A stretch of DNA of 37,576 nucleotides from Campylobacteraceae bacterium (GTDB lineage Bacteria > Campylobacterota > Campylobacteria > Campylobacterales > Sulfurovaceae), in NCBI GenBank assembly GCA_027068975.1, contig JALXFN010000137.1, forward strand, positions 1 to 37,576. Direction: 5' to 3'. Position numbers and translations under genes: made by a program. Positions 1-37,576 of the stretch are shown piece after piece (position 1 is the first letter of the stretch; each line of letters starts with the position of its first letter). A model generated the notes under the pieces. It did not search any database. It was not told where the DNA came from and saw only the letters and a program-made list of their open reading frames with translations.

Positions 1-668
1 CTAAGTACCAATTCTTGGTCTTCCATTTTCCTAACTTTAGCACTATTTTTAGATAATTGAGAAATTTTTGTAAAAATTTCATTTTTAGATAATTCTTTAA
101 TCAAATCTTTAAATTCTCCTCTACATGTTGCATTTCTTAATTCTTGTGGTTCAAGTTTAACTGAACCTGAATTCAATCTTTCAAAAATATCGTATTTAAC
201 TTGTGCATCAACAGTAGAATCTATTCTTAAACTTTTAATAGTTCGTTCTTCTAATCTTCGTATTAAAAAGGAAGGTAAGTCCTTATAATATGTACCGTTC
301 AAACCATTTAAAGTTTCTAATCCTTCTAATGCATACTCACCTTTAAAAAATTTATATATACTAGTAAGTCTTTGTTGTCCATCAATTACAGAGTATCTAG
401 CTACCCCCTCAACATCTTCATCATCTACATCTATATCTTGAGAAATATAAATAACAGGTATAGGAATATTAAGAATCAAACTTTCTATTAATCTTGATGA
501 AGTTTCGTTACTCCATCGATGATTTCGTTGATATTCAGGATTTAACTTGATAACCCCTTTATCAATTTTTTTAACCATAGTTTCTAAATCATACTCTATA
601 TTTTGAGTTTTAACTGTTCTTTCTTTTGCTTTTTTTTGAATTGATTCTAAATTTGTTTTTAAATTCAT
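1..668 (-). CDS. DUF262 (GmrS-like N-terminal) protein, truncated by window edge
   Basis: The first 222 residues are visible and the gene runs off the left edge. The core DGQQRLTS motif is at residues 96-104, and an N-terminal PEYQRNHRW segment lies at about 44-52. Both are hallmarks of the DUF262/ParB-like fold found in GmrSD-type modification-dependent restriction enzymes and related phage-defence proteins. In that family DGQQR is thought to serve nucleotide or DNA binding. The ATG at 668 is preceded by GAGGG and a TATAAT box. Whether a DUF1524 HNH nuclease domain follows, as in GmrSD, cannot be seen. The neighbourhood (toxin gene, transposase relic) fits an accessory locus. Family assignment is firm; a defence role is inference. 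Confidence 0.8.
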   Translation of the reverse strand, partial: MNLKTNLESIQKKAKERTVKTQNIEYDLETMVKKIDKGVIKLNPEYQRNHRWSNETSSRLIESLILNIPIPVIYISQDIDVDDEDVEGVARYSVIDGQQRLTSIYKFFKGEYALEGLETLNGLNGTYYKDLPSFLIRRLEERTIKSLRIDSTVDAQVKYDIFERLNSGSVKLEPQELRNATCRGEFKDLIKELSKNEIFTKISQLSKNSAKVRKMEDQELVL

Positions 669-701
669 TTTAGTATTTTCCCTCATTTATATTCATGTTT
701 A

Positions 702-728
702 ATTATAGCAATAAGCTTTTAAGTTCAA
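702..728 (-). promoter_or_regulatory. Sigma70-type promoter of the DUF262 gene
   Basis: On the minus strand TTGAAC (723-728) is followed after 15 bases by a perfect TATAAT (702-707). This ends about 33 bases before the ATG at 668. The spacer is slightly short but both hexamers are good. Confidence 0.5.
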
Positions 729-843
729 CTTACTCTCTCTATAGTAGTTTAAGTAAAAAATAAGTGTCTCCCACCATCTCGGTAAAAATGCACTCAAGTG
801 TTATTTTATTCAACAAATTTTTTTTGCAAATCAAATTCTAATA

Positions 844-873
844 TGCATTCCCAACGAGGACGTTTGGAATTAG
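844..873. repeat. Degenerate intergenic palindromic repeat, copy A
   Basis: TTCCCAACG (848-856), loop AGGA, CGTTTGGAA (861-869): nine paired positions with one mismatch. The form GCATTCCCA...TGGGAA is that of a palindrome I know to be scattered between genes in many bacteria. Related copies are at 30377 and 36605. Confidence 0.5.
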
Positions 874-893
874 TAGATAGCTCTTCCTAAATA

Positions 894-1031
894 TTAATCA
901 TAATTCTCATTTTTCAACTCTTCTATTTTTTCAATAGGAAGATTGGTACATCAAGCAATTATCTCTAATTCTATATCCTCTTTTAGTAAGTTTTTAGCAA
1001 TATTAATAGAGGTTGCATTATAGCTCCTTTT
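894..1031 (-). pseudogene. Decayed C-terminus of a PD-(D/E)XK/Rpn-type transposase
   Basis: One minus-strand frame reads an A-T-S-I-N-I-A-K-N-L-L-K-E segment, then ELEIIA, an in-frame TGA, then NLPIEKIEELKNE and a stop at 894. The pattern of IAKNLLK, a hydrophobic I-I block and I-EEL-K resembles the C-terminal tail of PD-(D/E)XK nuclease-family transposases (Rpn-like). The rest of the gene is absent, and the internal stop confirms decay. Identification rests on about 45 residues, so it is tentative. Confidence 0.4.
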
Positions 1032-1068
1032 TTTGGTCTTATTATAGCTATTTTTAACCAAGTCAACC

Positions 1069-1089
1069 TTTTAACAAAAAATGTTAAAA
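1069..1089. promoter_or_regulatory. Operator-like inverted repeat before the zeta-toxin gene
   Basis: TTTTAACA (1069-1076) and TGTTAAAA (1082-1089) form a perfect 8-base inverted repeat around five A's, ending 7 bases before the ATG at 1097. A site here would overlap the ribosome-binding region or an autoregulatory operator. There is no G+C-rich stem, so a terminator is unlikely. Confidence 0.4.
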
Positions 1090-1096
1090 TAGGCTC

Positions 1097-1762
1097 ATGA
1101 AAGCAGATGAAGAAGTAATCAAACAATCCATAATCTATCTTAATCAAAACAAAAAAGAGTTTTTAGAAACCTACACCAAAGGCATAGAACCCTCAACAGA
1201 TAAAGTGGCTATCTTTACAGCAGGTATGAGTGGAGTAGGCAAAACGGAGTTGGCAACCTTTTTAAAAGAAGAAAATCCAAAACTTTTACATATTGATACA
1301 GATGAGATTAGAGAGTTTTTTAGACCAATTGGTTATGATGGTCAAAACTCAAACCTTTATCAAAAAGTAGCAAGTCGAGGTTTTTCTGAACTCTTTTCTC
1401 ATAGTTTAAAAAAGGGTTACTCCTTGATTATGGACTCAAATTTTGCTAATATAGAGGTAGCAGTTTTAAATATTAAGCGTTTACTCAAAAAATCGTATAA
1501 GATTGAGATTTTTTATCTTTATGATTACCCTGAACGGTGTTATGAGTATGCCACAAGACGAGAGGTTATAACCCATAGAAAAGTGCCAAAAGATGTTTTT
1601 GCACGGAGCAATCTTAACTCTTATAAAACCGTTTTAGAGATAAAAGAGCTTTTTGAAAAAGAAGTTGAATTAACCTTTTTTGACAAAAGAAACGCTAATG
1701 TTTACAACAATATAGAAATAGACTTATTAAAAAGTCTGATAGGAGAAAATTTTGACATTTAA
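1097..1762 (+). CDS. Zeta toxin family P-loop kinase
   Basis: 221 residues. The Walker A motif GMSGVGKT is at 43-50, after a hydrophobic strand (VAIFTA), and a DTDEIREFF segment follows at about 67-75. This matches the zeta/PezT layout, whose members phosphorylate UDP-N-acetylglucosamine and so block cell-wall synthesis. It is shorter than classical zeta (about 287 residues), as are many chromosomal members. No epsilon or PezA antitoxin gene lies upstream; a 54-codon ORF overlaps the 3' end instead. The Shine-Dalgarno sequence is weak and an inverted repeat lies just upstream. It could also be a non-toxic AAA-type kinase. Fold certain, toxicity inferred. Confidence 0.75.
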   Translation: MKADEEVIKQSIIYLNQNKKEFLETYTKGIEPSTDKVAIFTAGMSGVGKTELATFLKEENPKLLHIDTDEIREFFRPIGYDGQNSNLYQKVASRGFSELFSHSLKKGYSLIMDSNFANIEVAVLNIKRLLKKSYKIEIFYLYDYPERCYEYATRREVITHRKVPKDVFARSNLNSYKTVLEIKELFEKEVELTFFDKRNANVYNNIEIDLLKSLIGENFDI

Positions 1763-1916
1763 TGAAGAGTTTATGAAACGAGCATTGAAGCGTGTTAATG
1801 AGCTTCAAAAAGAGATGATAGAAAAATCTAAAAAAGTTCCAAATAGTGAAGCTTTTGTTAAAGTTCGGATGGAAGACTTTTATCGAACTTATGGACAGTG
1901 GCGAGTTTCTCGTTAA
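1752..1916 (+). CDS. 54-residue ORF overlapping the zeta gene; candidate antitoxin
   Basis: Starts at TTG 1752, six bases after a strong AGGAG at 1741-1745, and overlaps the end of the zeta gene by 11 bases. This implies translational coupling. An alternative in-frame ATG is at 1773. The product is basic and helical (a K/R/E-rich stretch at about 6-28), ends in a Y-R-T-Y-G-Q-W motif, and has no membrane segment. I do not recognise the family. Position and coupling suggest a partner of the kinase, possibly its antitoxin in toxin-first order. It does not resemble epsilon or PezA. Confidence 0.5.
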   Translation: MTFNEEFMKRALKRVNELQKEMIEKSKKVPNSEAFVKVRMEDFYRTYGQWRVSR

Positions 1917-1942
1917 GATTGATAATTGTTTTGGGTTGGCTA

Positions 1943-1984
1943 TTTTGATATATGTATCAAAAAAAGTATATCAAAATTTGATAT
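1943..1984. terminator. Two adjacent perfect palindromes between converging genes
   Basis: TTTTGATA (1943-1950)/TATCAAAA (1955-1962) with a 4-base loop is followed by ATATCAAA (1968-1975)/TTTGATAT (1977-1984) around one base. Both share a TATCAAA half-site. They sit between the zeta operon and the converging hydrogenase gene, so they may act as a weak bidirectional terminator. With so little G+C, a protein-binding site is equally possible. Confidence 0.35.
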
Positions 1985-1991
1985 TCATCCC

Positions 1992-3293
1992 CTACTGCGT
2001 AGTACAAACAGAACAGACATCAAAAGTACGAAAAACAAAAGTAGCCTCCTCAACACTCTTAGCCCCCACCATTGCTTTTATAGCAACCCCTTGCTCCTCT
2101 TTTGTACCATGACTTAAGTTCCATTGGGTTGGGGTAATAATCTCATAATTGACTATTTTCCCATTTTTTACTTTTGTTTTATGAATTAGTGAACCACGAG
2201 AAGCCTCTACAATACCAACCCCTTCAAAGTGTAAAGCCATCTTGTTTAGAGGTAGGGTACATGAGGGTTCATCTAAAGCAAGGTTTTGAAGTAGGTTTTT
2301 ACAACTCTTCAAAAGTACTCCAACCTCATCGACACGTGCAAAAACTCTAGTCATCAAAGAGTCCTTGTAACGTTTATGCAATGATTTAATAATAGGACGT
2401 TTTGCAACCATACCTCGTGAGAGTGAACCTACCTCATAGAGTCTCTTTTTGTACTCAACTGCTTTAGCTACCGTGTTCTCTTGCATGGACTCTTTGACAT
2501 AACGAACATCTACCTTTGAGAGTTGCGTACCAATGGACTTTGCCGAAACAGAGAGTGGTGACTCTGCAAAGACAATAAATCGGTCATGACTCTTTCCTAT
2601 GGTTGCCATGTCGTTACTTCCTAGCAGATAGAGAAGATTTCCAAAATCTCCCTCAATTTCAGAGAGTTGTGTAATAGATTTAATAGCCAAATACTCCTCT
2701 AAATCCATACCTATAACCACCTGCTCAAAAAAGCGAATGCTCTCCTCTACTAGACTCTGTGCTTGTATCACATCTAAATGGGTTGGGTCACAACTCACTC
2801 CACCTACCACAGCGTAACTAGAGTGAGGCCACTGCCCTGCAAAGATGGCAAGTGCTTTGGTTATGGTAGTAGAGAGATAAGAGGCTTTTATGGCGTAGTT
2901 CTCCTCACTTCTTTCTCCTACATAACGCTTTAGTTGGGGTAAAATAGTTAAGTAGAGCCACTTAATATGATTTTGTATCAATTCACACGCTAGAGTAAAC
3001 TCTCTAATATCTTTTGCTTTAGAAGAGAGATTAACCTCAACCCCTGCCCTTTTATAACCATCTTCAATAGCACGAACCGAAGCGATAAGATGTGCATGGT
3101 TACAGATACCACAGACACGAGGGGTAATTACCAAAGCATCTCTTGCATCTTTCTCTCTTAAAATCTCCTCTATGCCACGGTAAAATCCAAAGTTTATCTT
3201 GACATCGTCTATCTCTCCATCATTAAAGGTAAAATCAAGTTCAGCTTCCCCCTCTATCTTCTCTATAAGCTGTTTCATCTCCACTTTTTTCAT
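1992..3293 (-). CDS. NiFe-hydrogenase large subunit, sensor (HupV/HoxC-like)
   Basis: 433 residues. The N-terminal nickel motif is R59-V-C61-G-I-C64-N-H-A-H68 (RxCGxCxxxH). The C-terminal motif is D425-V-C-S-V-C430-T-T-Q433, so all four Ni-binding cysteines are present. The protein stops exactly where the usual DPCxxCxxH motif ends: there is no cleavable C-terminal peptide, Pro is replaced by Val, and the last His by Gln. Catalytic uptake hydrogenases carry a C-terminal extension removed by an endopeptidase; sensory ones (HupUV/HoxBC) lack it. At 433 residues it is also smaller than membrane-bound uptake enzymes. Its start overlaps the small-subunit stop by 4 bases. No maturation genes are nearby. 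Sensor role inferred; hydrogenase family certain. Confidence 0.85.
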   Translation of the reverse strand: MKKVEMKQLIEKIEGEAELDFTFNDGEIDDVKINFGFYRGIEEILREKDARDALVITPRVCGICNHAHLIASVRAIEDGYKRAGVEVNLSSKAKDIREFTLACELIQNHIKWLYLTILPQLKRYVGERSEENYAIKASYLSTTITKALAIFAGQWPHSSYAVVGGVSCDPTHLDVIQAQSLVEESIRFFEQVVIGMDLEEYLAIKSITQLSEIEGDFGNLLYLLGSNDMATIGKSHDRFIVFAESPLSVSAKSIGTQLSKVDVRYVKESMQENTVAKAVEYKKRLYEVGSLSRGMVAKRPIIKSLHKRYKDSLMTRVFARVDEVGVLLKSCKNLLQNLALDEPSCTLPLNKMALHFEGVGIVEASRGSLIHKTKVKNGKIVNYEIITPTQWNLSHGTKEEQGVAIKAMVGAKSVEEATFVFRTFDVCSVCTTQ

Positions 3294-4177
3294 TTATCGT
3301 ACTCCAAAAGACGTTCACTAAAACGCTTAATCTTAAAACTTTTTGTCACCCCTGTAAGGGTCAAATAGGCTCGTCGTGGTACACCCAAAGGCATCTTAGC
3401 AGGTATCCCCATATTGGTCTTGGTAGTAAAGAGTGAAGTTTTAGGAAAAGAGGGTTCAGTACAACCAAAACATGGCGTTCCTACACGTGTTTTAGAGCTT
3501 GTATCGTTCCATAAAATCTTGTTACAAGAGCCTCTTGTATAAGGTGCTTGACACCCTTGCTCATAAAAGAGACACCCCTCTTTAAGTCCAAAGTTTTTGA
3601 CATCTACTTTCCACTCAAAATACTCATTACGTGTACATCCCATGTGTACGGTATAACCATACAGCTCTACAGGTCGATGGAGTTCATCAATCTCTACCTT
3701 TTTACCATTGGTAATCATTAGTAACACAAAAGAGAGCCATCTAGGGTGAATTGGACAACCAGGAAGTGAGATAAGTTTAGAGGCATACTCTTTATAACGA
3801 GCTGTCTTCTCCTCTATATCAAAAGCAAAACCTGAAATCTTATCAGGCTCTTTTTGTTTAAATATCCCACCAAAAGTAGCACAAGTTCCTACTGTAATAA
3901 TATCTTTTGCTCTTTTGGCATAATGCTCAATCACAGATGAGACCTCAACCCCTGCTTTTAAAAAACCCTCTTGGACAAAAGAGCCTTCTAAAATCAACAC
4001 ATCACAAGGAACACTCCCCTCAATTACCTCTTGAAAAGAGTAATCAGACTCCAATACAGGATGATGTATCAACTCAAAATGAGCTAAAATAGAGAAGAGT
4101 TCAGGATGATTTAAAAAGGAGTGAGTGTTTCCATTACAAGTAATGCTCTGAAGCCATAAAAGTTTTGGCTTACTCAT
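3290..4177 (-). CDS. NiFe-hydrogenase small subunit, cytoplasmic (HupU/HoxB-like)
   Basis: 295 residues with no Tat signal, so cytoplasmic and soluble. Cluster ligands are recognisable: C14, C99 and C141 (proximal); H178, C181, C202 and C209 (distal); C218, C236 and C239 (medial). The second cysteine of the usual N-terminal CxxC is N17 (C14-N-G-N17), leaving the proximal cluster one cysteine short. There is no C-terminal membrane anchor. It overlaps the large-subunit gene by 4 bases and begins 3 bases after the tetR stop, so all three genes are surely co-transcribed. The absence of a signal peptide and the tail-less large subunit favour an H2 sensor over an uptake enzyme. A cytoplasmic group 2 uptake enzyme remains possible. 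Confidence 0.85.
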   Translation of the reverse strand: MSKPKLLWLQSITCNGNTHSFLNHPELFSILAHFELIHHPVLESDYSFQEVIEGSVPCDVLILEGSFVQEGFLKAGVEVSSVIEHYAKRAKDIITVGTCATFGGIFKQKEPDKISGFAFDIEEKTARYKEYASKLISLPGCPIHPRWLSFVLLMITNGKKVEIDELHRPVELYGYTVHMGCTRNEYFEWKVDVKNFGLKEGCLFYEQGCQAPYTRGSCNKILWNDTSSKTRVGTPCFGCTEPSFPKTSLFTTKTNMGIPAKMPLGVPRRAYLTLTGVTKSFKIKRFSERLLEYDK

Positions 4178-4180
4178 GCT

Positions 4181-4774
4181 TTAAGCCTTTAGTGCATTGT
4201 AGATATTACGAGAAATATCATCTATGTAAAACTCTATCTCTTGTGGAAGAACCTCTTCACCCTTTAGAAATACCATTCCTCCAAGATACCCCATAAAAAG
4301 CCCAAAAGCTGAAAAAAAGTCTTGGTTACGCAGCTCACCTGAACTTACACCATCATCAAAAAAGACCATAATCTCAGTAATAAACCCACTAACACATATC
4401 ATCCCCTCACAGCCATCGCTAAAGACTTCACGGTTAGAGAGGTAGACACGCAAAAAGTACTCTATCATCTCTGGTTTCTCTTTTGCCATGGTGAAGTAGA
4501 TAGTGACAATCTGATGAATCTTCTCCTCTGCTGAGGCATCGGTATCATTGACTTCACGTATCTTTTCACCCAAACTTTCAGAAGTATATTTAATAATCTC
4601 TTGGGCTAAAATATCTTTAGAGGAGAAGTAGTTATAAAGATTTCCCACCGACATCTTTAACTTTCCTGCAATATCAGGTATGGTGGTTTTATGAAAGCCC
4701 TGTGTAGCAAAGAGTTGAAGTGCTGTTTGTAGGATAGATTCTCGTTTTAGTGCTTTTTTTTCTGATATTTTCAC
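4181..4774 (-). CDS. TetR family transcriptional regulator
   Basis: 197 residues, normal for the family. The N-terminal helix-turn-helix spans about 10-55 (ILQTALQLFATQGFHKTTI, then a recognition segment ending SVGNLYNYFSSKDIL). The ligand-binding part is helical and contains two cysteines (in DGCEGMIC). GTG is the start, preceded by AAAGGA. It leads the hydrogenase operon with a 3-base gap, which is unusual: known H2-sensing hydrogenases signal through a histidine kinase (HupT/HoxJ) and an NtrC-type regulator. It probably represses its own operon, and may link H2 sensing to transcription. The ligand cannot be read from sequence. Confidence 0.85.
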   Translation of the reverse strand: MKISEKKALKRESILQTALQLFATQGFHKTTIPDIAGKLKMSVGNLYNYFSSKDILAQEIIKYTSESLGEKIREVNDTDASAEEKIHQIVTIYFTMAKEKPEMIEYFLRVYLSNREVFSDGCEGMICVSGFITEIMVFFDDGVSSGELRNQDFFSAFGLFMGYLGGMVFLKGEEVLPQEIEFYIDDISRNIYNALKA

Positions 4775-4786
4775 GATAGATGTTTC

Positions 4787-4825
4787 CTTTAATAAAATGT
4801 ATTATATTCTTTAAAACTTAATAAG
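4787..4825 (-). promoter_or_regulatory. Promoter and possible TetR operator of the hydrogenase operon
   Basis: On the minus strand a TATAAT box (4801-4806) lies 26 bases before the GTG. It is flanked by CTTAATAAG (4817-4825, palindromic) and a related CTTTAATAA (4787-4795). Paired half-sites around a -10 box are what an autorepressing TetR protein would use. The operator is a guess; the -10 box is good. Confidence 0.4.
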
Positions 4826-4866
4826 CTGAGTTCAACGAAATACGATATTCACAAAAGACTTTAACT

Positions 4867-5499
4867 CTATCTCTTCTTAGACAACAATTTTAAAAGTAAA
4901 GTATTAAGTATAAATGTCGCTGGAGAGCCTACTTCAAGTGCTTTTATGGAGTCTGAAAAAAGTTTTAGTGTCCCCTCATCTAAGTTGTACTTTTTAGATT
5001 TCATAGCATTTAGGGAGATTTTTTCAACCAGAGCTTTACACTCTACAGCAGAGATTCTTGAGTTCTCTTGTACAAACTCATAAACCTTTGCTAAATTTAG
5101 ATTGTCTATATCTAAAGAAAATGGTTTTTCACTCTCTATGTCGTTTAGTACCGTTACAGGTAAGCGTGACTGTATGGTGTCTAAAAGAGCTGATTTTGAT
5201 TCTGTTATAATTATAAAAGCTTTATTTTTAGGGGGCTCTTCTATGACTTTAAGGAGTCTATTTTGAGCTATATCAGAAAATCTAGGAGCAATTAAAATAA
5301 TATAGTTTAACTCCTCACTTGCTATGTAAGCTTTAGCTATGGCCTCTTGGGCGTGTTCTACCAAAAACTCTTTGGGTTTATCTTTAGCATCTAAGCTTCG
5401 TATAACAGTGAAGAGTTCATTAGTTCGTAAAGCCTCTAGTTCTGCCATTACATTATCGGCTTGATGTGTAATAATAATTCCCGAAGACAGAAGCATCAT
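4867..5499 (-). CDS. holB: DNA polymerase III delta-prime subunit
   Basis: 210 residues, the short form typical of Campylobacterota. RLLKVIEEPP and the IIITES...TIQSRL segment (the SRC-like sensor region) mark a clamp-loader delta/delta-prime fold. There is no Walker A motif, as expected for delta-prime. It acts in the clamp loader that places the beta clamp on DNA. Its start shares one base with the hobA stop (TAATG type), so the two are translationally coupled. In H. pylori folP follows this gene; here a TetR/hydrogenase operon lies downstream and folP is near 27 kb. Confidence 0.85.
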   Translation of the reverse strand: MMLLSSGIIITHQADNVMAELEALRTNELFTVIRSLDAKDKPKEFLVEHAQEAIAKAYIASEELNYIILIAPRFSDIAQNRLLKVIEEPPKNKAFIIITESKSALLDTIQSRLPVTVLNDIESEKPFSLDIDNLNLAKVYEFVQENSRISAVECKALVEKISLNAMKSKKYNLDEGTLKLFSDSIKALEVGSPATFILNTLLLKLLSKKR

Positions 5500-6044
5500 T
5501 AATCCAATGTTATTTCGCCAAAAAGTGCAGCATCTATCGTTTTATTAAAGAGCTTAAAAAGTTGAATCATTTTAATATCTAAAGAGCTGTTCCCATCTCT
5601 TAAGTAAAAACTGTTAGGCACATCTCCATCAATAATCCACAAAAGGTTCTCATCATTTCTAAATACAAACTTAGTGTAAGAGCTATCAGCAGAACCAATA
5701 TACCAAATAAAATAGCCATTAGGATAAGAGATATCAAGCATATCTTCAAGTAAATCTAACTCTTGAGTATTTTGCATTTTGTCCAAGCTTGGAAACATTG
5801 ACTTGAGAGTATAGACAGGCAAGAAAGGTCGCTCATTTTTTAAGTTGTTAATTTTATTGGCAACATAACGTGCAAACCAACCTCTGGACTCATCAGTTAA
5901 AATAAGAATGGTCTGACCTTCTAAAATCTTCGAAACAGCACTTTGAACAATAGGTACCCAATTATAACGGCACTCTTCCATCCATGAAAAAGAAGAGTCC
6001 TCTTCACGAATGGCATCCAATGTCCAGTTTAATAGAGATGTCAT
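5499..6044 (-). CDS. hobA: HobA, DnaA-binding initiation factor
   Basis: 181 residues, matching the family length. It carries the characteristic SFSWMEECRYNWVPIV and ILTDESRGWFARYV segments. HobA binds DnaA domains I-II as a tetramer and promotes orisome assembly at oriC, acting like DiaA in E. coli; it is known only in Campylobacterota. Context supports the call: it sits between lysC (3-base gap) and holB (1-base overlap), the same order as HP1229-HP1231 in H. pylori. It has no membrane segment. Confidence 0.9.
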   Translation of the reverse strand: MTSLLNWTLDAIREEDSSFSWMEECRYNWVPIVQSAVSKILEGQTILILTDESRGWFARYVANKINNLKNERPFLPVYTLKSMFPSLDKMQNTQELDLLEDMLDISYPNGYFIWYIGSADSSYTKFVFRNDENLLWIIDGDVPNSFYLRDGNSSLDIKMIQLFKLFNKTIDAALFGEITLD

Positions 6045-6047
6045 TCT

Positions 6048-7250
6048 TTACTTATCTAAGTTATAAACTGAGTGTAATGTTCTTACTGCAAGTTCTGCAT
6101 ACTTTTCTGCCACAATCATAGAGACTTTAATCTCTGAAGTTGAAATCATCTCTATGTTAATGTTTTCAGCTGCCAAAGCAGAAAATGCAGCTGCTGCTAC
6201 ACCAGCATGAGACTTCATCCCCACACCTACTACAGATACCTTACAGACAGAATCATCCAAGTCCATACCACCTATGTCATGGTCAAAAGCTTCGATAACA
6301 GCTTTTGCTTGATTAAGTTGACTCTGAGGTACAGTAAAGCCTAAATTGGTTCTACCATCGCTACTTGCATTTTGAATAATCATATCTACATTTATCTGCT
6401 CATCTGCCAGTTTTGTAAAAATTTCAGCTGCAATACCTGGTCTATCTGAAACTTCTCTTACCGTTACTCTTGCTTGATTTCTATCTAAAGCTATTCCACT
6501 TACCAATACTGCTTCCATACTCTCTTCCTCTCCTATAACTGTTCCCTCTGCATCTGAAAAAGAACTCTTAGCTACCATTTTAACTTTTAATTTTTTTGCC
6601 AACTCTACTGAACGATTTTGTAGAACTTTTGCTCCAAGGGAAGCCAGTTCTAACATCTCATCATAAGAGATAAAGTCCATCTTTTTAGCTTTTGGCTCTA
6701 TGCGTGGGTCAGTGGTGTAAATACCATCTACATCAGAGTAAATCTCACAAGCATCTGCTTGTAAAGCACCTGCTATAGCGACTGCTGAAAGGTCTGAACC
6801 TCCACGTCCCAACGTAGTTACAGAACCTTCACTATTAATTCCTTGAAAACCAGCGACAATAACTACTTTTCCTTCAGCAATTTCACTTTGCATATGACTT
6901 GGGTCGATAGACTCTATTCTCGCATAAGTATGTGAATTATCTGTAACTATCCCTGCTTGACGACCTGTCATGGCAACAGCATCTACGCCTTTCTCTTGTA
7001 ACGAAATAGCCAAAAGAGCAGCAGTTACACGCTCTCCTGAACTCAACAACATATCCATCTCTCTTTTAGATGGAGTGTCAGAAAAGTATTGAGCATACTC
7101 TGTTAGTTTGTTGGTCTCACCACTCATGGCTGAAACCACCACGACTATATCATTACCCTCTTCTCTTGCTTTAGCTACACGCTCGGACACGGAAGCTATA
7201 CGCTCCAAGCTTCCGACACTTGTTCCCCCATATTTATGAACTATTAACAT
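6048..7250 (-). CDS. lysC: Aspartokinase
   Basis: 400 residues. It begins with VHKYGGTSVG (the aspartate kinase signature) and continues through GRGGSDLSAVAIA. Two C-terminal ACT domains (about 260-400, with VTVREVSDRPGIAAEIF and VSVVGVGMKSHAGVAA) suggest feedback control by lysine and/or threonine. It phosphorylates L-aspartate at the start of lysine, diaminopimelate, methionine and threonine synthesis. It overlaps the rppH 3' end by 17 bases and lies 3 bases before hobA. Internal initiation to make a separate beta subunit, as in Bacillus, is possible but not shown. Confidence 0.95.
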   Translation of the reverse strand: MLIVHKYGGTSVGSLERIASVSERVAKAREEGNDIVVVVSAMSGETNKLTEYAQYFSDTPSKREMDMLLSSGERVTAALLAISLQEKGVDAVAMTGRQAGIVTDNSHTYARIESIDPSHMQSEIAEGKVVIVAGFQGINSEGSVTTLGRGGSDLSAVAIAGALQADACEIYSDVDGIYTTDPRIEPKAKKMDFISYDEMLELASLGAKVLQNRSVELAKKLKVKMVAKSSFSDAEGTVIGEEESMEAVLVSGIALDRNQARVTVREVSDRPGIAAEIFTKLADEQINVDMIIQNASSDGRTNLGFTVPQSQLNQAKAVIEAFDHDIGGMDLDDSVCKVSVVGVGMKSHAGVAAAAFSALAAENINIEMISTSEIKVSMIVAEKYAELAVRTLHSVYNLDK

Positions 7251-7728
7251 TAACTATATGCCCCTCTTTTATAAAATGTTCTATAACACGACGATAGACA
7301 CGCCGTTTAAAATAAGTCGCTTTTTTGAGCAACTGTTTATACTCTACATATCTGTATTCTTCAAATTCAGGTTCGTAATAATCCTCAAGATTAATCTTAG
7401 CACAATTATGTAGTCGTACTAAGAAATACTTTTGTTTTTGACCATCAAAAGGGTACATTTTACGAGCTTTTGCACCAACAGGAAAGTCATAGGTAATCCA
7501 CTCTGGATACTCAGCTATAATATCCACTTGACAGCACCCTATCTCCTCTTGTAACTCTCGTAGCAGCGCCTCTCTTGGAGTTTCACCTTCGTCTATTCCA
7601 CCTTGTGGAAACTGCCACGTATTCTTTACATCACAACGTTTACCTAAAAAAAATTCACATCTCTGTGGATAATCTGAAGAGAGTATAACAGCTGCGACAT
7701 TTGGGCGATATCGCTTTTTTGTCTGCAT
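7234..7728 (-). CDS. rppH: RNA pyrophosphohydrolase (Nudix)
   Basis: 164 residues. The Nudix box starts at GGIDEGE and continues TPREALLRELQEEIG (GX5EX7REUXEEXGU). Flanking FPQGG and a YPEWITYDFP segment are typical of RppH/NudH. The enzyme removes pyrophosphate from the 5' end of mRNA, or hydrolyses dinucleoside polyphosphates. It is first gene of the rppH-lysC-hobA-holB operon; AAGGA lies just before the ATG. It is divergent from hemW with about 70 bases between them. Confidence 0.9.
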   Translation of the reverse strand: MQTKKRYRPNVAAVILSSDYPQRCEFFLGKRCDVKNTWQFPQGGIDEGETPREALLRELQEEIGCCQVDIIAEYPEWITYDFPVGAKARKMYPFDGQKQKYFLVRLHNCAKINLEDYYEPEFEEYRYVEYKQLLKKATYFKRRVYRRVIEHFIKEGHIVNVNSS

Positions 7729-7800
7729 TATTCCTTACTCATCTTTCATCATTATTTGGGTAGAATTTTATCCAAAATCTGATTAATCATGGGTGAAAAA

Positions 7801-8856
7801 ATGCTACTTTATATACACATTCCTTACTGTGACTCCAAGTGTCACTACTGTGCCTTTAACTCCTATGTAGACCAGTTTGATACCCGAAAAAACTACATGT
7901 TAGCCTTAGAAAAACAGCTGAATTTTGAGCTTGAAAGGTTCAAAGTAAAAGCACAACAAATAGAGACCATTTTCATAGGAGGAGGAACACCATCAACAGT
8001 TTCGCCTGAACTTTATGAACCACTATTTAAGCTACTAAAACCTCTCATTAAAAATGGAGCTGAAATAACCACCGAAGCCAACCCAAACTCAGCTACAAAA
8101 GAGTGGCTACAAGGTATGTATGATTTGGGTATAAATAGGGTCTCATTTGGGGTTCAAAGCTTTGACACAGTAAAATTAAAAGCTCTCAATCGAGCCCATT
8201 CACCTCAACAAGCCATTAAAGCTATAAATCATGCTCATGATATTGGATATAAAAACTTATCATTAGACCTTATTTACAACTATCAAGGTGATACATCTGA
8301 ACTACTAAAATCAGATATAGAAAAAGCCTTTTCACTACCTATCAATCACATTTCAGCTTATGAGTTAACCATAGAAGATGGGACTAAGTTTGCTTCCACC
8401 CCAACAGTCCGACAAGAGGATGATGAACTGGCATTTTTTGTAGCCAAAAATATAGAAGAAAAAGGTTTCAAACAATATGAAATATCCAACTTTGGAACCT
8501 ATCAAAGTGAACACAACAAAGGGTACTGGGAATTAAAAAACTACATGGGTGTAGGTGCTGGTGCTGTAGGGTTTAAAGAGAATACCCGTTACTATCCAAC
8601 CACCGATATAGACCTCTACATAAAAGAACCTCTCAATATTCATGAAGAGCATTTAACCACAAAGGAGATTCTAACAGAAAAACTCTTTTTAGGACTGCGT
8701 TCTAATATAGGAATTGATGAGACTATTTTAGATAAAACCATGAAGGAAAGAGCTGACTTTTTAGTAGAGAAAGAGAAACTCATTAAAGAGCAGGATATCT
8801 ATAAGAATAAGAACTATTTTATTGCTGATGAGTTGGTGCTTTATCTTTTAGATTAA
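7801..8856 (+). CDS. hemW: HemW-like radical SAM protein
   Basis: 351 residues from ATG 7801. The radical SAM cluster motif is C10-x3-C14-x2-C17 within YIHIPYCDSKCHYCAF. An FIGGGTPS stretch, a T-E-A-N-P segment and a GVQSF stretch follow, as in the HemN/HemW family. HemW lacks coproporphyrinogen oxidase activity and is thought to be a haem chaperone. The length (about 350, versus about 450 in HemN) and the missing HemN N-terminal extension favour HemW. I chose 7801 over ATG 7789 because GGTGA lies five bases before it, and family members begin just before IHIPYC. A TAGAAT box at 7761 may be its promoter. Confidence 0.88.
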   Translation: MLLYIHIPYCDSKCHYCAFNSYVDQFDTRKNYMLALEKQLNFELERFKVKAQQIETIFIGGGTPSTVSPELYEPLFKLLKPLIKNGAEITTEANPNSATKEWLQGMYDLGINRVSFGVQSFDTVKLKALNRAHSPQQAIKAINHAHDIGYKNLSLDLIYNYQGDTSELLKSDIEKAFSLPINHISAYELTIEDGTKFASTPTVRQEDDELAFFVAKNIEEKGFKQYEISNFGTYQSEHNKGYWELKNYMGVGAGAVGFKENTRYYPTTDIDLYIKEPLNIHEEHLTTKEILTEKLFLGLRSNIGIDETILDKTMKERADFLVEKEKLIKEQDIYKNKNYFIADELVLYLLD

Positions 8857-8897
8857 AAATAAAAATGTTCGGTGTTACCGAACCTACAGGATTAACA

Positions 8898-9866
8898 ATG
8901 TTCAAAGCAAATTTTACCCTAAAAAACAGACACCTTCAAACTCTCTACGCTCCCCTATTTCGCAAACAAGCAACTCCACAAGTAGAACTGGAACGTTTTG
9001 AATTGGACGATGGTGACTTTGTGGACTGCTACTGGCACAGGCAAAAACCAGATGATAATAGCCCCATAGTTACACTCTTTCATGGCTTGGCTGGTTCTTT
9101 TAACTCACCCTATATTCAAGGTGTTATGAGAGCATTAGAAACAAAAGGGTTTGCCTCTGTACTGATGCATTTTCGTGGCTGTTCAGGGAAGGAGAATAGG
9201 CTTCCACGCTCGTACCATAGTGGAGATACTGCTGATGCCAAAGCTTGGATAGCCCATTTGCATGAAAACTACCCAAACTCTCCTCTTTATGCTGTTGGCT
9301 ACTCTATAGGTGGGAATATGCTTTTAAAACTTCTTGGTGAAGAGGGAAAAAAGACTCCACTTAACTCTGCTGTATCAGTCTCTGCCCCTATGGACTTAGC
9401 CATTACTGCCAAAGCCATTAACAGAGGTTTTTCAAAACTCTATCAACAACATCTACTTAAGCCATTAAAGATTGAGTTGTTACAAAAGTTCAAAAAGTTT
9501 GACATGAAGTCACTTTTAAATATAGAGCAAAACAGAGTAAAAGAGATAAAAACCATAGAGGAGTTTGATGAGCTTTATACAGCACCAATTAATGGCTATG
9601 CATCAGCAGCAGACTATTACAAGAAGTGTTCTTCTAAACAGTTTTTAAAAGATATAACAATACCAACACTAATTATTCATGCCCTAGATGACCCATTTAT
9701 GACAGAAGAAATTTTACCATCAAAAGAGGATAAAGTCTCTAAAAGCATTGAGTTTAAACTCTCAAAAAATGGGGGTCATGTAGGATTTGTAGGAGGAAAT
9801 TTTTTAAAACCTAACTACTGGCTAGAAGAGACTATAGCAGACTATTTTTCTCAAAAAACTCTTTAG
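8898..9866 (+). CDS. YheT-family alpha/beta hydrolase
   Basis: 322 residues from ATG 8898, which has AGGA six bases upstream; an in-frame ATG at 8865 has none. NRHLQTLYAPLF near the start is the family signature (COG0429). HGLAGSFNSPY forms the oxyanion region, GYSIGGNML holds the nucleophile serine, and NGGHVGFVGG carries the catalytic histidine. Relatives include yeast medium-chain esterases; the bacterial substrate is unknown. Its last 35 bases overlap the converging gmhB gene. Confidence 0.85.
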   Translation: MFKANFTLKNRHLQTLYAPLFRKQATPQVELERFELDDGDFVDCYWHRQKPDDNSPIVTLFHGLAGSFNSPYIQGVMRALETKGFASVLMHFRGCSGKENRLPRSYHSGDTADAKAWIAHLHENYPNSPLYAVGYSIGGNMLLKLLGEEGKKTPLNSAVSVSAPMDLAITAKAINRGFSKLYQQHLLKPLKIELLQKFKKFDMKSLLNIEQNRVKEIKTIEEFDELYTAPINGYASAADYYKKCSSKQFLKDITIPTLIIHALDDPFMTEEILPSKEDKVSKSIEFKLSKNGGHVGFVGGNFLKPNYWLEETIADYFSQKTL

Positions 9867-10371
9867 CTTCTATAATAGTCGAAAAAGAATAAGTTGTATT
9901 TTTAATATCTCGTTCACCTATGGCAATAGTAGAACCTATGCCACTGTTCTTAGCAAGGTCAATATCGCTCTGCTTATCGCCTATGAGCCATGAGTTTTTT
10001 ACGTCTATACTGTTTAGAGACAAAATCTCATCAACCATCCCTGTAGCAGGTTTACGACAAGCACAAAGAGCTTCAGGAGCATGATGACAGTGATGTACAG
10101 ATTCTACATGAATATTCTGCTTCTTAAACTCTTCTAACATCCAAGTTGTCAAGGTTTCAAAATCATTTTGACTGTAATAGCCACGCCCTATTCCAGACTG
10201 ATTGGTCACGATAAAAAGTTTATACCCTTTTTCTATAAAAAGATGAAGCAGTTCAAAGATTCCATCATTAAACTCAAAATCTTCTATTTTAGAGACATAG
10301 CCATGGTCAATATTAATAACTCCATCACGGTCTAAAAAAAGTGCTTTATGAAAAAAAGTTTTACTCGTCAT
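9832..10371 (-). CDS. gmhB: D-glycero-D-manno-heptose-1,7-bisphosphate 7-phosphatase
   Basis: About 179 residues, a HAD-family phosphatase. FLDRDGVIN holds the two catalytic aspartates (D14, D16), VTNQSG is HAD motif II, and CHHAPEALCACRKP is the zinc-binding loop typical of GmhB. IGDKQSDIDLA is motif IV. It removes the 7-phosphate in ADP-heptose synthesis for lipooligosaccharide. ATG 10371 is chosen; a TTG precedes it at 10374. It overlaps the 3' end of the upstream small gene by 11 bases and tail-overlaps the YheT-like gene by 35. Other heptose genes are not in the window. Confidence 0.88.
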   Translation of the reverse strand: MTSKTFFHKALFLDRDGVINIDHGYVSKIEDFEFNDGIFELLHLFIEKGYKLFIVTNQSGIGRGYYSQNDFETLTTWMLEEFKKQNIHVESVHHCHHAPEALCACRKPATGMVDEILSLNSIDVKNSWLIGDKQSDIDLAKNSGIGSTIAIGERDIKNTTYSFSTIIEAKEFFEKNSLL

Positions 10372-10624
10372 CAACTGTTTTCATCTCTACAAACTCTTTT
10401 AAAATATCTTCTGCTTCCTCTTCAGGCATATCACCAGCTTCAATTTCTGAGACAATATCTTTACACTCAGAATGCATTTCTTGAAGGTCTTGAAGCTCCT
10501 CTTTATCTGCTATTGAAGCCATTTTTGCTTTTTCTATCATAGAAAACATCTCATCAATAGCCTCTTCCAAATCAGGAATAATCTCTTGTGTTAAAAAGTT
10601 TTTTAATTGTTCACTACTCTTCAT
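10361..10624 (-). CDS. Small acidic helical protein, family not recognised
   Basis: 87 residues, very acidic (Glu/Asp about a third), predicted all-helical with coiled-coil potential, no signal or membrane segment. Its end overlaps gmhB by 11 bases, indicating one transcript and translational coupling. The single cysteine is not part of a visible metal motif. Function unknown. Confidence 0.6.
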   Translation of the reverse strand: MKSSEQLKNFLTQEIIPDLEEAIDEMFSMIEKAKMASIADKEELQDLQEMHSECKDIVSEIEAGDMPEEEAEDILKEFVEMKTVDDE

Positions 10625-10797
10625 TCTACTACCTTAATATAAATATAATCGAATATTATCAAATTTATCTCATCTTTATAGTTAAAAATGTAACATACAA
10701 AAATATATAGTCAAAAATATGAAAATTTTTATCTATTTTAACTTTTTTCTTACAATTTTTAACTATTATTAAATTATAAAGAAACAAAGGAAACAAA

Positions 10798-10857
10798 ATG
10801 TCTACATACATACAACGATACAAATATGATTTTTTTCATAGAAAAGAGCAAAACTAA
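10798..10857 (+). CDS. 19-residue leader-like micro-ORF
   Basis: The ATG has a good AAGGA eight bases upstream. The peptide is rich in Tyr and basic residues. The stop overlaps the next ATG (TAATG), so it may couple translation of the following small ORF. No homologue recognised. Confidence 0.35.
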   Translation: MSTYIQRYKYDFFHRKEQN

Positions 10858-11018
10858 TGCAATTTATTATTAATATCTTTTTACTGGTTATACTTTACGC
10901 TTTAAAAACTATAAAATATATCTTTGCATTTATTTTACACACTAAACTCATGATAGAGTACTTCTTTTCACTCTCTCAAAGAGATAACAAAAGTAATTAC
11001 TTTATTAAAAATAAATAA
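10857..11018 (+). CDS. 53-residue hydrophobic small protein
   Basis: Starts in the TAATG overlap. Residues 1-25 are strongly hydrophobic (I/F/L/V/Y), giving one likely membrane helix; the tail is polar and basic. The layout of a short leader with a coupled membrane peptide resembles small membrane proteins or type I toxins. No antisense RNA gene can be demonstrated. It may be a real but unannotated small protein. Confidence 0.4.
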   Translation: MQFIINIFLLVILYALKTIKYIFAFILHTKLMIEYFFSLSQRDNKSNYFIKNK

Positions 11019-11030
11019 AAATAAATAAAA

Positions 11031-11068
11031 AAGAGACTGTGAAGCTTTACTACACTATTTAGTCTCTT
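11031..11068. terminator. Inverted repeat after the micro-ORFs
   Basis: AAGAGACT (11031-11038) and AGTCTCTT (11061-11068) pair perfectly over a 22-base loop. On the minus strand it is followed by a T-rich run, while downstream on the plus strand the T content is modest. Possibly the end of the micro-ORF transcript. Confidence 0.4.
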
Positions 11069-11379
11069 AAACTATCTTTCAACTAATATTCTACATTTAC
11101 CTTACTTTTTTAAATAAAAAAATTTAAAAACCTGCTTAATAGTTTCTCTATTAATAAATATCGCAAAGAAGTGTCTATTATTAATCATACATAGAAAATA
11201 ATATTCATAAATAAATTAAAGTATTAAAAAATTTTTTATATTATTTTCAAACTTAATATTATTAAATATTCTTATTATTTTTACAAATTAAGTAAAATTA
11301 CAGCTATTTTATAGAATTTTATTGATTTTTTTTTTAAACTATATTAATATTTAACATATCAATTTTAAAGGAGTTCGAT

Positions 11380-11601
11380 ATGGAGGAATTTTTCGTTATA
11401 AGAAAGACAAAATTAGATAAGAGTTGGAACTTAAGTGACCTACATCTACCAAATAATGCCATCGATTATTGTGAACAGATACTCGATATTCCAGAGGAAC
11501 ATATTCTCGATGCATCTATGAGTTCAGTAGGATTAGAAGTTACAGTAGTTGTCGAAGATATGGATGAAGATTGGTATATGCAACTCACAAGAGTAGCATA
11601 A
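11380..11601 (+). CDS. 73-residue acidic protein, family not recognised
   Basis: The ATG is preceded by a strong AAAGGAG. The product is soluble and acidic with a single cysteine (in DYCEQ), ending in a VVVEDMDEDWYMQL region. It is monocistronic, with a clear terminator just after it. The good ribosome-binding site and terminator argue that it is real and well expressed; its function is unknown. Confidence 0.65.
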   Translation: MEEFFVIRKTKLDKSWNLSDLHLPNNAIDYCEQILDIPEEHILDASMSSVGLEVTVVVEDMDEDWYMQLTRVA

Positions 11602-11619
11602 ACCGTAATCATTCCTACA

Positions 11620-11653
11620 GTAAAGCATATTTAGGCGAGTATATATGCTTTAC
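11620..11653. terminator. Stem-loop terminator between converging genes
   Basis: GTAAAGCATAT (11620-11630) and ATATGCTTTAC (11643-11653) pair perfectly, 11 base pairs with a 12-base loop. A pyrimidine run follows on the plus strand. It serves the gene ending at 11601, and possibly the converging mrp gene. Confidence 0.65.
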
Positions 11654-11665
11654 TTCTCTTCTTCT

Positions 11666-12781
11666 CTACTTTGTACTACAAGCACTTACACCTGGAGGTG
11701 TTGTTGGCTGAACAGCTGAATTGTCTGCTCCACCCTCTGCATTTACTTTGTCAATGAACGCTAATAAGTTAGACGCTGCTGCTTGGTAACGTTTTGCTGT
11801 TTCACTATCTGGATTATGGAAAGTAACTGGTTTACCTGTATCTCCACCAAGTCTAATTGCTGGTTCTATTGGTATTTGTGCCATAAGCTCTGCATTGTAT
11901 GACGCAGCTACTTCTTTACTTGTTCCCATTCCAAAAATATCTGACTCAGTTTCACATGAAGGACAGATAAATCCTGACATGTTCTCAACCACACCTGCAA
12001 TAGGAATATGAAGCTTTTCAAACATATCTAGTGAACGTTTACTATCATCAAGACTTACTTGCTGTGGTGTTGTAACAACAATCCCAGCTGTAACTGGTAC
12101 AGACTGAGCAAGAGTCAACTGTGCATCACCTGTTCCTGGTGGCATGTCGATAACCAATACATCTAACTCTGACCATAAAATATCACGTAAAAACTGCTCG
12201 ATTGCTTTCATAATCATAGAACCTCTCCAGATAAGCGACTGCCCATCTTCCATAAGAGAACCCATAGACATCATCTCAACACCATACGCTTGTAGAGGCA
12301 TAACTTTGTTTCCTTGAATCTCTGGTTTAACATCGTTTAAACCCATCATACGAGGAATGTTTGGCCCATAGATATCTGCATCTAAGATACCCACTTTTTT
12401 ACCTTGCATCGCCATAGCAATAGCAATGTTTACAGAAGTAGTTGATTTACCAACACCCCCTTTACCAGAACTGACCATTACAAAGTTCTTTACATGAGGA
12501 GCAATGTTTTTACCAGTTACAGAGTTAGACATCTGCTTTGGAGGTTGTGGAGCATCTATATGTACGTCAATAGCTAAAAAACCTAATTTTTTAAGCTCTT
12601 TGGTTGCATCGTCAGTAATTTGTGCTTTAACTTCAGGTGCAGATGATGTAATATCTACAACAATAGACACCTTGTCTCCCTCTATTGCTATATTTTTAAC
12701 AAATCCAAAAGTTACGATATCTTTCGTAAATCCTGGATAGGTTACATTTTTCAGTGCGTCTAAGACTGTTTCATTTGTCAT
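11666..12781 (-). CDS. mrp: Mrp/ApbC iron-sulfur carrier ATPase
   Basis: 371 residues. An N-terminal MIP18/DUF59 domain occupies about 1-80. The deviant Walker A GKGGVGKST is at 106-114, and VIDMPPGTGDAQL marks the Mrp family. A CPSC pair at about 275 is the bridging cluster site of the dimer. It carries and delivers Fe-S clusters to apoproteins in the cytoplasm. A C-terminal tail rich in Ala, Pro and Thr ends with a lone cysteine. It is monocistronic. Confidence 0.93.
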   Translation of the reverse strand: MTNETVLDALKNVTYPGFTKDIVTFGFVKNIAIEGDKVSIVVDITSSAPEVKAQITDDATKELKKLGFLAIDVHIDAPQPPKQMSNSVTGKNIAPHVKNFVMVSSGKGGVGKSTTSVNIAIAMAMQGKKVGILDADIYGPNIPRMMGLNDVKPEIQGNKVMPLQAYGVEMMSMGSLMEDGQSLIWRGSMIMKAIEQFLRDILWSELDVLVIDMPPGTGDAQLTLAQSVPVTAGIVVTTPQQVSLDDSKRSLDMFEKLHIPIAGVVENMSGFICPSCETESDIFGMGTSKEVAASYNAELMAQIPIEPAIRLGGDTGKPVTFHNPDSETAKRYQAAASNLLAFIDKVNAEGGADNSAVQPTTPPGVSACSTK

Positions 12782-12959
12782 TATGACTCCTATACTTTTT
12801 ATTATTCTCTACTTTTATACTTAATATCATAAAAGTTAGCTTATCTTGTTATAATTCTATATCAATTATTTAAAATAAGAGTGATTCTATCCTATTTAAC
12901 TATTATTCTTCTTAAGTAAATTGACTTTTATCAAGAGAAAAGATGGAGAAAAAAGTTCA

Positions 12960-13676
12960 ATGCAAATAGCTAAGTTAAATGATTATCAGCTATTTGAAAA
13001 CATACAAATAAAAGAGTTTAAGCTATTAGAAAAGCAGGGAAATTCAAACTTAACCTATCTTATTAAAACCCAACACAACCGATATCTTCTACGAAAATTT
13101 AAAATAAGCCTCAACCGTAAGCGAGAGTTTTCTATTCAAAAAAAAGCCTTTTTAAAAAACATTGGAGCGAAACCCATTTTAGTTGATGAGAAAAATGGAC
13201 TTATGATTACAGATTATTTAGAGGGGAGACACAAAACAAAATTAACACAACAAGAGCTAAAAAAAGTTGCCCTACTCCTAAAAAAACTCCATAAAATCAG
13301 TGTTCCTAAAAAACGAAACAGCTTTAAAGATAATTTCACTTTTAAAGATAAAAAAGTCAAACAAGCTTTTATAGTTTTAGATAAAGAACCAAAAGAGTAT
13401 ACCTTAGGACACAATGACCTACATGCTAAAAATATAATTTTTTCTAAAAACTTCATCAAACTCATAGATTGGGAGTATGCTCGTTATTCAGACATCTACT
13501 TTGATTTGGTTTCCATTATCATTGAGTATCAATTAAATAGAAAAGACAAAAATACATTTTTGAAGAGTTATTTTGGAAAAAAAAGAATAAATAAGAAAAA
13601 AATCAAAGCCTACACACTCATCTATAAAGAGCTATGGAAGCTTTGGTTTAAAAAACTAGAAAGAGGAGAGTTATAA
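12960..13676 (+). CDS. Choline/aminoglycoside-type phosphotransferase (LicA/ThiK-like)
   Basis: 238 residues from ATG 12960 (GGAG upstream); an earlier TTG at 12921 lacks a site. Kinase-like fold: LGHNDLHAKNIIF holds the Brenner motif (catalytic D with downstream N), and LIDWEYA holds the metal-binding D. Such proteins phosphorylate choline, ethanolamine, thiamine or aminoglycosides. A chromosomal copy without a mobile context is more likely a metabolic or surface-decoration kinase than a resistance gene. No lic genes are next to it. The protein is strongly lysine-rich. Confidence 0.7.
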   Translation: MQIAKLNDYQLFENIQIKEFKLLEKQGNSNLTYLIKTQHNRYLLRKFKISLNRKREFSIQKKAFLKNIGAKPILVDEKNGLMITDYLEGRHKTKLTQQELKKVALLLKKLHKISVPKKRNSFKDNFTFKDKKVKQAFIVLDKEPKEYTLGHNDLHAKNIIFSKNFIKLIDWEYARYSDIYFDLVSIIIEYQLNRKDKNTFLKSYFGKKRINKKKIKAYTLIYKELWKLWFKKLERGEL

Positions 13677-13684
13677 GCTCTTGG

Positions 13685-14779
13685 CTACTCTTCATCCTCT
13701 TGGGCGTCAAGTTCCCTCTCCCCCATCTCTAACATGGCTTTGTTTAAGTGAGCTGGAGCATTTCTCTCAAAGGCATCCCAATCTTTCATCCACTCTAGTT
13801 TTTTTAGCACCTCATCTTTTATTTCATATGACTCTTTATCATCATCGTAAGCTTTTTGTCCCTCTTCTACTAAAACTTTAAGATAGTTCAAAAATGGGTC
13901 AATAGTCTCATCTTTTTTACCCGATATTCCATGCCCTGGTACATAGAGAGTATAGTTAGTATCTTTTTTAATCTGCTCTAAAAGCTCAATATTTCCAAAG
14001 ATACTTGAAGACTCATCAAAACTTCCTAAACGACCTTTCATTAAATTATCAGCTAAAAAAAGTGTATTGGAGTTAATATGTGTAATAAGTAAATCAGTAT
14101 CAGTATGTGCTACTTTTGGATGCCCTACGACAAACTTCTGTCCATCTACCTCTATACTATCACCATCTACTAACGGTTTAGTAGGAAAAGCAAACTCTTT
14201 AGTCCCCTCTAAGTTGCCTTTAGTAGCTCTGTTCAAAATACCATACCAAACATCTGCCTCACCCTCTTTAGAGACTTTTATCATATGTTCATGAGCATAA
14301 ATATCTACTTTAGGATACTTCTCTACTATTGCTTTGTTTGCAAACCAATGGTCACCATGTTTATGTGTATTGAACACGGCAATAATAGGCTTAGTGCTTA
14401 CCTTTTCTATCTCGGCTAAAACCTTTTTCCCTACATTATAGTTTCCACCTGGGTCAATGACTATTAGACCATGTTCAGACTCTATGACTGCTGGGTTATT
14501 CATAAAACCTTCATTCTCTTTATTTGGTCCAACCACTGGTCCATGCATAATATAGACATTATCATTGGCTTTTTCAAATTTAAAAGTCCCATATTTACCT
14601 AAAGTAAAATCAGAGGTATTCGTATCATTGTTTTTTTGACTCTTATCACTCATTTGAGCTACTGCTTGCATCTTAGCAAGTGTCTCCTGCATAATCTGTG
14701 CTGGATTTAAGTTCTCATCAGCATAAATATTTGTCAATAATGAAAGTGTCATTACAGAGTAAATTAGTGTTCTATTCAT
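13685..14779 (-). CDS. Periplasmic metallo-beta-lactamase-fold hydrolase (SoxH-like)
   Basis: 364 residues. A signal peptide at about 1-20 ends in IYA. The zinc motif is H139-K-H141-G-D143-H144 within NTHKHGDHW. A HTDTD segment, FLADNL and YVPGHG supply the remaining ligands. The combination of a Sec signal and this motif spacing resembles SoxH and the quinoprotein-relay zinc hydrolases; the substrate is unknown. No sox genes lie beside it. It tail-faces the kinase gene at 13676 with 8 bases between. The C-terminus is acidic. Confidence 0.82.
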   Translation of the reverse strand: MNRTLIYSVMTLSLLTNIYADENLNPAQIMQETLAKMQAVAQMSDKSQKNNDTNTSDFTLGKYGTFKFEKANDNVYIMHGPVVGPNKENEGFMNNPAVIESEHGLIVIDPGGNYNVGKKVLAEIEKVSTKPIIAVFNTHKHGDHWFANKAIVEKYPKVDIYAHEHMIKVSKEGEADVWYGILNRATKGNLEGTKEFAFPTKPLVDGDSIEVDGQKFVVGHPKVAHTDTDLLITHINSNTLFLADNLMKGRLGSFDESSSIFGNIELLEQIKKDTNYTLYVPGHGISGKKDETIDPFLNYLKVLVEEGQKAYDDDKESYEIKDEVLKKLEWMKDWDAFERNAPAHLNKAMLEMGERELDAQEDEE

Positions 14780-14925
14780 ATCTTACTTCCTTTTTTATCT
14801 AATTAAAATTCGATTATATTGCTAATTGACTAAGAGTTATAATTATTGTGTATAAAAAAAATTCTAAAAGAATAAAGCGTATCTCATCTTCACTCTTAAT
14901 CTCCCTTTTTAAATAGATTTAAATT

Positions 14926-16143
14926 TTACAACTTCTCTTTCAATCTCTCCAAACGACTATTTGACCTCTCTATGTCTACCAAACTTACTTCACCATTGTT
15001 AATTAAAGATTTCACCGTATTAATTAATGTGCTTGTTTTTACCATACTTTTCATAGATAATTGATTTCCAAAAAGTAAAATATCATTTCCTGCATTGATT
15101 GCTAATTTCAGAGTATTTTTTAGACCATATTTATTTTGAATAGCACCCATTTGTAAATCATCAGTAATAACCACACCATCAAAACCAAACTCTTGACGTA
15201 ATTTTCCATTAACCGTTTTAGCTGAAAGTGTTGCTGGGTATTTAGCATCCAAATTTTTATTGAAAACATGAGCCACCATAACAGTATCTATCACAGCTGT
15301 TTGAGCCAACATTCGGTAAGGTTCTAACTCTATAGGTTTCCAAAGTTTTGTTACATCTACAAAACCTTTATGGGTATCACCCAACGATGAGCCATGTCCT
15401 GGAAAATGTTTGAGTGCAGTAAGTACACCATTATTATGCATCGCATCCATAAAAATTTCACTATATTTTACAACTGTTTTAGGGTTAGCACCAAAAGAAC
15501 GACCCAGTTTATAAATAACATGATTTCTCTTATTAATCGCCAAATCTACATCGGGGGCCAAGTTGTAGTTAATACCTACAGAACTCAACTCTGCTCCCAT
15601 TTTGTTGTAATGTGCTTTTACTTTTGCATCGCTCATTTTACTTACATCTTTTGCTTTTGGAAATTTCCCATAAAAGCCATACTGACTTTTAAGACGTTGT
15701 ACCTTTCCCCCCTCTTGGTCTACCGAAATTAAAAGTTTTCCATCTTTGGAACAAGCTTGAAGCTCCTGTGTAAGTTTCGCTACTTGATTTTTACTTGAAA
15801 TATTTTTAGGCTCTGAATGTTTAACAGGGTTTACATCAAACAAAATAACTCCAGCTAGATTATAATCTCTAATATCTCTACATATTTGAGAGTTTTTAGG
15901 AGCAGATGTTCCTAAAAAACCAACCATAAACATAGAACCTATTTTTTCATCCAATGTTTTTTGACTACTTGTAACTGTTTGATGAACTATAGGCATATTT
16001 GTTTCAGCTGTTAATACATTTTCTTCCATGCTTATTTTTTTATGCTTAACTAAAGTTCTTGTTCTCTCTTCAGCGTTAACTTGGTCTGTAGAACAACCAT
16101 TTAGACCTAAAATCAAAGCCAATAGTATATATTTCTCTCTCAT
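14926..16143 (-). CDS. Glycoside hydrolase family 3 lipoprotein (NagZ-like)
   Basis: 405 residues from ATG 16143, where a classic lipoprotein signal starts (MREKYILLALILGLNGC, lipobox Cys17). The open frame extends upstream to 16245 but that part is not signal-like. KHFPGHG followed by a D-T-H triad is the NagZ acid/base loop; VITDDLQMGAI carries the nucleophile Asp. The family removes beta-N-acetylglucosamine from peptidoglycan fragments. Classical NagZ is cytoplasmic, so an envelope-anchored form here implies action on the wall or on external glycan. Confidence 0.82.
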   Translation of the reverse strand: MREKYILLALILGLNGCSTDQVNAEERTRTLVKHKKISMEENVLTAETNMPIVHQTVTSSQKTLDEKIGSMFMVGFLGTSAPKNSQICRDIRDYNLAGVILFDVNPVKHSEPKNISSKNQVAKLTQELQACSKDGKLLISVDQEGGKVQRLKSQYGFYGKFPKAKDVSKMSDAKVKAHYNKMGAELSSVGINYNLAPDVDLAINKRNHVIYKLGRSFGANPKTVVKYSEIFMDAMHNNGVLTALKHFPGHGSSLGDTHKGFVDVTKLWKPIELEPYRMLAQTAVIDTVMVAHVFNKNLDAKYPATLSAKTVNGKLRQEFGFDGVVITDDLQMGAIQNKYGLKNTLKLAINAGNDILLFGNQLSMKSMVKTSTLINTVKSLINNGEVSLVDIERSNSRLERLKEKL

Positions 16144-16342
16144 GATGTTACTTCTTTCATTTTTTTTATAGATTATACCCAATAGGACTAGCTTTATCTT
16201 AATAATTTCGCTATAATTCGCGAAATTTCTGCAAGAGTGTATCAAATCTCTTATTTTTAGGGCTTTCTAATAATTCCCTACCACTAAGCATAACAAACGT
16301 CTACCTTAAGTGTTTGACTATTTGGTATCAGCTGCAAAAATT

Positions 16343-16358
16343 GGGGTCAAATGACACC
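16343..16358. repeat. Short GC-richer palindrome in the helicase leader
   Basis: GGGGTCA and TGACACC face each other over two A's with one mismatch, about 95 bases before the helicase ATG. An imperfect GGTATCA lies 20 bases further upstream. It could be a relic repeat or a structured part of the leader. Confidence 0.3.
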
Positions 16359-16451
16359 ATAACATAAATAAATATTGTTTAACTAAAATTATTTTATTTT
16401 CGATATGCATACTGCCATACCCTAAAAAATTTACTATAAAGAAGTAACCTT

Positions 16452-17939
16452 ATGACATTTTCAGATTTCAATTTTAAAGAAACCCTTAACCAAGCCATTA
16501 ACAACGCTGGATTTAAAGAACCAAGTCCCGTTCAAGCTAATGCAATTCCCCTTATTTTAGAAGGACATGACTTAATTGGTCAAGCACAAACAGGAACAGG
16601 TAAAACAGCTGCTTTTGGTCTGCCAGTTATTCAACAGATGAGTGGAGATAAAGGTGTTGAAGCACTGGTTATTGTTCCTACTAGAGAACTAGCAATGCAA
16701 GTTTCAGACGAACTTTTCCGTTTTGGTAAAACAGCTGGTCTTAAAACAGCTACCGTTTATGGTGGTACACCGTACAACAAACAGATTGACAGAATCAAAC
16801 AAGCGAACATTATAGTAGCGACTCCTGGGCGTCTGCAAGACCTTTTGATGTCTAAAAAAATCAAACTTAACCCATCGTTTGTAATCTTAGATGAAGCTGA
16901 TGAGATGCTGGACATGGGATTCTTGGACGAAATTAAAAACATCTTTACGTTCTTACCCCAAGAGCGTCAAACACTTATGTTTTCAGCGACCATGCCAAAA
17001 CAGATTAAAATTCTTGCAGAGCAGATTTTAAATAACCCAAAATCAGTTACTATTACGAAAAGTGAACGAACCAACACCGACATTGCACAGATTTTTTATG
17101 TGGTAGCAGACTATGAGAGAGATGATGCTCTTTTACGACTTATTGACTACAAAAACCCTAACAAATGTATTATCTTCTGTAGAATGAAAAAAGAGGTAGA
17201 TAGACTCTCATCGTACATGACGGCACAAGGGTTTAAAGTTGCTGCACTGCATGGGGACATGGAGCAGAAGCAAAGAGAGCATACAATCCGTTCATTTAAA
17301 CAAGGTCTAGTAGAGATTTTCATTGCAACCGATGTTGCGGCTCGTGGACTTGATGTAAACGATGTTTCTCATGTATTTAACTACCACATTCCTTTTGATT
17401 CTGAATCTTATGTTCATAGAATTGGACGAACTGGACGTGCTGGTAACAAAGGTGAGGCGATTACTTTAGTCTCGCCAAATGAGCTTAGAACCATTAAGAG
17501 AATCGAAAAAGATGTTGGAACCGTAATGGTTTCAGAAGTTATTCCAACACGTCAAGAGGTTCAAACCCGTAAAGATGATGATTTATTGTCTAAAATTGCC
17601 AATACTGAAGTCTCTTCATCAGCAAAAGAAATGGTAAAGACACTTCAACATGACCTTGACATTGTAACCATTGCTCATCTTTTAGCAACCATTGTTCAAA
17701 AAGAGATTGATGTAAAAGGTAAAGACATCATTGGTCTTGGAACAGAAGAGGTTAAAGCACTTATTGAACGAGCTAAAAACTTCAAAGGTGGAGACAGAAA
17801 CGGTGGTCGTGGACGTGGAAGAAACCGAAGTCGTGGTGGTGCTCGTCGTAGAAGTCATGGTGGTCGAGGACGTAATAGTGACCATCGTAGTGGAGGGAAT
17901 CGTGGAAGCCGTAATGGTGGAAAGCGTAATAAAAACTAG
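16452..17939 (+). CDS. DEAD-box RNA helicase with RG-rich tail (CsdA/DeaD type)
   Basis: 495 residues. All motifs are present in order: Q motif (SPVQANAIPLIL), AQTGTGKT, PTRELA, TPGR, DEAD, SAT, ATDVAARGLD and HRIGRTGRAG. The last 40 residues are an Arg/Gly-rich RNA-binding tail. It unwinds structured RNA in ribosome assembly and mRNA decay, often at low temperature. A leader of about 200 bases precedes it; GAAG lies near the ATG. The low-complexity tail creates spurious long frames on both strands. Confidence 0.93.
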   Translation: MTFSDFNFKETLNQAINNAGFKEPSPVQANAIPLILEGHDLIGQAQTGTGKTAAFGLPVIQQMSGDKGVEALVIVPTRELAMQVSDELFRFGKTAGLKTATVYGGTPYNKQIDRIKQANIIVATPGRLQDLLMSKKIKLNPSFVILDEADEMLDMGFLDEIKNIFTFLPQERQTLMFSATMPKQIKILAEQILNNPKSVTITKSERTNTDIAQIFYVVADYERDDALLRLIDYKNPNKCIIFCRMKKEVDRLSSYMTAQGFKVAALHGDMEQKQREHTIRSFKQGLVEIFIATDVAARGLDVNDVSHVFNYHIPFDSESYVHRIGRTGRAGNKGEAITLVSPNELRTIKRIEKDVGTVMVSEVIPTRQEVQTRKDDDLLSKIANTEVSSSAKEMVKTLQHDLDIVTIAHLLATIVQKEIDVKGKDIIGLGTEEVKALIERAKNFKGGDRNGGRGRGRNRSRGGARRRSHGGRGRNSDHRSGGNRGSRNGGKRNKN

Positions 17940-17970
17940 TTACATAATTAATACTCCTTTTAGTTATACA

Positions 17971-17999
17971 CAATTATTACATAAATAATTGGGTATAAT
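17971..17999 (+). promoter_or_regulatory. Promoter with overlapping inverted repeat
   Basis: CAATTATT (17971-17978) and AATAATTG (17984-17991) pair over five bases. A perfect TATAAT (17994-17999) follows directly, 27 bases before the thioredoxin-like gene. The repeat lies where a repressor would block the polymerase; it could also end the helicase transcript. Confidence 0.45.
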
Positions 18000-18026
18000 A
18001 AATTAAAAAAATTCTAAGGAAAAAGA

Positions 18027-18551
18027 ATGAAAAAGATAATTTTTACTTTGGCTTTAACTCTCATAACCACCCTATCTACACTTCATGCCGAAGAGACAAC
18101 ACCTACATTTACACTTACAACTATTAATAATAAAACCATTAATATTACAGAAACAAAAAAAGGTTTAGACCTTAAAGAATTTAAAGGAAAAGCTGTACTC
18201 ATAGCTCTATTTGGGCATAGATGTCCTCCATGTCTTAAAGAGATTCCAGCACTCATAAAATTGACAAACAACCATAAAGATGATTTAGCTATAGTTGCTA
18301 TTGAAGCACAAAACTATCCAAGTGATGCAGTAAAAGTCTTTGCCAATAAGCATAAGATTAATTATAATGTTGTTCCAGGAATTAATCATAATGACTTTAT
18401 CTCTTACTTAGCAAAAAGAGCAGGATACTCTACTAGTATACCTCTTCCTCTTCTAATTTCTATAGATAAGTATGGAGAAGTACAGGATGTACAAGCAGGA
18501 GAACTTAGAGAAGATGAGTTTGAATTTTTAGTTAAAGATTTAAATGAATAA
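18027..18551 (+). CDS. Periplasmic TlpA-type thioredoxin-fold protein
   Basis: 174 residues. A signal peptide ends near LHA (residue 21). The redox motif C66-P-P-C69 lies in FGHRCPPCLKE, with a cis-proline region (SIPLPLL) near 138. TlpA/ResA-like proteins reduce disulfides in exported proteins, often for cytochrome c maturation. AAGGAAA precedes the ATG. It lies 37 bases before a second thioredoxin-fold gene, so both probably share one transcript. Confidence 0.8.
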   Translation: MKKIIFTLALTLITTLSTLHAEETTPTFTLTTINNKTINITETKKGLDLKEFKGKAVLIALFGHRCPPCLKEIPALIKLTNNHKDDLAIVAIEAQNYPSDAVKVFANKHKINYNVVPGINHNDFISYLAKRAGYSTSIPLPLLISIDKYGEVQDVQAGELREDEFEFLVKDLNE

Positions 18552-18588
18552 GTAAGTTCAATAAATAAGTTTAATAAAAAGGGAAATA

Positions 18589-19323
18589 ATGATAAGCAGA
18601 TCAAGTATAAAAAATAGAATTGTTAAAATATCTATTTTGTTAACAATAATGTTTACGCACACAGGGTGTTTTTTTGGTTATTTTGAGAACCCATTCGTTT
18701 CAGCAGAAAAGCCTAATAAAATGACATACACACAACCCAATCGTCAGATAGTGAATGTGAATTTTAACGCTCCTCCACCCACTGTAGAGTGTGCAGACAA
18801 CAGTTCCTCTGCTTGTAATAAAGCTCCTATAGCAGCTACTGAACTAAAACCTAAATTACATACATCTACAGGAGATGGAGAAATTCATAAATTAAGAAGT
18901 ATTCAAGGAGAACCTATTACGATTATAGAGCGTTCAAATGGTTTTATCTTTCCAAACCATCAAAATAAAATCATTATTTTAGAGATGTTTGGTAAAAAAT
19001 GTGCACACTGTATTAAAGAGATGCCTATACTAAACAGTTTACGAAGTAAATATGGAGGGAAAGTAGAAATTTTTGCTGTTCAGGTCGAAGATAAAATGAG
19101 TGCATCAGAAGCAAAAAGATTAATACGAAGACATAAAATTCGATATCCACTGATTTCTGGCGAGTCAGCAACGAATTTACAATACAATATACAAAATACT
19201 TATGGATGGACTGGAATTTTACCGTTTACCATGGTTATTAAAAATGGTGTAACAGAATTTACCTATCCAGGAGAAGTATCATATAACAGATTAAACAACG
19301 ATATAAAATCAATTCTAAGATAA
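18589..19323 (+). CDS. Envelope thioredoxin-fold protein, probable lipoprotein
   Basis: 244 residues. An N-terminal hydrophobic stretch (about 13-25) ends in HTGC27, an imperfect lipobox. A linker of about 90 residues with two further cysteines follows. The thioredoxin fold has C138-A-H-C141 in FGKKCAHCIKE, and a cis-proline candidate in ILPF near the end. The His inside the CxxC resembles DsbA/DsbC-like active sites and suggests a more oxidising couple than the neighbour's CPPC. GGGAA precedes the ATG. A 17-bp hairpin covers its stop codon. Confidence 0.75.
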   Translation: MISRSSIKNRIVKISILLTIMFTHTGCFFGYFENPFVSAEKPNKMTYTQPNRQIVNVNFNAPPPTVECADNSSSACNKAPIAATELKPKLHTSTGDGEIHKLRSIQGEPITIIERSNGFIFPNHQNKIIILEMFGKKCAHCIKEMPILNSLRSKYGGKVEIFAVQVEDKMSASEAKRLIRRHKIRYPLISGESATNLQYNIQNTYGWTGILPFTMVIKNGVTEFTYPGEVSYNRLNNDIKSILR

Positions 19324-19358
19324 ACTGTTAGAAGAGGTTTTCCTCTTCTAACAGTTTA
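19321..19358. terminator. Perfect 17-bp hairpin over the stop codon
   Basis: Bases 19321-19337 pair without mismatch with 19342-19358 over a TTTT loop; the left arm includes the TAA stop. No T-run follows, so it may protect the mRNA 3' end or act with Rho rather than as a classic intrinsic terminator. Confidence 0.6.
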
Positions 19359-19502
19359 TACAAAAACTCTACAAAAGTGCTTCTCATTATAATAATAACA
19401 AAAATATATTCTTCATATAAATCTACTTTTAGTCTTTCATTTGATATAATCTTATAAATTCAGATTTTACAAAATTTTCATTATATACAAAGGAATACTG
19501 AC

Positions 19503-19958
19503 ATGCTACCAGATTTTTTAACAAAAACAAATAGAACAAAAAAAGGTAAAAAAGAGAGCCATCTACGTTGGTGGGTTACACTTTTACTGTCACTAGCACT
19601 AGCCATAGGAACATGGAACCCTTTAGGACACCATTTTATTCACTATGTCTCACAACAAGACATCTTATCAGGCTTTACGCCTTTTGCTATTTTAATTATG
19701 CTAGGACTTTGGATTTTAGCCTTTAAATCGATTTTACAATCCATAGGATTTTCTGGAGCTATTGCAACTATTTTAATTATTTTTGCATTTATTTGGGGGC
19801 TACAACAATATGGTGTACTTGACTTCTCCAATGCTACACAAATGGGATGGACAGGAACAATTTCTATGGGAATAATTATTTGGATTGGTATTAATGCTTC
19901 AATCATCTGGAAAACATTAACAGGTGTCTATGCAACCGATACTGTAGAATCAGATTAA
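19503..19958 (+). CDS. Small membrane protein, probably DUF6524 family
   Basis: 151 residues with four likely membrane helices (about 26-42, 58-76, 82-98, 116-136). GTWNPLGHHFIHY after the first helix resembles the NPTG-Y signature I associate with DUF6524 proteins of Gram-negative bacteria; their role is unknown. An AAAGGAA site precedes the ATG. It lies 9 bases before the next gene, so they are likely co-transcribed. Confidence 0.55.
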   Translation: MLPDFLTKTNRTKKGKKESHLRWWVTLLLSLALAIGTWNPLGHHFIHYVSQQDILSGFTPFAILIMLGLWILAFKSILQSIGFSGAIATILIIFAFIWGLQQYGVLDFSNATQMGWTGTISMGIIIWIGINASIIWKTLTGVYATDTVESD

Positions 19959-19967
19959 TAACAATCA

Positions 19968-21251
19968 ATGAAAAGACGATATAAAGCTCTTCTTGCCATT
20001 ATAATTCCTGTAATTATAATGGCTCTACTCTCAAACTTTCATGAACCTTCATATAACTATATTATGGGATACATGATTGCTGTTGTACTTGTTTTTAAAT
20101 CTTCACTACTCTCCCTATGGTTCCTATCAAAACTAAAATTTCTTCATTTTTTAAAAACTTTAACTTTTTTTCAAGCCCTTCTTTTAGGAGTAAAACGTTG
20201 GTTTATAGATAACATGGTCTCTAAGTGGTTAGACAAACACATTATAAGACATTTTAAAAAACCTTTTAGAGAACTTTTTCAATACTACAATGCCATTAAC
20301 TTTAAAACCAAAATTAAAAATTTTGTTATTATTGTTTTACCTTTGGGGATAGGTATATGGATTATGTATCTTACCGATGTCTTAACCCATATTGCAGTGT
20401 TTATGGAGTTAAAAGTACTTATTATTGGCTTTTTTAAGGCCCTTTGGGTTATTTTTGCTAAAATATTTTTATGGATGACCAGCTCATGGTTTGCTCCTAT
20501 TTTAGAAGTGTTTGCATTAAGTTACCTCTTAACATTACTCGAAAGGCTTTTAGGAAAAAACAACCCTATTAGTCAATTTTTCAACTATGTTGGAGATAAA
20601 CTCAATGATTTATTGGAATATATAGGTCTGCTTAATGACAAACATATAGAACCACTACTTAATAAAAATCTCTCCGAGCGTAGTGCAAATTATGGAAGTA
20701 AAATTTCATCAATGATAAAAAATAAAAAGATAAGAGATGAACGCCTATACTTTGACAACTTTCAAAACCTTATTTTAAAAGGTCATATCAATGCCTATTA
20801 TACATTTGATGGCATGGATAAGATTTCAGATAAAAAAGAGTTGTATAGAATTATTAATGAAAAAACTGCTGACAATATTGATATTATTGCTTATGTTTCA
20901 CGAAATGGTAAAGGTGAACTTTTAGAAGAACCTTGCAAGGATGACTACTATCATGATATTTTTCTACTCAAAGGAATTGCAAGTAACCGTAGCCATGGTA
21001 TAAGAGAACATCTTCATGATGATATAGACTATACCGACTTTTGGGTACTCAATACCAGTAGACATCCTGTATGGTTAAAGAGTGATACAGGCAATATAGA
21101 AAACATTAAACTCAATGGAAATGAGATGAAATTTATAAAAACAAAAACACATCCCAGTTTTAAAAAAGGAGATATCTATTTTCAGTATAATGGAGTCTCT
21201 ATTACTCCTACAGAGATTTCGGAAGAAAAAAGTTTAGACCAAACGGATTAA
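19968..21251 (+). CDS. Membrane protein with soluble C-terminal domain, not recognised
   Basis: 427 residues. Four or five membrane helices fall in about 7-195, and the second half is soluble with a C-terminal part rich in charged residues, His and aromatic residues (Y-Y-H-D and R-E-H-L-H-D-D motifs). No Walker, SAM or protease motif is visible. It follows the DUF6524-like gene by 9 bases. The last 18 bases overlap the converging dprA gene. Not assigned to a family; a membrane-anchored binding or enzymatic domain is possible. Confidence 0.6.
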   Translation: MKRRYKALLAIIIPVIIMALLSNFHEPSYNYIMGYMIAVVLVFKSSLLSLWFLSKLKFLHFLKTLTFFQALLLGVKRWFIDNMVSKWLDKHIIRHFKKPFRELFQYYNAINFKTKIKNFVIIVLPLGIGIWIMYLTDVLTHIAVFMELKVLIIGFFKALWVIFAKIFLWMTSSWFAPILEVFALSYLLTLLERLLGKNNPISQFFNYVGDKLNDLLEYIGLLNDKHIEPLLNKNLSERSANYGSKISSMIKNKKIRDERLYFDNFQNLILKGHINAYYTFDGMDKISDKKELYRIINEKTADNIDIIAYVSRNGKGELLEEPCKDDYYHDIFLLKGIASNRSHGIREHLHDDIDYTDFWVLNTSRHPVWLKSDTGNIENIKLNGNEMKFIKTKTHPSFKKGDIYFQYNGVSITPTEISEEKSLDQTD

Positions 21252-22013
21252 TCCATTTTCTATAAAAATTAACCCCTCTAACTCTGCCTCATAAACATGC
21301 TCCCCAAACTTCTCTATAGCTGCATCGAGGGTGGGCGAGTTTTGACAAAAATAAAAAAAATCATCTTTTTCTATAGATTCATTTTGAGGGACAACACCAT
21401 ATTTGTCAGCAAATTTTTCTATATCATAAATCGGTTCTGCTAATCCATCATCTAATAGCTTATTTGTTCCCCTACTCTTATCTAGCTGTTGGGGTAGAAC
21501 AAAAATCTTTTTTCCCATTTTTAAAGCAAACTCTACCGAACGCATAGAGCCACTTTTTTCATCTGCTTCGGTAACAATCAACAAATCACCCAAAGCAACT
21601 ACCAACTCATTACGCACTACAAAACTCCAAGGAGTTGCTTTAAAAGTTGAAGGAAACTGACTTAGCATCAAGCCCTCTTTCTCTATAGCCTCTATTAAAG
21701 AACGATTCACAGCAGGATAACGAATATCTAAAGAGTTTGCTACCACAGCAATAGTATTGTCAAATCCTGCACCATTATGAACAATAGCATCTACACCCAT
21801 AGCAGCACCTGAAACTAAACAAACCCCTCGCTTAGAGAGTGCTTGTGACAAAGTATACGTAAAATGTTTAGTATAAGGGGAAGGACGCCTTGTTCCTACG
21901 ATAGAAACTTTTGGACGTTGAAGTAACGCACTCTTTCCTATTCCATACAACGCTTTAGGATATCTCTTCATACTCTCTAAAGCAGGAATATGGTCAGAAA
22001 TAGGAAAAATCAT
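21234..22013 (-). CDS. dprA: DNA processing protein DprA
   Basis: 259 residues, a compact Rossmann-fold-only DprA as in other Campylobacterota. VSIVGTRRPSPY and SGAAMGVDAIVH match the nucleotide-fold core; the IRYPAVNRSLIE and LSQFP segments are family-typical. It binds incoming single-stranded DNA and loads RecA in natural transformation. The C-terminal winged-helix part is short. Its start shares one base with the phosphatase stop at 22013. Confidence 0.9.
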   Translation of the reverse strand: MIFPISDHIPALESMKRYPKALYGIGKSALLQRPKVSIVGTRRPSPYTKHFTYTLSQALSKRGVCLVSGAAMGVDAIVHNGAGFDNTIAVVANSLDIRYPAVNRSLIEAIEKEGLMLSQFPSTFKATPWSFVVRNELVVALGDLLIVTEADEKSGSMRSVEFALKMGKKIFVLPQQLDKSRGTNKLLDDGLAEPIYDIEKFADKYGVVPQNESIEKDDFFYFCQNSPTLDAAIEKFGEHVYEAELEGLIFIENGLIRLV

Positions 22014-22768
22014 TAAGAGATCTTTTTATCAAAAACAGACAACTCTCCAGAAGAGTAAACCTCTCCACTCTCTACACAATAAGCTGAGAGAAGACCATAA
22101 CCTTTTTTCTCTTTCATGTAGCATCCTGTGTCTACATTAACATAATGATTTTCCTCTTTAACTGTATATTTTTGAGGTGTATGCCCAAAAATATTAAAAA
22201 TATTTTCTCTATCTAAAGGAATAGCTCGACTCCATAAAACTGTAGATACAAACTCTTTTTCCTCTTCTCCTTTATCACGCATATGCCATACAGGTGAAAT
22301 AGCAGAGTGAGAGACGACAATCGTTCTACCTGATGAATGTTTTACTTCATCCAGTTCTAAATAAAGAGGCAATTTTTTCATCCACTCTATATCATCTTTA
22401 AATTGAAATATAAACTCTTTAATAAAGGGATGAGGAACAATCTTAGACTCTTTATAAGAGACAAGACCGTAAGAGAGAAGCGTCTCTATTCCCCCGTGTT
22501 TTAACCACATATTATTCTCTTCAATCTCTTCCCCATTCTCAATAGAACGAACAAAAGCACTTCCATGCTCAATCATCATCTCTTCGTGGTTTCCTCGTAC
22601 ACATAGCAAATTATTCTCCCTAACAAATTTAACTACATGTGCACTTTGACTCCCTCTATCAATTAAATCACCTACAAAAATTAATTGAGCCTTACTAGGT
22701 ACCTTAGAAACTAAATTTAAAAGTGCTTTATATTCACCATGAACGTCTCCGATTATATAATGTCTCAT
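22013..22768 (-). CDS. PPP-family metallophosphatase
   Basis: 251 residues. GDVHG, GDLIDRG and GNHEEM give the dinuclear metal site of the PPP family, with later histidines in VVSHSAISP and IFGHTPQK. It could be a protein Ser/Thr phosphatase (PrpA/PrpB type), or act on diadenosine tetraphosphate (ApaH/PrpE type). It is cytoplasmic and couples to dprA by a 1-base overlap. Confidence 0.82.
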   Translation of the reverse strand: MRHYIIGDVHGEYKALLNLVSKVPSKAQLIFVGDLIDRGSQSAHVVKFVRENNLLCVRGNHEEMMIEHGSAFVRSIENGEEIEENNMWLKHGGIETLLSYGLVSYKESKIVPHPFIKEFIFQFKDDIEWMKKLPLYLELDEVKHSSGRTIVVSHSAISPVWHMRDKGEEEKEFVSTVLWSRAIPLDRENIFNIFGHTPQKYTVKEENHYVNVDTGCYMKEKKGYGLLSAYCVESGEVYSSGELSVFDKKIS

Positions 22769-22905
22769 TTTAAATCTTTCATATTAAACTTTATTTTTTA
22801 TTATTGTAACATAAAAAAATAAAAATAATTATAAAAGATATAAATTAAAATATTATTTAACATAAATAAATATTTAATAATTTTAAAAATTTATTAAAGT
22901 GTACT

Positions 22906-24276
22906 CTATAAAAATAACCTCCAATATGTCAAAGCTACCGTAAAAGTAATAATAATCCCAGCGATATTTAAAAATATTCCTCTTTGCATCATCTGTGTAG
23001 TCTTAACGTGTCCTGTTGACATGGCTATAGCATTTGGTGCAGTGGCGATAGGCAACATAAAGGCATAACTAGCAGAGATAGCAACAATAAGCATAAATAA
23101 CATTGGGTCTAGCCCACTCTGAATAGCAAAAGGGTAAATAATAGGAATCATAATAGAGGTTAATGCCGTGTTACTTGTCAACTCCGTAGCAAATACCACA
23201 CCAGAACCGATGATAAACATAAGAACAATCGGAGGTAAATAATTGAAACTCACCAACATATTGGCAACTTCAGTTGCCAAATCTGTCTTCTGAAATGCCA
23301 TGGCAATAGAGAACCCTGCCCCAAATAAAAATATAATTGCAAAAGGAATTTTTGCAAAATCTTCTTTCCATTCAAGCAGATCAACTTTTGGTAAAAATAG
23401 AAAAAGACCAAAAGCTAAGAGTGTCAACTTCTCATTAAAATGAAAATCAAACAAAAACTTCAATATTGGATTCGCAGCCAAAATAAGTGCTAAAGACGAG
23501 AGAATCCAAACCAACTTTGTTTGATTAAGGCTTAAAGGTCTCTTGCTCATATCTACTTCAACAAGTTCAAAATTCTCTTTTTTTAAGCCATATAGTAAAA
23601 TCTCAGCTGCTGCCACCATCATAACAATTGCCAAAGGTAACATCATAGCTGTCCATGTAGCAAAAGGAATCATCTCTAATCCATTACTCTCTATAAAATC
23701 CATTAATATAAGGTTAGGAGGTGTTCCAACAGGAGTTATAATCCCACCAATTAAAGAGGCATATGCCACTCCTAAAAGAAGACGAAACTTATAGTCTGAA
23801 TTTTCTGTTAAAAATGCTGCAATAGGTATAATAAGAAGTGCTGTAGTGGTATCAGACAAAATGGAACTAAGCAACCCTGCTGTTAGCATTAAAGAGTAAA
23901 GTACTCCTCTAGGTGTATTTGGAAAAATGGAAAGCAGTTTGGTAGCTAAACGTTTGTGTAATTGTGACTTCTCTGTAGCAATAGCAAGTAAAAAACCACC
24001 CACAAAAAGAAAGATAGTCGTTTTAGAGTAGTTAGTTACCACATCTTTAGACTCTACTACACCAAGTATAGGAAACAGTATAATTGGTAAAAGTGATACT
24101 ACACCCATATGTAACCCATTATTCGTCCAAAGTGTCACTAAGAAAGCTATAACTCCAACCAATCGAGCTTGAAGCTCAGAAAAGACTATGTCACTTAAAA
24201 GGTAAAATACCAAACCAATCACAATAGCATAAATAATAAGCCTATAGCTCTCTAAAAAAGATTTGAATCTACTCAT
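22906..24276 (-). CDS. DASS/SLC13-family anion:sodium symporter
   Basis: 456 residues with about 11-12 membrane helices. SDTTTALLIIP with GTPPNLI (N-terminal half) and TSNTALTS with IATAPNAIA (C-terminal half) form the paired substrate-binding hairpins of the family. Members import dicarboxylates (succinate, malate), citrate or sulfate with sodium. The SNT form in the second repeat favours dicarboxylates. It is a single transcription unit. Confidence 0.85.
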   Translation of the reverse strand: MSRFKSFLESYRLIIYAIVIGLVFYLLSDIVFSELQARLVGVIAFLVTLWTNNGLHMGVVSLLPIILFPILGVVESKDVVTNYSKTTIFLFVGGFLLAIATEKSQLHKRLATKLLSIFPNTPRGVLYSLMLTAGLLSSILSDTTTALLIIPIAAFLTENSDYKFRLLLGVAYASLIGGIITPVGTPPNLILMDFIESNGLEMIPFATWTAMMLPLAIVMMVAAAEILLYGLKKENFELVEVDMSKRPLSLNQTKLVWILSSLALILAANPILKFLFDFHFNEKLTLLAFGLFLFLPKVDLLEWKEDFAKIPFAIIFLFGAGFSIAMAFQKTDLATEVANMLVSFNYLPPIVLMFIIGSGVVFATELTSNTALTSIMIPIIYPFAIQSGLDPMLFMLIVAISASYAFMLPIATAPNAIAMSTGHVKTTQMMQRGIFLNIAGIIITFTVALTYWRLFL

Positions 24277-24446
24277 ATAACTTCTCCTAATTTTTAGAAA
24301 TTATATCTCATTTTACTTTAGCCGTTTTTTTTCTCTTACAAAATTTTAACATTATTAAACAAATGAATATAGTGTATATTTAAATAAAACTTAAGTTTAA
24401 ATACTATACATTATGATCAATAAAAAATCAATACAAGGAACATACT

Positions 24447-24809
24447 ATGAAATATAATTTAAAAAAAAATATATCCTTATCTATAATATCATCTATTCTA
24501 CTACTTAATGGCTGTTCATCAACTCATGAAATCATTAGTAGCTCAGGTGTCCACGCTTACAATGAAAACTTTGGTCTTATTCAAAACCCCGAAGTAGATG
24601 CTCGTATACACGAAGAGATACTATCTCAAAATCATCCAGCTGAAGTTGAAAACTATGCGAGTAATAACCCAAACTGGACAACGGAGCTTGTTTTAGACCC
24701 AGATGCATTTACTGAGGAAAATTATGTTCAACCTCCAACTGTCATTACCTATAAATATAAATTTGACCCTAAGTTTTACAATGAAGCTGTATGGAAAAGT
24801 GCAGAATAA
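24447..24809 (+). CDS. Small lipoprotein, not recognised
   Basis: 120 residues. Signal sequence with lipobox LNGC (Cys23). The mature part is acidic with many Asn/Tyr and no known motif. ACAAGGA precedes the ATG. The leader holds a 12-base palindrome (AAACTTAAGTTT, 24387-24398) near the promoter. It may form a unit with the following peptidase gene. Confidence 0.6.
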   Translation: MKYNLKKNISLSIISSILLLNGCSSTHEIISSSGVHAYNENFGLIQNPEVDARIHEEILSQNHPAEVENYASNNPNWTTELVLDPDAFTEENYVQPPTVITYKYKFDPKFYNEAVWKSAE

Positions 24810-24909
24810 TTTAGTCTATTTTTAACTGTTAAAATATATTTTAATCTTAATATTAAAATAATCTATTATCTGTATAATTCTCAGCATTTTATTTTAAAGG
24901 ATTTTTATC

Positions 24910-25473
24910 TTGTTGAAAAAACAATTTTTAATATTTTCGCTACTCTCTGCTACAGTTAGCGTACTAGAAAGCCAAGTACTTAAAGAGCATAATGATAAGC
25001 CCTTTACAATATCTGGTTTTAGTTTAGGATACGATTTCAATATTAATAAAATGAATAAAGAGAACTATACAGTAGTATCTAACCTAGTCATAGGAAAGAC
25101 TCCAAGACTCCAAATAGAAAAAATAGCAAAATCTAAACTTGGACTAACATACAAATGGGGTGGAAATGGTCCTTATGCTTATGACTGTTCAGGTTTTACC
25201 AAAGAGGTGTTTGAGCTAAATGGTATCACTATTCCAAGAGTCTCTAAAGAACAAGCAGAAGTAGGAGAAAAAATAAGCAAAAAAAATCTACAAAAAGGCG
25301 ACCTTGTCTTTTTTGATGATAAGGAGAGCTCAGCTGTAAGTCATGTAGGAATTTACTTAGGTAAAGGAAAATTTATACATGCCAGTAAATTTCATAAAAA
25401 AATTGTAATATCTCCACTAAGAGAGTATAGACGATTCTTTAAATGGGGAAGAAGACTAACCAGCAGCTCTTAA
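24910..25473 (+). CDS. NlpC/P60 peptidoglycan endopeptidase
   Basis: 187 residues. The triad is C93 (YDCSGF), H145 (SHVGIY) and H157 (FIHAS). Domain start at about 66. These enzymes cut D-gamma-glutamyl-meso-diaminopimelate bonds in the stem peptide. The TTG start at 24910 has AAAGG nine bases upstream; an N-terminal hydrophobic stretch suggests export. It converges on the gene at 25478 with only 4 bases between. Confidence 0.88.
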   Translation: MLKKQFLIFSLLSATVSVLESQVLKEHNDKPFTISGFSLGYDFNINKMNKENYTVVSNLVIGKTPRLQIEKIAKSKLGLTYKWGGNGPYAYDCSGFTKEVFELNGITIPRVSKEQAEVGEKISKKNLQKGDLVFFDDKESSAVSHVGIYLGKGKFIHASKFHKKIVISPLREYRRFFKWGRRLTSSS

Positions 25474-25477
25474 GATT

Positions 25478-26059
25478 TTAATAATCTATGGAGCTTATCA
25501 CTCCATTAATATCATTATTAAGAACTGTCCATTGAGTTTTAGATCTATTTAGTTCAACCACATCTGCTAACTCTAACTTATTTATACCTGTTAAAGTTAA
25601 GATGGTTGACCTAAAAATTTCGTTTGAAAATCCATAAAAAAGATGAAACTCTTTTGTATCATTATCGCTTACAAACAAATTAATAGGCTCTCCGTTTTCT
25701 GTAATTATTTGCATTGCTAGTAACTCATGAATAGAAAAGATATTGTTAATCTTTTTAGCTTTAAACAGTTTTGTTATTATCTCTTCAATATTATGATTAA
25801 ATTCATATAAACCATCTATAGATGCTACTTCATAAAAGGTTTTATTACCCTCTATCGTTAACTCCTTTTGTACTATATTAACATTAGAAAAATGTTCAGT
25901 GGTAGATTTTGCATCTCTATATTTTAAATTTACTTTTTTCCCTTTTACCTCAAGTACTACAGCATCATCATTAATGCTTAATAAACTCTGTTGATAGTAA
26001 CGGTTGAGTAAAAAAATAGCTAAGGCAAAAACAGTGAGTATTATTATATTTTTCATCAT
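25478..26059 (-). CDS. Membrane-anchored protein, not recognised
   Basis: 193 residues with an N-terminal membrane anchor (about 4-20) and an otherwise soluble beta-rich domain. No enzymatic motif is visible. It is divergent from the lipoprotein at 26133. Confidence 0.55.
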   Translation of the reverse strand: MMKNIIILTVFALAIFLLNRYYQQSLLSINDDAVVLEVKGKKVNLKYRDAKSTTEHFSNVNIVQKELTIEGNKTFYEVASIDGLYEFNHNIEEIITKLFKAKKINNIFSIHELLAMQIITENGEPINLFVSDNDTKEFHLFYGFSNEIFRSTILTLTGINKLELADVVELNRSKTQWTVLNNDINGVISSIDY

Positions 26060-26132
26060 GCCTTTAGTATATCATATTTTAAATAAATGGGGAAGAGTAT
26101 GCTATAATATAAAAACATAAAAAGGAGAAATT

Positions 26133-26651
26133 ATGTTACGTTTATTTTTACTTATTGCCCTATTTTTTACAGCTTGTACAAACAAGCATATGATTTTAAA
26201 AGATGTTAAACCAGTATCCAAAGAGCTTAGTATTGATGTTATTTCAAAAATCACTATACCTGTTCGTGAACAAGGATACAGTAACTTTAAAACTAAAGTT
26301 ATAAAAACAAAAAATGAACTAAACTCATTTATCTCAGATGTTAAAAAACAAAGTAACTGGAATAAAAAAGAGAACTTTTTACAAAGTTTACTTCTTAAAG
26401 AGATTGATTTTAATAGATATAATCTACTTCTGTACCGTATTACCGAATCTTCAGGGTCAACTGTTTTAGCTGTTGATGTTCCTAGAGGAGATGAACAAAA
26501 TATTATTATCCAAATAGGTAGGGATGAACCCAATATGAGAACAGCAGACATGGCTTACTATACGTTAGCTTATAAAATCAAAAAAAGTGTCAACACCATC
26601 ACCTTTGATAATGGCATAAAAAAAGATGTTATTAGATTAAAGAACTTCTAA
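26133..26651 (+). CDS. Small lipoprotein, not recognised
   Basis: 172 residues. Signal with lipobox FTAC (Cys15), preceded by AAAGGAG. The mature region is lysine-rich at the start, with no known motif. The last 15 bases overlap the converging folP gene. Confidence 0.6.
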   Translation: MLRLFLLIALFFTACTNKHMILKDVKPVSKELSIDVISKITIPVREQGYSNFKTKVIKTKNELNSFISDVKKQSNWNKKENFLQSLLLKEIDFNRYNLLLYRITESSGSTVLAVDVPRGDEQNIIIQIGRDEPNMRTADMAYYTLAYKIKKSVNTITFDNGIKKDVIRLKNF

Positions 26652-27773
26652 AACAGCCAAAGCCTGAAGATGCTCCTTTACATCATGACAACGCACAATA
26701 GAAGCTCCATTTTCCACAGCTTTTATATGAATTGTCAATGTTCCAGCCAATCGCTCTTCGGTTGGTGTAGGAACGATTTTATCTATCATAGACTTTCTAC
26801 TGGCTCCCACCAAAACCTCACATCCAAACTTTTTAAAATGTCTCATATTTTTTATAAGTGTAAGATTATGCTCTAATGTTTTTCCAAAACCTATACCCAC
26901 ATCTAAAATAATATCTTCACGCTTCATTCCCAAAGCTTCACACTTTAAAATACGCTCTTCAAAAAACTGAGAAACCTCTACCATTACATCACTATACTCA
27001 GGATTGTTTTGCATGGTTTGAGGTGTTCCTTGCATATGCATAATGCAAAGTTTAGCTTTGTACTCTATAGCCAACTTTACAACCTCATCATTTGAAGCAC
27101 CTGTAATATCATTTACCAAATTAAAGCCACTCTTTAAAGCATACTCTATAACCAAAGGAGTATAAGAGTCAACACTAAAAGAGACCTCATCATAAAGCTT
27201 TTCAGATTTTATAACATCACAAATGGGCTTTATACGTTTCAGCTCTTCATCTGCACTAACCACATCTGCATTGGGACGAGAAGAGACAGCTCCTATATCT
27301 ACAATATTGGCTCCATCTTTTATCATCTTTTTTATTTGAACTATGGCATCATCTGCTTGAAACCTAGAGCCTGAAAAAAAGCTATCATCATTGGCATTTA
27401 TAATTCCCATTATTTGAGTGGAATACTCTTTAATTTTTAAAAACTTTTGCAACTCTTGTGCCACTTTTTTTAGCCCAAATGGTTGAACTAACTCTTTTTT
27501 AGAGAGTATCTCCATATGTTTACGCGTACCTACAAGTAGACAATCATAAAACTCTTTTTCACAAGTAATTACCCCTGAAGGCGTAGCCAACTCAGCCCCG
27601 ATGCTTAGAGCATCTTGTTTCAAAATATTAGCAGCAGGTGTTTTTAAATCTTTAATAAAGAAGTAGAGCAACTCCATCTTTTTAGCCATAATAGAGACAC
27701 CTCCACCATGGACATTTAAATTTTTAAGAAACTGCTTCTTATCTTTTATGTTGCCTAGTTGATAAATCTGCAT
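26637..27773 (-). CDS. folP: Dihydropteroate synthase
   Basis: 378 residues: a Campylobacterota-type N-terminal extension of about 115 residues, then the TIM barrel. IMGIINANDDSFFSG is the first signature (the usual TPDSFS is changed, as in H. pylori), and GANIVDIGAVSSRPNA the second. A D-x-G-x-G-F-G-K segment and VGASRKS bind pterin and phosphate. It condenses p-aminobenzoate with dihydropterin diphosphate in folate synthesis and is the sulfonamide target. In H. pylori it directly follows holB; here it is separate. Confidence 0.9.
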   Translation of the reverse strand: MQIYQLGNIKDKKQFLKNLNVHGGGVSIMAKKMELLYFFIKDLKTPAANILKQDALSIGAELATPSGVITCEKEFYDCLLVGTRKHMEILSKKELVQPFGLKKVAQELQKFLKIKEYSTQIMGIINANDDSFFSGSRFQADDAIVQIKKMIKDGANIVDIGAVSSRPNADVVSADEELKRIKPICDVIKSEKLYDEVSFSVDSYTPLVIEYALKSGFNLVNDITGASNDEVVKLAIEYKAKLCIMHMQGTPQTMQNNPEYSDVMVEVSQFFEERILKCEALGMKREDIILDVGIGFGKTLEHNLTLIKNMRHFKKFGCEVLVGASRKSMIDKIVPTPTEERLAGTLTIHIKAVENGASIVRCHDVKEHLQALAVLEVL

Positions 27774-27838
27774 ACGATAACCTTTGATACTATTTGTATA
27801 ATTTTGTCAAGAAATATAAATTAGAGGAGAAATAAGAT

Positions 27839-27860
27839 TAGTGTGTCAAGAGACACACTA
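27839..27860 (-). terminator. Stem-loop after the TerB-like gene
   Basis: TAGTGTGTC (27839-27847) and GACACACTA (27852-27860) pair perfectly over a 4-base loop; on the minus strand a T-rich stretch follows. It ends the transcript of the gene at 27866. Confidence 0.65.
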
Positions 27861-27865
27861 TAAAA

Positions 27866-28504
27866 TTAACTATAAAGTTTAGGTACACCTAGTTTTTCAT
27901 GGAAAGCATCAACTGCCTCTTCTGAAAGTTTCAAACCCTTTGCAAGTTTATCTAAGTAAATAATTTCCTCTTTTGAGTCAAGCTTAATGGTCATTAAAGA
28001 TGAAAGATAAACTTCACCTTCTATCCCTTTAGCACTCTCTATCACACCTTCTATATCAAGGGGTGCAGACATTTCACTTTTTACAAAATCAAGCTCTTCT
28101 TGTGATACTTCGCCTATATGTTCAACTATTTTTGCTTGTTCCTCTTTGTCTATCTGTCCATCTGCTTTAGCAGCATTTATCATGGCTTTTAAAAGAATCT
28201 TTGCCTGTTCTTCTTGCGTTGGAGTTGTAGCCTCTACCTCTTTACCTGCAAGTGCCGATGCAAGTAAACTACCTAGTCCATTGTCACTACTAGATGATTT
28301 TGAACCACCCGTTAAACTAGAGAGTAAATCCCCTATTCCTCCTCCTTGTGAAGCAGATGAAGCATCACTTTTGCTTCCACCTAAAAGCCCACCTAGCATA
28401 TCACCGATTCCTCCCCCAGAAGAACCTCCACCCATCATACCTTTAGTAACTTTTGCGACTACCATACCCATTGCCATTTTTCCTAACATGCTCATCATGC
28501 TCAT
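27866..28504 (-). CDS. TerB/DUF533-like protein
   Basis: 212 residues. A Met-rich start and a Gly/Ser-rich low-complexity half (about 24-90), then a helical TerB-type domain (about 98-205, core ILLKAMINAAKADGQIDKEE) resembling DUF533/YebE. These domains bind metal or partners in tellurite-type stress systems and at membranes. AAAGGAAAC precedes the ATG. It is monocistronic. Confidence 0.7.
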   Translation of the reverse strand: MSMMSMLGKMAMGMVVAKVTKGMMGGGSSGGGIGDMLGGLLGGSKSDASSASQGGGIGDLLSSLTGGSKSSSSDNGLGSLLASALAGKEVEATTPTQEEQAKILLKAMINAAKADGQIDKEEQAKIVEHIGEVSQEELDFVKSEMSAPLDIEGVIESAKGIEGEVYLSSLMTIKLDSKEEIIYLDKLAKGLKLSEEAVDAFHEKLGVPKLYS

Positions 28505-28574
28505 ATTGTTTCCTTTTATTTAATTTTACTCCGAATTGTACCATAAATTAATTGGCTTTGATGACGTAATATAT

Positions 28575-29030
28575 TTATAATATATAGGGAATAAAAAGTT
28601 TCGTTGACTTTTTATAAGATTCATATGCCTCATCATGCTCTAGCCAAAGAGACTCTTCCTTTTTTGCTTTTAGTAGTAAAACTATAATAAGCATTAACCA
28701 CAAAAATATCTCTATTTTGGTTACTGTACTAACTAAAAATCCCAACATCATAACGATAACCGACGTATACATAGGGTGACGAACCCATGCATAAATGCCT
28801 GTTGTAATAAGTTTAGAACCTTCCCTTAGCTTTGGTTGAATATTGAAATTACCCAGTTGGTTATGAGTCAATGCCCACAAACCAACTATGGCACCAACTA
28901 TAAAAATGGCTACACCAAGTATAGATGAAAAAAAGCCTTTTGAAAGAATGACCATAAGTCCAATAATAGAGAATTGTAAAAAAACAAGAGTTTTTGGGTA
29001 AAGGAAGTGATTGCTTATTCTATTTATCAT
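28575..29030 (-). CDS. Isoprenylcysteine/phospholipid methyltransferase family protein
   Basis: 151 residues from ATG 29030; an upstream TTG at 29075 adds 15 residues but has no site. Four helices, and the motif RHPMYT in the catalytic loop define the ICMT/PEMT family. It probably methylates a lipid or small thiol/amine; the true substrate is unknown. A TACAAT box ends 6 bases before the ATG, so the mRNA may be nearly leaderless. Confidence 0.7.
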   Translation of the reverse strand: MINRISNHFLYPKTLVFLQFSIIGLMVILSKGFFSSILGVAIFIVGAIVGLWALTHNQLGNFNIQPKLREGSKLITTGIYAWVRHPMYTSVIVMMLGFLVSTVTKIEIFLWLMLIIVLLLKAKKEESLWLEHDEAYESYKKSTKLFIPYIL

Positions 29031-29117
29031 AACAGAATTGTAGCGTAAAAAATCCAACTCACCAATACTACACAATTTTTATTGTATAATCCAACCTTTA
29101 ATACAAAGGAATTAAAT

Positions 29118-29729
29118 TTGAAAAAAACATTATTACTGGCAACTGCCTTGCTATTTATTACAGCATGTTCAACTAAAAATGCTCAAGTTTCTAGTACCTC
29201 TGCACTAGCAGGAGATACAGAAGAGATGAAAACTCTTAAGTCTGCACTTGACCTTTACACAAAAGCAACCATTAACAATGATGTTCCTACACTTATGAGC
29301 TTTGTCTATCCAAAGGTATTTACCGTTGTTCCAAAAGAAAAAATGACAGAAGTTTTAACAAAAGCTTACGCATCAGGGAAAGTGCCTGTTATAAAAAATG
29401 TAAAACACCTAAAGGCTGAGCCTATTGAGAAATATGATGGAGGAATGTTTACCTTTATCGACTCAAGCATGACCACTGAGTTAAAATCTCCAAGAACAGA
29501 CAATCCAAAGTTTGAAGCATATATGTTAGAGATGCTAAAAAAACAACTGGCACCAAAAGGTGGAACAGTTAGCTTCGATAAAGACAAACATATCTATATA
29601 GTAAACCATTCAGATAGGACACTTGCTATCAATGAAAATGATGGATGGAAGTTCGCTGGAGTAAATCAAGCTAAAAAATATGCACAAAAAGGTCTTTTAG
29701 CACAAGAGATTGTTTCTAAACTAAATTAA
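29118..29729 (+). CDS. Lipoprotein, not recognised
   Basis: 203 residues from TTG 29118, which has AAAGGAA eight bases upstream; the frame extends to an ATG at 29082 but only 29118 gives a clean lipobox (ITAC, Cys17). A TATAAT box lies at 29085-29090. The mature part is NTF2-like in feel (SALDLYTKATINNDVPTL), with no known motif. Periplasmic face. Confidence 0.6.
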   Translation: MKKTLLLATALLFITACSTKNAQVSSTSALAGDTEEMKTLKSALDLYTKATINNDVPTLMSFVYPKVFTVVPKEKMTEVLTKAYASGKVPVIKNVKHLKAEPIEKYDGGMFTFIDSSMTTELKSPRTDNPKFEAYMLEMLKKQLAPKGGTVSFDKDKHIYIVNHSDRTLAINENDGWKFAGVNQAKKYAQKGLLAQEIVSKLN

Positions 29730-29754
29730 ATATTAAGTAGAAACTCAATAAATA

Positions 29755-29776
29755 TGTACTAATATATGTACATATA
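29755..29776. promoter_or_regulatory. YefM operator: two TGTAC sites 12 bases apart
   Basis: TATATGTACATATA (29763-29776) is a perfect 14-base palindrome with core TGTACA (29767). A second, partial TGTACT starts at 29755, 12 bases before. E. coli YefM binds paired TGTACA sites with the same 12-base spacing. It ends 12 bases before the ATG, next to AAAAGGAG. Confidence 0.7.
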
Positions 29777-29788
29777 AAAGGAGTTTCT

Positions 29789-30043
29789 ATGAAAACCATA
29801 AATTTTTCCCACACAAGACAAAATCTAGCGTCTACTTTTGATTCGGTTGTTGATAACTGTATGCCTGTTATAGTAACACGACAAAACAAAGAGCCTGTGG
29901 TTATTATCTCCATGAGAGATTACCGTGCTTTAGAAGAGACAGCCTACCTTATGCAGAGTGAAGCCAATGCCAAAAGATTAAATCGCTCAATCGCCCAACT
30001 TGAAGCTGGTCTTGGTACAAAACGAGAGCTTATAGAAGAATGA
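29789..30043 (+). CDS. yefM: YefM-type antitoxin
   Basis: 84 residues, Phd/YefM family: an N-terminal DNA-binding part with VIVTRQNKEPVVIISMRDYRALEE, and an unstructured acidic C-terminus that wraps the toxin. It represses its own operon and neutralises YoeB. It overlaps the toxin gene by 4 bases (ATGA), which keeps synthesis tight. The promoter operator is just upstream. Confidence 0.9.
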   Translation: MKTINFSHTRQNLASTFDSVVDNCMPVIVTRQNKEPVVIISMRDYRALEETAYLMQSEANAKRLNRSIAQLEAGLGTKRELIEE

Positions 30044-30297
30044 TACTTAGCTTTTCAGATGATGCATGGGAAGACTATCTTTACTGGCAACAGAATGACA
30101 AAAAAATTTTAAAAAAGCTCAATAGACTCATTAAAGAGATACAAAGAGAACCTTTTGAAGGCATTGGAGAACCTGAACCTCTAAAATACAACTGGTCAGG
30201 ATATTGGTCTAGGCGTATTACGATTGAACATCGTTTGGTCTATAAAGTGAGTGATGACAATTTGATGATTGCACAGTGTCGGTATCATTATTGGTAG
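30040..30297 (+). CDS. yoeB: YoeB-type mRNA interferase toxin
   Basis: 85 residues. Catalytic positions fall at the E. coli numbers: E46, R65, H83 and Y84 (the end reads CRYHYW, one residue longer than E. coli). YoeB enters the ribosomal A site and cuts mRNA during translation. Intact and in frame, so probably functional. It is followed by a degenerate repeat. Confidence 0.92.
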   Translation: MILSFSDDAWEDYLYWQQNDKKILKKLNRLIKEIQREPFEGIGEPEPLKYNWSGYWSRRITIEHRLVYKVSDDNLMIAQCRYHYW

Positions 30298-30376
30298 ATT
30301 CCGTCAAATAAAATCTAACCTCTCCCTGTTACTTTTTTTAATTATTGTATGGTTTGAGTTACCATATTCATAAGCA

Positions 30377-30397
30377 TTCCAAATCTCAGATTGGGAA
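30377..30397. repeat. Degenerate intergenic palindromic repeat, copy B
   Basis: TTCCAAATCT (30377-30386) faces AGATTGGGAA (30388-30397) with one mismatch, preceded by AAGCA. About 8-9 bases after it comes TTTAGATTT, as after copy C. Confidence 0.5.
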
Positions 30398-30497
30398 CAA
30401 TAAAAAAGTTTAGATTTTCTTCTTTTTTAAATAAAAACAAGAAGTTGTATTTGCCTATTGCTACTATTCGAGCTAATAGAGTTATTTCCGATTATGT

Positions 30498-31055
30498 TCA
30501 CCCAACACCTTTATTCTTTATTTTCAAAGAATTTATCTGTTTGGCTTGATTAGATATTTTTGTTTTTTGTTTTTCTATCTTTTCCTTTAAGAGACTTATC
30601 TCTTTAATCTGTTCAGCTTCTATCTCTTTTATATTATGGCACTGTTTTTTAATCAATTCAACAAACATGTTTAACAAATTCCATTCTGTTTCTTTCAATG
30701 TTGGTTCTAATTTAGATATTTTATCTGCTACTATATTTGCTTCTCTTGGAATCCAACTAATCCCAATATGATACTCTTTAGACAAAAATTGAATCATTTT
30801 AGAATTTACAGCACTTTGATTATCACACAAAATATGACATCCAAAATAATTATGTTTCTTGATATAAAATATAGCATTAAAAATAGCATATTGTTCAGCT
30901 TCACTACTATTCTCTATCTCATCAAGTTGTAAAATAGAAGTCAAGTTATTCTCTTTATCATACAAACTTATTTTAAAAACTGTGTTGTTTTCCATTCCTG
31001 AAGCATCTACATATATTAGTCTTCTAGGTCGTTTTGAATCAGGTAGATTATCCAT
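30498..31055 (-). CDS. RNase H-fold protein with C-terminal coiled coil
   Basis: 185 residues. The four acidic ligands of RNase H appear in order: D17 (YVDASG), E52 (SSEAEQYA), D78 (CDNQSAV) and D111 (IPREANIVADKISK). The last motif is of the plant/reverse-transcriptase RNase H type. A coiled coil of about 50 residues follows. It could cut RNA-DNA hybrids; a tethering or oligomerisation role for the tail is inferred. Housekeeping RNase HI is not expected here. It lies in an accessory patch between two toxin-type loci. Confidence 0.7.
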   Translation of the reverse strand: MDNLPDSKRPRRLIYVDASGMENNTVFKISLYDKENNLTSILQLDEIENSSEAEQYAIFNAIFYIKKHNYFGCHILCDNQSAVNSKMIQFLSKEYHIGISWIPREANIVADKISKLEPTLKETEWNLLNMFVELIKKQCHNIKEIEAEQIKEISLLKEKIEKQKTKISNQAKQINSLKIKNKGVG

Positions 31056-31130
31056 ATTATTCCAATATATTAAATTAATTTTAAATAATTATATTAATAT
31101 ATAGATATTGTATGGCTGAATAATTATAAT

Positions 31131-31240
31131 TAATGAACCTGACTCGTTACGACGTTTAACGTCGTAACCAAAAAGGGACATTTCGCTTGTTCCAATCCGT
31201 CCTCGGTTGAAACGCATACAAGGGTCAAAAAGAAAAAAAT
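31131..31240. other. GC-richer structured noncoding segment
   Basis: Contains a perfect hairpin GTTACGACG (31146-31154)/CGTCGTAAC (31160-31168) with a TTTAA loop, then a near-palindrome GGGACA...TGTTCC (31175-31193). It has higher G+C than its surroundings. It is downstream of the GNAT gene on the minus strand and has no coding frame I trust. A relic mobile repeat or a small RNA is possible. Confidence 0.4.
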
Positions 31241-31248
31241 AAATCACC

Positions 31249-31818
31249 TCAAAACACCAACGGATAATACATCCGAACACTCTCTCTCTTCGCAATATCC
31301 TTATCCACAAGAACAAAACTATTTTCTGCATAAAACTCTATCACACTGTCATTATTAATCGCATCCAAAATAATAAACCTACCACCAATAATATTTTTAG
31401 CATCTTTGATTGTCTCAATTGCATCATTTAAAATATATCTTCCAATTTTAAAAGAGCAAGAGTTTGATTTACCAAGTTGAGCTATTAGAAAACAGGCTAT
31501 CTCTTCACGATTTTTATCTATACCGTCAAGTTTTTTTATGGTGCTTTTTGAGATACCACTTGTCGAGAGAACATTGAGAGATATTGTAAAATAGGCGACA
31601 ACCTCGCCCTCTTTTGATAAGTAAAGATATGTTTTAGTAATCTCTCTTTTTTCAAATGAGATAGCTTTGCTAGAGTCATTTAGAAAATTTTGCAGGTCTA
31701 TGTTTTTGTGACATTTGAAAGTATTGAATAGTTTTGTTATAGTATCTAAATCGTATAGTTTTAAAAGTTCTGTTAGAGAGAAAAAATGTAGCTCTTGATA
31801 ATATTCTTGCGTTGTAAT
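31249..31818 (-). CDS. GNAT acetyltransferase (TacT-like?) with ATT start
   Basis: 189 residues. The frame is open from after a stop at 31828 and has no ATG, GTG or TTG until deep inside the domain. The natural start is ATT at 31818, one base from ATG (the next codons read T-T-Q-E), with AGGA seven bases before. GNAT features: the YFTISL strand, AQLGKS (acetyl-CoA region, about 114-118), FIILDAI and FYAENSFV (Y163). The length and lack of frameshift argue the protein is intact. Small GNAT toxins of the TacT/AtaT type acetylate aminoacyl-tRNA. If ATT is not used, it is start-lost. Its frame follows the 59-residue ORF. Confidence 0.65.
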   Translation of the reverse strand: MTTQEYYQELHFFSLTELLKLYDLDTITKLFNTFKCHKNIDLQNFLNDSSKAISFEKREITKTYLYLSKEGEVVAYFTISLNVLSTSGISKSTIKKLDGIDKNREEIACFLIAQLGKSNSCSFKIGRYILNDAIETIKDAKNIIGGRFIILDAINNDSVIEFYAENSFVLVDKDIAKRESVRMYYPLVF

Positions 31819-31822
31819 ATCT

Positions 31823-32002
31823 CTATCCTATGATAGTTTTTAGAAAATTTAGATTAGGTTTTCTTTTTCTAATACTAACTAAGGATAAAAACTTTTTATC
31901 TGATTTGGCTCTTTTTAACATATACTCTCTACTATGTGCATAGTTAATGGCTATTTCACTATTAACAGAAAAAATAATTTTTTCAAATATTGCTTTTGTC
32001 AT
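31823..32002 (-). CDS. 59-residue ORF before the GNAT gene; candidate antitoxin
   Basis: The ATG has AAGGA eight bases upstream and a TATAAT promoter. The product is basic and helical, with no membrane segment and no recognised family; it is not a ribbon-helix-helix DUF1778 protein, the usual partner of TacT. It ends 5 bases before the GNAT ATT start, so translation is probably coupled. Too short for many gene finders. Confidence 0.5.
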   Translation of the reverse strand: MTKAIFEKIIFSVNSEIAINYAHSREYMLKRAKSDKKFLSLVSIRKRKPNLNFLKTIIG

Positions 32003-32030
32003 GGTTTTTATCCTTTCTTGATTTTTCTAT

Positions 32031-32064
32031 ATTATAGCGTAGAGTCTTTTAAAAATTAGAGTCT
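32031..32064 (-). promoter_or_regulatory. Promoter with direct repeats for the GNAT module
   Basis: A TATAAT box (32031-32036) is preceded by two direct repeats TAGAGTCT on the plus strand (32040-32047 and 32057-32064), 17 bases apart. They overlap the -35 region, as expected of an operator. Confidence 0.45.
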
Positions 32065-32089
32065 ATCTTGGAAAAGAGATTATGTTTGC

Positions 32090-32180
32090 CGAATAGCCCT
32101 TAGCTCCCATGCTCTTTGTGGGTGGTGTTTTTGCTCCTCTGATTGCTACGCTTCTTTTGGCATTAGAATATTCATTTTCT
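32090..32180. other. GC-richer noncoding segment
   Basis: Between the GNAT module promoter and the DUF3999 gene. Higher G+C than the flanks; a broken plus-strand frame (TAG after four codons, then a hydrophobic 26-codon stretch to a stop at about 32188). Possibly a relic of a small membrane gene or a mobile repeat. Confidence 0.3.
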
Positions 32181-32211
32181 CATTTATAAAATCAAAAACC
32201 TCAAAAATCCC

Positions 32212-33429
32212 TTACCCCCTCTTTAACAACCCAAAAGCCACATACCCCAAAACACCCACAGCCAACAACATACCTAAAATAAACAGTTGCTCTTTATAAG
32301 CTTCAAAAAATGAAACCTTCTCTTCAACTACTTTTTCGACCTCTAACTTTTCCAGTTTGCCAAACACTCCTTTTACAAAAGGGTCTGTAGCTTTCACCAA
32401 ACTTCCTAACTCATATGAGGGCATTGTTAGGTTTTTGTCACCAAAATAGAGAGCATACTGCTCATTTGGATTGGCGATGAAGTAGAGGTAAGAGGGTTTA
32501 GTAACTAGCTCAATGCTATCTATAGTTAAAGGTTTGTTATCAGCGTTGTTAAGTACCAATTTTAGGTACTTGATTCTAGCCGAAAAATTAATGACCGTAT
32601 TTTTTTCTTGGCTCAAACTAGAGGAAAAAAGCGTAAAGTTTTGCAACCTTTTCCACTCTTTAGCATCATAAGAGAGATAGACTGTACCCGAACGTTTAAA
32701 GTTTTGCTCTTTGAACTTTACATAGAGTTTAGAAAAAGGAATGTTGTCTGTTTTAAAAATGTAACTACTCTCTTTTTTCTCTTCATCTATACTACTCTCT
32801 TGGGTTGGAATTTCTGTTCTATTAAAATTCCCTTTTACTTTATTAGCGTTTGAAAAAGTTGCCGACTTAATGGTCAAGTATTTACTCATCTCTCTTAGGT
32901 TCTGATACTTTTTATAAAACGAAGTTGTCTCATCAAGATGGTAAACAATGCTTATCTCTTTTACTTTTACCTTTGGAATGTTTAAGAGAAAGTTCCGAGT
33001 GCCTGTCTCATTGGAGTAGTCAAATATTTTTTGCTTTTCCAATACCAATTTACCATCGGCATACACATCTACACTACTCTCAAAGTTTCTATCTTCTATG
33101 TTTAGGTAAATCTTCTCTACATCAAAAGGCTTCTTCAAATGATACGTCAATTTTCCATTTTCTCGGTCATAAGAGGTGGCTGTTAGTCTCTTTTGGTTAA
33201 CAATATGTTTAGGAGAGTGTGACCGAATGAAGTACCCCTCTACCCCACTTTTACCATGCAGACGTACATCTCTATAGTCAGAAGAGCTATTGGCATAAAT
33301 CTCATTGTCTAACGCTACTTGAACCAAGGTTGGCTTAGTAACCTCATTGAAAACAATATCTTTTTTATAGGGTTGAGTGTTGGCAAAAAGCCCCACACTC
33401 ATAAAGAGTATTAGTAATATTTTTCTCAT
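32212..33429 (-). CDS. DUF3999 family membrane protein
   Basis: 405 residues. A signal peptide (about 1-17), a long beta-rich periplasmic region, and one membrane helix near the C-terminus (about 382-402) make it a bitopic envelope protein. DUF3999 genes regularly follow DUF2339 genes, as here (4-base ATGA overlap). The function of the pair is unknown. Confidence 0.75.
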   Translation of the reverse strand: MRKILLILFMSVGLFANTQPYKKDIVFNEVTKPTLVQVALDNEIYANSSSDYRDVRLHGKSGVEGYFIRSHSPKHIVNQKRLTATSYDRENGKLTYHLKKPFDVEKIYLNIEDRNFESSVDVYADGKLVLEKQKIFDYSNETGTRNFLLNIPKVKVKEISIVYHLDETTSFYKKYQNLREMSKYLTIKSATFSNANKVKGNFNRTEIPTQESSIDEEKKESSYIFKTDNIPFSKLYVKFKEQNFKRSGTVYLSYDAKEWKRLQNFTLFSSSLSQEKNTVINFSARIKYLKLVLNNADNKPLTIDSIELVTKPSYLYFIANPNEQYALYFGDKNLTMPSYELGSLVKATDPFVKGVFGKLEKLEVEKVVEEKVSFFEAYKEQLFILGMLLAVGVLGYVAFGLLKRG

Positions 33430-35762
33430 TTTTCATCCTTTTTGTTTTTACTCTGATAGAAATATGACAACCCAAAGAGTATCATTCCTAAAATTAAGAA
33501 GAGTAAAATTCTATAGATAGAGTCAAGGTTTGCCAAGTCAAAGAAAAAGGCTTTGAGAATGGCTAGAAGTATCAACCCTGTACCAACAAGCTTTGAGACT
33601 TTGATATCTTTTATAATACCATAAACAAAGAGTGCAATACCAAAGGCTACCCAGAGTAAGGTAATGGCAAACTTGGTTCCAGCAGGGCTGTATAGTTTTA
33701 CCAAATGATAGACCTCAACATTTAAGAAGACAAAGAGTAACCCTACCCCTGCTCCTAACATTAGATGCGAGAGCTGATACTCACCAACCGTCAATTTAGA
33801 CTCTTTAAACGCAATGGTATAGATAAACCCAACCACAGCCATAAAGAGTAAAAAGTTTATGAGAGAAATCATAGTGTTGCTTCCTGAAATATTGGCAATG
33901 TTGTCTACAAAACCTATCATCAGCAATCCAAGGAAAATATAGAAAATAGCTTTAGCACTCTCTTTGTAGTCACTCTTGTGAAGTATAAAGGCAAAGAGAG
34001 CAATAATCAACATGTAAACCATAGAAAAAACATCGGCATGGTAAACATCTAAAAGTAACGACGAGATAAAAGTCGAAGACAAATAAGCTCCCACAAATGT
34101 TCCCATAAAGAGTGTCCATTGTACATATTTAATAGGAACATACTTAAAGTCTAAACTACTATTTTTAAGCAACTTATACCCTGCAAAAAGCGAACCTATT
34201 ACAAAAAGTGAAGTTATAGCTAAAGATTGAACATACTCTAAGGTAGCCAATTTTTCAGGCATATATATTAAACGCTCATAGTTAGAGATAACATCAGAAA
34301 CAAGGTATCTTAAAACCGTTACAACAAATCCAAACAGAGCAAAGAGACCATAAGTAGCCTCTTTACTTTTTGTGGCTATCCAGAGCAACATAAGTGACTC
34401 TACAGCCCAAACGATGGTGAGTGAACTACCATCAAATATAAACGCAGGTGTCACCAAAAGTAAGGCAATGGCTTGTGCTAAGACAATGTAAAAAAGGTTC
34501 TTTAAAAGTACATTTTTCTTTGCCAAAACAGAAGCATAAATAAGCAAATACCCAGCCAATACTACCGTAACCACAGCATAGTAAAGTAGCTCAACACCAT
34601 AATATCCAAATAGAGCCAAATAGCTCAATATGGCAACCACAAAGTTTGCCCAAAAGAGAAATACAAAAGGCTTTTGTAATGCCTCTTTTTTCTCTTTAAT
34701 CTCATTAATAAATGGAACAATAGAGTAGATAACAAAGAACGCCCCATAAAGAAGAGCCAATGGTATAAAGTCATTAAACGTATCCCATACGGTTAAAAGT
34801 ACAGTAACAGAGGTAATAACAAATGCCATCCACGAAAGTAGTGACCACTTTTTATAGATAGAGATAAACAGTATCCCAAGGTTTAACATAAGCATGTAGC
34901 TTAACAGCCCTACATAGTTATCTGAACCAGTGCTAAGTAAAAATGGCGTAGCAAATCCACCTATAAGACCAAATATAGCTGTTGACTTGGCATCAAACCG
35001 AACCGAGATAACCCCTGCTAAGATAGTAATGGTTACCATCGCCACATAAGCATAAGTAGCCGAGATAAACATAAACCCTTCTAAGGCAAAAGCAGCAAAG
35101 ACAGAGAGGTAAAGCACAGCAATTCCCCCACCAAACAAGCTTTCAGAAAAGAGTTTATGTTTGTTGTCTATCATTCGTATACCTGCTACAAGCATAGCAA
35201 TACCCACAGCTATACCAATAAGCACACGCCCCCAAATAGGAATCCAATCTTTGTCTATGGAGTACTTTAAAAAGAGACCAATACCCAAAATAAACGCCAC
35301 AATAGCTACTTTTAAAATAATATTTCCAAAGAGCAACTCTTCTAAAGAGATATCTCCAAACTTATTAGAAAAATGCTCTTGAAGTGTTGGAGTTTTAACT
35401 TTAGATTGAGCTTCTACTTTAGGCTCTGATTTTATTTGAGATTTTTTATAGTTCTTTTTAACCTCGTTTATGTCAGAGATAGAAAGCTTTTTCTCTACTT
35501 TTTCTATAGGTTTTTCCACTTCCTCTTGTCGAGGTTGAGGTTTTAACATATCGACTGTAGAGACTCTACTTTCAGGGGATATATCCTCTTTTATACTAGG
35601 TGTAGAAACGACCTTCTTAACACTTTTGACCTCTACCCTACGCTCTGTAGCTAAAGATTTTTTTAACAATCTCTCTATCTCATCTAGCCGACCAGATACC
35701 GATGAGACTTTCAGTAAAATAGAAACGAGTAATATAAATATTATAACTACCAACAACTCCAT
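33426..35762 (-). CDS. DUF2339 polytopic membrane protein
   Basis: 778 residues. A single hydrophobic start, a charged lysine/glutamate-rich cytoplasmic or periplasmic linker (about 20-140), then some 20 or more membrane helices to the C-terminus. That is the DUF2339 architecture, which is paired with DUF3999 in many Proteobacteria. No transport motif is known. It is first in a two-gene operon. Confidence 0.8.
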   Translation of the reverse strand: MELLVVIIFILLVSILLKVSSVSGRLDEIERLLKKSLATERRVEVKSVKKVVSTPSIKEDISPESRVSTVDMLKPQPRQEEVEKPIEKVEKKLSISDINEVKKNYKKSQIKSEPKVEAQSKVKTPTLQEHFSNKFGDISLEELLFGNIILKVAIVAFILGIGLFLKYSIDKDWIPIWGRVLIGIAVGIAMLVAGIRMIDNKHKLFSESLFGGGIAVLYLSVFAAFALEGFMFISATYAYVAMVTITILAGVISVRFDAKSTAIFGLIGGFATPFLLSTGSDNYVGLLSYMLMLNLGILFISIYKKWSLLSWMAFVITSVTVLLTVWDTFNDFIPLALLYGAFFVIYSIVPFINEIKEKKEALQKPFVFLFWANFVVAILSYLALFGYYGVELLYYAVVTVVLAGYLLIYASVLAKKNVLLKNLFYIVLAQAIALLLVTPAFIFDGSSLTIVWAVESLMLLWIATKSKEATYGLFALFGFVVTVLRYLVSDVISNYERLIYMPEKLATLEYVQSLAITSLFVIGSLFAGYKLLKNSSLDFKYVPIKYVQWTLFMGTFVGAYLSSTFISSLLLDVYHADVFSMVYMLIIALFAFILHKSDYKESAKAIFYIFLGLLMIGFVDNIANISGSNTMISLINFLLFMAVVGFIYTIAFKESKLTVGEYQLSHLMLGAGVGLLFVFLNVEVYHLVKLYSPAGTKFAITLLWVAFGIALFVYGIIKDIKVSKLVGTGLILLAILKAFFFDLANLDSIYRILLFLILGMILFGLSYFYQSKNKKDEK

Positions 35763-35973
35763 CTGTAACTCCTATATATTTTATTTTGTTTTTTATTATA
35801 ATCTTTTTATTCTTAAAGTGAAGAGTGATGCTTTACACTTTTATATAATTTTAGATTTATTAGGAAGTATAACATTAATATTTATTTTTTATATTATTTT
35901 AATAAAACTCTCTTTTAGATTCTTGTCATACCAATCAAAACCAAATATCTAAAAAAGCTCAAAATCATAATGT

Positions 35974-35998
35974 GGTGCGATAGCAATCGCACCCTACG
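35974..35998. repeat. REP hairpin, left flank of the transposase
   Basis: GGTGCGAT-AGCA-ATCGCACC (8-bp stem) plus the tail CTACGG. It lies just after the RAYT stop codon. The same sequence is inverted at 36535. Confidence 0.75.
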
Positions 35999-36009
35999 GG
36001 AATTTTTTA

Positions 36010-36477
36010 TCATACAAACGATGAATATTCCCACTCTTTCATCTCTTCAACCAACCCATGTTTAACAGGATTGTTTTGCATATATTCTAAACATCGAAAA
36101 TAATCTTTTTCATCTCTAATGGTATGTTCATAATATCGTTTTTGCCATATAGTTTTTAATCCTCGTCTATATCGGCTAAAAGATTGCTCTTCATCGGTGA
36201 GATAGCAATCGCACCCTACCAATTTGGTTGAAAAATTGTACTTTATGGCTCTTACTATTTTGGGATAATCAGTTGAAATTTCGGGGGTAATTATCATGTG
36301 TATATGGTCAGGCAACACCACAATAGCATCTATCTCATAACTATAATAGCTCTTGCTCTCACGAAAACTCTCTCGTAAAAGTTCAATATGTTCAACAAGC
36401 AAAGGTTTACGCTGATGAGTAACAACAGTAAGATAGTAGCTATGTCCTGCTAAAAAGAGTCGTTTATAATTTGCCAT
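36010..36477 (-). CDS. REP-associated tyrosine transposase (IS200-like, RAYT)
   Basis: 155 residues from ATG 36477 (family members start MANY-R; the longer frame to 36534 is not like the family). H58-I-H60 is the HUH motif (LPDHIHMI), and WQKRYYEH with NNPVKHGLV is the RAYT signature; Y115 or Y116 is the likely nucleophile. RAYTs cut and move single-stranded REP hairpins. Flanking REPs in inverted orientation confirm the partnership. A REP copy lies in frame at residues 87-94. Confidence 0.9.
   Translation of the reverse strand: MANYKRLFLAGHSYYLTVVTHQRKPLLVEHIELLRESFRESKSYYSYEIDAIVVLPDHIHMIITPEISTDYPKIVRAIKYNFSTKLVGCDCYLTDEEQSFSRYRRGLKTIWQKRYYEHTIRDEKDYFRCLEYMQNNPVKHGLVEEMKEWEYSSFV
36196..36220. 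repeat. REP copy inside the RAYT coding sequence
   Basis: GGTGAGAT-AGCA-ATCGCACC plus CTACC, matching the left flank except one stem base and the tail end. On the coding strand it gives V-G-C-D-C-Y-L-T (residues 87-94) without breaking the frame. Confidence 0.7.
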
Positions 36478-36534
36478 AAACAATTCTAACAAAAAAAAAT
36501 TAAAATAAACACTAAAACTCACATACAAAAACAT

Positions 36535-36560
36535 CCGTAGGGTGCGATTGCCATCGCACC
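36535..36560. repeat. REP hairpin, right flank of the transposase
   Basis: CCGTAG then GGTGCGAT-TGCC-ATCGCACC (8-bp stem). The inverse of the left flank, with one loop difference. It lies 58 bases upstream of the RAYT start. Confidence 0.75.
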
Positions 36561-36604
36561 AATCAAAATATATGAACTATCCAACAAACCTATCATCTTT
36601 TAAC

Positions 36605-36633
36605 ATCATCCCAAACCCTAAATTTGGAATGAA
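36605..36633. repeat. Degenerate intergenic palindromic repeat, copy C
   Basis: ATCCCAAA (36608-36615) faces ATTTGGAAT (36622-36630) imperfectly; TTTAGATTT follows as after copy B. Confidence 0.45.
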
Positions 36634-36659
36634 TAGTACTTTAGATTTAAATTTTACGC

Positions 36660-37457
36660 CTATATCCCAAAAGTCTCTTTAACTTTTTGTTCAAACTCTT
36701 TACGTAATGGCACAAAAGTCTCGGCTTCTCCACCAACAGGCATAAAAATATCTGCATCTTCATTTTCTATAATGTATTTTACTGCATCTGCTATAGGTTG
36801 AGGGTTTGGTCCTTCGTTTATGGCTTTTGCGACTATTGGTACAAAGTGAGATACCAACTCTTTGTAAGGCGAATCTTCGCTTGTTGTTTGGGCATTGGCG
36901 ACCAATCCCTCTTTAACAAAGTTGGTACCAAATAGTCCTGACTGTATAGAGTGAACTCTAACGTTGAAAGGCATGGTCTCAAAACGTAAAGAATCGACAA
37001 TACCTTCTACTGCATATTTACTAGCATTATAGTGAGCTAAAAGAGGCAATCCCATCTTTCCTAGAAATGAAGAGATGTTTATAATGACACCCGATTTTGC
37101 TTCTCTCATATAGGGCAACACTTCTCTGGTTACCTTCAACAATCCAAAGACATTTACATTAAACTGGTCGAACATCTCCTCATCGGTTCCATCTTCTACC
37201 GTTGCAAGTAGACCATAACCTGCATTGTTAACTAAGATATCTATTTTACCTTCATTTTCCATAACAGTATCAACTGCATTTTTAATGCTACTTGTATCTC
37301 TCACATCCAAATAGATATGCTTTAAATTGTCACTATTCTGCCCAACATCAGCACCCCTACTCCCTGCATACACCATATATCCATTCTCGGCTAAAAACTC
37401 TGCTGTTAACTTACCCATTCCAGAACCTGTTCCTGTAATCAATACTACTTTTGACAT
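36660..37457 (-). CDS. Short-chain dehydrogenase/reductase
   Basis: 265 residues. TGTGSGMG binds the dinucleotide, NNAGYG is the second motif, and S-S-F with YNASK (Tyr-x3-Lys) is the catalytic set. Classical SDR; SRG after the second strand favours NADPH. The substrate cannot be inferred. It has a good start near the right edge; nothing further is seen from 37458 to the end. Confidence 0.85.
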   Translation of the reverse strand: MSKVVLITGTGSGMGKLTAEFLAENGYMVYAGSRGADVGQNSDNLKHIYLDVRDTSSIKNAVDTVMENEGKIDILVNNAGYGLLATVEDGTDEEMFDQFNVNVFGLLKVTREVLPYMREAKSGVIINISSFLGKMGLPLLAHYNASKYAVEGIVDSLRFETMPFNVRVHSIQSGLFGTNFVKEGLVANAQTTSEDSPYKELVSHFVPIVAKAINEGPNPQPIADAVKYIIENEDADIFMPVGGEAETFVPLRKEFEQKVKETFGI

Positions 37458-37576
37458 TTTAATTCCTTATTATCTTTACCCAAACTGCTAGTTAAAAGCC
37501 AATTTTTGATGTGTTGAAGAAAGCTTCAAAAACTTATCAATAGAGTAAGCTAAAATGAATAATTTTAGCTTAACAA

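Follow-up and report, generated by a model that had tools for sequence, protein, structure and literature searches.

Hydrogen-sensing [NiFe] hydrogenases of the HoxBC/HupUV type (group 2b) are cytosolic two-subunit enzymes without a Tat signal. Their large subunit (HoxC/HupV) stops at the L2 motif without a cleavable tail, the proximal-cluster motif of their small subunit (HoxB/HupU) is CGGC, and their genes are linked to those of the catalytic hydrogenase under their control. Signalling proceeds through a PAS kinase and an NtrC-type regulator (HoxJ-HoxA, HupT-HupR). The hydrogenase Huc of Mycobacterium smegmatis (group 2a) represents another type: Huc-type enzymes have an Asn at the proximal cluster, a C-terminal tail on the large subunit, and an adjacent protease gene.

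Campylobacterota play an important part in H2 oxidation, both at vents and in sulfidic sediments. Their cytosolic group 2 enzymes have been assigned to group 2d, the Aquifex Hase III type (PMC5401914, PMC6702916), the function of which is unresolved, with regulation and carbon fixation both under consideration (PMC10052474, PMC6702916). A role in H2 sensing was suggested earlier for this hydrogenase (Nakagawa 2007, as cited in PMC4584964); others have suggested a catalytic function (PMC4584964, PMC5401914). The dispute is thus between an H2 sensor without a known output and a supplier of reduced ferredoxin for CO2 fixation. In Sulfurospirillum multivorans, an adjacent TetR gene was noted, and it was suggested that hupSL might be repressed by its product (PMC5357620). 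Apart from this remark, our literature search, in which most subscription journals were outside the scope, revealed no published TetR-hydrogenase circuit, operator, hydA link or regulon; the published 2d descriptions that were searched likewise contain no TetR, operator or regulon.

Organization of the locus

The window analysed here is a stretch of 37,576 nucleotides from a Campylobacteraceae bacterium, and it carries a triad of genes on the minus strand. The first is a TetR-family regulator gene (4774-4181; 197 aa, GTG start, PF00440), followed by the genes for the small subunit (SSU; 4177-3290; 295 aa, PF01058 and PF14720) of a cytosolic [NiFe] hydrogenase and for its tail-less large subunit (LSU; 3293-1992; 433 aa, PF00374). 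According to the ORF coordinates, tetR and the SSU gene are separated by 3 bases and the two hydrogenase genes overlap by 4 bases, which confirms the same-strand operon led by tetR that had been proposed in a preliminary description of this DNA. That description also held that the LSU stops at the L2 motif without a cleaved tail and that the SSU lacks a Tat signal. Both statements were borne out: the window LSU ends in FDVCSVCTTQ, all 150 complete family LSUs terminate exactly 3 residues past the last L2 cysteine, and inspection of the SSU N-terminus (MSKPKLLWLQSITCNGN) revealed no Tat signal.

Co-inheritance of TetR and hydrogenase

When genome contigs of bacteria and archaea were scanned, 42 relatives were returned, every one of them from Campylobacterota, and the distribution of the genes was surveyed in a sample of 397 genomes of this phylum. 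The LSU was present in 113 genomes and a TetR ortholog in 115; 112 genomes had both, 1 the LSU alone, 3 the TetR alone and 281 neither (Fisher p = 1.6e-94, without correction for shared ancestry). The tetR-small-large order, for which the preliminary description had advised a comparison with other Campylobacterota, was conserved in 111 of the 113 LSU-carrying genomes, with TetR directly upstream on the same strand. This adjacency was spread over 38 of the 68 sampled genera, ruling out a chance arrangement in a single strain. As for the two remaining genomes, the LSU is close to a contig end in one (G295), and in the other (G300) it lies 602 bases from the contig start with TetR on a different contig. 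TetR and SSU genes overlapped or were spaced by 0-20 bases in 127 of 131 loci. The tail-less hydrogenase is accordingly co-inherited with TetR in these hydrogen- and sulfur-using Campylobacterota.

A few irregular loci were observed. Decaying tetR genes were seen in two genomes: in G204 (L192) only the broken TetR remains and no hydrogenase match exceeded the family cut-off, and in G208 (L141) the neighbouring sensor and hydAB are intact. On a MAG contig (L046:5839-6971), the start of an LSU shares 4 bases with an unrelated gene upstream of it, without SSU or TetR, which suggests a rearrangement or a MAG chimera.

The absence of a PAS histidine kinase and an NtrC-type regulator, reported earlier for the window, turned out to be typical of the family. 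Relatives of the Cupriavidus necator proteins were found near few of the 159 loci inspected, namely at 3 for the regulator HoxA and at 4 for the kinase HoxJ. Where HoxBC and HupUV are accompanied by these partners, the triad has a TetR protein instead.

Placement of the hydrogenase

The L1 and L2 cysteines were invariant in an alignment of the family LSUs. The expected ligand set for three FeS clusters was conserved in the SSU, except that Asn17 replaces the second proximal-cluster cysteine; the resulting motif is CNGN, and Asn17 is invariant in the family. An Asn at this position is shared with the Huc-type enzymes, and Huc also provided the closest solved structures. Sequence identity of the SSU was 36% with a Huc-type small subunit and 29% with HoxB. 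In a maximum-likelihood LSU tree of 49 rows, from which Aquificota sequences were absent, the triad LSUs formed their own clade (100/100) apart from groups 2b, 2a and 1.

These results were used to evaluate the proposal that the enzyme is a sensory NiFe hydrogenase. A sensory nature is supported by the missing tail and by the separate clade outside the catalytic group 1 uptake enzymes, a placement that the preliminary description had left to be determined. Membership in HupUV/HoxBC is not: both the tree position and the CNGN motif, as opposed to CGGC, refute it. A group 1 uptake enzyme was rejected since the LSU is separate from HydB in the tree and the SSU has no Tat signal. A group 2a uptake enzyme such as Huc was also rejected, given the separate clade, the absence of an LSU tail and the lack of a protease gene in the triad, next to which the group 1 operon hydABCD is found instead. 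Assignment of the triad hydrogenase to group 2d rests on the literature alone, without comparison with Aquificota.

Conservation of the ligands of the NiFe site and FeS clusters would also be compatible with a catalytic cytosolic enzyme supplying reduced ferredoxin to the reverse TCA (rTCA) cycle for the fixation of CO2, with TetR as nothing more than its local repressor. Such a ferredoxin role of group 2d enzymes of this phylum has been put forward as a hypothesis (PMC5401914, PMC2628731), and a strong ATP-citrate lyase match was obtained in 37 of 60 triad genomes. In the other 23 there was no strong match and the hydAB linkage was still kept, which weakens the rTCA cycle as the common factor. 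In addition, the LSU is tail-less and has evolved faster than the catalytic HydB (mean pairwise identity 45% versus 64% in the 109 loci holding all genes), the predicted operator described below precedes hydA and not the triad, and Hase III of Aquifex was hard to detect and was judged to be hardly involved in ferredoxin reduction (PMC10052474). We consider the catalytic explanation unlikely. Two published observations count for a sensor role: soluble H2 uptake is absent in S. denitrificans though the gene is transcribed (PMC4584964), and hupSL transcripts are very low in S. multivorans (PMC5357620). Overall, the evidence favours an H2 sensor over an rTCA reductant and puts a name to the output protein that was missing.

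Linkage to hydABCD

Among the 144 loci whose downstream side was not truncated, 133 were followed on the same strand by the group 1 catalytic operon hydABCD, and hydA, encoding the group 1 small subunit, was at most 1 kb from the triad in 116 of these 133. In the window genome, hydABCD is on a separate contig (C16; L193). Immediately beyond the downstream end of the triad, the window encodes a zeta-toxin-like kinase in the opposite orientation (1097-1762, plus strand; PF06414), followed by the N-terminus of a GmrSD/DUF262 protein (671-1, minus strand; PF03235) that runs off the left end of the contig. The far end of C16 (L193 4614-8238) holds a matching fragment, an open frame of ~130 residues, a HEPN gene of the MAE_28990 type, a C5 cytosine methylase gene and then hydA, all on the minus strand and matching the triad in orientation. 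This arrangement suggests that the two contigs are neighbours, and it is likely that a defence island has been inserted between the triad and hydABCD here, the contig join being inferred in both cases. Elsewhere in the window, a gene at 36010-36534 resembles a REP-associated tyrosine transposase, and a gene pair at 29789-30297 resembles a YefM-YoeB toxin-antitoxin module, both judged by eye.

A predicted operator upstream of hydA

Upstream of hydA, the dyad TGAAT-N4-ATTCA occurred in 81 of 124 loci, and no 5-base dyad occurred more than 5 times in shuffled control sequences. There was no comparable signal in the dyad count upstream of tetR. The hydA-upstream sites follow the palindromic consensus AATGAATrnnyATTCATT, for which no binding data are available. 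A symmetric weight matrix was built from these sites and applied with a score cut-off of at least 10. It identified sites in 112 of 124 hydA regions of triad loci, 16 of 146 tetR regions and 0 shuffled regions; after clustering of the LSUs at 80% identity, the operator was found upstream of hydA in 77 of 88 cases.

Since the matrix was trained on hydA regions of triad loci, genomes without the TetR constitute an independent test. The hydA region reached a score of 10 in only 1 of 30 such genomes. In this genome (G285), hydA is cut by a contig end and neither TetR nor LSU was found, perhaps as a result of incomplete assembly. No operator was detected at hydA in six TetR-less genomes of families f1 (that of the window) and f6, in which hydA is 71-77% identical to that of the window genome. 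The exact sequence TGAATRNNYATTCA was present in 36 copies in 13 TetR-carrying genomes and in 2 copies in 13 genomes without TetR.

Two sites precede hydA in the window genome, starting 93 and 42 bases ahead of the start codon; paired sites were frequently 44-45 bases apart (12 cases). Exact copies in this genome are likewise two, one before hydA and one before hypF. A reversed-pattern control gave 3 matches in the same genome, so it is the location of the sites that counts there and not their number. No operator-like site was found upstream of tetR in the window, and with such sites in only 16 of the 146 tetR regions, autoregulation of the triad by TetR was rejected as a general rule. The predominant absence of the operator before the triad is what would be expected if the sensor were made independently of its own output.

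In 11 of the 144 loci, hydA was not downstream in the stretch read, and some of these had no detected site. In several of the 11, hydA is nearby and carries the operator (G225, G010, G360 and, in divergent orientation, G125). In G225, the usual place of hydA downstream of the triad is taken by a gene for a molybdopterin oxidoreductase, which is preceded by an operator copy (L079:6355-8817). Two further genomes (G143 and G348) have lost the sensor, and their TetR gene precedes group 1 hydAB with an operator in between.

The predicted regulon

Further sites in relatives precede hypA, hypB, hypF and the genes for CbiM, HupE and a NicO-like transporter, the latter with a match below the Pfam cut-off. 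Among relatives, sites were also found before genes for an Oxidored_q6 (20-kDa) subunit and a NapC/NirT-type cytochrome, as well as before genes for a molybdopterin oxidoreductase and for single-PAS proteins. Judged from the palindrome, the putative regulon is a hydrogenase and nickel regulon plus some respiratory genes. As genomes with TetR have the palindrome at their hydA, hyp and nickel-uptake genes, the likely target of TetR is the catalytic hydrogenase regulon and not the triad. Control of hydABCD and of the hyp and nickel genes by TetR, exerted through the palindrome, is strongly supported by sequence comparison, in the absence of binding data.

Features of the TetR protein

The regulator satisfies the criteria of the TetR family, having the TetR_N helix-turn-helix (PF00440) and an all-helical effector domain. 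An AlphaFold2 model (mean pLDDT 90) has the TetR fold, with fold matches down to E = 3.5e-7, the best of which include FadR (TM about 0.8). Most of the PDB sequence matches are limited to the N-terminal half. The palindrome of Bacillus subtilis FadR, TGAATGAnTAnTCATTCA, is similar to that before hydA. It could be argued from the fold that TetR controls the hydrogenase regulon while sensing a small molecule, e.g. acyl-CoA as FadR does, with the hydrogenase not serving as its input, and two genomes indeed keep TetR without the hydrogenase. This is hard to reconcile with the near one-to-one co-inheritance of genes that overlap or almost do so, with an identity to FadR of only about 18%, and with a predicted regulon of hydrogenase and nickel genes, not lipid genes. 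We regard small-molecule sensing as improbable. To our knowledge, neither the cysteine pair described next nor a linked hydrogenase is a feature of FadR.

Two cysteines, C122 and C127, form a CxxxxC pair in all 148 intact TetR orthologs. The pair is absent from five TetR paralogs that stand elsewhere, remote from a sensor (L213:11541-12125, L228:4571-5152, and copies on L225, L226 and L227). As a separate observation, the regions around the L213 and L228 paralogs encode an Oxidored_q6 (20-kDa) hydrogenase-type subunit and also contain operator-like sites. In the model, C122 and C127 are situated in a loop of lower confidence where helix 7 begins. The effector domain (98-175) is more conserved than the DNA-binding domain (72% versus 66%), which fits a constrained partner or ligand.

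The strict conservation of the pair in such a loop, together with nickel uptake in the predicted regulon, could also mean that TetR itself senses redox state, O2 or nickel through C122/C127, independently of the hydrogenase, and so adjusts the production of hydrogenase to anoxia or to the supply of nickel. It would leave unexplained why a complete NiFe hydrogenase is retained almost constantly beside TetR, and we give this explanation very little credence.

A proposed H2-responsive circuit

We propose, as the probable explanation, that TetR represses the hydrogenase regulon and that the co-transcribed hydrogenase is its H2-sensing input. TetR would sit on AATGAATrnnyATTCATT before the genes of the membrane-bound uptake hydrogenase (hydABCD), of hyp maturation and of nickel uptake, most likely as a repressor, a mode of action that is inferred. 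The group 2 dimer, with its NiFe-site and FeS ligands retained, is inferred to detect H2; neither H2-dependence nor contact between TetR and hydrogenase has been demonstrated. Reaction with H2 would then relieve repression, by direct contact or by electrons passed to C122/C127 of the effector domain, while the sensor would be produced independently of its output from a mostly operator-free triad. That the signal goes straight to TetR through these cysteines, by electrons or contact, and thereby forms a kinase-free one-component circuit widespread in Campylobacterota, is a tentative idea about which we have more doubt than confidence. The link between hydrogenase and TetR is inferred from guilt by association and the cysteine pair.

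The circuit as a whole is supported by the co-occurrence and adjacency of TetR and LSU, the linkage to hydA, an operator that tracks TetR, the sites at hyp and nickel genes, and the operator placed directly between TetR and hydAB in G143 and G348. The role of the hydrogenase as a sensor is supported by the tail-less LSU, the few operators upstream of tetR, the lower conservation of LSU than of HydB, the conserved effector domain and the CxxxxC pair. Against the circuit, G143 and G348 show that TetR can persist without the sensor, and the eleven loci without hydA downstream in the stretch read and the L046 LSU start without SSU or TetR do not conform to it. The membrane hydrogenase of S. multivorans, constitutive with or without H2 (PMC5357620), also counts against it; the cultures of that study were grown on pyruvate, from which Sulfurospirillum makes H2 (PMC6242987).

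The proposed circuit belongs with the known H2-sensing hydrogenase circuits, as a variant in which a TetR output replaces the kinase and NtrC-type regulator, and the predicted TetR sites before the main hydrogenase, nickel and maturation genes point to an undescribed gene switching by hydrogen. TetR, its operator and the hydABCD/hyp/nickel regulon give the sensor view a testable output. If this reading is true, annotations that count the group 2 enzyme as reducing power for the rTCA cycle would need revision, and the repressor-promoter pair, compact and responsive to H2, would be of use in building biosensors.

Other genes near operator sites

A conserved protein of ~210-220 aa, in which CxxC motifs resemble a zinc ribbon, is repeatedly encoded next to the hyp, nickel-transporter and operator regions (L212:7457-8113, L221:7885-8550, L038:9875-10477, L138:16094-16852 and others); the two copies searched had no Pfam match. 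Small PAS-domain proteins were also observed, with an operator copy in front of the gene (L214:3665-4222, L222:4670-5227) or encoded between hydABCD and hypF (L260:17518-17880), and these may link H2 to energy taxis.
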